Shown piece by piece: positions 1 to 64,000 of a DNA stretch of 64,000 nucleotides. The translations under genes and the position numbers were made by a program. The first letter of the stretch is position 1, and every line of letters begins with the position of its first letter. The notes beneath the pieces were generated by a model. The model saw only the letters and a list, made by a program, of their open reading frames with translations. It did no database searches and was not told where the DNA came from. Source of the stretch: Gemmatimonadaceae bacterium (GTDB lineage Bacteria > Gemmatimonadota > Gemmatimonadetes > Gemmatimonadales > Gemmatimonadaceae). The stretch spans positions 62,001 through 126,000 of the forward strand of contig JAUQWM010000015.1 of NCBI GenBank assembly GCA_030835125.1, given 5' to 3'.

Positions 1-228
1 ACCAACGACCTCATCCTCACGCCCGCAGATCTCCGCGGGCCCGTGCGTTCATTCGGGACGGGCGACTCCTTGAACGACATCCGGACTTCGCACGGTGCCG
101 CTCGCGCGCTAACGTTGACGCCGGGATACGCTGCACGCCGAACCTGTATCCCGTCGCATAGGTGTCCCACGGTCGATGCCACGCCAGCCCGCCGCACGCA
201 TGTCGTTCAACCGCACGTCGCGACGCAC
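1..228. other. left-edge sequence without a supported gene
   Basis: No convincing coding sequence is seen here. An open frame runs through it into the following gene, but its composition and lack of recognisable protein features argue against translation. A weak hairpin (GCCCGC at 21-26 with GCGGGC at 35-40) may be the end of a transcript from the left. Confidence 0.4.
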
Positions 229-660
229 GTGAGCACCTGCCCGGGCTGCGGCGCGCACTGGCCTGACGAGTCGGACGATTGCGCGGCGCGCTTCAACGCG
301 TTGCTGGCGCTCGACCACTCCCACGCGGAACCCTGGGGGAGTCGCCATGGGTCGGCGTTCGCGGTGTTTGCGCTGCAGCATCCGGATCGGCACTCGCGGG
401 AGTCGCTCGAGCGGGCGTGGATCCTGCTCCAGACCACCCGCGTCCTTGGCCTCCCGGAGGCGCACGTGATCCGGCGCCTCAGGCGGAGCGGAAAGGAGCG
501 GGTCGACTGGGGCCTGCCGTCGCTGCCCGCGGGACGTCCGCGCACGTTCGACATGACGATCGCCGACCTCGGCGATTTCCAGGCAGAAACGTATGCGGCG
601 CACCTCGAGCAGTGGTGCGCCGCAACGCTTCGCGCCTGGCAGGCGCTCGCGACTGCCTGA
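229..660 (+). CDS. DUF5946 family protein
   Basis: This is a 143-residue protein of unknown function. It opens with a CPGCG zinc-ribbon-like pair, then a conserved stretch around LALDHS, EPWGSRHG and ALQHP that I recognise as typical of DUF5946. An open frame continues upstream to base 43, but the homologous part starts at the GTG at 229, directly before STCPGCG, so that start is preferred even though no good Shine-Dalgarno sequence is visible. The function is unknown. It lies tail to tail with the DUF892 gene, 15 bases apart. Confidence 0.75.
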   Translation: MSTCPGCGAHWPDESDDCAARFNALLALDHSHAEPWGSRHGSAFAVFALQHPDRHSRESLERAWILLQTTRVLGLPEAHVIRRLRRSGKERVDWGLPSLPAGRPRTFDMTIADLGDFQAETYAAHLEQWCAATLRAWQALATA

Positions 661-675
661 CGAGCCCGACGGGCG

Positions 676-1317
676 TCAGGTCGCCTTCTTCGCGCCGCGG
701 CGGCCGCCGGACCGGCTGGAACCGTTCTTCAGCCCGCGGTTGCTGCGCCCGTTGCGCCTGGCGGTGCCGTTCCCCTTCGAGGATCGGGACGCCAATCCCC
801 CGTTGGTGATGTCGATGTCTGCCGACGCCACGGCGAGGGCGTTGATTCCCCGCTCGGCGATCTGGCTCAGGAGCTTGTCGGCGTTCTTCTCCTCCTCCAG
901 CGTCGCCTCGAGCAGGCGAACGGCGTCCCGGTGTCCCTGCGCCTGGGCATGGGCGATCGCCGTGCCGTAGGCCGCGATCTCGTAGTGCTCCACGCGCTGG
1001 GCGGCACCGATCATGGCGGCGTCGAGCGCAGGCTCCTCGCCGTCCATGTCGAGCACTTCCTTGCCTTCCTCGATCAGACCTTCCATGCCCTTGCACTTCA
1101 CGCCACCCGTCCGTTCGCCCAGTCCTTCGAGGATCTCCTCGATCCTCGTCACCTGGACTTCGGTTTCACGGAGGTGCGATTCGAGTGCCTCCGCCAACTC
1201 GGGGCTGCCGGCGTTCTTCGCCATCTTCGGCAGGGCCTTCACCAGCTGGCGTTCGGCGCTGTAGAGGTCCCGCAGTTCGTGCACGAAGACGTCATGGAGC
1301 GATTGCATCGATGGCAT
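676..1317 (-). CDS. DUF892 ferritin-like protein (YciE family)
   Basis: The first 165 or so residues are an alpha-helical ferritin-like domain of the YciE/DUF892 type, with the characteristic opening LHDVFVHELRDLYSAE and KALPKMA, and acidic and His residues (RVEHYEIAAYG) that would bind a di-metal centre. The tail of about 45 residues is rich in Ser, Gly, Arg and Lys (SRSGGRRGAKKAT) and looks disordered and possibly nucleic-acid binding. The family is stress-linked in enterobacteria, but the biochemical role is uncertain. A strong GGGAGGAT ribosome site precedes the ATG. Confidence 0.9.
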   Translation of the reverse strand: MPSMQSLHDVFVHELRDLYSAERQLVKALPKMAKNAGSPELAEALESHLRETEVQVTRIEEILEGLGERTGGVKCKGMEGLIEEGKEVLDMDGEEPALDAAMIGAAQRVEHYEIAAYGTAIAHAQAQGHRDAVRLLEATLEEEKNADKLLSQIAERGINALAVASADIDITNGGLASRSSKGNGTARRNGRSNRGLKNGSSRSGGRRGAKKAT

Positions 1318-1470
1318 GTGATCCTCCCGGACCGATTCCGTTTACATCGTGACGCCATGCCATGGCGCGCACGGTGAGTTGCGAGACCCAACCTTAGTGG
1401 CGGCATCGCGCGGCGAACATTCCGCCTGGGTGGCATCTCCTGTCGTCCCGTTGGAGATAGGACCTCACGG

Positions 1471-1701
1471 TCATTCCTCCGGTGGAACAGCGCGCGTCTC
1501 TCCGGACCAGTTGCCTCGGGGCAACGCGTCCTTCGTCTCGTCCGGATCGGGCTCGCTGCCTCCGGCGGCGCGCTGGTCGGCGTTCGTATCCGGATCCTCC
1601 TCACCGTACTCGTCCCGGCGCGGGTCGGGCGGCGTGGACTCCGTTTCGTTGTGGTCAGCCCAGGGCACGCCCCTGGTCGTGTTGGGTTCGGGCTTGTTCA
1701 C
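1471..1701 (-). CDS. small acidic disordered hypothetical protein
   Basis: This is a 76-residue protein starting at a GTG that has GGGAGG at ideal spacing. It is rich in Asp, Glu, Pro, Thr and Gly (for example EYGEEDPDTN, SEPDPDET) and has no hydrophobic core, membrane segment or cysteine, so it is probably disordered. A longer open frame extends upstream to 1929, but the upstream part is the antisense of the carbonic anhydrase gene. It is divergent from that gene, so they may share a promoter region. No family recognised. Confidence 0.6.
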   Translation of the reverse strand: MNKPEPNTTRGVPWADHNETESTPPDPRRDEYGEEDPDTNADQRAAGGSEPDPDETKDALPRGNWSGETRAVPPEE

Positions 1702-1830
1702 GGTGGCCTCCCGGTGATTGGTCCGGCCTGTGACCCGCGTCCGCGCTTCCCGTTCCGTCGCGGGCCCTGCTCTGGCGCGACACGCTTGCGGTGGCTTGAT
1801 TGCGCGGTCACCGCCATCAGCCCAGGCCGC

Positions 1831-2466
1831 ATGATTCCAGCACGCGAAGCGCTCGAACGACTCCGCGAGGGCAACCGCCGCTTCGTGGCGGATGAACGCA
1901 GCCACGCGACCGATGCCAGCCGTTCGCATCGTGGCGACCTCGTGAACGGGCAGGCCCCGTTCGCGATCATCCTGGGATGCTCCGATTCACGCGTGCCGGC
2001 GGAGATCGTCTTCGACCAGGGACTGGGTGACCTCTTCGTCATCCGGGTCGCGGGCAACATCGTGGCGCCGTCGCAGGTCGGCAGTGTCGAGTTCGCCGCC
2101 GCGAAGTTCGGCACCCGACTGGTCGTGGTCCTCGGGCACTCGCGGTGCGGAGCGATCGAGGCGACCCTCGAGCAACTGCGGCGTCCGACCGCGGGGGATT
2201 CGCGGAGCCTTCGTTCCATCGTGGACCGGGTCCGGCCGTCCGTGGAGGCGCTCCTGGCGACCGACCTTCGGCACGATCCGGATGCGCTGATCCGTGACGC
2301 GGTGCGCGCCAACGTGCGCGTGTCGGCGAGCCAGCTGCGTCACGGGTCCGAACTCCTCGAGACGCTGATCGCGCGCGATGGCCTGCTGGTGGTGGGCGCC
2401 GAATACTCGCTGGAGAGCGGGACGGTGGAGTTCTTCGACGGCGTGCCGGAGGGACTGGCCCCGTGA
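1831..2466 (+). CDS. beta-class carbonic anhydrase
   Basis: This 211-residue enzyme interconverts CO2 and bicarbonate using a zinc ion. The zinc ligands are visible as C50 and D52 in CSDSRVP, and H103 and C106 in GHSRCGA. The fold hallmarks VIRVAGN and EYSLESGTVEF are also present. The ATG at 1831 is chosen because the family homology begins there (IPAREALERL); the open frame further upstream overlaps the divergent small gene and has no homology. There is no signal peptide, so it should be cytoplasmic. The DUF1801 gene follows on the same strand. Confidence 0.93.
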   Translation: MIPAREALERLREGNRRFVADERSHATDASRSHRGDLVNGQAPFAIILGCSDSRVPAEIVFDQGLGDLFVIRVAGNIVAPSQVGSVEFAAAKFGTRLVVVLGHSRCGAIEATLEQLRRPTAGDSRSLRSIVDRVRPSVEALLATDLRHDPDALIRDAVRANVRVSASQLRHGSELLETLIARDGLLVVGAEYSLESGTVEFFDGVPEGLAP

Positions 2467-2509
2467 GACGCGCGCCGATGCACGAGCGCGCCTGACGAGT
2501 GGAGGACCG

Positions 2510-2959
2510 GTGTCAGAGCTGAAAACGAAACGCACCCGTGACAGCGTGAAGGCGTTCCTCGACGGCGTGAGCGATGACCGGAGGCGCAAGGACGCCCGGA
2601 CGGTGCTCGCGCTGATGAAGGACGTCACCGGGGAGAAGCCGGCGATGTGGGGATCGAGCATGGTCGGCTTCGGCAGCTACCACTACCGGTACGCCAGCGG
2701 GCAGGAAGGAGACTGGCCCCTCGTGGCGTTCTCACCGCGCAAGCAGAACCTCACGCTGTACATCATGCCCGGCTTCCAGGGCTACGGCGACCTGCTCGCG
2801 AAGCTGGGCACGCACAAGAAGGGGCAGTCGTGCCTGTACCTGAAGTCGCTCGAGGACGTCCACCTGCCGACGCTCAAGGCGCTCGTCAGGCAGTCGGTGC
2901 GCCACATGAAGCAGGTGGTGAAGGAGCGGAGCAGGGCATCCCGGGATCCGGCACGATAG
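2510..2959 (+). CDS. DUF1801 domain protein
   Basis: This is a 149-residue YdhG-like protein. The DUF1801 signature is clear: WGSSMVGFGSYHY, then PLVAFSPRKQNLTLY and MPGF, followed by a C-terminal helix with the conserved CLYLKSLEDV. The GTG at 2510 has GGAGG four bases upstream and is preferred over the overlapping upstream frame. The family is widespread and fused or linked to many contexts; its molecular role is not known. It is probably transcribed with the carbonic anhydrase gene 43 bases upstream, and a strong terminator follows. Confidence 0.88.
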   Translation: MSELKTKRTRDSVKAFLDGVSDDRRRKDARTVLALMKDVTGEKPAMWGSSMVGFGSYHYRYASGQEGDWPLVAFSPRKQNLTLYIMPGFQGYGDLLAKLGTHKKGQSCLYLKSLEDVHLPTLKALVRQSVRHMKQVVKERSRASRDPAR

Positions 2960-3413
2960 GACCTGCCGGGATGCGTCGCGTCCCCACGTCGCGTCCACGG
3001 AATCCCGAACCGCGATTGGGCAGAGAAAGGCCCCCGCAGTGGATGGGTTGAGCATCCTCTGCGGGGGCTTTCCGCCGGTGATCACTGGCGATTCGGTTCG
3101 ATGCCCTGCACCGAGGTGCAGTCACGCCAGTCATCTTGCCCTTGTCGGACGGGTCCAACTCAGGTGTCCCGCTGCACGCGGAACGTCAGTTGTGTCCAGC
3201 GACCTCACAACCTGCACCCGGATTCGAACTCTCCTGGTGCTGCGCGACGGTGGCGTCCCACCTTGGCGCGTCCGATCGAGCAAACCCGTCACTCGAACGG
3301 GCCGCGAATATGACGACCCCTGGCGCCGCGGTCAAGCAGAACTTTTCGACACGGATTTCCTGAACGTTCCCACACGAAACGGTGGAAAACAATGTTGAAG
3401 GACGACGCACCGA
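2960..3413. other. 454-base intergenic region
   Basis: Apart from the hairpin at 3030-3068, no supported gene or RNA is seen. Open frames on both strands lack protein-like features. A short match to the tRNA T-loop on the reverse strand near 3219-3231 was examined and does not fold into a tRNA (see rejected items). Confidence 0.5.
3030..3068 (+). terminator. intrinsic terminator hairpin
   Basis: A perfect 10-base-pair stem (GCCCCCGCAG at 3030-3039 with CTGCGGGGGC at 3059-3068) with a 19-base loop is preceded by AAA and followed by TTT. It lies 70 bases after the DUF1801 stop and suits ending that transcript. Confidence 0.7.
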
Positions 3414-3776
3414 TCAACGAGTGGCCACGGCGCGGCTGCCATAGCGCTGCGTGAGGAACCCCACGATCAGGCCGACCATCGAGCCGGGGATCAGGATCTC
3501 CCAGAAGTACTTCTGCCCGTTCGCCGCCGGCATCATCGCGATCGGGAGCGCGAAGAGTGCGCCCATGAACAGCCCGAAGACCACGCCGGCGCCAAGGTTG
3601 TTCACCTTCTTCGCGAACCAGCCGATGAGGATCCCGGCGATCAGGCCCTTGCCCATGGAGCCGATCACGATCCCGGCGATCTCCGGCGCCACTTCCGGTG
3701 CCGACACCAGCGCCGTGAGTCCGTCAAAGATCCCCAGCACGCCACCTGCAACCAGTCCGAGTACGGGCTTGTTCAT
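3414..3776 (-). CDS. conserved membrane protein of unknown function
   Basis: This 120-residue protein is strongly hydrophobic, with about four membrane segments (residues 5-25, 32-56, 62-84 and 92-112) separated by short Gly-rich turns. A pair of lysines (WFAKK) sits in a loop. I recognise no family. It starts at an ATG preceded by GGAG at good spacing. Its neighbours on the same strand are the kinase and sigma factor genes, but a 75-base gap separates them and there is no evidence for a shared role. Confidence 0.75.
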   Translation of the reverse strand: MNKPVLGLVAGGVLGIFDGLTALVSAPEVAPEIAGIVIGSMGKGLIAGILIGWFAKKVNNLGAGVVFGLFMGALFALPIAMMPAANGQKYFWEILIPGSMVGLIVGFLTQRYGSRAVATR

Positions 3777-3851
3777 GCGATGCTCCGGTGAGTAGTGGCG
3801 CCCGCCAGCCGTGCGCCTTCGTTTCCCTTTAGGCGGCCGTTCCTGGCCTCA

Positions 3852-4817
3852 TTACACGCCGCGCCACCACAGAATGAACAGCCTCACCACGAGGTACGCG
3901 AGCAGGAGCAGGATCAGCGCATTGTTGCGCCGGTAGAACCGCACCGCGCGTTCCAGCGCGGATTCGCGGTACGCCGAGACCGCGGTGCCATCGAGCCAGG
4001 CGCGCACGTCGGCGGCCAGCGCGTCGACGGAAGCGTACCGCGCCGCGGGATCCTCGGCGGTCGCGCGGGCGAGGATGGCCCGGAGCGGCGCCGCGGGACG
4101 GGCTCCGTCGAGGAGTCGCCGGAGCATGACGCCGAGCCCGAAGACGTCCACCCGGACGTCCACCGCGGGCTTGCCGCCGCCTGACTGCTCGGGGGGGATG
4201 TAGCCAGGCGTTCCGATGATCGCGCCGTCGGCGGTGTCCGGCTCGACCTCGTGGTGGCGTCGCGCTTCCGCGGGAACGGAAGGATCGGCCGCTGCCGGAC
4301 CACTCCCGGCAATCTTGGCCGCGCCCCAGTCGAGGACGAGCACCTCACCGAATTCGCCGATCATGACGTTTCCCGGCTTGAGGTCGCGGTGAATGACGCC
4401 TCGCGAGTGAGCGAAGGACACGGCATCGCAGACCGCGAGGAACCGTCGCAGCACCTGCCCGGGAGACTCCTCGCGCGCCAGTTCATCGAGCCGCCGTCCG
4501 CGAACGAGGCGCATCACGTAGAACGGCCGCCCGTCGGCCAGTTCGCCGGCATCGTGCACCGAGATGATCCCGGGATGCTCGAGCCGGGCCAGCACGCGCG
4601 CCTCCTGCTCCAGCCGCCTCGCCAGCTCGCCGTGCTCGAGTTCCGTGGTGAGGACCTTGAGCGCGACGTCGCGCCGCAGTCGCCGGTCCGATGCGCGATA
4701 GACCGCGCCCATGCCGCCGCGGCCCAGCAGCTCGTGGATTTCATACCGGTCGCCGGCGTCGGGGCGGTCGACGGCATCGCGCAGGCGCGCGATCGCGGCG
4801 TCGGACAGCGGCTTCAC
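3852..4817 (-). CDS. Hanks-type serine/threonine protein kinase, membrane-anchored
   Basis: This 321-residue kinase has a P-loop GRGGMGAVY (32-40), the catalytic lysine K54 in VALKVL, the catalytic loop HRDLKPGN (143-150) and the activation-loop end GTPGYIPPEQ. The metal-binding triplet is DWG (163-165) in place of the common DFG, which is frequent in bacterial Hanks kinases. A single hydrophobic segment at the C terminus (about 295-318) should anchor it with the kinase domain in the cytoplasm and almost no external domain. Its ATG overlaps the stop of the sigma factor gene by four bases (ATGA), so the two are translationally coupled and probably act in one signalling pathway. Confidence 0.92.
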   Translation of the reverse strand: MKPLSDAAIARLRDAVDRPDAGDRYEIHELLGRGGMGAVYRASDRRLRRDVALKVLTTELEHGELARRLEQEARVLARLEHPGIISVHDAGELADGRPFYVMRLVRGRRLDELAREESPGQVLRRFLAVCDAVSFAHSRGVIHRDLKPGNVMIGEFGEVLVLDWGAAKIAGSGPAAADPSVPAEARRHHEVEPDTADGAIIGTPGYIPPEQSGGGKPAVDVRVDVFGLGVMLRRLLDGARPAAPLRAILARATAEDPAARYASVDALAADVRAWLDGTAVSAYRESALERAVRFYRRNNALILLLLAYLVVRLFILWWRGV

Positions 4818-5506
4818 GCGTTTCGCCCGAGGAGCGCGCGGGCCTCGTCGCGGAACTCGGCGTCCGAGGCGGTCAGCGAGCGCAGCGTGTCGAGGACATG
4901 CCCGCGGAACCGGCCGCGCGCCCAGTGCAGGTAATTGGCGACCTGCGTGACGGGAAGGCCGAACCGGGCCGCGACGTCCGCATAACGCGGAGGGGTTTCC
5001 GCGTCCGCCCCCTCGACGTCATGGGCGACGAAGACGTCGAACGTGACGTCGCGCCCCACCGCACGGCACTCGTCGCGGAGCCGATCCAGCGAGAGCGTCA
5101 TGACGCTCCTCACCCACTCGCGCTCGAACAGGCGGTCGACGTCGCTGTCGACCGCCAGCGCGGGCGCCTCCTCGAGGGGGACGGCGGTGAGGTGGCCGCC
5201 ACGCTTGAGCCGGTGTGCCGCCTCGTTCGCGGTCGAGGCATACGCGTGCAGGCAGGCGCGGAGGAAGGTCCGGAAGCGGCCCTTCGCGGCGTCGTAGCGC
5301 GCCAGCCAGTCGCGCTCGAGCGCGTGGGCGAGGAAATCGTGCGCCAGGTCCTCCGCGTCAGGCAGGTCGAGCGACCACTGGCGTCGCAGCACCGCGATGA
5401 CCGGCCCGCGGTACGCGCGCACGACGAGATCGACGGCCCGCGCCCGCAGCGCGCTGTCCGTACTCGTGAGCCCTTCGACGATCGAGACGCGGGTATCGGG
5501 GAACAC
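4814..5506 (-). CDS. ECF-like RNA polymerase sigma factor coupled to the kinase
   Basis: This 230-residue protein has a region 2-like helix set (ARAVDLVVRAYRGP, then DAEDLAHDFLAHALE and FRTFLRACLHAYA) and a C-terminal helix-turn-helix (RYADVAARFGLPVTQVANYLHWAR) that suits region 4. The frame is open further to a TTG at 5566, but the GTG at 5506 opens where a plausible N terminus begins; the choice is uncertain. It overlaps the kinase gene by ATGA. Sigma factors paired with Hanks kinases are known in several soil phyla, where phosphorylation is thought to control the sigma factor. Here that is an inference. Confidence 0.78.
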   Translation of the reverse strand: MFPDTRVSIVEGLTSTDSALRARAVDLVVRAYRGPVIAVLRRQWSLDLPDAEDLAHDFLAHALERDWLARYDAAKGRFRTFLRACLHAYASTANEAAHRLKRGGHLTAVPLEEAPALAVDSDVDRLFEREWVRSVMTLSLDRLRDECRAVGRDVTFDVFVAHDVEGADAETPPRYADVAARFGLPVTQVANYLHWARGRFRGHVLDTLRSLTASDAEFRDEARALLGRNA

Positions 5507-5587
5507 GAGAGGGCAGGGTGCCGAAGGCGGTGGACAGCGCTCAGGTCGCGCACCGGAAACCTGCAACCGGCAACCTCCGCCCCGCCA

Positions 5588-6157
5588 TCATGCGGCGTCG
5601 TAGGCCTGTCGCAGCCATCCGATGAGCTGCGCATCGACCTCCTTCGCCGATTCGAGGCGCACCCGGTGCGTCATCATCGCGTTCCACGAACCCGCCGCCT
5701 CGAGCCGGCCAGCGGGGGCCACGCCCTTCAGCTTCAGGCCCACGTCGAACCTCGACTTCGTCGACGGGTGCAGGGTGGCGAACTGGGTCTTCCGGCGCAG
5801 GGACAGATACCCCTTCTTCGGTGCCTGCTCGATATCCGTCCCGAACGCGGCAATCGCGTTCATCAGGGCGTCGAAGACCGGCCTCAACGCCGCCTTGTCC
5901 CCCTCGAACATCGCGGCGACGAGGTCGACGCCGCCGGCCACCTGGGCCGACGCATCGGACTTGAACGTCGCATGTGCGACCAGGTTCGCGTATCCATGGG
6001 TCAGCCCGTGTTCCGACTTGAGCCAGGTGACCAGCTCGCCGTGCTTCGCCTTCCCGCTGCCACGCGCGAGCACCGTCCACTGCTCGAGGGACTTTCCGGT
6101 ATTCGCCTCGAGGTTCCTTTCCATCGAGGCCATCTGCGCCTCGGGATCCGTCGCCAT
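5588..6157 (-). CDS. DUF4287/DUF5655 domain protein
   Basis: This 189-residue protein has an N-terminal DUF4287 segment (SLEQWTVLARGSGKAKHGELVTW and the HGLTHGYANLVAH repeat-like motif) and a C-terminal DUF5655 segment (KKGYLSLRRKTQFATLHPSTKSRFDVGLK). DUF5655 resembles the domain found at the end of some restriction-like or nucleic-acid-handling proteins, but no catalytic motif is visible. It starts at ATG with GGAG upstream. It is probably cytoplasmic; function unknown. Confidence 0.85.
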   Translation of the reverse strand: MATDPEAQMASMERNLEANTGKSLEQWTVLARGSGKAKHGELVTWLKSEHGLTHGYANLVAHATFKSDASAQVAGGVDLVAAMFEGDKAALRPVFDALMNAIAAFGTDIEQAPKKGYLSLRRKTQFATLHPSTKSRFDVGLKLKGVAPAGRLEAAGSWNAMMTHRVRLESAKEVDAQLIGWLRQAYDAA

Positions 6158-6215
6158 GCTGCACTCCGTTGGGGTCGTCAGGAGGAGTTTAGGCGCCGCC
6201 CACCCGGTTCATTAG

Positions 6216-6230
6216 GGCCCGTGGCGGGCC
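6216..6230 (-). terminator. GC-rich hairpin downstream of the Rieske gene
   Basis: GGCCCG and CGGGCC form a 6-base-pair stem around a TGG loop 22 bases past the stop of the Rieske oxygenase gene. It lacks a clear T-tract on the reverse strand, so termination is possible but not assured. Confidence 0.35.
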
Positions 6231-6252
6231 GGCGGCCGGGAGACCGGAGCTG

Positions 6253-7431
6253 CTATGCAGGAGTCTCGGCTGGCCGGGCGTCGGGAACCGCACGGCCGCG
6301 AGGTGGGGCCAGGTCCTGCGCTCCCATGACGCGAAGGTACTCGCGATCCCACGCGGCGGGGACGCTTTCGCGCGGCGAATAGGGGCCGGGTTGGTACACC
6401 CGCGACATCACCCCCAACTGGCTCTGCTCGCAGATGTGCCAGTCCTGGCGGTTGGTGCGGTCCCAGAATTCCTCGGCGTCGGCAATGTTGTAGCCGGGTT
6501 GCGATGGCGCCTCGGGATGGACCATCCACTCGCAGGTGACGAGGCTGGCCGTCGCCGACCGCGGGGTCACCGAGTACCACACCGCGTAGTCCGGGTGGAG
6601 GCTCAGCATCATGCCCGGAAAGAGCGTGTAGTAGTACGCCCGCGCGCGATCCTCGTCAGGCAGGTCACCGAGCGGGATCGCGCAGGCACGTCCACTCATG
6701 GTCGCGCTCTCGTGCGGTTGCCGGATCTCCATGTAGCCGCCGAGGAAGGGACCTTCCACGAGGTCGTTGGCGCCGCTGGTGTACGGGAGCTTCGTCGTCA
6801 GCTCGGGATGGATGGTCGGGCAGTGGAGGCACTCGGAGTAGTTCTGGAGGATCAGCTTCCAGTTCGCCCCGACCTCGTAGTCGATCCGGCGCACCGAGGT
6901 GAGCGACGACAGGTTGAACCGGGCAAACCGGTGCCGCAGCGGGGCGAAGGCCTCCTCGACGGGTTCAGGGTCCGGGGCGAGGTTCACGAACACGAAGCCC
7001 TCCCACCGACCCACGGCCGCGGCGTGCAGGGGGTAGTCCGCCATCGAGAACCCGGGGGTGCCCGCCATGTGCGGAGCACCGACCAGCCGCCCGTCGAGAC
7101 GATAGGTCCAGGCGTGGTAGGGACACTGGATGGTCTCCGGCAGCGTTCCCGCGGACTCCGTGCAGAGCCGCGTCCCGCGGTGACGACAGACGTTGAAGTG
7201 GGCCCGGATCTGCCCTTCCCGGTCGCGCACGACGATGAGGCTCTCGCCGGCCACGCTGGCGAGGCGATACGCCCCCGCGACGGCGAAGTCGCCCTCCCGG
7301 CCGACACAGATCCAGTGGCTGGCGAAGACCCGTTCCTGCTCCAGGGCCAGGATATCGGGTGACGCGTAGTACCGGCCCGGCATGGTGCGGGCGCCGGCCT
7401 GGAAGCTCTCGGTGGTCTTCAGGAAGGACAT
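6253..7431 (-). CDS. Rieske non-haem iron oxygenase, alpha subunit
   Basis: This 392-residue oxygenase subunit has a Rieske 2Fe-2S site with C82 and H84 (CRHRG) and C103 and H106 (CPYHAW). The mononuclear iron site is in the C-terminal half, with H201 and H206 in ECLHCPTIHPE, and an acidic residue near DRTNRQDW as likely third ligand. The organisation resembles the quaternary-amine oxygenases (choline monooxygenase and glycine betaine demethylase type) more than the ring-hydroxylating naphthalene type, but the substrate cannot be told. No ferredoxin reductase partner lies nearby, so electrons must come from an unlinked reductase. Confidence 0.88.
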   Translation of the reverse strand: MSFLKTTESFQAGARTMPGRYYASPDILALEQERVFASHWICVGREGDFAVAGAYRLASVAGESLIVVRDREGQIRAHFNVCRHRGTRLCTESAGTLPETIQCPYHAWTYRLDGRLVGAPHMAGTPGFSMADYPLHAAAVGRWEGFVFVNLAPDPEPVEEAFAPLRHRFARFNLSSLTSVRRIDYEVGANWKLILQNYSECLHCPTIHPELTTKLPYTSGANDLVEGPFLGGYMEIRQPHESATMSGRACAIPLGDLPDEDRARAYYYTLFPGMMLSLHPDYAVWYSVTPRSATASLVTCEWMVHPEAPSQPGYNIADAEEFWDRTNRQDWHICEQSQLGVMSRVYQPGPYSPRESVPAAWDREYLRVMGAQDLAPPRGRAVPDARPAETPA

Positions 7432-7571
7432 CGGGACGGGGCCGGGGTTCGGCCGCAGAACACGGCAAGTTGAATCTGGTAAGACGTTGTGAGCAGGGGG
7501 AGCCAGGGATGGTTGGCCAATGGTGCCCCCCGCAACCCGGAACCATCTTGGTGGGACTTCAGGAGGCTGGC

Positions 7572-8300
7572 GTGACGGATCAATCGATGGCGCGGGTGGC
7601 GGTGCTGGCCGCGGGGATCGCGGTCGCCGGCTGGGCGGCGGGGAACGGGTTCGTGCGCGCCCGGCTTGGCGATCGCTATGTGACCGTGAAGGGGATCTCG
7701 GAACGTGAGGTCACGGCGGACCTCGCGATCTGGCCGCTGCGGCTGGTGGTCGCGGACAACGACCTGTCGCGAGCGCAGACCCGGCTGCAGGCCAACGTCC
7801 GGGAGGTGCTGCAGTTCCTGGCCCGGCACCAGGTCGACACCGCCCAGGTGACGATGCAGGATTTCGCGGTGGTGGACGCGCTGGCCAACGAGTATCGCAG
7901 CGGCGCCGTCGAGGGGAACCGGTACATCATCCGGCAGGTGATCGTGGTCCGGTCGGACATCCCGGCGCGGGTGCAGGCGGCCAGCCAGCGGGTGAGCGAG
8001 CTGGTGAACGCGGGCGTGGTGCTCTCGTCAGGCGCCGAGTACGGCAATGGCGGACCGACGTTCATCTTCCGGGGGTTGAACCAGCTGAAGCCGGAGATGA
8101 TCGCGGAGGCGACGGCGCGGGCGCGCGAGGCGGCGGAACAGTTCGCGGCCGACTCGCGCAGCGGCCTGGCCGGGATCCGCCGGGCCAACCAGGGCGTCTT
8201 CGAGATCCTGCCGCGCGACCAGGCGCAGGGCATTACCGAGGGCACGCAAGTGGCGAAGGTCGTGCGGGTAGTCTCCACGGTGGACTACATCCTGCGTTAG
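7572..8300 (+). CDS. SIMPL (DUF541) domain protein
   Basis: This 242-residue protein has one N-terminal membrane anchor or uncleaved signal (residues 6-26) and an extracytoplasmic SIMPL domain with the typical YVTVKGISEREVTADLA start and the ARAREAAEQFAADS helix. The GTG at 7572 is set by a perfect AGGAGG at 7561-7566; the longer frame upstream overlaps the divergent Rieske gene. SIMPL proteins are cell-envelope proteins of uncertain role. The next gene follows after 19 bases and is probably in the same operon. Confidence 0.88.
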   Translation: MTDQSMARVAVLAAGIAVAGWAAGNGFVRARLGDRYVTVKGISEREVTADLAIWPLRLVVADNDLSRAQTRLQANVREVLQFLARHQVDTAQVTMQDFAVVDALANEYRSGAVEGNRYIIRQVIVVRSDIPARVQAASQRVSELVNAGVVLSSGAEYGNGGPTFIFRGLNQLKPEMIAEATARAREAAEQFAADSRSGLAGIRRANQGVFEILPRDQAQGITEGTQVAKVVRVVSTVDYILR

Positions 8301-8319
8301 GCGCAGGGAGGCGACGAGC

Positions 8320-9462
8320 ATGGGCATGGAGCGCAACCTCCGCTGGATCGCGCGGTTCTGGCGGGCCCTCGCGCTGGTGCCGTTGGCGCCACTCGCCGGC
8401 CTGGCCCCCGCGGCCTTGGCGCAGGAGACGGCGTCGGTCGCTGCCCGGCTGCCGGATCGCCTGGCCGACGCGGACTTCTGGGCCCTGGTGTCCACGATCT
8501 CGGAACCCGGCGGTTACTTCCGGATCCAGGACAACTTCACGTCGAACGAAGGCGAGATCGGGCAGCTGTACACGATGCTGCGCGATCGCGGCACGAACGG
8601 TGGCGTCTACCTGGGCGTGGGCCCCGAGCAGAACCTGACCTACATCGCCGCCATCCGGCCGCGGATGGCGTTCATCGTCGACATCCGCCGCCAGGCCGTG
8701 ATGCAGCACCTGATGTTCAAGGCGATCTTCGAGCTGGCGCCCGATCGCGCCGACTTCATCGCGCTGCTGTTCTCCAAGCCCCGACCGGCGGGCCTGGATT
8801 CAACGACCGCCATTCAGGCCATCTGGGACGCCTTCTGGCCGGTGCGGTCGGACAGCGCGACGTGGAAGGCCAATTACGCGCGGATCGCCGGCCTCCTGAC
8901 GAAGACACACGGTTTCACCCTCACGCCGGACGAGGTGGACGGCCTGCGGCACGTCTACGACTCGTTCTACTGGTACGGGCCCGTCATCTCCACCAACGGG
9001 GCGCCGCGTGGCGGTGGCGGCCCGAACGGGACGACCTTCGCCGACCTGACCGGCTACTCGCCCGATGCCAGTGGCCAGCCGCGGAGCTTCCTGGCCAGTG
9101 AGGACGACTACCGGTACGTGCGATCGCTGCACTTGCGTAACCTCGTCGTGCCCGTGTCCGGCGACTTCGGCGGGCCAAAGGCGATCCGCGCGATCGGCAC
9201 CTGGCTGAAGGAACGGGGCGGCGTGGTGAGCGCGTTCTACGTCTCGAACGTCGAGCAATACCTCTTCGGGGACGGGAAGGCGCAGGCGTTCTACGACAAC
9301 GTGGCGACCCTCCCGGTCAACGACGCCAGCGTGTTCATCCGGCCTTACTCGCTCCGGAGATTCGGCCCCACCCAGCCGCTCTGCCCGATCGCACCGTTCC
9401 TCGAGGCCGCCAGGGCGGGGCGCGCCCCTCGCATCAACGACGCGCTCTCCTGTCCCCGTTAG
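8320..9462 (+). CDS. exported LIC_10091-like protein with a methyltransferase-like core
   Basis: This 380-residue protein has an N-terminal signal peptide ending near ALAQE (about residue 35). The mature part contains YLGVGPEQNLTYIAAIRP followed by MAFIVDIRRQ. This is a glycine-rich turn and an acidic strand end, as in the SAM-binding face of class I methyltransferases. I associate this pattern with the LIC_10091 family first named in Leptospira, but that is from memory. If it is exported, SAM binding would be surprising, so the fold may be reused. A GGAGG-like site precedes the ATG, and it is probably cotranscribed with the SIMPL gene. Confidence 0.65.
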   Translation: MGMERNLRWIARFWRALALVPLAPLAGLAPAALAQETASVAARLPDRLADADFWALVSTISEPGGYFRIQDNFTSNEGEIGQLYTMLRDRGTNGGVYLGVGPEQNLTYIAAIRPRMAFIVDIRRQAVMQHLMFKAIFELAPDRADFIALLFSKPRPAGLDSTTAIQAIWDAFWPVRSDSATWKANYARIAGLLTKTHGFTLTPDEVDGLRHVYDSFYWYGPVISTNGAPRGGGGPNGTTFADLTGYSPDASGQPRSFLASEDDYRYVRSLHLRNLVVPVSGDFGGPKAIRAIGTWLKERGGVVSAFYVSNVEQYLFGDGKAQAFYDNVATLPVNDASVFIRPYSLRRFGPTQPLCPIAPFLEAARAGRAPRINDALSCPR

Positions 9463-9522
9463 GTGCCCGGTGGGAAACGTGACGGGAGAGGTGGGAGCCG
9501 GCTGCCGTAAGGAAGACTAGCG

Positions 9523-10062
9523 ATGCCGACCTATGTCGCGCTGCTCCGCGGGATCAACGTCGGCAAGGCCAAGCGGGTCGCCATGGCCGACCTCCGCGCG
9601 GTCATCGAGTCCCTCGGGTACACCGATGCCCGGACGCTGCTGAACAGCGGGAACGCGGTCTTCTCGTCGCCACGCTCGCTGAAACGGAGCGCGGCGGAGG
9701 ACCTGCGGGCGGCGCTGGAGCGGAAGACCGGTGTCTCGTCGCGCTTCACCCTCCGGTCCAGTCGTGAACTGGACATGGTGGTGCAGGAGAACCCGCTGCT
9801 CGATGTCGCCGACGACATGTCACGGCTCTTCGCGGCGTTCGTGGCGGAGCCGGCCGGCCTTGCCAGGCTCAAGCCGCTGCTCGCGGAGACCTGGGCCCCG
9901 GAGTCCGTGGCACTGGGTCCCGGAGTGGCCTACTTCTGGTGCCCCAACGGCCTGCTCGAGAGCAAAGCGTCCGAGGCCATCGGCAGGGTGCTGAAGGACG
10001 GCGTCACCGTCAGGAACTGGGCGACAGTGAGCAAGCTGCACGCTTTGGCCGGACCGCGGTAA
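9523..10062 (+). CDS. DUF1697 family protein
   Basis: This 179-residue cytoplasmic protein matches DUF1697 over its full length. It opens with YVALLRGINVGK, continues with LNSGNAVFSS and ends with VTVRNWATVSKL, all hallmarks of the family. The structure of family members is a duplicated alpha/beta fold, and no enzymatic role is established. It starts at an ATG preceded by AGGAAG. It converges with the S9 peptidase gene, 42 bases away. Confidence 0.92.
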   Translation: MPTYVALLRGINVGKAKRVAMADLRAVIESLGYTDARTLLNSGNAVFSSPRSLKRSAAEDLRAALERKTGVSSRFTLRSSRELDMVVQENPLLDVADDMSRLFAAFVAEPAGLARLKPLLAETWAPESVALGPGVAYFWCPNGLLESKASEAIGRVLKDGVTVRNWATVSKLHALAGPR

Positions 10063-10104
10063 CGGGTCCGGCTGGCCGCGGGGACGCGCTGGCCCATCGC
10101 CGCC

Positions 10105-12486
10105 TTATTGCGCCGGTCCGCCCACGCGCCCGCCGGTCCTGATCTCGTAGTCCTTCGGGGGCTCCTTGTCGAGCAACCAGCGCACGAAGTAATCCCAGCG
10201 GCGCCGCATCATGTAGTTGCCCGCGGCGCCGTACCCGTGCGCGGCGTTCGGGATCATCAGCAGGTCGAAATCCCTGTTCGCCTTGATGAGCGCGTCGACC
10301 ACCAGTTCGGTGCTGCCCGGCGGCACGTTGTTATCGAGCGTTCCGTGCGCCAGCAGGAGCTTCCCCTTGAGGTTCTTCGCCAGCGACTGGTTGGCCTCCA
10401 CCGTGTAGTTGTCGGTGCCATCGGGATTGCGCACCAGCAGACCCTGGTATCGCTCACCCCAGTCGTCCTCGTAGTTGCGCTGGTCGTGGTTCCCCGACTC
10501 GGCGATGCCGACCTTGAAGAAGTCGGGATACCGGAACATCGCCCCGGCCGTGATGAATCCGCCGCCCGAATGCCCCCACATGGCGGCCTTGTCGATGTCG
10601 ATCCACGCATGCCGCCTCGCGAGGTCCTGCATGCCCGCCACCTGGTCGGGGATGGTGTTGTCGCGACCCATCGCGCCGTAATAAGCGTCGTGGAAGGACT
10701 TCGAACGCCCGGGGGTGCCGCGCCCGTCGATCGTCACCACGATGAAGCCCAGTTCGGCCAGCGCCTGACGATCGCCGCGCGCCGCGGTGAAGCTGCGGCT
10801 CCCCGTGCTGCCGCTCTGGGGGCCGGGATACGCGTTGTTGATGATGGGATACTTCTTCGTGGAATCGAAGTTCGTGGGACGGAACATGAGGCCGTACAGG
10901 TCCGTCTTCCCGTCGGCCGCCTTGACCGTGATCGGGATCGGCGGCTTCCAGCCGACGGCGATGAGGGGACCGATGTCCGCCTTCTCCAGTGGCATGACCA
11001 GCTTCCCGCTGGCGTCGCGAACGGTCACCACCGGGGGAGTATCAGGCGTAGAGTAGGTGTCGACCAGGTACTTCCCGTCCGGTGACAGCTGGACGTCGTG
11101 CGTGCCGTCGTCGGGCGTGAGCGAGACCACGCCCTTTCCGTCGAGGCCGGTGCGATAGTAGTGGCGGAAGTAGGGATCCTGGCCCGGCTCACGGCCGTTG
11201 GCGCCGAACCACAGCGTACGCGCCTTCTCATCGATCCGGGCGATGTCGGTCACCGGCCCCTCGCCGCTGGTCACCTGGTTCTTCAGGGAGCCCGTCGCGA
11301 GGTCGTACAGATAGAGCTGCCCCCAGTCGTCGCGCTGTGAGTACCACAGCACCTCGTTCGTCGACCAGAGCACGCGCCACCCGGTCCGGGACTCGAAGTG
11401 GGTCTCTTCGGTCTCCTTGAACACCGTTCGCACCGCGCCGGTCGCCGCGTCCGCGACCTTGAGCACGGCATCCTTGTGGTCCCGCGAGGTCGACACCAGG
11501 GCGAGTCGTGAGCCGTCGGGGCTCCAGTTGTAGTCGCCCATGCTGAGGTTGTCCCCCAGCGTCGCGCGATGGAAATCGGGCGGCATCTGCAACCGGACCG
11601 TGCGTCCGGACTCGACCTCGATGATGACCCGATGGACCATGGCGACCACGCTGTCGCCGGGCAGCGGGTACTTCCACGACCGCAAGGCGGGCCTGCCGAC
11701 GGCGGTCGAGAGCATGTGCATCTCGCCGACGCTCCGCTCGTCCTGCTGCTGGGTCGCGATCTTCCGCGAGTCCGGCGACCAGAGGAGGATCGCGCGATCG
11801 CTCGATGCCCAGCCCGCGTTGTCGGTCGCGTACCCGAAATCCCGAATCCCGTCGGTGGTGAGCGCACGCTCCTGCCCGCTGGACATGTCGCGGACCCAGA
11901 GGTTCCAGTCACGGATGAAGGCGCCCAGCCGCCCGTCAGGCGACACATTGAGCGGCGGTCCCCCGTTGCCTCGGCCTCCTCCCACCCCGCCCCCGCGTCC
12001 GCCGCGTCCACCACGCCCGAGCGCGGCTCCGGTGGCATTGCCGGCAGCAACACAGCCCGCGCCCTTCACGTCGCAACGGAACCGTCGCGTGCCGAGGTTG
12101 AACGACACGCTGTCCATCCGCGCGCTGAAGTCGATCGACTGGAATGGCAGTTGCGTTGCCGACACGGTCGTGCCGGACACCGCGGTCAGCGCCACCGCCA
12201 GGGTGGCGTGGTTGAACGCGGGTTGGACGCGCTTCGCCGATGGCGTCACGAGCCGGAACTCGCTGCCGGAAGTCGTGGTCGCGCGATACCAGAAGCGGCC
12301 GTCGGCGAGCCAGTTCGCCGTCACGGCTCCGCCGATCACCGGGTTGGTGAGGTTCGGGCCGAGCAGGTTCACGGCGCGGTCGTATTCGGCCGCGGTCATC
12401 CGACCGGACTGCGCTGCCATACAGGTCGGCAGCGCGAAGAGCATCGCGAATGCCGCGAGCGAGAGCGGACGAGAGGAGGCAGGCAT
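10105..12486 (-). CDS. secreted S9 prolyl oligopeptidase family peptidase (DPP IV-like)
   Basis: The 793-residue protein starts at the ATG at 12486 with a signal peptide (SLAAFAMLFALPTCMAAQS, cleavage near residue 27). An N-terminal beta-propeller domain of the DPP IV type precedes a C-terminal alpha/beta hydrolase. The nucleophile is the Ser near residue 640 in WGHSGGGF. The Asp is in GTLDNNVPPG and the His in NAAHGYG. A Gly-rich insert (GRGGRGGRGGG) lies in the propeller. It should release dipeptides from extracellular peptides. A second member of the family lies at 24755. It is divergent from the esterase gene. Confidence 0.92.
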   Translation of the reverse strand: MPASSRPLSLAAFAMLFALPTCMAAQSGRMTAAEYDRAVNLLGPNLTNPVIGGAVTANWLADGRFWYRATTTSGSEFRLVTPSAKRVQPAFNHATLAVALTAVSGTTVSATQLPFQSIDFSARMDSVSFNLGTRRFRCDVKGAGCVAAGNATGAALGRGGRGGRGGGVGGGRGNGGPPLNVSPDGRLGAFIRDWNLWVRDMSSGQERALTTDGIRDFGYATDNAGWASSDRAILLWSPDSRKIATQQQDERSVGEMHMLSTAVGRPALRSWKYPLPGDSVVAMVHRVIIEVESGRTVRLQMPPDFHRATLGDNLSMGDYNWSPDGSRLALVSTSRDHKDAVLKVADAATGAVRTVFKETEETHFESRTGWRVLWSTNEVLWYSQRDDWGQLYLYDLATGSLKNQVTSGEGPVTDIARIDEKARTLWFGANGREPGQDPYFRHYYRTGLDGKGVVSLTPDDGTHDVQLSPDGKYLVDTYSTPDTPPVVTVRDASGKLVMPLEKADIGPLIAVGWKPPIPITVKAADGKTDLYGLMFRPTNFDSTKKYPIINNAYPGPQSGSTGSRSFTAARGDRQALAELGFIVVTIDGRGTPGRSKSFHDAYYGAMGRDNTIPDQVAGMQDLARRHAWIDIDKAAMWGHSGGGFITAGAMFRYPDFFKVGIAESGNHDQRNYEDDWGERYQGLLVRNPDGTDNYTVEANQSLAKNLKGKLLLAHGTLDNNVPPGSTELVVDALIKANRDFDLLMIPNAAHGYGAAGNYMMRRRWDYFVRWLLDKEPPKDYEIRTGGRVGGPAQ

Positions 12487-12622
12487 GGACGTTTCGGGCC
12501 GGTCAGTCAGTTGGGCGTGGAAGGAGCCGCCCCAAACACTGAACCCGGGCGGCGGCCCTGACAACTCCCTTGAGGGATCCCTGTCGCCTAGCTTGCGAGG
12601 GACACAGACACGAGGAGCCGTT

Positions 12623-13624
12623 GTGCGAAGCCGCATGAGGTGGTTCGTGGGACTGTTGTTGATCGCGGGGTTCGTGCCCCTCCTCGCCTGCTCGAAGCGG
12701 GCGCAGCGACAGCCCCCGCCGGCAAGCGGTGGTCTGGCGGCTGGCGATCATACCTTCACGGTGAACCACGGCGGGCGCCGTCGCACCTACGTCGTGCACG
12801 TGCCGCCTGCCGCCACCTCGGCGCTTCCCGTGCTCCTCGCGTTCCACGGGGGCGGCGGCTGGGCGGCCAACTTCCAGGGATACTCCGAGTTGGACCGGCT
12901 GAGTGACCGGGAGCGGTTCCTGCTGGTGTACCCGAATGGCACCGGGCCGCTGCCGAACCGCCTGCTCACATGGAACGCCGGCGACGGGTGTTGCGGGTAC
13001 GCGATGACCAACACCATTGACGACATCGGCTTTGTCGTGGCGGTCGTGGCCGACCTCGAATCACGAACGCGCATCGACCGCAAGCGCATCTACGCCACCG
13101 GACATTCGAACGGTGCGATCCTCTCACATCGACTGGCCGCCGAGCGTCCCGGCCTGGTGGCCGCCATCGCGCCCGTCGCCGGGTCGCTGGACCTGAAGAC
13201 GTTCGCGCCGAGCGCACCCGTCGCCGTCCTCCAGGTGCACAGCGTGGATGATCCGCGCGCGTTGTACGCGGGCGGGCTCGGGCCTCCGTTCCCGGGTACG
13301 GACAATCGCGTGTTCCACCAACCCGCACAGTCGGGTCTCGATCGCTGGATCAGCGCGAACGGTTGCTCGACGCGACCGGACACGCTGGAGACGCGGCGTG
13401 GGACGCCCGCCACCGGGGGCTCCAACCAGACGGCAACCCTGCTGGCCTGGCGCGGGTGCCGCGGTGGGATGGAGGTCCGCCACTGGAAGCTGACGGGGTC
13501 CGGGCATGCCTGGCCGGGGGACTCGCGACCGCCCGGTGGTGAAGAGACGGCTGGTCCGCAGACGACGCTCGTGCGCGCTGCGGACGAAGTGTGGGCCTTC
13601 GTGAGCCGGTTCCGGCGGCCGTGA
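12623..13624 (+). CDS. lipoprotein esterase of the polyhydroxybutyrate depolymerase/LpqC family
   Basis: The 333-residue protein starts at the GTG at 12623, with AGGAG upstream. It has a lipoprotein signal (LLIAGFVPLLACS, lipid Cys near residue 25). The alpha/beta hydrolase core shows the oxyanion turn AFHGGGGW, the nucleophile motif TGHSNGA and a late TGSGHAWPG with the catalytic His. Cysteine pairs such as GDGCCGY are typical of feruloyl esterase or LpqC relatives. It probably hydrolyses an ester of a polymer or aryl substrate outside the cell. It ends in a GTGA overlap with the next gene. Confidence 0.87.
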   Translation: MRSRMRWFVGLLLIAGFVPLLACSKRAQRQPPPASGGLAAGDHTFTVNHGGRRRTYVVHVPPAATSALPVLLAFHGGGGWAANFQGYSELDRLSDRERFLLVYPNGTGPLPNRLLTWNAGDGCCGYAMTNTIDDIGFVVAVVADLESRTRIDRKRIYATGHSNGAILSHRLAAERPGLVAAIAPVAGSLDLKTFAPSAPVAVLQVHSVDDPRALYAGGLGPPFPGTDNRVFHQPAQSGLDRWISANGCSTRPDTLETRRGTPATGGSNQTATLLAWRGCRGGMEVRHWKLTGSGHAWPGDSRPPGGEETAGPQTTLVRAADEVWAFVSRFRRP

Positions 13625-14307
13625 AGGTCATCCTCTTCGGTGCCACGGGGATGGTCGGCGCCGGCGTGCTCCGGGAATGCCTTCGCGACGACCGTGTGCA
13701 ATCGGTGCTGTCCGTGCAGCGATCCTCGTCAGGCACGATGCATCCCAGGGTGCGCGAATTGGTTCGCGGCGACTTCCATGACTTTCGTGACGCCAGGACC
13801 GACTTTGTGGGCGCCGATGCCTGCTTCTTCTGTCTCGGGGTGACGGCGGTGGGCAAGACGGAAGCGGAGTACAGCCGCCTCACCTACGACATCACGCTGG
13901 CCGCGGCGACGGCGCTTTCGGAGGTGAACCCGCGCATGACGTTCTGTTACGTCTCGGGGCAGGGAACCGACAGCACCGAGCGCGGGCGCTCGATGTGGGC
14001 CCGGGTGAAGGGGCGGACGGAGAACGCGTTGTTACGGCTGCCGCTCGAGGCATACGTGCTTCGCCCCGGCTACATCCAGCCACTGGGCGGCATCGTCTCG
14101 AAGACCAGGGTCTACCGCGTGTTCTACCAGGTCATGGGACCGCTCTATCCCCTGTTGCGCCGTCTCACACCGAACCTGGTGACGACGAATGAAGCGGTCG
14201 GCCGTGCGATGATCGAGCTGGCAGTGGGCGGATACCAGAAGCGGGTGATCGAGGTCAGGGACATCAACGCCCTTGCCGCGCGCGAGAGACGAGAAGGAAG
14301 CCCGTAA
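13621..14307 (+). CDS. NAD(P)-binding short-chain epimerase/dehydrogenase-like protein
   Basis: This 228-residue protein starts at a GTG overlapping the stop of the esterase gene (GTGA), which indicates translational coupling. The N terminus has the Rossmann motif VILFGATGMVGAG, and the body has FCLGVTAVGKTEAEY and YVSGQGTDS, as in the atypical SDR subgroup that includes YbjT and HTATIP2-like proteins. The usual YxxxK pair is not evident, so it may bind rather than turn over its nucleotide. Its link with the lipoprotein esterase is unexplained. Confidence 0.82.
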   Translation: MKVILFGATGMVGAGVLRECLRDDRVQSVLSVQRSSSGTMHPRVRELVRGDFHDFRDARTDFVGADACFFCLGVTAVGKTEAEYSRLTYDITLAAATALSEVNPRMTFCYVSGQGTDSTERGRSMWARVKGRTENALLRLPLEAYVLRPGYIQPLGGIVSKTRVYRVFYQVMGPLYPLLRRLTPNLVTTNEAVGRAMIELAVGGYQKRVIEVRDINALAARERREGSP

Positions 14308-14319
14308 CGTTGACCACCG

Positions 14320-14342
14320 CCTCTGGCCTCCGGCCTCTGGCC
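14320..14342. repeat. short tandem repeat at a convergent junction (CCTCTGG units)
   Basis: Three near-copies of an 8-base unit (CTCTGGCC, CTCCGGCC, CTCTGGCC) fill the gap between the convergent epimerase-like and ABC ATPase genes and run into the stop codon of the latter. GGCC palindromes allow hairpin formation on either strand. Confidence 0.6.
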
Positions 14343-15079
14343 TAGTTCTTCCTGTCCTCCACCACCCACCCGTCACGCAGCGTGATCACCCGGTTCCCGA
14401 CCGCTGCGTTTTCCTCGGAGTGGGTGACCTGGATGATCGTGGTGCCGGCCTGGTTCAACTGGCGGAACAGCTCCATGATCTCCCGCGCCTGCGACGAGTG
14501 CAGGTTCCCGGTCGGCTCGTCGGCGAGCAGCAGCGCAGGCCGGGCAATCACCGCACGCGCCACGCCGACCAGCTGCTGCTGCCCGCCTGACAACTGGCGG
14601 GGATAGAGGTCCTTCTTCCCAACGATCTGGAACCGGTCGAGCGTATCGGCGACGATCGCGGACCGCTGGTCCTTGGGGACATTCCGGTACGACAGCGGCA
14701 CGTCGAGGTTCTCGGCCACGGTGAGGTCGTCGAGCAGGTGGTACTGCTGGAAGACGAACCCGATGTGGCGGCGGTTCAGCGCCAGTCGCGCCTTGTTGTC
14801 CAGGCGATGGACCGGGTGCTGGCGGAAGTGGTACTCGCCTGTCCAGGCTCCGTCGAACATGCCGAGGATGGCCAGCAGGGTGGACTTTCCGGCGCCCGAC
14901 GGTCCCATGATGGTGATGAACTCACCGTGGGCGATATCGAACGTGATGCGGCGCAGCAGGAAATTCCGTCCGGCGGGTGACTCGATGACCTTCTCGAGGG
15001 CACGGAGCGAAACGAGCGGGCCGGATTCGACCCGCTCTTCAGCTTCAGCCAGCGCGGCGGTGGAACGGAACGGCCACAT
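14342..15079 (-). CDS. ABC transporter ATP-binding protein, MacB/LolD type
   Basis: The 245-residue ATPase has Walker A GPSGAGKST, a Q-loop FVFQQYHLL, the signature LSGGQQQ and Walker [11 protein letters not shown], then the H-loop VTHSEE. It belongs to the FtsE/LolD/MacB family, which drives outward-acting systems with FtsX-like permeases. About 30 extra residues at the N terminus are rich in Ala and Glu. A second ATPase of the same type and a periplasmic adaptor lie upstream on the same strand. No permease gene is present among them. Confidence 0.9.
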   Translation of the reverse strand: MWPFRSTAALAEAEERVESGPLVSLRALEKVIESPAGRNFLLRRITFDIAHGEFITIMGPSGAGKSTLLAILGMFDGAWTGEYHFRQHPVHRLDNKARLALNRRHIGFVFQQYHLLDDLTVAENLDVPLSYRNVPKDQRSAIVADTLDRFQIVGKKDLYPRQLSGGQQQLVGVARAVIARPALLLADEPTGNLHSSQAREIMELFRQLNQAGTTIIQVTHSEENAAVGNRVITLRDGWVVEDRKN

Positions 15080-15089
15080 TGCAGGTTGG

Positions 15090-15203
15090 GAGAGGGGAGA
15101 TGGGAGGTTCGGGAATCACGGTGGAGGATCGGTGGCTGGAACGTTGCGTCGGCCCCCGATGATCCGCCACCTCAGACTCTCCCGCGACTCCCGTCTCCCT
15201 CTC
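15090..15203. repeat. purine/pyrimidine inverted repeat between ABC ATPase genes
   Basis: GAGAGGGGAGATGGGAG (15090-15106) pairs with CTCCCGTCTCCCTCTC (15188-15203), leaving an 81-base loop. The units resemble the GGGAGA(T/C)GG tracts at 53.6, 58.4 and 60.1 kb. Confidence 0.65.
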
Positions 15204-15206
15204 AGC

Positions 15207-15896
15207 CTAGTGCGTGACCACCGCGTCGTCGGCGACCTTCCCGTCGAACAGGTGGATCGACCGGTCGGCGTGGGCCGCGTAGCGCGGATCGTGCGTCACC
15301 ATGCAGATCGTGGCGCCGCCGCGGTGGAGTTCCTGGAGCAGGCCCATCACGGCCTCGCCGTTGACCGAATCGAGGTTACCGGTCGGCTCGTCGGCCAGGA
15401 GGATGGCGGGGTCGCCAGCTACCGCGCGCGCCACGGCGACGCGCTGCTGCTGGCCGCCTGAAAGCTGCGACGGGTAGTGCTTCATCCGGTGCGCCATCTG
15501 CACGCGCTCGAGGGCGTCCCCAACGCGCTTCTTCCGTTCCTGGGACGACATCCCGCGGTACGTGAGCGGCAGCTCGACGTTCTCGTAGACCGTCAGGTCC
15601 CCGATCAGGTTGAACGCCTGGAAGATGAACCCGATCTGGCGATTGCGGATCCGGGCGCGGTCAGCGGCCGAGAGCTTGGCGACGTGTTCGCCGCTGAGCG
15701 AGTACGTGCCGTCGGTCGGCGTATCGAGGAGACCGAGGATGGAGAGCAGCGTGGTCTTGCCACACCCGGAGGGACCCGCGATGGCGATGTACTCGCCCGG
15801 ACGGATGTCGAGGTGCACGTCGGCCAGCGCGTGGGTCTCGACTTCGTCCGTGTAGAAAACCTTCTTGATGCCTTCCATCCGAATGAGAGGTTCCAT
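15207..15896 (-). CDS. ABC transporter ATP-binding protein, MacB/LolD type (second)
   Basis: The 229-residue ATPase has Walker [11 protein letters not shown]-loop FIFQAFNLI, signature [14 protein letters not shown], Walker [11 protein letters not shown] and H-loop VTHDPRY. It is a close family member of the ATPase at 14342. The ATG at 15896 fits the conserved start ([14 protein letters not shown]); the longer frame upstream consists of the intergenic repeat. It lies between the other ATPase and the membrane-fusion adaptor, all on the reverse strand. Confidence 0.92.
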
Positions 15897-15919
15897 TTCC
15901 AGTGCGCCTCCGTGGCGTT

Positions 15920-15997
15920 GAGGTCCGAGGTCAGAGCTCAGAGGTCCGAGAGTGGCTGGGAACGAGTCGCCGTTACGCTGCACTCGGACCTCGGACC
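15920..15997. repeat. GAGGTCCGAG inverted repeat
   Basis: Tandem copies of GAGGTC(C/A)GAG at 15920-15950 face CTCGGACCTCGGACC at 15983-15997, forming an imperfect stem between the adaptor and ATPase genes. The same unit dominates the repeat at 19.7 kb. Confidence 0.7.
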
Positions 15998-16004
15998 CCG
16001 GATC

Positions 16005-17255
16005 TCAGTTGATTCTCACCCGATTGACGTTGTCGTACGTGCCCATGTCCGAGATCAGGATCTTGTCGCCGACCTGAAGGCCGGCCTGGACCTCGATCAG
16101 GTTCACGGACGCCTTTCCGAACTTCACGTTCGTCCGTACGGCTGTCTTCCCATCCGGTTCCAGCTTGAATAGTCCGACAGTCTGGTCGGGCTGGGAGTTG
16201 CCTGGCCGCTGGACGAAGAGGCAGTCCGGGATCCGGTCGATCTCGATGGTCCCGTCCACGCTCAGGTCCGACCGGGCGCCCTGCGGCATTTCGCCTTCCA
16301 GGGCCACCTCGACCTCCACCGTCGCGTTCTGTGAGGTGGGGTCCACGCGCATCACCCGACCCGTCACGATGGCCGGATGGAGGTCGACGTCCACCTTCTG
16401 GCCAACGGCGACGTCCTTGGCCTGGGACTCGGGGACCCGCAGCACGGCCTTGAACCGGCCCGGCTGGGCGACCCTCGCCAGCTCCTGTCCCGAGTTCACC
16501 CACTGACCGAGTTCGAGGGTCATCGACTGCAGCTGGCCGTCGATGCCGGCGATCACGTTGAGTCCGGCGATCCGCTCACGGCGGAGCTGCACGACCGCCT
16601 TGTTGCTGTTCACGGTGACTTCGGCGCCGGCGATCTGCTCGGCCATCGACGTCTCCATCAGCTTGAGACGCCGCTCCTCGATGCCCAACGTCGTCGTGAG
16701 TTCGACGACCTGTTCGCGGGCCGCCCGCAGTTCGTTCTCGGAGGCCAGGCCCTTTCGCGACGCATCCAGCGCCTCGAAGGTCGCCTTGTTGCGTTCCGCC
16801 TGGGCCAGCTGGGTCTTGAGGCGGGCGATGTTGGCTTCCTGCGCCAGCTTGTTGCTCTCGAGCGAAGCCCGGACGGTCACGAGGTTCTGCTCGGCCTGGG
16901 CCAGCGCCTCCTGTGCCGTGAGCAGCAGCATCTGCTCGTCCGGGTTGCTCAGCACCAGGATCACCGTGTTGCGGGTCACCATGGAGCCGGGGCGAAGCGG
17001 ACGATCCTCGACGCGGCCACTGACCACGGCGGCGACGTAGCGGATGTTCTCCGGGACGAGCGTACCGGGCGCGCGCACGGCGCGGATCAGCTCACCGCGC
17101 TGCACCGAGTCGATGATCACTTCGGCACGCGCAACGGAAGGTGGTCGCGCCTCGAGCTTGCTCAGTGCCACGGTCACCATGACGGCGCCAATGACGGCAC
17201 CGGCGATCAGCACGTTTCGCTTCGTTTTTTTTGGCGGTTCTCGCTTGATATCCAC
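16005..17255 (-). CDS. HlyD/MacA-type periplasmic adaptor (membrane-fusion protein)
   Basis: The protein (416 residues from the GTG at 17255; the frame is open to a TTG at 17318) has one N-terminal membrane segment (RNVLIAGAVIGAVMVTVALS). Two halves of a lipoyl-like domain (RAPGTLVPENIRYVAAVVSGRVEDRPLRPGS and later GIDGQLQSMTLELGQWVNSGQ) flank a long coiled coil of Ala, Glu and Gln-rich helices. A beta-barrel region (VGQKVDVDLHPAIVTGRVMRVDP) follows. It should link an inner-membrane ABC permease to an outer-membrane channel. It is probably cotranscribed with the two ATPase genes downstream. No permease is encoded nearby. Confidence 0.9.
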   Translation of the reverse strand: MDIKREPPKKTKRNVLIAGAVIGAVMVTVALSKLEARPPSVARAEVIIDSVQRGELIRAVRAPGTLVPENIRYVAAVVSGRVEDRPLRPGSMVTRNTVILVLSNPDEQMLLLTAQEALAQAEQNLVTVRASLESNKLAQEANIARLKTQLAQAERNKATFEALDASRKGLASENELRAAREQVVELTTTLGIEERRLKLMETSMAEQIAGAEVTVNSNKAVVQLRRERIAGLNVIAGIDGQLQSMTLELGQWVNSGQELARVAQPGRFKAVLRVPESQAKDVAVGQKVDVDLHPAIVTGRVMRVDPTSQNATVEVEVALEGEMPQGARSDLSVDGTIEIDRIPDCLFVQRPGNSQPDQTVGLFKLEPDGKTAVRTNVKFGKASVNLIEVQAGLQVGDKILISDMGTYDNVNRVRIN

Positions 17256-17550
17256 TCGGCAGGTCCCGTCGGTTCGATGTTCGACACCTAATACGGACGA
17301 ATCGTTGAAAGGAGTCAACCGGCTCGCCGGGGCTCCGCTCCAGCAGTCGTTCTACAGGACGTCACGCCATTGGCCCGGTTTCAGGCCGGCCGGCACCACG
17401 CCGAATGCGTTCCCATGATCCTGGAGGCCGTCGCAGGCGGTGACGCCCCGGTGACGCCTCGATCCCATCGTCGCCCCACTTCCGCGCGGCGCCCGGATGG
17501 CATTCCGCCGCCGCAAGCACCCGCGGGGACCATGTCGGAAAGGGGGATCG

Positions 17551-19278
17551 ATGACGCGACTTGCTCGGCTTCGGAGTCCGGTACCGGGTCGGACGTGGGC
17601 GGCGGTACTGCTGTGCTGGGTGGCAACCGGGTGCTCTGTCGACGAGCCAACAGGAGTAGCAAAGGCGGTTCCAGCGCGGCCGGAGGCCGCCCTGGTGGAG
17701 GACCAAGGTGGAGAATCGCTCACGCGGTGGGCGACGCTGGGGGATGACTCGCTCTGGAAGCACGTCGAGGCGTCCAATGGCGTGGTTGACGTCGGCCTTC
17801 GTCAGCCGGGTCACGCCAACGGACTCAGGCGCGGGCGTGTCCAGGTGACCGCGGGCCATCGGGCGAATGGCCGATCCGCGATCGCGGGGATTCGCGGGGT
17901 CGAAATCATCTCGGCCGATACCCTGCTCCCGATCCTGAAGGTACGGGTTCGCAGCACGGCGGCCCTTGCCCGGCTCCGCAAGCTCCCACACGTGGAGTAC
18001 GTGGAGCCCGGGGCGTTTACCAGCGTGCGGACCAGCCGGCGTGCCCTGGCGTGGAACGATCTCGAGATGGGCTGTTCCACCACCGGCTATGCGGGTCCGA
18101 CGACCAACGGGGTGGTGGCTCCTGGCGACCTGTTGCCGTGGAACTATCGGGCGATGCGGATCGACTCTGCGTGGGCGTTCGGCGCGACCGGGCGCGGGAT
18201 CACGGTGGGGGTCGTGGACACCGGACTGGACGATGGCCAGATCGAGATGAACGAACGGTTCTCGACTGGCTGGAGCACGGGCCGCACGTTCACGAAGGAG
18301 GCGACCAAGCCCCGCACGGGGGTGCAGAACCCCTGGGACGACACCTGTGGCCATGGCACGCGCATGGCGTCCGTGGTCGGAGCGCCGAGGAACGGCTATG
18401 GCATGCTGGGCGTGGCGTGGGGGGCGAACCTCTACGGCGTGCGTGTCGATGACGACGTGGTGCTGACCGAGGTCGAAGCCACCCGGCTGGGGATTCGACG
18501 CGCCGCCGAGCAGTCGCACGTCCTCACCATGGCGTTCGGCACGTGGGCCCACTACTCGTCGATCGCGCAGGAGATTGAGTACTGGTACTACAACTCCGAG
18601 CGGGTCATGCTTGCCGCCGCGGGCACCTATCCGTGCTGGGATCCCGTGAAGGTGGTGAGCTTCCCCGGGACGCTCTCGACCGTGGTGACGGTCGCGGCGC
18701 TGGATGAGATGGGCGGCATTTCGTGCAACAGCGGCCGCGGTCACCAGGTGGACTTCGCCGCCTTCACCAACCAGCCGGCGATGGGACTCGGCCACCTGGG
18801 ACCGGGGCTCGTTGGTCTCGGCGGGTCATCCGGCGCGACGGCGGTCATCGCGGGGATGACCGCGCTGTACCTCGAGAACAATCCGCTCGCGACGCGATCG
18901 CAGGTGCTGTCCGCGCTCACCGCCGCGGCATCGCCCACCGGATTCCGGTCACCAATCACCGGGTTCGGCGCGCCGAACGGCCTCTGTCTCGTCGGGCAGA
19001 TGTGTGCCGCGTGGATCGAGGGCCCGACGCTGATCCAGTCTTCCGGTACCTACTCCTGGTCCGCGCGCCAGATGGGGAGCAAGGGGACCGTGACGTATAC
19101 ATGGGACACGGGGGCGACCACGCCCGACGTCAGCCGGTACGTGTCCGTGACACCAGGTATGGCCGAATACACCTTCTCCGTCACCGTCACCATCCGCGAT
19201 ACCCGCAGCGGTCGCACGTACACGGTTTCCAGGCCCGTCGTCGTGCGCGACCCGTACGGGTGCCCAACCTGCGCCTGA
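17551..19278 (+). CDS. subtilisin-like serine peptidase (S8), probable lipoprotein
   Basis: The 575-residue protein starts at the ATG at 17551, downstream of AGGGGGA. A signal with a possible lipobox (VATGC, Cys28) is followed by an inhibitor-like propeptide segment (LPILKVRVRS to YVEPGAF). The catalytic triad is visible: Asp223 in VVDTGLD, His268 in CGHGTRMAS and Ser427 in GGSSGATA. The last 90 residues form a beta-rich domain (GPTLIQSSGTYSWSA to TYTVSRPVVV) like an immunoglobulin or PKD-type fold. The cysteine-rich ending CPTCA is unusual. It should act outside the cytoplasm. A small secreted protein gene follows after 2 bases. Confidence 0.88.
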   Translation: MTRLARLRSPVPGRTWAAVLLCWVATGCSVDEPTGVAKAVPARPEAALVEDQGGESLTRWATLGDDSLWKHVEASNGVVDVGLRQPGHANGLRRGRVQVTAGHRANGRSAIAGIRGVEIISADTLLPILKVRVRSTAALARLRKLPHVEYVEPGAFTSVRTSRRALAWNDLEMGCSTTGYAGPTTNGVVAPGDLLPWNYRAMRIDSAWAFGATGRGITVGVVDTGLDDGQIEMNERFSTGWSTGRTFTKEATKPRTGVQNPWDDTCGHGTRMASVVGAPRNGYGMLGVAWGANLYGVRVDDDVVLTEVEATRLGIRRAAEQSHVLTMAFGTWAHYSSIAQEIEYWYYNSERVMLAAAGTYPCWDPVKVVSFPGTLSTVVTVAALDEMGGISCNSGRGHQVDFAAFTNQPAMGLGHLGPGLVGLGGSSGATAVIAGMTALYLENNPLATRSQVLSALTAAASPTGFRSPITGFGAPNGLCLVGQMCAAWIEGPTLIQSSGTYSWSARQMGSKGTVTYTWDTGATTPDVSRYVSVTPGMAEYTFSVTVTIRDTRSGRTYTVSRPVVVRDPYGCPTCA

Positions 19279-19280
19279 CC

Positions 19281-19688
19281 ATGAAACCACTCCCACTGGC
19301 CGTACTCGCGCCGTTTCTCCTCCTCGCCTTCGTGACGGAGGTCCCAGCCCAGGCACCAGTCCGCGCCGATTCGGCTCGGAAGGCCGACCTGGTTACGCCG
19401 GTAACGAGGACGCTGGCGCAGCCGAATCGCGCCGGGGTCCCGGCACGGCCTGCCTGCACGGACCCGATTTCCTGTCCTTCGCCAGGACCCACCCAGGACC
19501 GCACCGTGCAGCGCAGTCGTTATGCGTTCTGGGGGTTCGTGATTGGCGCCGGCGTGGGCTGGATGGTCTACGCCCAGGCCTGTGAGAACGCGGACTGTTA
19601 CGGGTTCTCCGGCGGCATCCTGCTCGCGGCCGCCGGCGGCCTGCTGGGAATGGTGGTGGGGCTGTTGGTCGGGCCGGCGCCGAGCTGA
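19281..19688 (+). CDS. small secreted or membrane protein of unknown function
   Basis: The 135-residue protein starts at an ATG two bases after the subtilase stop, so it is almost certainly cotranslated with it. It has a signal peptide (LPLAVLAPFLLLAFVTEVPAQA), a Pro, Arg and Cys-bearing middle (PACTDPISCPSP), a membrane-like segment near FWGFVIGAGVGWMVYAQAC, and a Gly-rich second segment (ILLAAAGGLLGMVVGLLVG). Four cysteines would allow two disulfides. No family recognised. It may be a partner of the peptidase. Confidence 0.65.
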   Translation: MKPLPLAVLAPFLLLAFVTEVPAQAPVRADSARKADLVTPVTRTLAQPNRAGVPARPACTDPISCPSPGPTQDRTVQRSRYAFWGFVIGAGVGWMVYAQACENADCYGFSGGILLAAAGGLLGMVVGLLVGPAPS

Positions 19689-19693
19689 CTAAA

Positions 19694-19808
19694 GGCGAGG
19701 TCAGAGGTCAGAGGTCCGAGGTCAGAGGTCAGAGGTCAGAGGTCCGAGGTCCGAGGTTTGGCTCCAATCCAGACCTCCGACCTCTGACCTCGGACCTCCG
19801 ACCTCGCC
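19694..19808. repeat. GAGGTCAGAG tandem and inverted repeat at a convergent junction
   Basis: About seven copies of the 9-10-base unit GAGGTC(A/C)GA fill 19696-19757. After a 13-base spacer, the reverse complement of the array fills 19771-19808. The two arms can pair over more than 35 bases with few mismatches. It lies between the stop codons of convergent genes, so it could act as a two-way terminator. Confidence 0.9.
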
Positions 19809-20546
19809 CTACCTGAGTTCGCGGATCTTGATGTTCCTGAACTCCACCCGGCCGCCGTGCTCCTGGAGGCCGATGTGGCCACGCATCGCCTTTCCGTATT
19901 GTGGCCACGCCGCGAACTTGGCTCCGGCGACGCGCTTCGCCCAGTCGGGGCTGCCCTGCTCGTACTCGACGACCTTCTGGTCGTTGAGCCAGTGCTCGAC
20001 GTGGGCGCCCCGGGCCACGATGCGGGTGCTGTTCCATTCACCCGCTGGCTTGACCACCCCTCGGGGCACGCCGTACAGCCCGTAGTCCGACCCGGCCGAG
20101 GTCAGTTCGTTCTGGCCGTCGCGATGGCCGGCATCGTCGAGGACCTGGTACTCGGGGGCGCCGTGGTAAATCCACTCCAGTCCTTCGACGGCGCGATAGA
20201 AAATGCCGCTATTGCCGCGAGGCTCGAGCTTCCAGTCCAGCCGGAGGTCGAAGTCCCCGAACTGCTCCCTGGTGATGATGTCGGCCGCGGGGGCGACCCG
20301 GGTGAGGGAGCCGCCCTCGGCCCGCCACCCCGATGGCATCGAATCTGCGCCGTACGCACGCCATCCCGTGGTGGACGTACCGTCGAACAGCAGACGCCAC
20401 CCTTCGGCCTGCTCGGCCGCGCTGAGGGTGTTCGGCATCGCCGCCACGGTCAGGGGAGCCCCGGTGTCGGGCGCGGGCGTTCCGGCCTTTCCGCAGGCCA
20501 TTGCCGCGCCCAGGAGCCACAGGGCTTTCGCATTCGATCCACGCAT
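19809..20546 (-). CDS. DUF1080 (3-keto-disaccharide hydrolase-like) lipoprotein
   Basis: The 245-residue protein starts at the ATG at 20546. It has a lipoprotein signal (ALWLLGAAMAC, lipid Cys at about 18). The DUF1080 jelly-roll domain shows GWRLLFDGTSTTGW, DFDLRLDWKLEPRGNSGIFYR and GHIGLQEHGGRVEFRNIKIREL. Members of this family have been shown to cleave 3-keto-glycosides. It is 11 bases downstream of the Gfo/Idh/MocA oxidoreductase gene and in the same operon, which would supply a C3-oxidised sugar. Confidence 0.9.
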   Translation of the reverse strand: MRGSNAKALWLLGAAMACGKAGTPAPDTGAPLTVAAMPNTLSAAEQAEGWRLLFDGTSTTGWRAYGADSMPSGWRAEGGSLTRVAPAADIITREQFGDFDLRLDWKLEPRGNSGIFYRAVEGLEWIYHGAPEYQVLDDAGHRDGQNELTSAGSDYGLYGVPRGVVKPAGEWNSTRIVARGAHVEHWLNDQKVVEYEQGSPDWAKRVAGAKFAAWPQYGKAMRGHIGLQEHGGRVEFRNIKIRELR

Positions 20547-20557
20547 TCGGTTCCCGG

Positions 20558-22105
20558 TCAGAGTGCCCAACCCGCGCGATATTCGCGGGTCAGGTACTGG
20601 TTGGCTTCAGGGACGTTCGTCACCGTCATGTTCGCCGCGTCGTACTCGATGCGCTTGTTCTGTCCGGCGCGCAGCGCCACGATCCCGAGCAGCATCACCT
20701 CGGTGAGCGGCGCGGCGTAGTCGAACGGGCAGCTCGCCGTGGTCTCCCCCTTGCAGGCCTGCGCCCAGTTCACCTCGTGCCCCGTCTCCACGCGCGGGAA
20801 CGTCCGCGCGACGTTCTCCGCCTCGGCGGCGAGGGCCGCCGGGAAGACCTTCGGGTTGTCGCCGTAGGTCTGGTGGGTGATGTAGCCCTTCTCGCCGACG
20901 AAGATCGCGCCGCCGCCGTCGCCGCTCGGTGCCGGGACGTCCGCCAGCAGCATCGGGGAGAGTCCGCCGTCGTACCAGTACAGCGTCACCGGCGGCTTGC
21001 TGCCGCGGGCGGCGAACTCGTACTTCGTGGTCATCGCCAGCGGGTACGAAGCCGGGTTGGCCGCCGGGCCGCCCCAGGGCGTCGAGTGCGAGATCACGGA
21101 CGTAGGCAAGGTCAGGCCTAACGACCAGTAGGCCTGGTCCATCAGGTGCGCGCCCATGTCCCCGATGGCGCTTACGCCGAAGGGCACCCAACCGCGCCAG
21201 CTGAACGGGTGGTACGCCGGGTGGTACGGGATGTCCGCCGCGGCGGGCCCAAGGAAGAGGTCCCAGTTGAGGCCCTGGGGCAGCGTGCGTGGGTTGGCGG
21301 CCATCGCGTTGAGGATGGCGCGGTTCACCGTGCCGACGTTCCAGCTGGGTGGCGCGGGCGGCAGCGCCGATGGGTTCGGGGGCGGCGCGGACGGCGTCGC
21401 GGCCGCCGCCTGGGGCGCCGGGATCTGGGTGGGACCGGGGATGCCCTGGGCCCAGTACCGCTGTGGCCGGTCCGTCCAGACGTGCACCTCGCGAACGGCG
21501 CCGATGACGCCGGCGTTGATCCAGTCGTGGATGCGCCGGGTCCCTTCGCGCGAGTGGCCCTGGTTCCCCATCTGCGTCGCCACCTTCGTCTCGCCGGCGA
21601 CGCGGGCGAGGAGGCGCGCCTCGTAGACCGAGTACGTGAGCGGCTTCTGCACATAGACGTGCTTGCCGGCGCGCATCGCGGCGACGGCCACCGGCGCGTG
21701 CAGATGGTCGGGCGTCGCGATGACGATCGCTTCGATATCCCGCTGCTTGTCGAGCATCTCGCGGAAGTCGGCGTACTTCGCGGCTTTCGTCCAGGCGTCG
21801 CGGAGCTTCAGGGCGGCCTGGGAGACGACCCCCTCGCGGTTCGGCCGGACGCGGCCCGCCAGCTGGCGCTCGACGTATCCCGGATCGACATCGCACACTG
21901 CCACGAGGTTCTCGCCGGCGTTCACCAGCTCCTCGGCGTTCGACATGCCCATGCCGCCAAACCCGACGACGGCGAAGTTGAGCGTGTCCGACGGAGCGCG
22001 CCGGAGCGGCGTCGCACCGAGCACGTGCCGCGGAACGATCATGGCCCCCAGCGCGAGCTTCGTGCTGTCGGCGACGAAGTCCCGTCGAGTGAAGTGGCTG
22101 GACAT
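20558..22105 (-). CDS. Tat-exported Gfo/Idh/MocA family oxidoreductase
   Basis: The 515-residue protein opens with a twin-arginine signal ([21 protein letters not shown]). The NAD(P)-binding Rossmann domain shows [15 protein letters not shown] and CDVDPGY, and the sugar-dehydrogenase motif [18 protein letters not shown] carries the catalytic lysine of this family. A Pro and Ala-rich insert ([21 protein letters not shown]) sits before the C-terminal beta domain. It probably oxidises a glycoside in the periplasm with a bound cofactor. Its pairing with the DUF1080 hydrolase supports a 3-keto-sugar route. Confidence 0.9.
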
Positions 22106-22179
22106 GTCGATTCGGTGGGTTCGGGGAATGGACTCAGGCGGCGGACAACCCTACAACTTTGGCATTTCGAGCGGCGGGA

Positions 22180-22284
22180 CGCGAGGGTGAGCCGTGGGAC
22201 TCGAAGGGCCGGAAGGCCAAGGCCATAGGCTCACCCGCGGGAGCTGGACGTTGCATAAGTCATTGCCAAAAACGGCCCTTGCCA
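22180..22284 (+). promoter_or_regulatory. candidate structured leader RNA with alternative pairing near the start codon
   Basis: A 9-base-pair outer stem (GGGTGAGCC at 22185-22193 with GGCTCACCC at 22228-22236) can be extended by CGC/GCG across a two-base bulge. It encloses a GGCC-GGAA-GGCC tetraloop hairpin (22207-22218). AAGGGCC (22204-22210), the 5' side of that hairpin, is also an exact complement of GGCCCTT (22274-22280), which lies just before the ATG at 22285. The two folds are mutually exclusive, as in a translational switch. No known riboswitch class was recognised. Confidence 0.45.
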
Positions 22285-23229
22285 ATGGACGAGGTACCGG
22301 GACAAATAGATGCAGCGGGCACTGCACTATCGGCATCGCCGATTCCAACCTCCGACAGCGTGATTCAGGAATCGTCCCAGAGCACTGAAGACCTCGGCAC
22401 GCTCGACGACCAGTCGCCGGCTGACGAGTTGACCGTCGTGCCGAGGTCGGGCGCCCGCTCCGTGTCGGGGGGAACTCGCTTCGTGGTCGTCGAAGCGGCC
22501 TGCGGTGACCTCGTACGGGAGGCGCTGGCCGGGGCGGTGTCACCGCTGTGGAGGGCCACGGTGGTGGACCTGGACAGCCTCCATGCCGTGCGCCCGGCCT
22601 CGATGATCTCGAAGGCGGCCGTGGTGGTTCTGGGCGGCGCCGACAGCCGGCTCCCCTCGGTCGAGACGATCGCCCAACTCCGGTCGATGCATCCCCAGGT
22701 GGGGATCTATGTCATCGCCGACCGCGTCGCCGATGTGGCCCGCCAGCTCCCGGCGCTGGCCGCCGCCGGCGTGGACGAGGTGTTCTGCCGGGACGCCGCG
22801 GGCGAGGTGGACGCGTTCCGCGAGACCCTCGCCCAGCGCGTCGGTGCCCCGGCCCCCGCGACCGAGTTGCGCCACGTCTGGAAGTGGTTCCGCGACGTGC
22901 CGGAGCGCGCACTCGTTATGCATTGCGTGCGGAATGCGTTCCGCGAGGACAACTGGGCCATCCGGACGAAAGTCTTCGGGGCCTGCCGGCGGACCCTGCA
23001 GAACCGGGTGGCGGGCATCGGGCTTCCCAGTCCCGGACTGCTGGCGCGATGGGGTCGCGTGCTCCACGCACAGGAACTCGAGCGTCGGGGCGTGGAGCCT
23101 GCCACCGTCGTCGCCCAACTCATCGGCTTGCCCTCGGCGAGCGCCCTCCACCGGGCCCGGCGGCGGGTTCGCAAGGCGCTGATGGAACGGGGCGGCCAGT
23201 CCCTCGTCTTCGTGTCGCTGCTGAAGTAG
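22285..23229 (+). CDS. receiver-like plus AraC-type helix-turn-helix regulator
   Basis: The 314-residue protein has a Ser, Asp-rich unstructured first 65 residues. An alpha/beta domain that looks like a degenerate receiver follows (VVVLGGADSRLPSVETIAQLRSMHP, IYVIADR). The C-terminal AraC-type helix-turn-helix shows RTLQNRVAGIGLPSPGLLARWGRVLHAQEL and SASALHRARRRVRKAL. No clear phosphoacceptor Asp is visible in the middle domain, so control may be by another signal. The ATG at 22285 lacks a Shine-Dalgarno sequence and follows the structured leader. Confidence 0.75.
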   Translation: MDEVPGQIDAAGTALSASPIPTSDSVIQESSQSTEDLGTLDDQSPADELTVVPRSGARSVSGGTRFVVVEAACGDLVREALAGAVSPLWRATVVDLDSLHAVRPASMISKAAVVVLGGADSRLPSVETIAQLRSMHPQVGIYVIADRVADVARQLPALAAAGVDEVFCRDAAGEVDAFRETLAQRVGAPAPATELRHVWKWFRDVPERALVMHCVRNAFREDNWAIRTKVFGACRRTLQNRVAGIGLPSPGLLARWGRVLHAQELERRGVEPATVVAQLIGLPSASALHRARRRVRKALMERGGQSLVFVSLLK

Positions 23230-23364
23230 CGATCGGACCCTCCGGTTCGCCGGTCCTGTCGCGCGCCACCTGAAATGGTATGTTGGGCCGGATCGGCGCA
23301 GTGGATCGCACCGCGCCGGTTCGGTCCAGTCGCTCCACGTGAGCGCGGCCACTCGGGAGGGAGC

Positions 23365-24612
23365 ATGCGATTCCAGCGCGAGGTTCCGCACACCGTGCTC
23401 GTTGCGCTCGTGGCGGTGACCCTGAACGGTGTGACGACCGGGGCGCAGTCGGCATCCGACAGCGCGGGAGCCCGGATCGTCGAGAACGCGCGACCGGTGC
23501 TCGACGGCCCAAGGGCATGGAAGGTCGACGCCGCGCCGTTCGTCGTGATTGGCGGATCGACCACGGAGACGGACACCCTCGGGGAGCTGAACCTCGTGAT
23601 GGGGGCCACGCGACTCAGCGACGGGCGCTGGGCGGTTGGTGTCCAGGGATCGAGCACCGTTCGCTTCTACGACGCCACCGGCACGATGACGGGATCGGCG
23701 GGCCGAAAGGGGCAGGGTCCGGGTGAGTTCCAGCAGCTCATGGGCACCCGCACGATCCGGGGCGACACGCTGTTCGTCACGGACAACGGTGAAGTCGAGC
23801 TGTTCACGAGTGACGGGAAGTTCGCCGGCCAGGGGGCGTCGGAGGCGCGCAACCTGAGGTTCATCTTCCCGACGGTCATCTTCTCCGATGGGTCATACCT
23901 CGGCGTCAAGTACGACGATCGAGTGCCACCGGCAGGTCGTGCCCGGAGGCGCAACCCGGTGGTCCGGGTGTCACGCGACGGAGCGGCGGTCGACACCATC
24001 GGGGCGCTCGAGTCTGCCGAGGAGATCTTCGATGGCCGGTTGCCCTTTGGTCGCGCCGTCGCGTTCTCGCAGCGCTCCCTGCTCGCTGGTGACGACGGCC
24101 GGTTCTTCGTGGCCTCGCCGTCGCAGCCCGAGATCGTGCAGTTCGATCTCACGGGGAAGGCAATCCGCCGGATTCGGTTCCCTGAGCGGAAGGCCGCCGT
24201 CGGCGCCGAGGCAATCCGCGCCTTGCGGGAATGGTACCTGTCGGCGCCCGGCGAAAATGGCCAGCCCATGCCGCCTGCGATGCGGGCGCGCCGGGAGCAG
24301 AGCCTCGAGCGCACGGTGTATGCCGACGCGTTCCCTCCGTTCGGACAGCTCCTCGTCGACCGGTCCCGAAACCTCTGGGTCCAGCGATTCGACTATCACA
24401 GCGCCTTTCTCACGCCCGGTCCCGTGCGGACGCAGACGATGTCGGTGGCCTCGACTTGGGACGTGGTCGATCCCGAGGGTCGCTGGCTCTGCACCGTGCA
24501 GCTACCTGCCAGGTTCACGCCGCTCGAGATCGGCGGCGACTACATCGCTGGCCTGGCCCGTGACGAGGACGACGTCGAGCAGGTTCGCGTCTACCGGCTT
24601 CGAAAGTCCTGA
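23365..24612 (+). CDS. secreted beta-propeller protein of the 6-bladed (NHL-like) type
   Basis: The 415-residue protein starts at an ATG with GGGAGG upstream. It has a signal peptide (TVLVALVAVTLNGVTTGAQS). The mature part shows repeated blades (RFYDATGTMTGSAGRKGQGPGEF, LFTSDGKFAGQG, IVQFDLTGKAIRRIRFPE), the pattern of 6-bladed propeller proteins common in Bacteroidota and Gemmatimonadota. The motif GRKGQGPGEFQ is typical. Its role is unknown; such proteins may bind or sense extracellular ligands. The S9 peptidase gene starts 142 bases downstream. Confidence 0.8.
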   Translation: MRFQREVPHTVLVALVAVTLNGVTTGAQSASDSAGARIVENARPVLDGPRAWKVDAAPFVVIGGSTTETDTLGELNLVMGATRLSDGRWAVGVQGSSTVRFYDATGTMTGSAGRKGQGPGEFQQLMGTRTIRGDTLFVTDNGEVELFTSDGKFAGQGASEARNLRFIFPTVIFSDGSYLGVKYDDRVPPAGRARRRNPVVRVSRDGAAVDTIGALESAEEIFDGRLPFGRAVAFSQRSLLAGDDGRFFVASPSQPEIVQFDLTGKAIRRIRFPERKAAVGAEAIRALREWYLSAPGENGQPMPPAMRARREQSLERTVYADAFPPFGQLLVDRSRNLWVQRFDYHSAFLTPGPVRTQTMSVASTWDVVDPEGRWLCTVQLPARFTPLEIGGDYIAGLARDEDDVEQVRVYRLRKS

Positions 24613-24754
24613 CCCCCGCCATCGGCGTCGCGACTCGGCCTCGCCGGTTTACGTCTCGGCCCGTATCGTACGTCGACCCGGCGACCTCGTGGCGGCCGTC
24701 CGGGCCGTTTTCGTCCACGCGTCAGCTCCTTCCGTTCGCCTCGGAGACCGTCGT

Positions 24755-27313
24755 ATGCTCGCTCTCAGCTCACTCCCGGTCATTGCCTCGCCAGCCGGAC
24801 GCCCGCGGCTCCGGGTCCTCGTCCATGCGATCACCCTGCTGGCTGCCATTCCGGTGGCGCCCCTGGCGCAGTCGGGGAGCGCGAGCGACCGGCCCCAGGC
24901 CAACTGGGAACTGTCCAACAAGTTCGGGACGCAGGCCCTCCAGCGCGTGACGTACAGCAGCACGCTCCAGCCGCGATGGATCGGCAAGACCGACTCCATG
25001 TGGTACAACTGGCGGAATCGGGAGGGGGCGACCTTCTACCTGGTCTACCCGCCCACGAAGGTCAAGCGTCCGTTGTTCGACCACGTCAAGCTGGCGGGCG
25101 CGCTGGCGACGGCACACCAGAAGCCTTACGAGCCGAACGCGCTTCCGTTCACGACGCTCAACTTCACCCGGGACCACAAGGCGATCCGCTTCACGGTGGA
25201 CTCGACCCGCTACGAGTGGAACCTGGTGACGGAGCAGATCCGGAGCATGGGCCGCCCGCCGCGCGGCGACTCCCTCCCGCCTGACGAGGAGCGCCAGGAA
25301 GGACAGGGCGGTGGCGGTGGTGGTGGGCGGGGCGGCGGGTTCGGCGGTGGGGCGGGACAGGACTTCCGCAACTTCTCACCCGACAGCACCGCGTTCGTGT
25401 TCGCGATGAACCACAACCTGTATGTCGTCGAGGTGGGGAAACCGGACACGGTCAGGATCACCACCGATGGCGCGCGCAACTACAGCTTCGGCTTCCGCGA
25501 CACGGCGACCGTGCAGCAGCAGGACGATGACGACGAGCAGCAGGGAGGTCGCCAGGGCGGTGCGCGCACGCGCGACCCGCGGGTGCGCGCGAACGTGACC
25601 TGGTCTCCCGACTCGAAGGCCTTCTTCACGCTGCGCAACGACTCACGCAAGGTGAAGGAGTTGTACCTGGTCAACGTGCTGGCCGAGCCCCGCCCGGCGC
25701 TGTCGTCGTACACGTACGCCATGCCGGGGGAGGAGGATGTCTCGCAGCAGGAGCTTCACGTCTACCGGCGCGGGGATCCCCAGGCGAAGCAGGTCAACCT
25801 GCGGAAGTGGCGCGACCAGCGGATCTTCTACACGCACTGGACGACCGGGTCATCCAGCCTCCGCCTCGTCAGGCGCGACCGGCCGCAGCGGCACCTCGAA
25901 CTGGTCGAGATCGACCTCGCCTCGGGCCAGTCGAAGACCTTGCTCACCGAGAGCGTGTCGAACGCGAACCTCGAGTCGCAGGCGCCGCGCTATGTGAAGG
26001 GTGGCGGCGACATGATCTGGTGGTCCGAGCGCACGGGCTGGGGTCACTACTACCTGTACGACCACCAGGGGACGTACAAGCGGCCGCTGACCTCGGGGAC
26101 GTGGCGTGCGGACCAGGTGGCCCAGGTGGATACGGTGGCGGGGGTGGTGTGGATCAGCGGCGTGGGTCGTGAGCGCGGCGAGAACCCGTACTATCGTCAC
26201 CTGTACCGGGTGAACGCCGACGGGTCGGGCTTCTCGCTGGTGGACGCGGGGGACTTCAACCATGCGGGCACACTGTCCCCGACGCGGAAGTACGTCGTCG
26301 ACAACTTCTCCCGGGTGAATGCGCCGACGAAGTCCGTCGTGCGGGACGGGACGGGGGCGGTCGTGATGGACCTCGAGGCGACCGACGTGTCCGCGCTCAA
26401 GGAGCTCGGCTGGCGCCCGCCCGAGCCGTTCGTGGTGAAGGCCGCCGACGGCGTGACGGACATCTACGGCAACATGTGGAGGCCGTTCGACTTCGACTCG
26501 ACGAAGAAGTACCCGATCGTGGCCCACGTGTATCCCGGGCCGCAGACGGAGCAGGTGAACATCCCGTTCAACGCCGGCGGCGTGCAACAGCAGCTCGCGC
26601 AGCTGGGGATGATCGTCATCCAGATCGGGAATCGCGGCGGCAGCCCGCTGCGGTCGAACGCGTACCAGAACTTCAGCTACTACAACCTCCGCGACTACGC
26701 CCTGGCCGACAAGAAGGCGGGCATCGAGCAACTCGCGGCGCGGCATTCCTGGATCGACCTGGAGCGCGTCGGGATCTACGGCCACTCCGGCGGCGGCTTC
26801 CTGACGGCGGCGGCGCTGATGCTCCCGCCGTACAACGACTTCTTCACGGTGGGCGTCTCCTCGTCAGGCAACCACGACAACAACATCTACAACCAGAACT
26901 GGAGCGAGCAGTACCACGGGCTGCGGACGGTGGCGGCCCGCGCCGACAGCGCGCGCGGCCGGCGCGCAGTGAACGGGCGCGGCCCGAGCGGCCTGACGTC
27001 GGCCGACACGGGGTTCGTCGACGACTCGCTCCGCTACGAGATCAAGGTCCCGACCAACATCGAGCTGGCGCCGAACCTGAAGGGGCGGCTGCTGCTGGCG
27101 ACGGGCGACATGGACAACAACGTGCACCCTGGCGGGACCATCCGGCTGGTGAACGCGCTGATCAAGGCCAACAAGCGCTTCGACTTCATCCTGCTCCCCG
27201 GCAAAGCGCACGGGTACGCGGACTACCAGCCGTACTTCAACCGGATGCTGATGGAGTACTTCGCCGAGCACCTGCTGGGAGACAACTACCGGCGCTCAGC
27301 GGAAATCAGGTGA
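24755..27313 (+). CDS. secreted S9 prolyl oligopeptidase family peptidase (second)
   Basis: The 852-residue protein has a long N terminus ending in a signal (LLAAIPVAPLAQS). The N-terminal propeller carries a long Gly-rich loop (GGGGGGGRGGGFGGGAG) and a Gln, Asp-rich loop (QQQDDDDEQQGG). The C-terminal hydrolase has the nucleophile Ser678 in YGHSGGGF, the Asp in TGDMDNNVHPGG and the His in GKAHGYADY. It is related to the protein at 10105 but has an extra 50-residue insert before the Asp. It should cleave extracellular peptides. The gene stops at the edge of a TGCAGAG repeat tract. Confidence 0.92.
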   Translation: MLALSSLPVIASPAGRPRLRVLVHAITLLAAIPVAPLAQSGSASDRPQANWELSNKFGTQALQRVTYSSTLQPRWIGKTDSMWYNWRNREGATFYLVYPPTKVKRPLFDHVKLAGALATAHQKPYEPNALPFTTLNFTRDHKAIRFTVDSTRYEWNLVTEQIRSMGRPPRGDSLPPDEERQEGQGGGGGGGRGGGFGGGAGQDFRNFSPDSTAFVFAMNHNLYVVEVGKPDTVRITTDGARNYSFGFRDTATVQQQDDDDEQQGGRQGGARTRDPRVRANVTWSPDSKAFFTLRNDSRKVKELYLVNVLAEPRPALSSYTYAMPGEEDVSQQELHVYRRGDPQAKQVNLRKWRDQRIFYTHWTTGSSSLRLVRRDRPQRHLELVEIDLASGQSKTLLTESVSNANLESQAPRYVKGGGDMIWWSERTGWGHYYLYDHQGTYKRPLTSGTWRADQVAQVDTVAGVVWISGVGRERGENPYYRHLYRVNADGSGFSLVDAGDFNHAGTLSPTRKYVVDNFSRVNAPTKSVVRDGTGAVVMDLEATDVSALKELGWRPPEPFVVKAADGVTDIYGNMWRPFDFDSTKKYPIVAHVYPGPQTEQVNIPFNAGGVQQQLAQLGMIVIQIGNRGGSPLRSNAYQNFSYYNLRDYALADKKAGIEQLAARHSWIDLERVGIYGHSGGGFLTAAALMLPPYNDFFTVGVSSSGNHDNNIYNQNWSEQYHGLRTVAARADSARGRRAVNGRGPSGLTSADTGFVDDSLRYEIKVPTNIELAPNLKGRLLLATGDMDNNVHPGGTIRLVNALIKANKRFDFILLPGKAHGYADYQPYFNRMLMEYFAEHLLGDNYRRSAEIR

Positions 27314-27474
27314 TTGCAGAGTGCAGAGTGCAGAGTGCAGAGTGCAGAGTGCAGAGTGCAGAGTGCAGAGTGCAGAATGGGCGGACTCGATGCACCGATG
27401 CAGCATCGACCATCGGACGGCACCTCACGTGCCTTCACTCTGCACTCCGCGATCTGCACTCTGCACTCTGCAAT
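27314..27474. repeat. TGCAGAG tandem and inverted repeat at a convergent junction
   Basis: About nine copies of the 7-base unit TGCAGAG run from 27315 to 27376. The reverse complement (units CTCTGCA) runs from about 27437 to 27472. The arms enclose about 60 bases of unrelated sequence. The tract lies between the convergent S9 peptidase and DUF4177-like genes. A close relative with the same unit lies at 59.3 kb. Confidence 0.92.
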
Positions 27475-27756
27475 TCACCCCCCGCGGGACCGCTTGAAGT
27501 AGTACCAGGTGCGGTCCCCGAACGGCACCACGCCGGCGAGTTCCCAGCCCTCGCTGCCTAACGCCTCAAGCTCGGCGTCGGTCAGCAGGGGGTCGCTGGC
27601 CGGGCGTTCCTGGCGGCGGTATTCCCATCGCCTGGTCATCTGGAAGGACTTGCCGTGGCCCTGCACGAAGTCGCCGGGCGGGACGCGCACCACGTCGGCC
27701 GGGGGACCTTCGGGCTGGCCGGCGTCGGCCAGGTCTGTCGCGTAGCGTTTCTGCAT
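27475..27756 (-). CDS. small protein with a DUF4177-like end
   Basis: The 93-residue cytoplasmic protein starts at an ATG with GGAG upstream. The last 40 residues (LTDAELEALGSEGWELAGVVPFGDRTWYYFKR) match the pattern seen in DUF4177 and related proteins, with the GWEL core and aromatic ending. The first half is Gly and Pro-rich and likely flexible. It lies just downstream of queD on the same strand, but no role in queuosine formation is known for this type. Confidence 0.72.
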   Translation of the reverse strand: MQKRYATDLADAGQPEGPPADVVRVPPGDFVQGHGKSFQMTRRWEYRRQERPASDPLLTDAELEALGSEGWELAGVVPFGDRTWYYFKRSRGG

Positions 27757-27832
27757 CGTGAGGCTCCTTCGACCCGCGGGCAGGGGAAGGTGCCGGTCGA
27801 GGCTCCCGTGGGCAAGTGTCCCGGCGGCCCGG

Positions 27833-28192
27833 TCAGCCGGGGCCCCGGTAGATGCACCCGGCCGTGCACGTTTCCCTGACCTCCACGGCACTGAGGATGG
27901 GGACGTCCGGCCGCAGGCGGTCCCAGATCCACGTCGCCAGGACCTCGCTGGTGGGGTTCTCGAGCCCGGGGACCTCGTTCAGGTAGTGATGGTCCAGGAC
28001 GCGATGGAGCGGCGCGAACGCCTGCTTCAGGTCGGCGAAGTCGATCACCCAGCCCAGGTGCGGGTCGACCGGACCGGAGACGGTGATCCGGACATGGAAC
28101 GAGTGGCCGTGCAGCCGGGCGCACTTGTGGCCCGGGGGCACGTTAGGCAGCCGGTGCGCGGCCTCGAACGAGAACTCGACGAACAGGTCCAT
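27833..28192 (-). CDS. queD: 6-carboxy-5,6,7,8-tetrahydropterin synthase
   Basis: This 119-residue enzyme converts 7,8-dihydroneopterin triphosphate to 6-carboxytetrahydropterin, the second step to preQ0. Zinc ligands H13, H28 and H30 (FEAAHRL, LHGHSF) and the catalytic Cys24 (HKCARLHGH) are visible, as is the late HHYLN and ENPTSE. It is downstream of queE on the same strand with an 87-base gap that holds a strong hairpin, so its level may be set apart from queC and queE. Confidence 0.96.
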
Positions 28193-28226
28193 GGTGCGAG
28201 GGAGCGTGAGTGAGGAAGGGAGGATC

Positions 28227-28257
28227 CCCGGGCCGCGGCGTCGCGCCGCGGCCCGGG
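28227..28257 (-). terminator. very stable GC hairpin between queE and queD
   Basis: CCCGGGCCGCGGCG (28227-28240) pairs perfectly with CGCCGCGGCCCGGG (28244-28257) around a three-base TCG loop, giving a 14-base-pair all-GC stem. There is no T-tract, so it may pause polymerase or protect an mRNA end rather than terminate. Confidence 0.55.
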
Positions 28258-28279
28258 ACCGGCGCGCGGGACCTGTGTC

Positions 28280-28909
28280 CTATCGCAGCCCGAGCATCTT
28301 GTGCGTCTGGAGGCTGAGCCGCCATTGCGGGTGGCGGAGGCAGTACTCCACGGCGGCGCGTGTGTTGGCGGCCAGGTCGGGTCCGTCCATCGGCTGCAGG
28401 AAGAAATGCCGGAAATCCCAGCCGGCATACCGTTCGGGAGGCGCGCCGTCCTGCGGATAGACCAGCTTCAGCTCCTCGCCGCGGGTAAGGACGGTCTCGG
28501 CACTGGCCTTCGGGCTGACGCAGGTCCAGTCGATGCCGGGCGGCGGCAGGCAGGTGCCGTTCGTCTCGACGGCCACCTCGAAGCCGGCCGCGTGCAGGGC
28601 GTCCACCGCCGCGCGGTCGAGCTGCAGCAGCGGCTCGCCGCCGGTGCAGACCACGAGCGGACGTCCGCTGCCGTTGCCCTGCCAGGCAGCGCGGATCGCG
28701 GCCGCAAGGTCGGAGGCGGAGGCGAACCTGCCCCCGTCCGGCCCGACCCCGACGAACTCCGTATCGCAGAACCGGCAGGTGGCGCTGTCGCGATCGGCCT
28801 CACGGCCCGTCCACAGGTTGCAACCGCTGAACCGGCAGAAGACGGCGGGGCGTCCGGCCTGCGCTCCCTCGCCCTGCAGCGTGTAGAAGATTTCCCGGAC
28901 GGTGTACAT
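28280..28909 (-). CDS. queE: 7-carboxy-7-deazaguanine synthase (radical SAM)
   Basis: This 209-residue enzyme rearranges carboxytetrahydropterin to 7-carboxy-7-deazaguanine. The radical SAM cysteines are in the extended CX14CX2C form known from QueE (CNLWTGR, then CRFC). YTLQGEGAQAGRPAVFCRFSGC, CTGGEPLLQL and VETNGT are further hallmarks. The start is the ATG at 28909, which overlaps the queC stop by ATGA. Confidence 0.95.
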   Translation of the reverse strand: MYTVREIFYTLQGEGAQAGRPAVFCRFSGCNLWTGREADRDSATCRFCDTEFVGVGPDGGRFASASDLAAAIRAAWQGNGSGRPLVVCTGGEPLLQLDRAAVDALHAAGFEVAVETNGTCLPPPGIDWTCVSPKASAETVLTRGEELKLVYPQDGAPPERYAGWDFRHFFLQPMDGPDLAANTRAAVEYCLRHPQWRLSLQTHKMLGLR

Positions 28910-29619
28910 CAGCGCGCTGCCGCCGGCGCATAACGAGCGGGGTCCGTCAGGCCCGCCTCGGCGAACCCCTTCAGCCGGAGCTGGCACGAATCGCAGCGGC
29001 CGCAGGCCGCCCCGTCCGGCGCGGGGTCGTAACAGCTGGTGGTCGCCGCGAAGTCCACGCCGAGCGTGACCCCGAGCTCGATGATCTCGCGCTTGGTCAT
29101 GCGGATGAGCGGCGCGTGGATCACCAGCCGACGGCCCTCGATACCCGCGCGCGTCGCCAGGTTGGCCATGCGCTCGAAGGACTCGATGAACTCCGGGCGG
29201 CAGTCAGGATACCCGGAGTAGTCGAGGGCATTCACGCCGATGAACACGTCGCTCGCGCCGGTCACCTCGGCCAGCGCCAGCGCGTACGCGAGGAAGATCG
29301 TGTTCCGGGCCGGAACGTACGTGACCGGGATCGACTGGTCGACCGCGAGCGCGCGATCCTTCGGGACGTCGCCGCTGCCGGTCAGGGCCGAGCCGCCGAA
29401 CGTGGCGAGGTCGATATCGACCACCACGTGACGGGCGACATCATACGCCCGGGCGCTGCGCGTCGCCGCCTCGATCTCGAGCTTGTGGCGCTGGCCGTAC
29501 CGGAATGACAGCGCGTGAAGCAGGAAGCCCTGCTTGTGGGCGAGGGCGAGCAGGGTCGTGGAGTCGAGCCCGCCACTCAGGAGCAGGACGGCTGGACGGG
29601 GAACGGTCGCATCGGTCAT
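28909..29619 (-). CDS. queC: 7-cyano-7-deazaguanine synthase
   Basis: This 236-residue enzyme converts 7-carboxy-7-deazaguanine to preQ0 using ATP and ammonia. The PP-loop [11 protein letters not shown] near residue 14, [17 protein letters not shown] and [11 protein letters not shown] are characteristic. A zinc site is built by the cysteine set [17 protein letters not shown]. The gene is first in the queC-queE-queD operon. No queF or tgt is present in the window. Confidence 0.96.
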
Positions 29620-29689
29620 CGACCGAAAGATGCCACCCGTGCCGCGGATGGAGATACCCCGGTGGATCGGGGTGCGCCCCCCGCCAGGG

Positions 29690-31396
29690 TTAACCCTTGA
29701 GCGCTCCCACCATTTCCCGGAGCTGCTCCGAGCCGTGCATCAGCTGGGTGGAGGCCGAACTCATCTGCTCGCATGCCGCGCTCTGCTCCTGGGTGGCCGC
29801 GCTGACCTGCTGGGCGGCGGCGGCGTGACCTTCCGCGGTGCGGGCGATCGACTGGACGCCTTCGGCCGCCGTTGCCACGATCGCGGCGTTGCGCTCGGCG
29901 CGCATCGCGACGTCGCCGGCCGCGGTGCGTGTCCGCTCTGCGGCCGAGGTGATGGCGTCCAGCGCCGAGTCGATGTTCCGTGAGACGGTCTCGATCTCGC
30001 CGACGTTCGCCACACCCGCTTCCATCGCCCGCGTCGTGGACGACACCCTCGCCGTCACGACCTGCGTCAGCTGGACGACGTCCTCGGCGGCCACCTGCGC
30101 CTGTTCCGCCAGCTTCCTGACCTCATCGGCCACCACGGCAAAGCCGCGGCCGGCGTTCCCGGCGCGTGCGGCCTCGATCGCGGCATTGAGTGCCAGCAGG
30201 TCCGTCTGTTCGGCGATGCGGCTGACCGTGGCCACGAACCGGTTGATGTCCTCCGCGGTGTGGTTCAGCGCCACGACCTCCCGGGCCGCTTCCTGGACGG
30301 TGCTGCGCACGGATTCGAGGATGCCCAGCGCCCGCTCGATCTCGGTCCGTCGCGCGCGTGCCGATTCGCCGATGGCGCCTGCGAGGTTGGTCACCTCGCC
30401 GGATCCCGCCCGCATCTCGTCGGCGTTCGAGCGGATGGACCGCAGCGCCTCGTCGACGGTCTTCAGTTGCCGCACCTGGCTTTCAGCGCCGCTGGAGACC
30501 TCGGTCATCGACGTCGCCATCTGGGTCGCCGAGGCGGAGATCTGCTCGGTCACGTTGGCGAGGTCGCGGGCGGAGCTGGCCACGTCATCGGCGGTCGTGT
30601 TGGCGACGGCGACGACGCGCGCCAGCGAGTCGGCGGTGGTGTTCATGGCCTCGGCGAGCTCCCGGAACTCGCCAGGCATCTCGCCCTCGGTGCGCGCGCC
30701 GAAGTTCCCGCTGCTGAGGGCGCGCGCGTGGGTGACCAGGCGGCGCATCGGCTGCGAGATCCAGTTCACGGTGCTGAAGACCACGAACAGCCCCAGCACC
30801 ACCGAGACGGCGATGGCGACGAGCATCCACATCGCCCGGCGCTCGACGTCCACGCGCAGGGCGCGCGAGGCATCGGTCACGACCCGCGACTTGAGGACGG
30901 CCAGCTGGTCGAGGTCCCGGGTCAGGCTGTCCACCATGCCGCGGGCCAGGCCGGCGGCGCGATCGGACTCGTCGCGCCGGCCGAGGTCGGCCAGCCGATG
31001 GGCGAGCGCATAACGAGTCTCGATGGCCGACAGGGTGGCATCGACGCCGGCGATGAGCGCGAGTTCATCCTCCGCCTGCCCGCGATTCAGGTACATGTCG
31101 CGCTGGACGCGGTGCGCCTCCGAGGCGAACTGCCGGAACTCGGCCTGCGAGGCCGAGTCGCGCGACTGCAGGTACCGCGCGGCGGCGGCCAGTTCCTGCG
31201 ACACGCTGGCCGAGAGCCGTGAGGCCTGCTGCCCATCCTCCTGGACGTCGGCCAGCGTCTCGCCGATCAGCGTGGACATCGTCAGCATGGACGCGCGGGC
31301 GATGAGGCCCGCGGCGACGAACAGGCCGACCAGCAGCCAGAAGCCGGCGAGCAGGCGCTGGCGGATGCTCCGGAATCGAACGACGGGCCTGGTCAT
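29690..31396 (-). CDS. methyl-accepting chemotaxis protein
   Basis: The 568-residue receptor has a membrane segment at about 14-32 and a second near 190-212 ([19 protein letters not shown]). The 155-residue periplasmic domain between them is helical and looks like a four-helix-bundle sensor. A HAMP domain follows ([20 protein letters not shown]). The cytoplasmic signalling hairpin has the conserved tip [24 protein letters not shown]. It starts in ATGA overlap with the substrate-binding protein gene, a strong hint that the two work together in taxis. No other che genes are in the window. Confidence 0.93.
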
Positions 31397-32484
31397 GAGC
31401 CGCTCCCGTCGCGCTCGACGGCCAGGGCGCCGCTCCGGATCCGCGTCATGACCACGCCCCGGCCGACGACATCTCCCGTCTCCCGGAACGAGATCGACCC
31501 GGTCACGCCCGGGTGCGGCTCGGTCGTCCCGAGCCGGACGAGCCACTCACGGATACCCGACCGCGATGGCCCGGCCTCCTCGATGGCGCGTGCCAGCAGC
31601 ATCGTGGCATCGTACGCGAGGGCGGCGTTGCCGTCGGGGTCCTCGTGGTACCGCTCGCGATAGGCGCGGACGAAGCGCTGGGCCTCGCTGCGGGGATCCT
31701 GGGCGGAGAACGGGGCGCCAACAAAGGCGCCCTCGGCGATGACGGTGTCGCCAGCCAGCGGCGTCCAGCCGTCTCCGCCCATGAACGAGGCGTCCAGCAA
31801 CTGGCGCCGGGCCTCCCGGAGGAAGGCGCGTCCCGACGCATCGGTGCCGGCCACGAACACGAGGTCCGGGCCCCGCGTGCGGAGATACGAGACGTACGGC
31901 TCGAGCGACGACCGCCCATCCGAGGGGATCGGATCCATGGCCACCACCTCACCGGTGTATCCGCGGCGGAACGATTCGGCGAGGCCGCGCCCGTAGGAAT
32001 TGTTCTCGAACAGGATGGCGGCCCGCTGGAATCCGCGCGCAGTCGCGAAGCGCGCCATGGCCAGTCCGTTCGCCGAGTCCGACGGAATGACCCGGAACGC
32101 CCAGGTCGAGATGCCGCTGAGGTCCGGGGAACTCGCCGTCGTCGCGATGGCAGCGAGGCCGTGATCGTACACCGGCGCCGCCGCCATCATGGCGCCCGAG
32201 GTCACGTGACCGATCACGCCCACGATGCTGCGATTCGCGACGAACTCGGCGGCGATCGAGGCCGCCTTCGACCCATCGCCCTGGTCGTCGCGCTCGATGA
32301 GGCGCAGCGGGCGCCCGTCGACACCGCCGCGCTCGTTGATCTCGGCGAGGGCGAGGTCGATGCCCTGCTTGTTCATGCGCCCGAAGGCTTCGCCCCACGG
32401 TCCGGCCGCGCCGATATAGACCGGACCGGACGAGCGTGCGCAGGCAAGCATGCCTGCGAGCATGACGAGGAGAAGTCGTGGCAT
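31393..32484 (-). CDS. branched-chain amino-acid type substrate-binding lipoprotein
   Basis: The 363-residue protein starts at the ATG at 32484, with a lipoprotein signal ([12 protein letters not shown]). The periplasmic-binding fold of the LivJ/ANF-receptor type is shown by [38 protein letters not shown] and [16 protein letters not shown]. No permease or ATPase genes are near. Its stop overlaps the chemoreceptor start (ATGA), so it may present a ligand to that receptor rather than to a transporter. Confidence 0.9.
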
Positions 32485-32584
32485 CCGGGCGGGAAGAAGG
32501 GCGGTGTCGAGGCTACCGTAAGGACGCCGCCCTCGCCGGAGCCGCAACCACGGCTACCGTCCCGGTGACACCAGCGATCCGGCG

Positions 32585-32613
32585 CGTAACTGCGCCCCGG
32601 GCGCGCAGTTACG
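32585..32613 (-). terminator. hairpin downstream of the oligopeptide-binding gene
   Basis: CGTAACTGCGC (32585-32595) pairs perfectly with GCGCAGTTACG (32603-32613) around a seven-base loop, eight bases after the stop of the oligopeptide-binding protein gene. It probably separates that gene from the chemoreceptor pair. Confidence 0.55.
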
Positions 32614-32620
32614 AAATCGC

Positions 32621-34264
32621 CTACCGGTCCCTGGGGAGCCTGCCGGCGGGCGGGATCGACCAGAAGCGGAGATTGCGCCACCAGGCGTCCGTGCCCGGCA
32701 CGGGCTGGACCCGACGATTGAGCGCGAGGAAGGCCCTGTTCTCGTAGAGCCAGACGGCGGCGACGTCGTCCGCGATGCGCTGATAGGCCGCCCGATAGAG
32801 CCGGCGGCCCTGCTCAGGATCCAGCGCGTTCGCGGCGCTGTCCATCGCCGCATCCGCGGCAGCGCTGCCGTACAACTGCAGGTTCGACGCGCGGTTGGCC
32901 GGCGTCGCGCTGTGCCACGACCCGCGCAGCGCGCCGGGCGAGGGGTCGCTGGCCCAGTTGTTGATCAGCGCGTCGAACTTGCCGGTGAACATCCGCTCGC
33001 CCACGACGGAGATGTCGGCGCCGTCCACGTCCACCTGCACGCCGACCGGGCGCAACTGGGCCTGGATGAGTTCCGCGTACCGGCGGCGCGGCGGGCTGGT
33101 GGCGGGGAACATGAGCCCGAAGCGCAGCGGACGCCCGCCCTTCTCGCGCACGCCATCCCCGTCGCCGTCGCGCCAGCCTAACGAATCGAGCAGCCGGCCG
33201 GCACCGGCGGCGTCGAACGCGGGCATCGCGAGGGCGGTGTCGGCCGTGGCGAGCGTCCGCGAGAAGGGACCGGAGCCAAGGTACGCCAGCGTGTCGTAGA
33301 CGTTCTTCAGGAGGGCGCGGCGGTCGATCGCCATCGCGAGGGCGCGCCGGATGCCGATGTCACTGAACAGCGGGTGCGGCCGGGCGGCATTGGCGGGGTC
33401 GCGCCAGTTGAAGCCCATGTAGCCGTAGTTGAGGCTGGTCGCCGGCACGGCCCGCACCTGCTCCTGCGCCGCCAGCTGCGCCATGCCGTCCGGCGTGACG
33501 GTCTCGAGAAGGTCCGCCTCACCGGCGAGCACCTTCACCAGCGCGCCGGGGACGTCCGGGTTCAGCGCCCAGATCACGCGGTTCAGCAGCGGGCGACCGA
33601 GGTGGTATGTCGTGTCCGCCGCGACCTCGAGCGCCGCGCGCGCGTCCCAGCGGACGAAACGGAAGGGGCCCGATCCCACCGGGCTGCGCGCCAGCGGATG
33701 GCTCGCGAGGTTGGCCCGGTCGGCGTCGCGCAGCAGGTGCTCCGGCATGACCAGGAGATTGTATGCCAGTGCGTAGAACTGCTCCGGCGAACGGCGCGCG
33801 TACCAGGCCACGGCCGTCAGCGAATCCGGCGTGGAGATGGAGTCCACGTCGGCGAAGGACTCGGCCATGCGCGAGCCGACCTTCGGGTCCTGGTACAGTG
33901 CGAGCGAAAGGCGCACGTCGCGGGACGTGACCGGCTGACCGTCGTGCCACCGCGCGCGGGGATCGAGACTGAAGGCGATGGAGAGCGAATCGGCGCTCCA
34001 CTGCCAGGACCGGGCCAGCCGCGGCTTCCAGCCGGCGTCCCCGAATGTGTTCAGGTCCGCGGGTATTTCGGCGAGGACGTCGAACACCTGGTCGGCGATC
34101 TGCTTCTCCTGGGCGAGGCGAAGCAGTGGGGGCATCAAGGTGCCCGGTTCCGCCGGCAGGGCGATCACGAGCGTGCCGCCGGTGTCACCGGCCGTCGCGG
34201 CCCCGCGGTCGTTGGACGTGCAGGCGGCCGTGACGGCCAGGATCGTCGCGAGGCGGAAGCGCAT
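32621..34264 (-). CDS. oligopeptide/nickel-type ABC substrate-binding lipoprotein (SBP_bac_5)
   Basis: The 547-residue protein has a short lipoprotein signal (LATILAVTAAC). The SBP_bac_5 fold is shown by GGTLVIALPAEPGTLMPP, WKPRLARSWQWSADSLSIAFSLDPRARWHDGQPVTSRDV, GSGPFRFVRWD and the late AMAIDRRALLKNVY. It would bind peptides or similar solutes at the outer face of the inner membrane or in the periplasm. No permease is adjacent. It might also serve in sensing, next to the chemoreceptor and second binding protein on the same strand. Confidence 0.9.
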   Translation of the reverse strand: MRFRLATILAVTAACTSNDRGAATAGDTGGTLVIALPAEPGTLMPPLLRLAQEKQIADQVFDVLAEIPADLNTFGDAGWKPRLARSWQWSADSLSIAFSLDPRARWHDGQPVTSRDVRLSLALYQDPKVGSRMAESFADVDSISTPDSLTAVAWYARRSPEQFYALAYNLLVMPEHLLRDADRANLASHPLARSPVGSGPFRFVRWDARAALEVAADTTYHLGRPLLNRVIWALNPDVPGALVKVLAGEADLLETVTPDGMAQLAAQEQVRAVPATSLNYGYMGFNWRDPANAARPHPLFSDIGIRRALAMAIDRRALLKNVYDTLAYLGSGPFSRTLATADTALAMPAFDAAGAGRLLDSLGWRDGDGDGVREKGGRPLRFGLMFPATSPPRRRYAELIQAQLRPVGVQVDVDGADISVVGERMFTGKFDALINNWASDPSPGALRGSWHSATPANRASNLQLYGSAAADAAMDSAANALDPEQGRRLYRAAYQRIADDVAAVWLYENRAFLALNRRVQPVPGTDAWWRNLRFWSIPPAGRLPRDR

Positions 34265-34323
34265 GGGCGCGGTGGTCGGAATCGTTAGGTAGGCGGGAAG
34301 GCCGGGGACTGCTGGCTAGACGA

Positions 34324-35373
34324 TCATCCGCCGAACGGGTCTCGGCCGGCCGGGCGCGGGGCCGGTTCCTGCTGGGTGAGGCAATGCAGCGTGCCGAGGC
34401 CCCAGACCAGGTCCACGGCATGGATGCCACAGACCTGGCGGTCCGGGAAACAGTCGGCGAGGATGTTGAGCGCCACCCGGTCCATGGGATCGTTGAACGT
34501 GGGAACCGCCACTACGCCGTTGGCGATGTAGAAGTTGGCGTAACTCGCCGGCAGGCGCTGGCCGTCCATGACGACCGGGCGGGGGAAGGGGAGCCGGACG
34601 ATCCTGAGGGGGGGCGCCCCGCCACCCTCGAGCCGTCGGAGGTTGTCCATCGACCGGCGGTGATTCTCGTCGTCGGCCGGGTCCTCCTCCACCGCGAGCA
34701 CCACCGTGTCGGCACTGACGAACCGCGCGATGTCGTCGATGTGTCCATGCGTGTCGTCGCCGACGCACCCCTCACCGAGCCAGATGGTCCGGTCGATCCC
34801 GAGCCACTCGAGGAACGCCTGCTCATAGCCCGCTCGATCGAGGCCGGGATTCCGTTCCTGGATGGGCGACAGCAGGCACTCCTCGGTCACCATCAACAGG
34901 CCGGCGCCGTTGGCCTCGATCGCACCGCCCTCGAGCACCATCGGCTGGCCGTCAGGCCGCATCGGCACCACGCGACGATGACCGGTGATGCGCTCGATGG
35001 CCGCACCGACCGCGCGGTCGGCCCCGAAATTGTCGTACTTCGCCCAGGCGTTGAACGCCCAGTTGACCAGCGTGACGGTCCCGTCCGCATCGTGCACGAC
35101 GGTTGGCGCCGAGTCGCGCAGCCAGACGCGGTCACTCGGGACGAGGTGGAGCCGGTGGCCGGCGGGATCGCATCCGTGAGCCGCGAGTTTCCGCCTCGCG
35201 TCCTCACGCACGTCCTCGTCGTGACAGAGGATCTCCACCCGTTCGTGCTGCTGCAGGACACGAACGATCTCCGCGTACACCCACGGGATCGGCGCCAGCT
35301 TGCCGGGCCAGTCGGGTTCGTGGTGTGGCCAGGCCAGCCAGGTCGCGGCGTGCGGAGCCCACTCGGCCGGCAT
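34324..35373 (-). CDS. aguA: agmatine deiminase
   Basis: This 349-residue enzyme hydrolyses agmatine to N-carbamoylputrescine and ammonia. It belongs to the guanidino-group modifying fold, with MPAEWAPHAATWLAWPH at the N terminus, WLRDSAPTVV, NWAFNAWAKYDNF, LEGGAIEANG, DTHGHIDDIARFV and the catalytic Cys in TLHCLTQQEP at the C terminus. The ATG at 35373 fits the family start, though the frame is open upstream into the next gene and the repeat. It lies 77 bases downstream of aguB. Confidence 0.93.
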   Translation of the reverse strand: MPAEWAPHAATWLAWPHHEPDWPGKLAPIPWVYAEIVRVLQQHERVEILCHDEDVREDARRKLAAHGCDPAGHRLHLVPSDRVWLRDSAPTVVHDADGTVTLVNWAFNAWAKYDNFGADRAVGAAIERITGHRRVVPMRPDGQPMVLEGGAIEANGAGLLMVTEECLLSPIQERNPGLDRAGYEQAFLEWLGIDRTIWLGEGCVGDDTHGHIDDIARFVSADTVVLAVEEDPADDENHRRSMDNLRRLEGGGAPPLRIVRLPFPRPVVMDGQRLPASYANFYIANGVVAVPTFNDPMDRVALNILADCFPDRQVCGIHAVDLVWGLGTLHCLTQQEPAPRPAGRDPFGG

Positions 35374-35419
35374 CCGGTGCCGGGATGAGCGATGGGAGAC
35401 GGAAGCCGGGCGGTCTGTC

Positions 35420-35449
35420 GATTCCCGATTTCCGATTCCCGATTCCCGA
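35420..35449. repeat. GATTCCC tandem repeat between aguB and aguA
   Basis: Four copies of GATT(C/T)CC separated by G fill the tract. The same unit is repeated five times at 52.4 kb. No clear complementary arm is present here, although GGGAGACGGAAGCCGGG just before is purine-rich. Confidence 0.75.
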
Positions 35450-35450
35450 C

Positions 35451-36377
35451 TCACGCCAGGTACCGACTGAGGATCCCGCCGTAGGCATCGACCCGCCGGT
35501 CCCGGAAGAACGGCCAGTTCCGCCGCGTCTCCTCGATGACTGCGGGGTCGCACCGCGCGATCACGACCTCCGGATCCTGTCCCCCCTCGGCGAGCATGCG
35601 GCCGAACGGGTCGCAGATGAACGAGTGCCCGAAGAACTGCAGTCCCTGCGTGTCGGGTTCCGGCTCGAAGCCCACGCGATTGGCCGCGGCCACGAACACC
35701 CCGTTGGCGATCGCGTGTCCGCGCTGGACGGTGCGCCAGGCGTCGACCTGCGCGTCCCCGAACTCGGCGCGCTCGGCGGGATGCCAGCCGATCGCCGTGG
35801 GATAGAACAGGATGTCGGCACCGAGGAGGGCGGTGATGCGCGCCCCTTCGGGATACCATTGGTCCCAGCAGATCAGCACGCCGATGTTCGCATAACGAGT
35901 CTTCCACACCCTGAACCCGTGCGATCCGGCAAACGCCCCCTCGCGTCCGGGGGCTGAGCCGTCCGGGTCGCCCGGCGTGAAGTAGTACTTCTCCTCGAAC
36001 AGCGGGTCGTGCGGGATGTGCATCTTGCGATAGGTGCCGAGCAGGGTGCCGTCGGCATCGATGATCGCGGCCGAGTTGCGGTAGAGCCCGGACGCCTGGC
36101 GCTCGTAGACCGGGGCGACGAGGACGACCTGGAGCTCGGCGGCGACGGCGGAGAGCGCCTCGGTGGTCGGTCCGGGGATCGGTTCCGCGATGCTGAAATG
36201 CTCGACGCGCAGCGACTTGCAGAAGTACGGCGCGTTGAAGAGTTCCTTGAGGCAGATCACCTGCGCGCCGCGACGATGGGCCTCGCGGATCGAGGTCATC
36301 GTGCGATGGAGGTTCTCGGCGCGGTCGGCACTGGCGGCGTCCTGGACCAATCCGACCGTGAAGGCGGGGCGCGACAT
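35451..36377 (-). CDS. aguB: N-carbamoylputrescine amidase
   Basis: This 308-residue nitrilase-family enzyme hydrolyses N-carbamoylputrescine to putrescine, CO2 and ammonia. The catalytic triad is visible: E45 in CLKELFNAPY, K118 in YRKMHIPHD and C170 in LICWDQWYPE. The Asp-rich FTPGD and AIANGVFVAAANRVG are also conserved. Next to aguA it completes the agmatine-to-putrescine route. No arginine decarboxylase of the classical type is in the window, but a SpeD-like protein lies at 53.2 kb. Confidence 0.95.
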   Translation of the reverse strand: MSRPAFTVGLVQDAASADRAENLHRTMTSIREAHRRGAQVICLKELFNAPYFCKSLRVEHFSIAEPIPGPTTEALSAVAAELQVVLVAPVYERQASGLYRNSAAIIDADGTLLGTYRKMHIPHDPLFEEKYYFTPGDPDGSAPGREGAFAGSHGFRVWKTRYANIGVLICWDQWYPEGARITALLGADILFYPTAIGWHPAERAEFGDAQVDAWRTVQRGHAIANGVFVAAANRVGFEPEPDTQGLQFFGHSFICDPFGRMLAEGGQDPEVVIARCDPAVIEETRRNWPFFRDRRVDAYGGILSRYLA

Positions 36378-36394
36378 GCGAGGAAGCTCGCCGA

Positions 36395-36955
36395 TTACAC
36401 GCCCCGGGGAAAGACGGCGCGCAGGTCGAGACAGTTGGCGTCGAGCCCGACCGGGAGTTGCACCGGCCCGGAGGTGTGCAGGCAGAATTCGCGAGCAGGT
36501 CCGAGTGTCATCTGCCGCCCCCAGAGCCCGGCGCCCGCGTCGGTGAGCGGTCGCAGCCTCTCATGGAGCAGCGAGTACGACCATCCTTCGGGCTTGGCAA
36601 ACCACCACGCCTGACGCGGCGACGAGCTGGCTGTTCCAGCGCGAAGGCGGTACAGCCCGGCGGTGCCACCCGCGGCGGCAGCCGCTGCCTGGTCGTGCGG
36701 CAACTGGCGTGTCGCGGAAACCGCGGCGTCGTTGAGGGGATCGAGGTCGGCGCTGCTGCCGAGCAGGTACCAGTCCTCGTAGGCATCCCGTCCGTCGTTC
36801 GCCCATGGCGCGCCGGTGATCGCATGACACGCGGACCCTGTCAGGCCCGGCGATGGTGACGCCCTGAGTGCGAGGTGGAACTGCGCGAGCCGCTCCTCGT
36901 AGTCGGCGACGGGGATGTCCGCCCGTTTCCAGTGCCAGAAGACGTAGGCCAACAT
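36395..36955 (-). CDS. conserved hypothetical protein
   Basis: This 186-residue protein begins MLAYVFWHWKR and carries several aromatic motifs (YEDWYLLG, QAWWFAKPEGWSYSLL, LWGRQMTLGP). It has two conserved-looking parts that suggest a ferredoxin-like fold. There is no signal or membrane segment. I recognise no family. It lies 17 bases upstream of aguB on the same strand, so it is probably in the same transcript; a role near polyamines is only a positional guess. Confidence 0.7.
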   Translation of the reverse strand: MLAYVFWHWKRADIPVADYEERLAQFHLALRASPSPGLTGSACHAITGAPWANDGRDAYEDWYLLGSSADLDPLNDAAVSATRQLPHDQAAAAAAGGTAGLYRLRAGTASSSPRQAWWFAKPEGWSYSLLHERLRPLTDAGAGLWGRQMTLGPAREFCLHTSGPVQLPVGLDANCLDLRAVFPRGV

Positions 36956-36994
36956 CAGGTCAGGTTGGGAAAGGAGTGAAGAACTGCACCACGA

Positions 36995-38299
36995 TCACAC
37001 CAGAGCCAGCACGAGGTCGTTCACGTTGGTTCCGGTCGGGCCGGTCCTCAACAGGGCGCCCGCGGCCTGCAGGGCGTCGTACGATGCATGGTCCCTCAGC
37101 GCGATGACCGGATCGACGCCGGCATCGAGCACGCGCGCCCACGTCGTCGCATCCACGATGGCACCCGCGACCTCTGTCGGACCATCGCGACCGTCGGTGC
37201 CGGCCGCGAGCACGGTGATTCCGGTCGCGGCGCGCTCATGAAGGACCTGCGCACAGGCCAACGCGAATTCCTGGCAGCGGCCTCCGTGGCCAGCGCTCGA
37301 ACCGAGGGTCACCGTCGTCTCTCCGCTCCAGATGATGCACGTCGGCGGTGTGGTGCGCGCGCGCTCCGCGAGCGCGACCCCGAAGCGGCGGCCGGCGATT
37401 GCCGCTTCGCCGGACAGGGCCGGTTCGACCACCTCGACCACGCAGCCGGACCGGCGCGCTTCGTCAGCCGCGCCACGCTCCGCGTGCGTCCGGTCGAGGA
37501 TGACCCGGACGGAGGTCGTTGCGAATCGTGCATCGTCGACGCTGGGCAGGTCGGGCAGCCGGCCGCTCGCCATGTCGTCGATCACGCGGCGCGCCGCGGG
37601 TGGTAGGGATGCCCACGCGCCGGCCTCAATCGCTCGCGCGCGGGCATGCGAGGCGGGAGACGGGTCCGGGGCGCAAGGGCCGGAGGCGATCGCCGAGGGG
37701 TCATTGCCGGGCACGTCCGACGCGATCAGGCAGTGGATCCGCCGCGCGCGCAGCGCGAGGGCAAGGCGGCCTCCGCCAAACCGCAACAGCCGCTTGCGCA
37801 GTGCGTTCATGACCTCGATGTCGGCGCCTGACGCGAGCAGCGCCGAGAATGCGCCGCGCAGGTCCGCGTCCGGGAGTCCGGCAATCGGGGATGCGACGAG
37901 GCTGGTGGCGCCGCCGGACACCAGGACCACCGCGTCGGCGTCGGCGGGCACTGCCTCGGCGAGCACGCCGAGGCGGTCCGCCGCAATCGACGACTGCGCG
38001 GCAGGGACGGGGTGGTCGCCACTGACCGCCGGGAGGCCGTGCCTCGCGTCCGGGTCTTCCGCATGTGCCACGACGATCCCGCCCCCGATCCGGACTCCTC
38101 GCTGGTGCAGCGCCGCCACCGCGCCGGAGGCCATGGCATGTGCGCCCTTCCCGATCGCGATCACCCAGGCTGCCGGCGCCAGGTCGTCGGTGGCCAGCAC
38201 TGCCTGACGAGTGGCGTGTTCGGGACCTGACGCGGCGACCGCGGCGCGGAATGCACGCTCCAGGACCGCGCCGGGTTCGGGGATCACGGGCAGAAACAC
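36995..38299 (-). CDS. glycerate 2-kinase (MOFRL family)
   Basis: The protein of about 434 residues matches bacterial glycerate 2-kinase of the GckA/TtuD type, with IAIGKGAHAMASGA, SGDHPVPAA, VVLVSGGATSLVASP, ASDVPGNDPSAIASGP and the C-terminal MOFRL region (GGRCQEFALA, AGTDGRDGPTEVAGAIVD). It phosphorylates D-glycerate to 2-phosphoglycerate. The GTG at 38299 lies inside the stem of the upstream terminator, so a GTG at 38287, four codons later, is an alternative start. Confidence 0.9.
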   Translation of the reverse strand: MFLPVIPEPGAVLERAFRAAVAASGPEHATRQAVLATDDLAPAAWVIAIGKGAHAMASGAVAALHQRGVRIGGGIVVAHAEDPDARHGLPAVSGDHPVPAAQSSIAADRLGVLAEAVPADADAVVLVSGGATSLVASPIAGLPDADLRGAFSALLASGADIEVMNALRKRLLRFGGGRLALALRARRIHCLIASDVPGNDPSAIASGPCAPDPSPASHARARAIEAGAWASLPPAARRVIDDMASGRLPDLPSVDDARFATTSVRVILDRTHAERGAADEARRSGCVVEVVEPALSGEAAIAGRRFGVALAERARTTPPTCIIWSGETTVTLGSSAGHGGRCQEFALACAQVLHERAATGITVLAAGTDGRDGPTEVAGAIVDATTWARVLDAGVDPVIALRDHASYDALQAAGALLRTGPTGTNVNDLVLALV

Positions 38300-38328
38300 G
38301 TCGCCCCGGCGCGGGGCCGGGGCGACGT
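38298..38328 (-). terminator. terminator of the peroxiredoxin gene
   Basis: A perfect 12-base-pair stem (ACGTCGCCCCGG at 38298-38309 with CCGGGGCGACGT at 38317-38328) and seven-base loop lies ten bases past the stop of the peroxiredoxin gene. On the reverse strand it is followed by GTTTCT. It overlaps the possible GTG start of the glycerate kinase gene. Confidence 0.7.
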
Positions 38329-38338
38329 CAGGTCGAGG

Positions 38339-38932
38339 TCAGCCGCCGGGCGGCGCCGGGGGCGGATTGAGCCTGTCAATCTCGGCTCCGAGCTCGTCAT
38401 AGGCATCCTGAACGGTGACCCGGAACGGAAGCGCCTTGTACGTGACGCGCCCGGTCTTGTCGATGACATACAGGTGCCGGTTGTTCGTCTTCCGCTGCTC
38501 GTTGAGCGCCTGGTAGGAACGGCTCACCGTGCCGCCGGAATCCGCCATCACCAGGATCGGCGTCTCGAGCTCGCGGAACCAGCTGACGAGCGTGGTGTCG
38601 GGGTCGACGCTGACTCCGAGGACCACGACGTCGCGTCCGTTGTTGAAGAGCGTGGCGTACTGATCACGGTACGCCTCCATTTGCACCGTTCAACCACGCG
38701 TTCGCGCCTGGGGGAAGAACGCGAGGACGACGGTCTTGCCGCGGAAGTCCGACAGGCGCTGGGCCGTGGCGAGCTTGCCGTAGCGCGTGATGCCGGTGAA
38801 CTCGAAGTCCGGCGCCATCTCGCCGACCTTCGGACCGACCTCGGGCTGCGCCGCCGGCTGCTGCGCCCGCGCCATCATCGGCAGGGCGACCAGTGCGGCG
38901 ACGGCGATCGCGCTCGAACCTGCGTATCTCAT
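38339..38932 (-). CDS. exported peroxiredoxin-like protein, probable selenoprotein (UGA at codon 81)
   Basis: Read through one in-frame TGA (38690-38692), this is a 197-residue AhpC/TSA-family protein. It has a signal peptide (AIAVAALVALPMMARAQQ), then APDFEFTGITRYGK and VVLAFFPQARTRG, and the TGA falls exactly where peroxiredoxins have the peroxidatic Cys (FFPxxxTxGCT). The frame continues with TVQMEAYRDQY, VVVLGVSVDPDTTL and HLYVIDKTGRV without any shift. A SECIS-like stem-loop starts 14 bases after the TGA. Selenocysteine is therefore more likely than a broken gene. It would reduce peroxides in the periplasm. AGGGG lies before the ATG. Confidence 0.8.
38654..38675 (-). promoter_or_regulatory. 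candidate bacterial SECIS element
   Basis: GGCGTAC and GTACGCC form a perfect 7-base-pair stem around the 8-base loop CGTGATCA on the reverse strand. The loop has G at its second position, 23 bases past the TGA. As I recall the published bacterial SECIS consensus, a G in the first two loop bases at 16-37 bases from the UGA is required, and this fits. Confidence 0.65.
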
Positions 38933-39029
38933 GGAGACCCCTGAATCGGGTGGACCCGGACAAAATGCCCTGCGGATACGGGAGAAGGGAGGGGGATACG
39001 GCAAGGACCCGCGCCAGGTCAGGGGTCGG

Positions 39030-39934
39030 TCAGCTCTCCGGCCCGTCCCCGGTGTCGATTCCCACCCTGAGCGCGCCGGGGAGGACCCCGAGGTCCATGC
39101 CGGTCGACGCCACCTGGTGCAATTCGCCGTCCGCGTCGAGGAGTGGCGGGGCGTCGAACTCGAGCCGGAGACGAGATGCCGGTCGTCGATCCACTTCCGG
39201 CTGGCCGACGTGGGTCCCGAGGCGGGCGCGGAGGAAGAGCTGCAGCCTTCGCCGGGGCGGCGCATCCCGCACCGATATCACATCGATCATTCCATCGGTG
39301 ACCGAGGCGCCCGGGGCGACACGGAAGCCGCCACCGAAGCGCGGGCCATTGGACGCAACGATGGCGACCCATGCGCCCACGGGACCGGCCGGTTCCTCCC
39401 CGAACCGGAGCGACGCCCTGACCGCGCGATACGTGCGAAGGAGGGGCAGGGCAGCGGCGACGTACACCATCGTCCCGCTCAGGCCGCGGAAGTTCCTCAC
39501 GGCGCGCAGCACCTCGGCTTCCAGCCCGATCCCGGCGACGTTGAGGAACGGAATGCCGTTGACCTGGCCGACGTCCACCCGGACCGACCCGCGTCCGGCG
39601 GCGATGCGCGCCATGGCGCGCGGATCGGCGGCCGGCAGGCCGAGCGCGTGCGGGAAGTCGTTGCCCGTGCCGGCGGCGATGGGGACCAGCCGCGGGTCGC
39701 CGCCGCCCTCGAGGATGCCCCGGGCGACGTTGCCCCAGGTGCCGTCACCGCCTAACGCCACGATCGTGTCGATGCCCTCGGCGGCGGCGCGGGCGGCGAG
39801 GTCCCGTTCGTCCCCGGGTCCCCTCGTCAGGCGGACGTCGTTGATGCCGGCCGCCGCCAGCGCCGCCCGGACCGCCGGGAGCCGTCGCGCCCCGCGGCCG
39901 CGCCCCGCCGCGGGGTTGGCGATCAGGCAGGCAT

Positions 39935-39938
<4 letters not shown>
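39030..39938 (-). CDS. diacylglycerol kinase family lipid kinase
   Basis: This 302-residue protein of the DAGK catalytic family shows [16 protein letters not shown] at the N terminus, the nucleotide-binding [20 protein letters not shown] and the C-terminal beta domain ending in DADGEL. It would phosphorylate diacylglycerol or a related lipid alcohol. The start is a TTG that overlaps the aconitase stop as TTGA, so its translation probably depends on aconitase translation. No membrane segment is visible. Confidence 0.9.
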
Positions 39939-42700
<2,762 letters not shown>

Positions 42701-42834
42701 GATCAGGGGCAGGGTGCAGTTGGCAGGCGGGTCGGGGCGTCCTGAGCCCGTGGCCAGTTCCGGGTACCGTAATCTAACAAGCGACGGTCGCCGACTCCTT
42801 CCGGGGTCGCCACGTTCCTGCCAGCTTCAGGCTC

Positions 42835-43110
42835 ATGTCTCGCGCCTTTGTTGACGATGATCGCGACGATTCCGGTCGCCCGCGCCGGACGTTCGACCTG
42901 CCTCCGCGGGATGACCCCGCGTTCGAGGCCGCGGCCGCGCGAGCGTTGCTGGAGGCCGCGCGCGAGGGCGTCACGGGCGATGCCGAGCAGGCGACCGGCT
43001 TCTACTGGGGTGACGCGGCGTTGCGGGACCATGTCGAGGCGATTCGAAAGCGCGCCGCGGCCGATGGTGACGACCGCCTCGAGCAACTGGCGGAGCGGTT
43101 TTTGAAATAG
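42835..43110 (+). CDS. small charged hypothetical protein
   Basis: The 91-residue protein is helical and rich in Asp, Arg, Ala and Glu (FVDDDRDDSGRPRRTFDLPPRDD, then AAAARALLEAAREG and LEQLAERFLK). There is no signal or membrane segment. No family recognised. It is divergent from acnA and the ATG at 42835 has only a weak upstream purine run. Coding is supported by a third-position GC bias that looks like its neighbours and by the ordered helical pattern. Confidence 0.6.
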   Translation: MSRAFVDDDRDDSGRPRRTFDLPPRDDPAFEAAAARALLEAAREGVTGDAEQATGFYWGDAALRDHVEAIRKRAAADGDDRLEQLAERFLK

Positions 43111-43223
43111 GGTCGAGGGTCGAGGGTCGAGGGTCGAGGCTTGAGGTGAGGTCTGAGGTCTGAGGTCTGAGGTCTGCGGTCTGAGGTCTGCGGTCTCGAG
43201 CCTCGACCCTCAAGCCTCGACCC
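43110..43223. repeat. GGGTCGA/GAGGTCTG tandem and inverted repeat at a convergent junction
   Basis: Four copies of GGGTCGA (43110-43137) lead into GGCTTGAGG. A core of seven GAGGTCTG or GCGGTCTG units (43146-43195) follows. The right arm CCTCGACCCTCAAGCCTCGACCC (43201-43223) is the complement of the left arm and ends in the stop codon of the deacetylase gene. It contains two unit types nested in one another. Confidence 0.92.
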
Positions 43224-44188
43224 TACTTCATCCCCGCCTGGGCCTTCACGTATTCCGCGGCCTGGCGGTGTGTCGCGAACCACGCGCCGCCCTTCGACCG
43301 GATGTGCGACAGCAGCAACTCCAGCGCGACGATGCGCGAGCGATGCCCACTCACATGTGGATGCATGGTCAGCACGAACATCGTGCGTTCCTCCCACGCC
43401 TTGTCGAACTCGTCGATCCAGACCTGGGCCACCTCGCGCGGTGAGGCGTAGTTCGCGCCCTGGACGTTGAAGAGCGGCGCGTCGTCGAGGATCCACTCGA
43501 CGGGGATCTCGACGATGCCGGTGGGTTGGCCATCCTGGAGCAGCTCGTACGGACGATCGTCGGACATCATCGAGCTTTCATACGTGAAGCCCAGTTCGCG
43601 AATGATCGAGAGCGTCGCTGGCGAGAAGTTCCAGGAGGGTGCGCGATACCCCACCGGTCGCGTCCCGGTGACCTTCGTGAGGTAGTCGAGGGCGCGCTTC
43701 ACCAGGTCCCGCTCCACGTCGGCAGGCACCTGCGTGTTCATCTCGTGGATCCAGCCATGCACGGCAAACTCGTGCACACCAGAGGCCTTGATGACGTCCG
43801 CCATCTCGGGGTGCAGCATGAGGCTGACCGCCGGGATGAAGAACGATGCGGGAATACGCTGGCGATCGAGCAGGTTGACGATCCGGCCAAGTGCCACGCG
43901 GGCACCGTACTCGCCCTGGGACAGTGCACCCACTGTCGGTTCGCCGAACCGCAGCGCAACCGACTCGTTGTCGACGTCGAAGGAGAGGAGGACCGCAACG
44001 CGGTTGCCGTCGGGCCACTGGCGCGGTTGCAGGCTTCGTCCGGCGCGCACGGCGCCGACCACCTTGCGGATACTGTCCTCCGACCATTCCCACGCAGGCT
44101 TCCGGGGCGGCTGCGCCTGCGCACCCACCAGGTGCATCGGAACCGCCAGGGAGGAAACGAGGACGAGCAACGGGTGGCATCGAGTCAT
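43223..44188 (-). CDS. secreted polysaccharide deacetylase (NodB domain)
   Basis: The 321-residue protein starts at the ATG at 44188, with GGAG five bases before it. It has a signal peptide (LLVLVSSLAVPMHLVGAQAQ). The NodB core shows VAVLLSFDVDNES (catalytic Asp and metal Asp), FAVHGWIHEMNT (the HxxxH metal motif) and GYRAPSWNFS. It resembles the PuuE and allantoinase-like branch as well as peptidoglycan or chitin deacetylases, so the substrate is open. It should act in the periplasm. Confidence 0.87.
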   Translation of the reverse strand: MTRCHPLLVLVSSLAVPMHLVGAQAQPPRKPAWEWSEDSIRKVVGAVRAGRSLQPRQWPDGNRVAVLLSFDVDNESVALRFGEPTVGALSQGEYGARVALGRIVNLLDRQRIPASFFIPAVSLMLHPEMADVIKASGVHEFAVHGWIHEMNTQVPADVERDLVKRALDYLTKVTGTRPVGYRAPSWNFSPATLSIIRELGFTYESSMMSDDRPYELLQDGQPTGIVEIPVEWILDDAPLFNVQGANYASPREVAQVWIDEFDKAWEERTMFVLTMHPHVSGHRSRIVALELLLSHIRSKGGAWFATHRQAAEYVKAQAGMK

Positions 44189-44350
44189 GGGCACTCCTCG
44201 TGACAGGCGTCAGGCGAAAGCCGCGGCTTGACGCACCGGGTTCACCGGCCAGCTTCCGGAGGCGCGTATCGGCACCGGCCGGTACGCGCCGCCCCGGATT
44301 CTGCCACTCACCCACCGGTTGCGCGAGGTCTGGTGCTCACCGCCAACGCC

Positions 44351-45391
44351 ATGTCCGCCGAGACGACCCAGGACACGCCCCCCGCCGACCTGGCGCACCG
44401 CCTGATGGCGATCGATTCGACGACCGGGAGCGAGGGTGCGGTCGTCGCCGCGATGCACGCGATCCTCCAGGAGCAGGGCTGGTCCGTGATGCGGATCCCG
44501 GTCGCCCCGGGTCGGGACTGCCTGCTGGCGCGCGCGCACCCGGATCCTGACGTCACGCTGTCGACGCACCTCGACACGGTCCCGCCCTTCATCCCGCCAC
44601 ACCGCGAGGGCGATCGCCTGTCGGGGCGCGGCGCGTGCGATGCCAAGGGGATCGCCGCCTCGATGATCGTGGCCGCGGGACGGCTGCGCGCGCAGGGCGT
44701 ACCGGTCGGGCTGCTGTTCGTGGTGGGGGAGGAAACCACCCACGACGGGGCACGGGCGGCCAACCAGTGGGCCGCGGCGAACCTGCCCTCCCGCCCGCGC
44801 GCCCTGATCAACGGGGAGCCCACCGGGAGCACGTTGGCGTTAGGCACCAAGGGCGCCATGCGGGTCGTGGTGCGCACGGTGGGCCGGGCGGCCCATTCCG
44901 CATACCCGGAATTGGGGGACTCGGCCATCTCGCGCCTGGTCTCCCTCCTGGCCGACCTCGACCCGCTGTCGCTGCCGACCGACGCCATCCTCGGCCCGAC
45001 GACCATCAACATCGGCGCGATCTCAGGCGGTGTCGCGGACAACGTGATTGCCCCCGCCGCCGAGGCGCGGCTGATGGCGCGACTGGTCACGCCGGCCGCC
45101 GACATCATGGCAATCCTCGAGCGCTGGGCGGCCGGACGCGCGACCCTCGAACCGGGAATCACGGTGCCGCCCGTTCACCTGACCGCCGTCGAGGGCTTCG
45201 AGACGTCGGTCGCCGCCTTCGCCACCGACCTGCCGTCGCTCACCAACTGGGGAACGCCATACCTGTTCGGACCGGGATCGGTGCACGTGGCCCACACCGA
45301 CCACGAACACGTCAGCGTCGACGAGTTGACCCGTGCCGTCGATGCCTACGTCCGCCTCGCCCTGGCGGCGCGGGCGCGCCTCGGGGACTGA
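44351..45391 (+). CDS. M20 family metallohydrolase (ArgE/DapE/LysK-like)
   Basis: The 346-residue cytoplasmic enzyme shows the M20 metal site: STHLDTVPPF (His and Asp), SGRGACDAKG (bridging Asp), VVGEETTHDG (Glu base) and the late HTDHEHVS (His). The dimerisation domain is in the middle (GAMRVVVRTVGRAAHSAYPELGDSAI). It would remove an acyl or aminoacyl group from an amino acid; the size is shorter than typical ArgE and closer to LysK. The ATG at 44351 is chosen by homology. It converges with the VOC protein gene, seven bases away. Confidence 0.85.
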   Translation: MSAETTQDTPPADLAHRLMAIDSTTGSEGAVVAAMHAILQEQGWSVMRIPVAPGRDCLLARAHPDPDVTLSTHLDTVPPFIPPHREGDRLSGRGACDAKGIAASMIVAAGRLRAQGVPVGLLFVVGEETTHDGARAANQWAAANLPSRPRALINGEPTGSTLALGTKGAMRVVVRTVGRAAHSAYPELGDSAISRLVSLLADLDPLSLPTDAILGPTTINIGAISGGVADNVIAPAAEARLMARLVTPAADIMAILERWAAGRATLEPGITVPPVHLTAVEGFETSVAAFATDLPSLTNWGTPYLFGPGSVHVAHTDHEHVSVDELTRAVDAYVRLALAARARLGD

Positions 45392-45397
45392 GAGGCG

Positions 45398-45793
45398 TCA
45401 GGCGCTCGGCTGGGCGAAGACCACGAAGTGTCCGCCCGGCTCGCGGACGCCGATCTCGTGCATTCCATAGAACGTGGTTCGCCGAGGCATCTCCACGGGG
45501 TAATCGCCGAGCAACTCCTCCACGGCGCCGAGATCGGCCACCTCGATGAACAGGGCCGCCGATCGACCATTCACCTCGCCGGTGTTCGCGCCCAGGTCCT
45601 CGAGGATGCTGGCGACGCTCTGCAGCATCACCTCGACGCCGTCCTTGACCAGGATCGCGAACCCGACCGCTTCGCCATGGGGCACCGTGACGGTCTTCTC
45701 GAAGCCGAGTCGGCCTTCCCAGAATGCGAGGCTGGCCTCGACCGATTCCACGGCGAGGACGGGGGTCACGCGTCGCACGTTGATTGATGCCAT
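45398..45793 (-). CDS. VOC family (glyoxalase/dioxygenase superfamily) protein
   Basis: The 131-residue protein has the beta-alpha-beta-beta-beta halves of the VOC fold: VTPVLAVESVEASLAFWEGRLGFE, AILVKDGVEVMLQS, ALFIEVADLGAVEELL and YGMHEIGVREPGGHFVVFAQ. The pattern resembles bleomycin-resistance-like proteins. The metal ligands are not evident beyond one Glu and one His. The ATG at 45793 fits the family start. Substrate unknown. Confidence 0.88.
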   Translation of the reverse strand: MASINVRRVTPVLAVESVEASLAFWEGRLGFEKTVTVPHGEAVGFAILVKDGVEVMLQSVASILEDLGANTGEVNGRSAALFIEVADLGAVEELLGDYPVEMPRRTTFYGMHEIGVREPGGHFVVFAQPSA

Positions 45794-45927
45794 GGCCTGG
45801 TCTCCACGCCGGATTCCGCGCGGGCCGGCCGCCCGCTGAAAGCGGAAACATGCACCTGGAGCATCCGCGGAGAAAGGCGCGGCACCCGACCCCGGCATTG
45901 GGGCGCCTCCAACAGTAGCTTCCCGCA

Positions 45928-47124
45928 ATGAGCCCTCCCGACCCGCTGCTCGCCTGGCGCGCCGAGTTCCCGATCCTGGGACGGTCCACCTATCTCGTCT
46001 CCAACTCACTCGGCGCGATGCCGCGCGGCGTGCCCGACCGCCTGGCCGAGTATGTCGACGCCTGGGCGGAGCACGGCGTTCGCGCCTGGGCAAGGGGCTG
46101 GTGGTCGATGCCGGGCCAGGTGGGGGACCTGATCGCGCCGCTGCTCGGCGCCGGCCCCGGTGAGGTCGTGATGCAGCCTAACGTGACGCAGGCCCAGGCC
46201 ATCGTCCTGTCGGCGGTGCGCTACCCCGCTGGCCGGAACCGGATCGTGATGACCGCGCTCGACTTCCCGTCGGTGCGCTACGTCTTCGACGCGCTGGCCA
46301 CGCGACTCGGCGCCGAGGTCGTGGTGGTGGAATCGGAAGACGGGATCGGCATCGACGAGGACCGCCTCTGCGCGGCAATCGACGAGCGCACCGCCCTGGT
46401 CTGTGTCTCCCATGTCCTGTTCAAGTCGGCCCATATCGTCGATGTGGCGCGCGTCACGCGGCACGCCCATGCGGCGGGCGCCCTGGTGTCGCTCGATGCG
46501 TTCCACTCGGTCGGCGTCATGCCAGTGGACGTGCGCGCGATTGGCGCCGACTTCCTGACCGGCGGCGTCCTGAAGTGGCTCTGTGGAGGACCCGGCGGCT
46601 GTTTCTTGTATGCCGCGCCGGAAGTGACCGCGACGCTCGAGCCATCGCTGACCGGGTGGATGGCGCACGCCAGGCCCTTTGGCTTCGAACCCGCCATGGA
46701 ATACGCGGAGGGAGCGTACCGATGGCTCGGGGGAACGCCGGCCATTCCCGCCATGTTCGCGGCGATGGAAGGCCCGCGGATCGTCGCCGCGGCGGGCATC
46801 GAGGCCATCCGCGCCAAGAGCATGCGCCAGACATCGCGGCTCGTGGACCTGGCCGACGCCCGCGGCTTCGCGGTCCACGCACCTCGCGACCCGGTCCGAC
46901 GTGGCGGCACCGTAGCGCTCGACGTGCCGCATGCGTATGAAGTGGCCCAGTCACTCCTGGACCGGAACATCCTCGTGGACTTCCGCCCGGGAGCGGGGAT
47001 CCGGATCGCCCCGCACTTCTATACCCGTGACGAGGAACTCGAGGACGCCGTTGCCGCGATCGACGAGATCCTGGCCACCGGGGCCTGGACCCGCCACACC
47101 GGCCGTTCCCCGGTAGTGACCTGA
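45928..47124 (+). CDS. kynureninase-like aminotransferase class V protein
   Basis: The 398-residue PLP enzyme of the class V fold shows YLVSNSLGAMPRGV at the N terminus, MQPNVTQAQAIVLSAV, DAFHSVGVMPVDV (the PLP-holding Asp region) and the lysine motif TGGVLKWLCGGPGGCFLY. SLTGWMAHARPF and the late FRPGAGIRIAPHFYTRDEEL agree best with kynureninase, which cleaves kynurenine to anthranilate and alanine. No other tryptophan catabolism gene is nearby, so a related reaction cannot be excluded. Confidence 0.82.
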   Translation: MSPPDPLLAWRAEFPILGRSTYLVSNSLGAMPRGVPDRLAEYVDAWAEHGVRAWARGWWSMPGQVGDLIAPLLGAGPGEVVMQPNVTQAQAIVLSAVRYPAGRNRIVMTALDFPSVRYVFDALATRLGAEVVVVESEDGIGIDEDRLCAAIDERTALVCVSHVLFKSAHIVDVARVTRHAHAAGALVSLDAFHSVGVMPVDVRAIGADFLTGGVLKWLCGGPGGCFLYAAPEVTATLEPSLTGWMAHARPFGFEPAMEYAEGAYRWLGGTPAIPAMFAAMEGPRIVAAAGIEAIRAKSMRQTSRLVDLADARGFAVHAPRDPVRRGGTVALDVPHAYEVAQSLLDRNILVDFRPGAGIRIAPHFYTRDEELEDAVAAIDEILATGAWTRHTGRSPVVT

Positions 47125-47201
47125 GCAGAGTCAGGGTGTTAGCGTTGTAGCGTTGGCAGGTTCCACCATCGCCGGTTTCCCGTCCACCGTCTCCCGTCTC
47201 A

Positions 47202-47435
47202 ATGCCCACGCCCCCGAAGAAGCTTCGCAAGCAGTATCACAACGAGAAGTATCCCGAGATCGTGCTGCGCTTCGAGGACGGACACGAGATCAAGGTCCCG
47301 AAGGGAAGCGTGAAGTCCTTCGACGCCTGGGCTGGCGAACGGATCAAGATCCTGGCGGTGTGGGACCACACGTCCGGCGAGCGGGAGAAGGTCGACACCA
47401 TGCTCGCCGAGCAGTTCACCGACGAGGGCAAGTAG
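47202..47435 (+). CDS. small conserved hypothetical protein
   Basis: The 77-residue protein (MPTPPKKLRKQYHNEKYP, VLRFEDGHEIKVPKGSVK) looks like a small beta-barrel with a basic N terminus. No family recognised. It starts at an ATG within a region rich in CCGTCTCCCGTCTC. It is followed by psuG after 28 bases, on the same strand. Confidence 0.65.
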   Translation: MPTPPKKLRKQYHNEKYPEIVLRFEDGHEIKVPKGSVKSFDAWAGERIKILAVWDHTSGEREKVDTMLAEQFTDEGK

Positions 47436-47463
47436 CACGGACTCCCGCATCACCCGCCCCGCC

Positions 47464-48366
47464 GTGCGGCTCGCGCCGGCGGTGGAGGCGGCGCTTCGGG
47501 ACGGCGACCCGGTCGTCGCGCTCGAGAGTTCGGTGTTCGCCCAGGGGTTGCCCGTCCCGCGCAATGCGGAAGCCGCAACCCGGATGCAGGAGGCCATCGC
47601 CGGCGAGGGGGCAGTCCCAGCCGTCACCGCGGTGGTTGGCGGATGTTCGGTGGCTGGGCTGGCGCCTGGGGAACTGGCGCGGTTCCTGGCCGCGGAGGGG
47701 ATCGGCAAGGCCTCGGCCCGGGACCTGGCGGTCGCGATGGCGACGGGCCGCGATGCGGCGACGACTGTCGCCGGTTCCCTGACGATCTGCCGTGCCGCGG
47801 GGCTGTCCGTGTTCGCGACCGGTGGCATCGGCGGCGTCCACCGGGAGCCGGCGTTCGACGAGTCCGCCGACCTGCTCGAACTCGCGCGTACGGCGGCGAT
47901 CGTCGTCTGTGCCGGCGCGAAGTCGGTGCTCGACCTTCCGGCGACGGTGGAGCGACTGGAAACGCTTGGTGTGACCGTGATCGGCTTCCGCACCAGCGAG
48001 TTCCCCGGATTCCACTTCGCGGAAACGGGCATTCCCGTTCCGTCGCGGATGGACGACGTCGAGGGAATCGTCGACGCCTGGACAGCGCAGCGGGCAGTTG
48101 GTCATCCCTCGGCGCTTCTGGTGGTCCAGCCGCCGCCGCCGGATGTGGCGTTGCCACGGCACGAGGTGGAAGAAGCGATCCGTGAGGCGCTGGCCGGCGC
48201 CCGCTCGGCGGGCGTGCGCGGGGCAGCGGTCACGCCATGGTTGCTGTCGGCACTGGGCCGCGCCACCGGCGGCCGGTCCCTGGAGACCAACCTGTCGTTG
48301 CTGGAGGCGAACGCGCGCCTGGCCGCCCGGATCGCCGTGCACCTGGCGCGCGGTGATGACTCGTGA
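47464..48366 (+). CDS. psuG: pseudouridine-5'-phosphate glycosidase
   Basis: This 300-residue enzyme cleaves pseudouridine 5'-phosphate to uracil and ribose 5-phosphate. Family hallmarks include VALESSVFAQGLPVPRN, GEGAVPAVTAVVGG, ASARDLAVAMATGRDAATTVAGS, FATGGIGGVHR and the catalytic-region motif VVCAGAKSVLDLPATVERLE. The GTG at 47464 is the only good start. The usual partner pseudouridine kinase (psuK) is not adjacent. Confidence 0.95.
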   Translation: MRLAPAVEAALRDGDPVVALESSVFAQGLPVPRNAEAATRMQEAIAGEGAVPAVTAVVGGCSVAGLAPGELARFLAAEGIGKASARDLAVAMATGRDAATTVAGSLTICRAAGLSVFATGGIGGVHREPAFDESADLLELARTAAIVVCAGAKSVLDLPATVERLETLGVTVIGFRTSEFPGFHFAETGIPVPSRMDDVEGIVDAWTAQRAVGHPSALLVVQPPPPDVALPRHEVEEAIREALAGARSAGVRGAAVTPWLLSALGRATGGRSLETNLSLLEANARLAARIAVHLARGDDS

Positions 48367-48502
48367 GGCAGGCACGGCGACGGAGTGACCGCTCGCGCCG
48401 CCCGCGTGACGGCCCGTCGGTGCGAACGACCCCCGCCAATCGTCTCCCGGACGGGGGTGACGACACCGCGGGGACGTCAGGCGAGTTGGAAAAAGGCAAC
48501 CG

Positions 48503-48532
48503 TTGAACTCGGCGGCGCCGTCGTGGTAGTAT
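48503..48532 (+). promoter_or_regulatory. sigma-70-like promoter of the TPR gene
   Basis: TTGAAC (48503-48508) and TAGTAT (48527-48532) are separated by 18 bases, 38 bases ahead of the start codon at 48571. Both hexamers are close to the TTGACA/TATAAT consensus and stand out in a very GC-rich background. Confidence 0.55.
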
Positions 48533-48570
48533 GTTTCGTCACGGGTCTCGCACACGAGGTGAGCTGAGAG

Positions 48571-49680
48571 ATGCCGGCTCCGTTCATGAGTTCCGAGGAG
48601 TACGATGAACGCGCACACACGCTCTACAACGATGCCAGGTATGATGAAGCGCTGGCCGTGCTGCGCGAGGGACTCACGCTTTATCCGCACGCCGTAGAGC
48701 TTCACATCGGCGTGGGGTACGCCCGGCTGGCCCGCGAGGAGTTTGCCTGGGCGCGCCGGAGCTTCGAGGAAGCGCTCGTCCTGGACGGGGACCATGAGGA
48801 TGCCCTCGCCGGCTACGGCGAGACGCTGCTCCGGTTCGGCCAGACCGCCGACGCCCTGCGTGCGTTCCGTCGCGTCCTGGACCTGGGCTACGAGGACGAC
48901 CTGGAACTCATGCTCCAGATCGGACGTGCCCTGTTCCGCGACGGACTGGTCGGCGAGGCGAAGGACTTCTTCGACGTGGCCGCTCGTCAGGCGCCGGAAT
49001 CGGCGGAAGCGGTCGCCCTGGTCGGCTTCGCGCAGCACCGGCTGGGCGAGGATGAGCCGTCGATCGCGACGCTCCGGCGTGCGCTGCAGCTGGACCCGGA
49101 CAACGCCGAGGCCCGCATCTACCTCGGGAACATCCTGTACGACCGCGGCGAGCTCGAGGCGGCGCTGTTTCACCTGGATCGGACCGCGCCCGAGGATCAT
49201 TGGGAAGAACTGGGGATCTGGCGGCTGGTCGAGCTGAAGAAGACCATCCATCGGCTGAAGGACGACGACCCCGACATCCGGCGCTGGGAAGCGCGCCTGG
49301 CCGAGCTTGCCGGAGAGCCGGACCAGATCGACGACATGCTGGCCGAGATCGAGCAGAAGGCGATGGAGGACGCGCAGGTCGACGCGCGGAACCAGCTGGA
49401 ACTGTTCGGCCAGATGCTGGCCGGCCTGGCCGATTCCCGCCACGACGGCGTGAACCACCGCATCCTGCGCGACGGGCGCCCGTACGACGGCACCTGGGAC
49501 GAGATCGTGGTGAAGATGCGCGACGCGGCCATGGCCTGGTCGGGACGTTCCATCCACGAGTACATGATGAACGAGGCGCGCCGCGGCTTTTCGCTGACCG
49601 GCGTGGTCATTCCTACCGGCGACGCCGAGAGCTTCATCCGCGGCAGCGCCGATGCCGGATTGCTGCGGATCCTCAAGTGA
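48571..49680 (+). CDS. tetratricopeptide-repeat protein
   Basis: The 369-residue protein has about five TPR units from residue 10 to 210 (AHTLYNDARYDEALAVLREGLTLYP, ALAGYGETLLRFGQTADALRAFRRVLDLG, ALVGFAQHRLGEDEPSIATLRRALQLDPDN). A charged helical C-terminal part follows, ending in ADAGLLRILK. There is no signal peptide. The ATG follows GAGGTGAG. It probably scaffolds a protein complex; partners unknown. Confidence 0.88.
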   Translation: MPAPFMSSEEYDERAHTLYNDARYDEALAVLREGLTLYPHAVELHIGVGYARLAREEFAWARRSFEEALVLDGDHEDALAGYGETLLRFGQTADALRAFRRVLDLGYEDDLELMLQIGRALFRDGLVGEAKDFFDVAARQAPESAEAVALVGFAQHRLGEDEPSIATLRRALQLDPDNAEARIYLGNILYDRGELEAALFHLDRTAPEDHWEELGIWRLVELKKTIHRLKDDDPDIRRWEARLAELAGEPDQIDDMLAEIEQKAMEDAQVDARNQLELFGQMLAGLADSRHDGVNHRILRDGRPYDGTWDEIVVKMRDAAMAWSGRSIHEYMMNEARRGFSLTGVVIPTGDAESFIRGSADAGLLRILK

Positions 49681-49694
49681 AGGCATCGGGCAAC

Positions 49695-49766
49695 GGGCAT
49701 CAGGCATCAGCCCCGCTCCCCCTGATGCCTGATGCCTGATGCCTGATGCCTGATGTGCCTGATGCC
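49695..49766. repeat. CTGATGC tandem and inverted repeat covering the M16 start
   Basis: GGCATCAGGCATCAG (49696-49710) pairs perfectly with CTGATGCCTGATGCC (49722-49736) around an 11-base loop. The CTGATGC units then continue into the ATG (49746) of the M16 peptidase. Unlike most repeats here it lies between two genes on the same strand. Confidence 0.88.
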
Positions 49767-52379
49767 CCGGTCACTCGCCTCGTCCTGCCTAACGGCCTGA
49801 CCGTCCTGGTTCGCGAGGATCACGGCGCCCCGGTCACCGCGATCGTGACGTGGGTGAACGCGGGATACTTCGACGAGCGCGATGAGGACGTCGGGATCTC
49901 GCATGTCCTCGAGCACATGTTCTTCAAGGGCACGCCCACCCGCGGTGTCGGTGAGATCGCGCGCGAGACCAAGGCCAGCGGCGGGTACCTCAACGCCCAC
50001 ACGATCTACGACCACACCGCCTATGAGACGGTGCTGCCCAGCGACGGGTTCGTCACCGGGCTCGAGGTCCAGGCGGACGCCTACGCCAACTCCCTCATCG
50101 ACGCCGGCGAACTGGCGCGCGAGCTGGAAGTCATCATCCAGGAGGCGAAGCGCAAGAAGGACACGCCATCCGCGGTCGCGGTGGAGTCGATGTACGCACT
50201 CCTCCACGACCGCCATCGCTTCCGCCGCTGGAGGATCGGGGAGGAAGAGGCCCTGCGTGCCCTCACGCGCGACCGGATGCTCGGTTTCTACCGGAACTAC
50301 TACCGCCCGCGGAATACGATCCTCGTGATCGTCGGCGATGTGACGGTCGAGCAGGCCGTGCACCACGTGGAGCGATTGTACGGCGCGCTGCCTGACGTCC
50401 CGGTGGACCGCGACGCGGGCATGGCGGAAGTCGAGCGACCGGGATTCCGCTTTCGCGAGATCGCGGCCGATGTCTCCCAGGCCCAGGTGGTGCTTGGCTG
50501 GCGCACGCCGGGTGCCCACCATGCCGACACCCCGGCCCTCGACCTTGCCGCGGCGATCCTGGCCGACGGACGCGGCTCGCGGCTCTACCAGGCCGTCCGC
50601 GACAGGGAACTGGCGTCTCAGGTCAGCGCGATGAACTACACGCCGCGCGAGGCCGGCGTGTTCGTCGTCCGCACGGAAGGGGATGCGACGAAGGCGGCCG
50701 CCGCGGCGGGTGTCGTCTGGTCCAACATCCTGGCGCTGCGCACGCGACCACCGGGGGCGGCCGAGGTCGAGCGCGTGCAGCGACTGTTCGAGGCGCGGTG
50801 GCTGCGGCGGCAGGAGACCATGGAAGGCCAGGCCGACTTCCTCGCCGAGTGGGAGGGGATGGGTGGCTGGGAGTTGTCGCACGCCTACTTCGAGCGCGTC
50901 ATGGCGATGACGCCCGCGGAGATCACCGACGCGGTCGCGACGCACATCGACCCTGGCCACGCATCGCTGGTCACGTACCGCCCGCGCGCGATACCGGTGT
51001 TCGACGGTCTGCCGTCCGAGGTTCAGTCACGCCTGGGGACCACGCCGTCGGCGCCGGTTCCCGGGGCGCCGACCGCCGACCGCGGCAGCATGCCGGCCGC
51101 AGGACCGCGCGTGGCGTTCGAGCGGCGGGTCGGTCGCGTCGCCGTCTTCCGGACCGCCTCCGGCATCCCGATCCTCGTCAGGCGGCGTCCCGGCGCACCG
51201 ATGGTGCACCTGGCCTGCCATGTGCCGGGCGGCTCGGCGGCGGAGCCGGACGAGCAGGCGGGTGTCGGCACGCTGATGATGCGGGCGTCCCTCAAGGGGA
51301 CGGTCACGAGGGATGCCGAGGCGATCGCGGCAGAGTCGGAGATGCTCGGTGGGAGCATCGGGACGAGCGTTGCGTCGGACGGTGGTGGCTGGAGTTTCTC
51401 CGTGCCGTTGCCCCGGCTTCGCGCGGCGATCGACCTGCTGCAGGACGTGGTGCAGCACCCGCGGTTCGACGCCTCTGCCGTGGAGACCGAGCGAACCATC
51501 GCGCTGCAGCAGCTGGCGCAGCTGGGCGACGACATGTTCCGCTATCCGCTGCGGCTCCTCAATGCCGCCGCGTTTGGCGCGCATCCCTACGGCCGCCCGT
51601 CGCTGGGCTCCGAGGATACGCTGCGCGCCATCACCGCCGACGACACCAGGCGATGGCATGAACGCACGGTGCTGTCGACGGGTGCGGTGCTGGCCGCCGT
51701 CGGCGACGTGGATGAAGCCGAGCTGGCGCAGGCGCTTGGCGATGCGTTCACCGGGTTGACACCGGCGTCCATCCCGCCGGTCGTCGTTCCCACGTGGCCG
51801 ACGATCGTGACCCAGCGGATCGAGACCCGCGACAAGGCACAGTCCGCGCTGGCCATCGCCTTCCCGGCGCCGGTGCGACGCGACCCCGCTCGGTTCACCT
51901 CATCGGTGCTGGCGAGTATCGCCAGTGGCCTGGGGGGCAGGTTCTTCGAGGAACTGCGTGAGAAAAGGAGCCTCGCCTACACGGTCCACGCGTGGTCCGC
52001 TGAGCGCGTTGGTGCGGGCATGTTCGTCGCGTACATCGCCACGGACCCGGCGAGGGAGGACGAGGCCCGGCACACCCTTCTGGCGGAGTTCGCCCGACTG
52101 CGGGACCAACCCGTGACGGAAGAAGAACTTGGGCGCGCCGTTCGCTACACGCTCGGCTCACACGCCATCGCGCAACAGAGTGGCGCGGTGGTGCTCGGCG
52201 GCATGCTCGATGCCTGGCTCTACGGCGAGGGTCTCGAGGAACTCGATGCGTTCGACGCTGCGGTCAGGGCCGTGACGGCAGAACGGATACAGGGGTATGC
52301 CGTCGAAGCGTTTGATCCGCTGCGAAGGGTCGAGGGGGTCGTCAGGGGCCAGAGGGCTGCTAGCGCAGGCCACAAGTGA
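49746..52379 (+). CDS. M16 family zinc metallopeptidase, two-domain
   Basis: The 877-residue protein has an active N-terminal M16 domain with the inverted zinc motif HVLEH (53-57) followed by a glutamate in ELEVIIQEAKR. The C-terminal half is a second M16 domain without the motif (GVGTLMMRASLKGT at the equivalent place) and a typical ending with LREKRSLAYTVHAW. This layout is that of PqqL and pitrilysin-like fused enzymes. No signal is seen, but the N terminus lies in repeat sequence and the start is uncertain. GTG at 49755 is an alternative. Confidence 0.9.
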   Translation: MPDVPDAPVTRLVLPNGLTVLVREDHGAPVTAIVTWVNAGYFDERDEDVGISHVLEHMFFKGTPTRGVGEIARETKASGGYLNAHTIYDHTAYETVLPSDGFVTGLEVQADAYANSLIDAGELARELEVIIQEAKRKKDTPSAVAVESMYALLHDRHRFRRWRIGEEEALRALTRDRMLGFYRNYYRPRNTILVIVGDVTVEQAVHHVERLYGALPDVPVDRDAGMAEVERPGFRFREIAADVSQAQVVLGWRTPGAHHADTPALDLAAAILADGRGSRLYQAVRDRELASQVSAMNYTPREAGVFVVRTEGDATKAAAAAGVVWSNILALRTRPPGAAEVERVQRLFEARWLRRQETMEGQADFLAEWEGMGGWELSHAYFERVMAMTPAEITDAVATHIDPGHASLVTYRPRAIPVFDGLPSEVQSRLGTTPSAPVPGAPTADRGSMPAAGPRVAFERRVGRVAVFRTASGIPILVRRRPGAPMVHLACHVPGGSAAEPDEQAGVGTLMMRASLKGTVTRDAEAIAAESEMLGGSIGTSVASDGGGWSFSVPLPRLRAAIDLLQDVVQHPRFDASAVETERTIALQQLAQLGDDMFRYPLRLLNAAAFGAHPYGRPSLGSEDTLRAITADDTRRWHERTVLSTGAVLAAVGDVDEAELAQALGDAFTGLTPASIPPVVVPTWPTIVTQRIETRDKAQSALAIAFPAPVRRDPARFTSSVLASIASGLGGRFFEELREKRSLAYTVHAWSAERVGAGMFVAYIATDPAREDEARHTLLAEFARLRDQPVTEEELGRAVRYTLGSHAIAQQSGAVVLGGMLDAWLYGEGLEELDAFDAAVRAVTAERIQGYAVEAFDPLRRVEGVVRGQRAASAGHK

Positions 52380-52391
52380 ACGACGGAGCTC

Positions 52392-52472
52392 TGAGGTGGG
52401 AGGTCGGAGGTCGGAGTAAGGGTCAGCGCCAATGCGATTCCCGATTCCCGATTCCCGATTCCCGATTCCCGA
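52392..52472. repeat. GATTCCC tandem repeat at a convergent junction
   Basis: GAGGTGGGAGGTCGGAGGTCGGAG (first 20 bases from 52392) is followed by five copies of GATTCCCG at 52436-52472, ending near the stop of the DUF2461 gene. The two halves are not a clean inverted repeat. The GATTCCC unit also occurs at 35.4 kb. Confidence 0.8.
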
Positions 52473-52473
52473 C

Positions 52474-53199
52474 CTACGCGTCGCGTCGTTCGGATTCGCG
52501 GTAGCCCAGGGCGCGATTGAGCCACCGGACGAACGGGAGCATCGTCGTGAAGTCCCGCTCGATGCGATCGGGCAGGCGACGGCCTTCGACTTCGGTGTCG
52601 CTCAACATCGCGTGAACCGTGAAGGACTGGTATCGCAGCCAGCGTTCCGCCGGGTGTCCGGGCGCGAAACCCCGCGGGAGCCGCGTCAGCATGGCTTCCT
52701 CGCTCAGCGCTCCGAAGCGGCGCTTGAATGAGGCGGACATCGACTTCTCGAAGTCGCCGGGCTTCGCCGCGATCGACTCGCGGATCCGGTTGAGCGACGG
52801 TCGCGGCGGCATCCAGATCCCGCCGGCGACCATCGATCCCTTCGGCTCCAGGTGGAAGTAGAAGCCGGCGCCGCCACCGTGCGTCTCGCTGCCGACACCA
52901 TGCCCGGCGTTCCGGTGCGAGAACCAGGCGGCGGCGTGGGTCTTGTACGGCGACTTGTCCTTCGAGAACCGCACGTCGCGGTGGATGCGAAAGATCGAGC
53001 GCTTCGGGTCGCCGGCCATCTCGGGCGCGAAGTGGCCGAACCGGACGTCCAGCTCCTCGACCAGCAGGCGCAGCGGCGCCAGGATCTCGTGGTCGTAGGT
53101 CTCGCGATTGGCTTGAAACCACTCCCGCCGGTTGTTGCGCTTCAGCTGGCGCAGGAACGACAGGGCGGCGCGGCTGAAGCCGGGGAATTCGTCGGTCAT
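52474..53199 (-). CDS. DUF2461 family protein
   Basis: The 241-residue protein matches DUF2461 (TIGR02453-like) throughout: FLRQLKRNNRREWFQANR at the start, IFRIHRDVRFSKDKSPYKTHAAAWF, GAGFYFHLEPKGSMVAGGIWMPP and HPAERWLRYQSF. The family is widespread in bacteria and fungi, with unknown function. It starts at an ATG; the next gene upstream (SpeD-like) ends nine bases before. Confidence 0.93.
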   Translation of the reverse strand: MTDEFPGFSRAALSFLRQLKRNNRREWFQANRETYDHEILAPLRLLVEELDVRFGHFAPEMAGDPKRSIFRIHRDVRFSKDKSPYKTHAAAWFSHRNAGHGVGSETHGGGAGFYFHLEPKGSMVAGGIWMPPRPSLNRIRESIAAKPGDFEKSMSASFKRRFGALSEEAMLTRLPRGFAPGHPAERWLRYQSFTVHAMLSDTEVEGRRLPDRIERDFTTMLPFVRWLNRALGYRESERRDA

Positions 53200-53208
53200 C
53201 GAAGCGCC

Positions 53209-53562
53209 TCAGCCCCTGGTGCGGATGTCGGTAACGACAGAGCGCGCCGTGAGGCGGCGGGCAATGACGTCGAATGCGCGCTGTGGGTCGTGCGGCGGCA
53301 GGGCGATGACGTCGAGGATGGCGAGTTCGCGCGAAGGCATGGTATGGACGGACATGTGGCAGCCATCGAGCGGAAGGATCACGCTCAGTCCACCGTCAGG
53401 GTGGGCGATGACGGTCGGGGAACCCGAGGCCTTCATCCCGGACGCCCCAGCGGCGGAGACCAGGATGCCGCTGATGAGCGACTGGTCGCCCAGTTGCTGC
53501 GCGGACGCCCCGATGAAGTCCGCCGTGAGGTGAACGATCGCCGCCGACGCGGGGTTGGACAC
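53209..53562 (-). CDS. SpeD-like protein with Cys at the pyruvoyl position
   Basis: The 117-residue protein has the size and layout of prokaryotic S-adenosylmethionine decarboxylase: IVHLTADFIGAS, a Gly-rich stretch and GCHMSVHTMP, the equivalent of the ESHxSxHTxPE processing site. At the Ser that becomes pyruvate there is Cys (C68), the preceding Glu is Gly, and the downstream catalytic-Cys motif DVFTCG is DVIALP. H69 and H73 are kept. It is therefore a divergent paralogue that may not self-process. Known SpeD paralogues can decarboxylate arginine or ornithine. It lies nine bases upstream of DUF2461. Confidence 0.7.
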   Translation of the reverse strand: MSNPASAAIVHLTADFIGASAQQLGDQSLISGILVSAAGASGMKASGSPTVIAHPDGGLSVILPLDGCHMSVHTMPSRELAILDVIALPPHDPQRAFDVIARRLTARSVVTDIRTRG

Positions 53563-53580
53563 AGTCCGGAACCTAACACG

Positions 53581-53627
53581 GAGATGGGTGATGGAAGTGG
53601 GAGACGACCCGGGAACCCTCCCATCTC
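53581..53627. repeat. GAGATGGG inverted repeat in a divergent region
   Basis: GAGATGGG (53581-53588) pairs with CCCATCTC (53620-53627) and the loop contains GTGGGAGACG. It belongs to the GGGAGA(T/C)GG group and lies between divergent genes, so a role in termination is not expected here. Confidence 0.6.
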
Positions 53628-53652
53628 CGCCGGCAAGGCGTAGCATTCGCTC

Positions 53653-54153
53653 ATGTCCAGCCACCAAACCCCGGCCGGCCGAACGGTCGGATTGATCTGG
53701 CTGGCGCTCATGCCCGGCCTGCCGTACATGGCGGGGGCACAGGTGCCGCGCGCGAGGCTACCCGAGGTTCGACTGGAAGTGTCCGGTGGCAACGTATCGT
53801 CGGCGCACCTCGGCCTCGGGTTGCACTATGCGGCCGGTACGTACTTCCGCCTGGCGCTCATCGGTGCAGGCGGCATCGCCTGGAAGGCCGGCGAGACGGG
53901 CCACACCGCGCGCGTGGAGGTCCAGGGCCGGTTCCATCTCGACCCGTTTCGCGAAGCCCGGTTCGGGCTCTACGGGATTGGCGGCGCCGCGGTGTCCCAT
54001 GACCCGTTCACCGACTCCCAGGCACGACTGGTGGTCGGCGCCGGTGTCGAGCTGCCGACACGCGACGAATCGACGATCGCCGTCGAGGCGGCCCTCGCCG
54101 GTGGTTTGCGGGTGTCGGCGGTGTGGCGCCGCCTGTCGCCGACCCGGCGTTGA
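53653..54153 (+). CDS. secreted outer-membrane-type hypothetical protein
   Basis: The 166-residue protein has a signal peptide (TVGLIWLALMPGLPYMAGAQ). The mature part is an alternating beta pattern (RLEVSGGNVSSAHLGLGLHYAAGTYFRLALIGAGGIAW) with RFGLYGIGGAAVS, as in small outer-membrane beta-barrels or autotransporter-like surface proteins. No family recognised. A strong terminator follows its stop. Confidence 0.65.
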   Translation: MSSHQTPAGRTVGLIWLALMPGLPYMAGAQVPRARLPEVRLEVSGGNVSSAHLGLGLHYAAGTYFRLALIGAGGIAWKAGETGHTARVEVQGRFHLDPFREARFGLYGIGGAAVSHDPFTDSQARLVVGAGVELPTRDESTIAVEAALAGGLRVSAVWRRLSPTRR

Positions 54154-54160
54154 AATGAAA

Positions 54161-54183
54161 ACCGCCCCTGAACCAGGGGCGGT
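54161..54183 (+). terminator. bidirectional intrinsic terminator
   Basis: ACCGCCCCTG (54161-54170) pairs with CAGGGGCGGT (54174-54183) around an AAC loop. It is preceded by GAAATGAAA and followed by CATATT, and ends both the secreted protein gene and the convergent small gene at 54193. Confidence 0.8.
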
Positions 54184-54192
54184 CATATTCAG

Positions 54193-54465
54193 CTAGACTG
54201 CGGTGGCGACCTGCGCTGCGGTGGCCTTGGGGGGCTGGACGAACCTCTCGCCGAGAACCCTCAGTTGGCCGAGCTCCTTCTGCGTCAGCTCGCTGAACCT
54301 GTCCGCGAGGTATCGCATCGTGTCCTCAAACCACTGAGCCTGGTCGTCCGGCTCACAGCCGATGACCCCGCATTGCATGATGTGCTGAAACATCTCGTCG
54401 CGAGCCTCCTCGAAGGGGGTCGGCAGCGCGACTTCACGCGGACGCCGTACTTGTCTTTTCGCCAT
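54193..54465 (-). CDS. small hypothetical protein
   Basis: The 90-residue protein is helical and charged (RRPREVALPTPFEEARDEMFQHIMQCG, WFEDTMRYLADRFSELTQKEL) with a C-terminal Ala-rich tail. There are two Cys near residues 32 and 37. It starts at an ATG. No family recognised. The gene is divergent from the disulfide operon and has a local base composition with lower GC than most of its neighbours. Confidence 0.62.
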   Translation of the reverse strand: MAKRQVRRPREVALPTPFEEARDEMFQHIMQCGVIGCEPDDQAQWFEDTMRYLADRFSELTQKELGQLRVLGERFVQPPKATAAQVATAV

Positions 54466-54725
54466 CTATCCTTGGTTGTGTTTTTCGTCTGGGGTAACGC
54501 CGAAAGATAAACCGTGGTGCGACTTCATTGTACCTACGAGGTGCGGGGACGTTTCGTTGCGGCATCCGACCGGGAACGGGCTTGGGAGTCGCCGACGGTC
54601 ATGGGTGACGGAACGGGTGAGCTCCGAAGACGATATGTTCCGTGCTGATAGGCATTTGCGGGCCACACGGGCTGTCCCACCACGCTGGACTGGCGTGCTG
54701 CCCTTGCCATAAGTTGCTGACTGCC
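54466..54725. other. intergenic region with a possible reverse promoter
   Basis: This 260-base gap between divergent genes is less GC-rich than the rest. TACAAT on the reverse strand (plus-strand ATTGTA at 54527-54532) would be a fair -10 box for the gene at 54193, but no good -35 box is 17 bases away. No RNA structure or gene was recognised. Confidence 0.4.
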
Positions 54726-55025
54726 ATGACCGATGAGACGTACGGCGAGGATCGCGCCCGCCGCCTGGAGGCCATGTTGCGGGAGCTTGCGGGGCGGATC
54801 CGCGACCTGGACGAGGGCGGTAAGCTGCTCGCAGACCCCGGTGAGTTGCTCCGGTTGCTTGGCGATATCCGGAGCGAGCTGTTCACGTACGAAGTGCGTG
54901 CCACGTTCGACACGCCCGAGATCGCGGAGCACCGGCGGATCGTGGCGGAATCCCAATCCACCGAGACCAGCGAATGGCAAAAGACAGAATGGCAGCCGGA
55001 CGAGGACGAGCCGGAAGCGAAGTGA
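54726..55025 (+). CDS. small helical hypothetical protein in the disulfide operon
   Basis: The 99-residue protein is almost all charged helix (DRARRLEAMLRELAGRIRDLDEGGKLLADPGELLRLLGDIRSELFTYEVR) with an acidic Ser, Gln and Glu tail. It has no cysteine or signal. It overlaps the DsbA-like gene by GTGA, so it is part of the same translation unit, perhaps a dimerising partner. No family recognised. Confidence 0.7.
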   Translation: MTDETYGEDRARRLEAMLRELAGRIRDLDEGGKLLADPGELLRLLGDIRSELFTYEVRATFDTPEIAEHRRIVAESQSTETSEWQKTEWQPDEDEPEAK

Positions 55026-55810
55026 AGCCAGGCGGGAAGGGCCCGAATGCGCCGAAGCGCGTCGACGTGCGAGGCTCCAGCCGCGGACCGTTCTACGCGC
55101 TGCTCGGGGTCATCGCCGCCGCGGCGGTAGCCTTCATCGGGTACCAGGCGATGCAGTCCAAGTCGTCCGGCATCATCACCATCGACCCGAACATGACGTT
55201 GCCGGAAGCGGCTGGGTACCTTGCCGGCAACCCCGCGGCCCCGGTGCAGATCCTGGAATTCGCGGACTTCGAGTGCCCGGCCTGCGGGTCTTTTGCGACG
55301 CTCACCGAGCCGGACATGCGCAAGCGCCTCATCGAGACCGGCCAGGCGAGCTTCCGGTTCATGGATTACCCGCTGCCCATCCACGCCAACACGTGGGATG
55401 CGCATTTCGCCGCCGCCTGTGCCAACGAACAGGGGAAGTTCTGGGAGATGCACGACCAGATCTTCGCCACGCAGGACCAGTGGAACAGCGAGACCACGAA
55501 TCGCCCGAAGGCGATCTTCAGCCGGCTGGCCCGCGAGCTGGCCCTGAACGAGTCGCAGTGGGAGGAGTGCTATGACTCGCAGAAGTACAAGCTGAACATC
55601 GCGGCCAACCAGCGTGAGGGCGACCGACGGATGGTGTCGTCCACCCCGACGTTCGTGATCGGCGACAAGGTCATCCGTGGCGCCCTTGGTTTCGACCAGC
55701 TCAAGGCCTACGTGGATTCGGCGGCGGCGAAGGCGCCGGCCGCCCCGGCACCGGTGCCGTCCGGCGACACTGCCCTGACGAAGGGTGTACCGGCCCGGAA
55801 GTCGAAGTGA
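55022..55810 (+). CDS. DsbA-like thioredoxin-fold protein, membrane-anchored
   Basis: The 262-residue protein starts at the GTG in the GTGA overlap. One membrane segment (FYALLGVIAAAAVAFIGYQAM) anchors it. The periplasmic DsbA-like domain has the active-site CPAC (C85-C88) in FADFECPACGSF and the cis-Pro motif SSTPTFVIG. DsbA-like proteins of this thioredoxin_4 type introduce disulfides. It is followed by a VKOR homologue after 28 bases, which would reoxidise it. Confidence 0.93.
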   Translation: MKPGGKGPNAPKRVDVRGSSRGPFYALLGVIAAAAVAFIGYQAMQSKSSGIITIDPNMTLPEAAGYLAGNPAAPVQILEFADFECPACGSFATLTEPDMRKRLIETGQASFRFMDYPLPIHANTWDAHFAAACANEQGKFWEMHDQIFATQDQWNSETTNRPKAIFSRLARELALNESQWEECYDSQKYKLNIAANQREGDRRMVSSTPTFVIGDKVIRGALGFDQLKAYVDSAAAKAPAAPAPVPSGDTALTKGVPARKSK

Positions 55811-55838
55811 GGCCCACGACTCTCATTCGACGCGCGGC

Positions 55839-56264
55839 ATGACGAAGCGGATGATCATTGCGGCCCTCGCCCTGGCGGGCGTGGGGCTTGCGACCTATCT
55901 GGCGATGTACAAGCTCGGGATGATCGGCGAGCTCGCGTGCTCGGTCGGCCAGTGCGAGACGGTGAACCTGAGCAAGTGGGCGACCTTCGCCGGACTCCCG
56001 GTCGCGGTGTGGGGCGTCGGGTTCTACATCCTGCTGTTCGCGGTTGCCCTCCTCGGGACGACGGAGCGGTTCGTGGACGCAACCTGGGTGAGCCACGCCC
56101 TGCTTGGACTGACAGCGTGGGGCGTGGTCTTTTCAGGCTGGCTGACGTACCTCGAGCTGTACGTGATCCACGCCATCTGCATGTTCTGTGTGGCGAGCGC
56201 GGTGCTGGTGGCGGTGACGTTCCTGGTCAGCGTCTCGGAGTGGAGGGGGCGGCCGGGGGGATGA
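55839..56264 (+). CDS. vitamin K epoxide reductase (VKOR) family protein
   Basis: The 141-residue membrane protein has four membrane helices. The loop pair C34 and C39 (CSVGQC) and the quinone-proximal CMFC (C114-C117) form the electron path from the thiol protein to a quinone. It plays the part of DsbB for the DsbA-like protein just upstream. The ATG at 55839 fits the first helix. Confidence 0.93.
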   Translation: MTKRMIIAALALAGVGLATYLAMYKLGMIGELACSVGQCETVNLSKWATFAGLPVAVWGVGFYILLFAVALLGTTERFVDATWVSHALLGLTAWGVVFSGWLTYLELYVIHAICMFCVASAVLVAVTFLVSVSEWRGRPGG

Positions 56265-56269
56265 TATCA

Positions 56270-56394
56270 TGCTGCGTGCTGATTCCTGCCTGCTGGAACT
56301 GCTGCTGCGGGCGGGGGCTGATAGCAGCACGCAGTTGTGGCTCCAGCCCCAGCCCGTAGCCGCAGCAGCAGCACGCAGCAATCAGCACGCAGCA
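56270..56394. repeat. TGCTGCGTGCTGATT inverted repeat at a convergent junction
   Basis: TGCTGCGTGCTGATT (56270-56284) is perfectly complementary to AATCAGCACGCAGCA (56380-56394). Between them, further copies of GCTGCTGCGGG and CAGCAGCAGCACGCAG make the hairpin longer and more complex. It fills the gap between the VKOR and acetyl-CoA synthetase stop codons. Confidence 0.88.
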
Positions 56395-56406
56395 ACCAGC
56401 AGTCCG

Positions 56407-58371
<1,965 letters not shown>

Positions 58372-58385
58372 GAAGGCAAGATGCA

Positions 58386-58425
58386 GGTGGGAGGTGCGAG
58401 ACGGGAGATGGGCGATGGGAGCGGG
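58386..58425. repeat. GGGAGATGGG purine-rich tract
   Basis: GGTGGGAGGTGCGAGACGGG and GAGATGGGCGATGGGAGCGGG run in tandem just upstream of acs. It belongs to the GGGAGA(T/C)GG group seen at 15.1, 53.6 and 60.1 kb. No second arm is evident. Confidence 0.55.
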
Positions 58426-58499
58426 ATTCCGCGGACCCGGCCGCCTTGCCCGACCGCGGGTCCCCGTACCTAATTCCGGCATCCCAATCCAGAGTGCCG

Positions 58500-58781
58500 A
58501 TGGTGGCCGTCTTTGGTGTCCTGATCGTCGCGGTCCTGGTGTTCGCGATGTGGAGGAGCACCGTGGAACTGACGCGAATGTCGCAGCGCTCCGCCGGCGG
58601 GCGGGCCGGCTCGATCGACCAGGACCTCGTCGAGGCGCGGCTCGGGCGGATCGAGGAAGCCATTGACGCGATGGCCCTCCAGATCGAACGGCTGACCGAC
58701 CAGCAGCGCACCTTGCTGGGCGGCGCGCCGGAAGCGCTTCAGGAGCAGGTCGACCAGATCCGAACCGAGCGACCCCGTTGA
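58500..58781 (+). CDS. small membrane-anchored coiled-coil protein
   Basis: The 93-residue protein has an N-terminal membrane helix ([17 protein letters not shown]) and then a cytoplasmic or periplasmic coiled coil ([32 protein letters not shown]). No family recognised. The ATG at 58500 is preferred. Its stop overlaps the TTG start of the pyrophosphatase (TTGA), so the two are coupled. Confidence 0.7.
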
Positions 58782-59320
58782 TCCATCCCTGGCGCGACCT
58801 GCCGCCCGGCCCGCACCCGCCGGACGAGATCACCGCGATCATCGAGATCCCGCAAGGGAGCCGGAACAAGTACGAGCTCGACAAGACGACGGGGTACTTC
58901 CGCCTGGACCGCGTGCTCTACTCGGCCGTGCACTATCCCGGCGATTACGGGTTCATCCCGCGGACCCTGCACGAGGACAACGACCCGCTGGACGTGCTGG
59001 TCCGGATCAACGAACCGACGTTCCCGGGCTGCCAGATCAGCGTGCGCCCGATCGGTGTGCTGCGGCTCCTCGACCGCGGCGAGCCTGACGACAAGGTGCT
59101 CGCCGTCCCCAGCAGCGACCCGCATCACGAGGAGTACTTCGACATCGCCGACCTTCCGCAGCACTACCTGAACGAGGTCGAGCACTTCTTCCAGATCTAC
59201 AAGGACCTGGAAGGGAAGCGGATGCAGATCGTGGGCTGGGAGAAAAGCGAGGTCGCGATGCGCGTCGTGATGGAATCGATCGAGCGGTACGCGGTGAAGT
59301 ACCTGCGCGAAGGACCGTGA
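58778..59320 (+). CDS. ppa: inorganic pyrophosphatase
   Basis: This 180-residue soluble family I enzyme hydrolyses pyrophosphate. It shows [39 protein letters not shown] with the metal-binding aspartates, and [12 protein letters not shown]. The TTG start is set by a TTGA overlap with the upstream gene and the absence of any later start before the conserved N terminus. It is convergent with the aquaporin gene. Confidence 0.95.
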
Positions 59321-59422
59321 GATTGCAGAGTGCAGATTGCAGATTGTTGAGTGCAGAGTGGGGCTGAAGAAGACTCCGCAGGCCAATCAGCACTCTGCAC
59401 TCTGTACTCTGCAATCTGCAAT
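59321..59422. repeat. TGCAGAG/TGCAGATT tandem and inverted repeat at a convergent junction
   Basis: GATTGCAGAGTGCAGATTGC leads an array from 59321 to 59360, and the complementary array CACTCTGCACTCTGTACTCT leads the right arm from 59391 to 59422. About 30 bases lie between them. The unit is the same TGCAGAG as at 27.3 kb, mixed with TGCAGATT. Confidence 0.9.
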
Positions 59423-60091
59423 TCACCGCTTTCGGGTGAGGATCCCGAACTCCCAGATCAGCGCGGCGGCAATGGCGCCGAGGATCGGGCCGACCCAGAA
59501 GATCGCCTGGCCCGCGAAGACGCCCGAGGCGATCGCCGGGCCGAATGACCGTGCGGGGTTCATCGACCCGCCGGTCAGGGGCCCGATCGCGAGGATACCG
59601 GCCCCGATCGTGAGGCCGATGGCGAGCCCGCCGATCTTCGGCGCTTCGCTGTTCACCGCCGTGCCGTAAATCACGAACATCAGGAAGAAGGTCGCGATGA
59701 ACTCGAGGCCGAGCGCCTGGACGCCGCTGATGTCCAGGGCGATGGCCTGGCCGCCACCCTGCGCGGCCGCGAAGATCGCCGTCGGCATCAACGCCTTGAG
59801 CATGTACGCTGCCGCGACCGCGCCCAGGAGCTGTGCGACGATGTGGACGCCGGCAATGGTCGGGGTGATGCGTCGCGCCACGAGGAGCGCGGTCGTCACC
59901 GCGGGGTTGAGGTGCCCCCCGGACACGTTCATGGTGGCCGAGACCATGAGCGCGAGGATCAGGCCGTGCGCGAGGGCGACCTGAAGCAGGCCGGCGGTGT
60001 TGCCGGTGTGCTGGGCCATCATGATCGCGCCGCCGCCGATGAACACCAGCGCGAACGTGCCGACGAACTCGGCGAGGAAGTTCCGTTGCAT
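59423..60091 (-). CDS. aquaporin (MIP family)
   Basis: The 222-residue protein has six membrane helices and the two NPA motifs GGHLNPAVT and GGSMNPARSF. The first helix opens FLAEFVGTFALVFIGGGAIMM. The Arg after the second NPA is present, as in water-selective pores of the AqpZ type, but the other filter positions were not assigned. It starts at the ATG at 60091. Confidence 0.93.
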   Translation of the reverse strand: MQRNFLAEFVGTFALVFIGGGAIMMAQHTGNTAGLLQVALAHGLILALMVSATMNVSGGHLNPAVTTALLVARRITPTIAGVHIVAQLLGAVAAAYMLKALMPTAIFAAAQGGGQAIALDISGVQALGLEFIATFFLMFVIYGTAVNSEAPKIGGLAIGLTIGAGILAIGPLTGGSMNPARSFGPAIASGVFAGQAIFWVGPILGAIAAALIWEFGILTRKR

Positions 60092-60093
60092 GC

Positions 60094-60120
60094 GAGACGG
60101 GGATGGGAGACGGGACGGAG
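60094..60120. repeat. GGGAGACGGG purine-rich tract
   Basis: GAGACGGGGATGGGAGACGG and four more like bases fill the leader of the aquaporin gene. It is a member of the GGGAGA(T/C)GG group. Confidence 0.5.
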
Positions 60121-60134
60121 AGCCGCGAAGGTAG

Positions 60135-60175
60135 CCGGCCCGCCCCCTCCCCGCCAGCCGCGATCCGCGGGCCGG
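60135..60175 (-). terminator. hairpin past the ketosynthase gene
   Basis: CCGGCCCGC (60135-60143) pairs with GCGGGCCGG (60167-60175) around a 23-base loop, directly after the stop of the ketosynthase gene. It may end the biosynthetic operon. Confidence 0.45.
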
Positions 60176-60177
60176 GC

Positions 60178-61413
60178 CTAGGCCCTTCGCATCACCAGGG
60201 ACGCGTTGATCCCGCCGAACCCGAACGAGTTGGACAGGATCGTTTCCGGGTCCGCCTCCCGCCCGCTGCCCGCCACGTAATCGAGGTCGCAGGCCGGGTC
60301 CGGGGACGACAGGTTGACCGTGGGAGGCAACCAGCGCCGGTCGAGGGCCAGCGCGCAGATGGCCGCCTCGATCGCGCCCGAGGCGCCTAACGCATGGCCG
60401 TAATAGCCCTTGGTCCCGCTGACGGGCATCCGGTACGCCTGCTCCCCGAACACCAGCTTCATCGCCAGCGTCTCGGTCGGGTCGTTCAGCGGCGTGGAAC
60501 TGCCGTGCGCGTTCACGTAGCCGACCTCGCCTGGCGCCACCTGTGCGTCCGCGAGGGCGAGCCGCATCGCCCGCGCCGCCTGCGACCCATCGGGCCGCGG
60601 CGCGGTCATGTGGTGCCCGTCGTTCGTCATGCCGTAGCCCAGGACCTCGGCGTACACCGGCGCCCCCCGGGCGAGCGCGCGGCCGCGTTCCTCGAGGATG
60701 AGCACCGCGGCCCCCTCGCCCATCACGAACCCGTCGCGGTCGCGGTCGAACGGCCGCGACGCGGTCCCGGGATCGTCGTTCCGCGTGGACATCGCGCGGA
60801 TCAGGGCGAAAGCGCCGAAGCACAGCGTCGAGAGCGGCGCCTCGGAGCCGCCGCAGATCATGACGTCGGCGTAGCCGTCCCGGATCGCGCGAAACCCGTC
60901 GCCCACCGCGATCGTGCCCGACGCGCAGCTCATGCCGTTGGTCGAGTTGGGGCCGTACACGCCGAACTCGATGGCGACGTTGCAGGAGGCCGAGCCGCCG
61001 AACACCGCCAGCGCCAGCGTGGCGTCCACCGCGCGCAGGCCGCCGCCGATGAAGCGCCCGAGCTGCTCCTCGGCATACGCCACGCCGCCTAACGCGGACC
61101 CCATCATCGCGCCGACGCGCTCCCGGTCCTCCCGCTCCAGCACGAGGCCGGCATCGGCGACCGCCATCCGTGAGGCGACGACGGCGAATTGCGCGAACCG
61201 GTCGAGGCGCTTCGTCCGCCGTTCCTCGAGGTGGTCGGACGGGACGAAGTCGCGCACCTCCGCCGCCACCTGCGACCGGAAGATGGACGGGTCGAAGCGC
61301 GTCACCGGACCCACGGCAGATCGCTCGGCGCGCAATCCGCTCCAGAGCCCGTCACGGCCGAGGCCGATCGGGGTGACGGCACCTATGCCGGTAACGACCA
61401 CACGTCTCGTCAT
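60178..61413 (-). CDS. fabF: beta-ketoacyl-ACP synthase II-type ketosynthase
   Basis: This 411-residue KAS enzyme condenses malonyl-ACP with an acyl chain. The Cys-His-His triad is visible: GMSCASGT, NAHGSSTPLNDPTE and GTKGYYGHALGASGA. The N terminus RRVVVTGIGAVTPIGLG and the end SNSFGFGGINASLV are typical. It overlaps the SRPBCC gene by ATGA and is last of five same-strand genes that look like a specialised pathway, so it may not be the housekeeping FabF. Confidence 0.93.
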   Translation of the reverse strand: MTRRVVVTGIGAVTPIGLGRDGLWSGLRAERSAVGPVTRFDPSIFRSQVAAEVRDFVPSDHLEERRTKRLDRFAQFAVVASRMAVADAGLVLEREDRERVGAMMGSALGGVAYAEEQLGRFIGGGLRAVDATLALAVFGGSASCNVAIEFGVYGPNSTNGMSCASGTIAVGDGFRAIRDGYADVMICGGSEAPLSTLCFGAFALIRAMSTRNDDPGTASRPFDRDRDGFVMGEGAAVLILEERGRALARGAPVYAEVLGYGMTNDGHHMTAPRPDGSQAARAMRLALADAQVAPGEVGYVNAHGSSTPLNDPTETLAMKLVFGEQAYRMPVSGTKGYYGHALGASGAIEAAICALALDRRWLPPTVNLSSPDPACDLDYVAGSGREADPETILSNSFGFGGINASLVMRRA

Positions 61414-62021
61414 CGTGCCTCGTAGCTCTGGGTGGGACGGCCTTCCCGTGGCCCGTCGCGCGGGGCCTGCGGCCGTTCGGCCTCGCGCGCCAGTCCGGCG
61501 AGGGTGCGACTGGCGATGCCATGCACGAACACGGGACCGATGACCAGCGTGGCAGCCGGTACACCGATCAACGGCCAACGGGGCCCATCCCAGACATGCA
61601 GCAGCCTGACGTGCGTGCCGCCCTCGACCGGAGTGAAGCTCCATTCGACGTCCATCGCCGTCGTGACACCACCGACGTGCCGGAACCTGACCGACGGCGC
61701 GGACTCATCGACCCGCATCTCGGACAGCCACCACGTCGGCCAGTTGACGAGGCCGAAGGGCCGGTTGGCCGACATCTCCACCAGGCCTCCGGCGCCAGGG
61801 TCGCGTCGCCGGAAGCGGACGTACCGGTAGTGGGAGAGCAGCGCTGGCCAGTACTCCACGTCGCGGACCAGCGGGAAGATGACATCGACGGGAGCGCGCA
61901 CGATGCGCTCGTCGAGCGTTTCCATCGCCCGGCCCGCCGGCAGGGGACCCCATGGCTGGTTGCTGGTCACGAGTCGGGGGTTGGATGGTCCGTTGCCAGG
62001 CAGCGGGCCGTGGTCACTCAT
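61410..62021 (-). CDS. SRPBCC (START-like) domain protein
   Basis: The 203-residue protein has a START-like ligand-binding fold: ERIVRAPVDVIFPLVRDVEYWPALLSHYRYVRF, SAPSVRFRHVGG and DVEWSFTPVEGGTHVRLLH. The first 32 residues are Pro and Gly-rich; a Met at residue 33 is an alternative start. Such proteins can be polyketide cyclases or lipid binders. It overlaps the methyltransferase gene by eight bases and the ketosynthase by four. Confidence 0.8.
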   Translation of the reverse strand: MSDHGPLPGNGPSNPRLVTSNQPWGPLPAGRAMETLDERIVRAPVDVIFPLVRDVEYWPALLSHYRYVRFRRRDPGAGGLVEMSANRPFGLVNWPTWWLSEMRVDESAPSVRFRHVGGVTTAMDVEWSFTPVEGGTHVRLLHVWDGPRWPLIGVPAATLVIGPVFVHGIASRTLAGLAREAERPQAPRDGPREGRPTQSYEAR

Positions 62022-62715
62022 CCGGCCCCGTCACGTTCCAGCTCGCGGTCAGGCGCCATCCCGCGCGACGATGCACCGCGGGATCCACGCCGACCGCCTC
62101 CCGCACCAGGGACCTGAGTTCGGATGGCTCGAAGCCCCGGAGGATGGACACGACGCCGTCGTGGCGGCTGACGCGATGAAAACCCAGGGGAAAGGATACC
62201 AGCCAGAGGCCCGCGACGGCCAGCCAACTGCGCCTCAGGTCGGCAATGATCACGCGTCGCCTTGCCACCCGGTGCAGCTCGCGAATCACGCCAAGGGCAT
62301 CCTCTCGCGCAAAGTGGTGGAGCAACTGTGAGGCGATCACGACATCGAACGCACCGGCGGTGAAGGGAAGGGACCGCGCATCACCACAAACGGCGGCGAT
62401 GGCCCACGGTCGCGTCATCCTCACGAGCTCGGGCCGGCCGTCGAGGCCGAAGATTTCAAGGACGACACCGCGTGACTGCGCATACCGGGAAAGACGTTCC
62501 GGGATGTCTCCCGTTCCCGTCCCGACATCGAGCAGCGTCTGGGAGGCGACGGCGGAGGAGAGCACCTGCCGCATCTCGGCGACGACGGCGCTGGTGCCGC
62601 CAAACAGGCGGTTCGCCAGCGCGATGTCGCGATGCGATCGGCGCTGCAGCGTGGCGTCGCGCTCCTCATCGAGCCACTCGACACCGCGGCGACGCGCCGG
62701 CGTGAGCAGCGCCAC
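62014..62715 (-). CDS. class I SAM-dependent methyltransferase
   Basis: The 233-residue methyltransferase shows motif I LLDVGTGTGDIPERL, CGDARSLPFTAGAFDVVIASQLLHHF (motifs II-III) and a long C-terminal helical part with VRRRVIIADL. It resembles the UbiE-like enzymes and the small-molecule methyltransferases that lie beside type III polyketide synthases. A role in C- or O-methylation of a quinone or resorcinol is an inference. The flavin reductase gene is 3 bases away. Confidence 0.85.
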   Translation of the reverse strand: MALLTPARRRGVEWLDEERDATLQRRSHRDIALANRLFGGTSAVVAEMRQVLSSAVASQTLLDVGTGTGDIPERLSRYAQSRGVVLEIFGLDGRPELVRMTRPWAIAAVCGDARSLPFTAGAFDVVIASQLLHHFAREDALGVIRELHRVARRRVIIADLRRSWLAVAGLWLVSFPLGFHRVSRHDGVVSILRGFEPSELRSLVREAVGVDPAVHRRAGWRLTASWNVTGPDE

Positions 62716-62718
62716 CGT

Positions 62719-63195
62719 TCAGCGCTCCAGTTCGGCGTAGCCGCCGCGGTAGTACAGGAGGGGGCGCAGGTCGTTGGTGGTGGCGCCGTCGACGAGGGCG
62801 ATGAAGATCGTGTGATCACCGCCGTCGTGATGCCGCTCGATGCGCCCCTCGATCCAGGCGAGCACATCCTCGAGGACGGCCACGCCGTGGGGATCGCGCT
62901 GGAATCCGATGCCCTCGAAGCGGCGCGACCCCTCGACCTCGGAGAAGCGCCGCGACAACGCCTCCTGCGACGCCGACAGGATGTTGAAGACCACGCGCTG
63001 TCCCGCGGGCAGGATGTCGTGCAGGTCCGCACTGCGATCCACGCAGGCCAGTACGAGCGGGGGCTCCAGGCTCAACGAGCAGAACGAACTCACCGTCATG
63101 CCGAGGTCCTGGTCGCCGACGCGCGTGGTCAGCACGGTCACACCCGAGGCGAAACGGCCAAGGACGGAGCGGAACGAATCTGGATCGAGTGGCAC
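62719..63195 (-). CDS. flavin reductase domain protein
   Basis: The 158-residue protein of the HpaC/FMN-reductase fold shows SFRSVLGRFASGVTVLTTRV, MTVSSFCSLSLEPPLVLACVD, LSRRFSEVEGSRRF and HTIFIALVDGAT. It would supply reduced flavin to a monooxygenase. The start is the GTG at 63195; the longer frame upstream overlaps the next gene. Its place next to an FAD oxidoreductase suggests a two-component hydroxylase. Confidence 0.88.
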   Translation of the reverse strand: MPLDPDSFRSVLGRFASGVTVLTTRVGDQDLGMTVSSFCSLSLEPPLVLACVDRSADLHDILPAGQRVVFNILSASQEALSRRFSEVEGSRRFEGIGFQRDPHGVAVLEDVLAWIEGRIERHHDGGDHTIFIALVDGATTNDLRPLLYYRGGYAELER

Positions 63196-63224
63196 GGCCG
63201 ATGGGTCCTGGGACGTGGGCGGTT

Positions 63225-64000
63225 TCAGCGCGCGACGGCCAGCGGTTTGTCGACCGGCGCCTTGCGGTTCCCGCGCGGGATGGCGCCGGCCAGCAGCCTG
63301 AGAATGTAGCGTGCCGAGAGCACTTCGCTCGTCGGCACGAAATCCCCGGTGACACCCACGAGCGTGTGGGCGAGTGCCGGCTGACGGGCGAGCGAGGCGG
63401 CTGCCAGGTTCATCAGGCGAGGTGAGGCAACGGCGGCACCAATCAATCGCTCGATGGCCCACTTTCCCGCAAACTCGTTCCGGCGACAGCGGTCGTAGGC
63501 CTGGAGCGCGACCAGGTGGGTCCCAAGGCTGGTGGCGCGGGCCGCTTCCCAGGCATAGGGCGTGAGAAGCTCGGCCCCGCGCATGGCCGCGTACATGCCT
63601 TCGCCCGTGAACGGGTCGAAGAAGTCCGCGGCATCACCCACGAGCGCAACGCCCGGTGCGCACGCGACTCTCGCCCTCCAGTTGAACGGGCCGACGGCGC
63701 GCACGGGAGAGGCGCGCCCGGAGCCGGCGAGTCGCGCCGCGATGGCCGGATGCAGCGCGATGGTCCGCTCGACGAACTCCGCGGACGCCCCGCGGATCTC
63801 GTCGCGCCTGCCGGCGGGAACGACGAGTGCCACGTTGGTCAGCCCGCCACCCACCGGCGCGATCCCCAGGTATCCACCGCGGAAGACGTGCATCTCCCCG
63901 ATCTCGCGCTCGTGCGACACGCCGGCGAAGTGCGTGACCAGGGCAAGACGCCGGGGCCAGCGGCCATGCGCCCCCAGGCCAGTGCGCCGGGCGACAATCG
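63225..64000 (-). CDS. FAD-dependent oxidoreductase (geranylgeranyl-reductase/halogenase-like), 5' end outside the window
   Basis: The 258 residues seen are the C-terminal part of a PHBH-fold flavoprotein. The FAD-binding GD motif is clear in ALVGDAADFFDPFTGEGMYAAMRG. THFAGVSHE, GEMHVFRGGYLGIAPVGGGLTNVALVVP and the helical ending are as in the oxidoreductases that sit beside type III polyketide synthases or make isoprenoid lipids. The frame is open to base 64000 and a start is not in the window. It heads the five-gene operon seen here. Confidence 0.85.
   Translation of the reverse strand, partial: IVARRTGLGAHGRWPRRLALVTHFAGVSHEREIGEMHVFRGGYLGIAPVGGGLTNVALVVPAGRRDEIRGASAEFVERTIALHPAIAARLAGSGRASPVRAVGPFNWRARVACAPGVALVGDAADFFDPFTGEGMYAAMRGAELLTPYAWEAARATSLGTHLVALQAYDRCRRNEFAGKWAIERLIGAAVASPRLMNLAAASLARQPALAHTLVGVTGDFVPTSEVLSARYILRLLAGAIPRGNRKAPVDKPLAVAR

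Follow-up and report, generated by a model that had tools for sequence, protein, structure and literature searches.

Selenocysteine (Sec)-containing peroxiredoxins have been known since the description of PrxU and are listed as a family whose motif is PxxxTxxU (PMC13188914; PMC1088965; PMC1794560). Among the selenoprotein-rich bacteria of an early survey, those that had Sec-peroxiredoxins were largely anaerobic members of the Deltaproteobacteria and Clostridia (PMC1794560). PrxU of Eubacterium acidaminophilum and the COG1225 Sec-peroxiredoxins from the Sargasso Sea share with the Gemmatimonadota protein analyzed here the same fold, Sec as the peroxidatic residue in a TxxU motif, and a bacterial SECIS element whose apical loop contains a G (PMC13188914, PMC1088965). 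The Gemmatimonadota protein appears to differ from this type in that it is predicted to be exported, has a mature domain without Cys, and is encoded with a lineage-specific, near-invariant SECIS element; the Pro of the motif is often lost in its relatives. Its matches to the NCBIfam PrxU and BCP equivalogs were far below the cut-offs (for PrxU, NF040737, 50 bits against a cut-off of 270 bits).

BCP/PrxQ thiol peroxidases resemble the Gemmatimonadota protein in motif context (FxPxxxTxGC/U-T) and in fold (Z 22.2), but the latter lacks the resolving Cys that these enzymes have five residues past the peroxidatic position, a residue that a Sec-containing BCP from the same genome retains (GUTVEAC). 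AhpE of Mycobacterium tuberculosis, a 1-Cys peroxiredoxin, has one of the closest folds (Z 21.9, 148 residues aligned, 28% identity) and likewise a single redox residue; AhpE uses Cys, whereas the protein described here has Sec and a predicted signal peptide. AhpE is cytosolic and takes mycothiol/mycoredoxin as its reductant. In the openly accessible literature we found no description of Gemmatimonadota selenoproteins and nothing relevant on periplasmic 1-Cys Sec-peroxiredoxins.

The window (the whole 64,000-nt stretch of Gemmatimonadaceae DNA that was analyzed) carries the exported-peroxiredoxin frame on its minus strand, from 38932 to 38339; it encodes 197 amino acids when an internal TGA is read as Sec (U) and ends in a TGA stop. 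The translation reads MRYAGSSAIAVAALVALPMMARAQQ...TVVLAFFPQARTRG-U-TVQMEAYRDQYATLF...NNRHLYVIDKTGRV...PPGG before the stop, with MRYAGSSAIAVAALVALPMMARA followed by QQ at the N-terminus and a core of FFPQARTRG-U-TVQMEAYRDQY. The first-pass annotation had placed a signal peptide, FFPQARTRG, a TGA at 38690-38692 and TVQMEAYRDQY in one frame; all of these matched, and the strand, unstated there, is minus. Residues 1-23 (38864..38932, minus strand; MRYAGSSAIAVAALVALPMMARA, then Q) form a predicted Sec-type signal peptide. The N-termini of homologues are hydrophobic as well and have in common an end resembling AxA before Q, by eye a typical signal peptide, and from this reading the protein is predicted to be exported to the periplasm.

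A G+C-rich inverted repeat, a possible terminator, was read from the sequence at 38298..38328 (minus strand). The repeat is strong and separates the peroxiredoxin gene from the glycerate kinase gene, whose start it immediately precedes. A terminator scan made no call there, for which a short T tail is the probable cause. Across the 64-kb window, an Rfam scan gave no match at the gathering threshold and a tRNA search found none.

We assembled homologues from a search of 60 relatives and from 80 further loci in named genomes, for a total of 119 distinct members. Close homologues in the 60-relative search mostly had exactly one internal TGA, and in every family member inspected the codon aligned with the TGA at 38690..38692 (minus strand, codon 81) was TGA, TGC or TGT (97 TGA and 22 Cys codons among the 119). 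The claim that the TGA sits precisely at the peroxidatic Cys codon was thus borne out. The homologue comparison that the first-pass annotation proposed, Cys or TGA at this codon, left the Sec reading standing: both were found, and the Cys relatives nearly all lacked a conserved hairpin.

A single base change converts TGC to TGA, so a Cys-type gene could in principle have been disabled by mutation or misread in sequencing. The 97 distinct homologues, from independent assemblies, share both the TGA and a downstream hairpin, and the frame on either side of the TGA is under protein-level constraint. We therefore give this explanation almost no credence; the TGA homologues, together with a TGA-plus-hairpin pattern found in 167 of 395 genomes of the phylum, refute a pseudogene or a sequencing error. 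The earlier argument that an intact frame speaks against decay held up on the same homologues and their constrained flanks. The gene, seemingly truncated by the TGA, very probably encodes a real exported Sec-peroxiredoxin.

The hairpin lies at 38654..38675 (minus strand), with stem arms at 38675-38669 and 38660-38654 and a loop at 38668-38661 (CGUGAUCA). Folding reproduced the structure given in the first-pass annotation: a perfect 7-bp stem (GGCGUAC with GUACGCC) and an 8-nt loop beginning 14 nt past the TGA, with a G at loop position 2, which is nucleotide 23 past the TGA. The folding energy was ordinary for the composition (z -0.7; 46 of 200 shuffles folded equally well), so the window sequence alone does not prove the hairpin, and we did not use energy as evidence. 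What sets the hairpin beyond chance is its conservation in the TGA homologues and a covarying outer pair. All seven pairs form in 96 of the 97 distinct TGA homologues vs 2 of the 22 Cys homologues. Six of the pairs are all but fixed among the TGA forms, while the outermost varies (G-C in 58, U-A in 23, C-G in 15 and unpaired in 1); its two bases are the third positions of two codons, and both sites are synonymous. The 96 of 97 sequences paired at this position compare with a shuffle mean of 46 and a maximum of 62 (kinship ignored), and shifting the 3' arm by one base reduced pairing in the TGA forms from 0.999 to 0.085.

Codon usage pointed the same way. Third-position identity in the Sec forms was 0.98 for codons 6-11 after Sec vs 0.56 for codons 14-35, and the corresponding values in the Cys forms were 0.65 and 0.62. 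Within the hairpin, Sec forms used CGU and GAU almost exclusively, whereas Cys forms favored CGC and GAC. Because both signals were seen in Sec forms only, the constraint acts on the RNA and does not extend beyond the hairpin, which on this comparative evidence is a functional RNA, a predicted SECIS element. One Cys homologue (L062, genome G056) from a genome without selA still folds into a hairpin of seven pairs where the SECIS element would lie, perhaps as a relic of one or by chance. In all matches from one genus (G012, G092, G138 and others) the SECIS loop was CGGGATCA instead of CGTGATCA. SelB may be different in that genus; a divergent tRNA-Sec was ruled out by an ordinary tRNA-Sec in 7 of 11 genomes.

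The genome of the window (G000; 4.48 Mb, 99% complete) contains the Sec machinery: selA (C28:69834-71156, 545 bits), selB (C48:37960-39786, 336 bits), selD (C59:10457-11377, 365 bits) and tRNA-Sec (C59:10267-10359, 69.8 bits; called by ARAGORN as tRNA-SeC with anticodon tca). All four are the genes that had been named earlier as a check on the Sec reading. The selD gene (L049:1501-2421) lies directly beside the tRNA-Sec gene (L072:1264-1360) and has its own in-frame TGA (RCAGUAAKLG), the known Sec site of SelD; SelD is itself a predicted selenoprotein in this genome. A second Sec-peroxiredoxin gene in the genome, with a TGA at L071:5340-5342 (C52:60339-60341, minus strand), is of the BCP/PrxQ type (FYPRSDTPGUTVEAC) and has no signal peptide by eye. 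Its Sec is peroxidatic with the resolving Cys retained, and the TGA is also found in relatives L073-L077. A third peroxiredoxin type with a TGA at the peroxidatic position (FYPGDFTPGUNRQLSAVRDE) occurs at L079 and L080, in G047 and G037; in G037 we found selB, and neither selA nor a strong tRNA-Sec.

An open frame through a TGA cannot by itself separate Sec from other readings, such as a reassigned code or the insertion of Trp or Cys by near-cognate readthrough. Several observations stand against these: the peroxiredoxin gene itself stops at a TGA, the genome has all of the sel genes, the TGA form tracks selA and keeps the hairpin, and the other in-frame TGA codons examined in the genome also fall at redox positions. 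Translation of the codon as another amino acid is very improbable as a result, and a reassigned TGA code is ruled out by the gene's own TGA stop and the presence of the sel genes.

The link to selA was seen across genomes. By hand count in 60 genomes, selA was present in 34 of 36 Sec-form genomes and in 7 of the 24 others (Fisher p = 1.1e-7, kinship ignored). The two Sec-form genomes without selA are incomplete assemblies (91% and 80%), both with tRNA-Sec. In one genus, a genome with selA (G055) has the Sec form and a genome without selA (G054) the Cys form. The Gemmatimonadota Cys homologues (such as L052, L059 and the first copy of L061) belong to the same exported family and are about 38-50% identical, but they have a TGC or TGT codon, no conserved SECIS element, and mostly come from genomes without selA. 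At L061, L111 and L113, a Cys copy and a Sec copy of the exported peroxiredoxin stand next to each other in tandem within a single genome.

The TGA-plus-hairpin pattern was found in 68 of 138 genera, and a backward-read control pattern matched in no genome row from the same phylum genomes. All 80 named loci were from Gemmatimonadota except for one contig labelled Acidobacteria (gp6). That contig (L143) has the Sec form and is nested within Gemmatimonadota on the tree; wrong binning or transfer could account for it. The suggestion of an exported selenoperoxiredoxin was supported, with export as a prediction, and could be refined: the family is widespread in Gemmatimonadota and lacks a resolving Cys.

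The window protein matches Pfam AhpC-TSA (1.8e-26), and its AlphaFold2 model (mean pLDDT 85) aligned with BCP, AhpE and Prx structures at Z about 22; Pfam, model and structure search together place it in the peroxiredoxin fold with an AhpC-TSA/Redoxin domain. The window copy holds the full motif PQARTRGU, i.e., Pxxx(T/S)xxC with U for C, including Pro74 (38711..38713) and Thr78 (38699..38701), both on the minus strand. Arg152 (38477..38479, minus strand) is invariant in both alignments (A1 and A2) and lies at the place of the catalytic Arg of peroxiredoxins. In the model, Sec81 stands at the N-terminal end of the helix that bears the peroxidatic residue in peroxiredoxins. Beyond the Sec/Cys position, no other Cys was found in the mature domain in any of the 119 homologues. 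The family thus has no resolving Cys, which separates it from the 2-Cys class of BCP/PrxQ and makes the protein a '1-Sec' enzyme with a 1-Cys-type layout. The homologues show that Sec81 is the only redox residue of the predicted mature enzyme, which is free of cysteine.

We hold with high confidence that this gene encodes an exported peroxiredoxin in which UGA 81 is decoded as Sec under the direction of the hairpin, and which would act as a single-Sec peroxide reductase; we infer both Sec insertion and peroxidase activity from sequence comparison. No observation spoke against Sec insertion. On the comparative evidence, SelB and tRNA-Sec would insert Sec at UGA codon 81, directed by the downstream hairpin, and the signal peptide would send the protein to the periplasm. 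There, Thr78 and Arg152 would hold the selenolate of Sec81, which would reduce H2O2 or an organic hydroperoxide. Because no resolving Cys exists, we propose that the selenenic acid is resolved externally, either by a thiol or by a thioredoxin-like protein of the periplasm, in the manner of AhpE and other 1-Cys peroxiredoxins. The likely role would be peroxide defense of the cell envelope. Neighboring genes offered no clue to a redox partner or reductant, as no conserved redox gene stood out; aconitase and amidohydrolase-type genes were recurrent neighbors, and linkage to them is unlikely.

Sec81 might instead act on other substrates, with the selenoprotein serving mainly as an envelope thiol/selenol oxidoreductase or redox relay. 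The single redox residue would suit such a role, and the replacement of the universal peroxiredoxin Pro in most Sec relatives could mean altered chemistry. However, Thr78, Arg152 and the peroxiredoxin fold are retained and the window copy has the full PxxxTxxU motif, and we regard this role as unlikely, favoring the peroxide reductase.

The Pro of PxxxTxxC/U, near-universal in peroxiredoxins, is kept in 22 of 22 Cys members and in 14 of 97 Sec members, including the window copy. The other 83 Sec members have Phe (42), Tyr (33), Val (3), Ile (3) or Ser (2). Sec and Pro each changed about five times on the tree. In independent contrasts of Sec against Pro loss, one to two of three supported pairs were concordant and none opposite, too few for significance. 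With so few events on the tree, the association is not significant by independent pairs and serves as a lead. It is possible, though we put it forward tentatively, that Gemmatimonadota have a distinct, ancient class of envelope peroxiredoxin with one Sec and no Cys in which the switch to selenium went along with loss of the Pro, giving an undescribed active-site mode.

Compared with known Sec-peroxiredoxins, the features that appear different are predicted export, the lack of Cys, the SECIS element, the spread in Gemmatimonadota and the loss of Pro. Standard annotation likely truncates the gene at the TGA throughout much of a major soil phylum, which would hide a peroxide-defense enzyme. An exported enzyme with Sec as its only redox residue would be a clean system for determining how a peroxiredoxin gains from selenium. 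The family offers natural Sec/Cys pairs, some in tandem in one genome, and with the proline change alongside they make the contribution of selenium testable.
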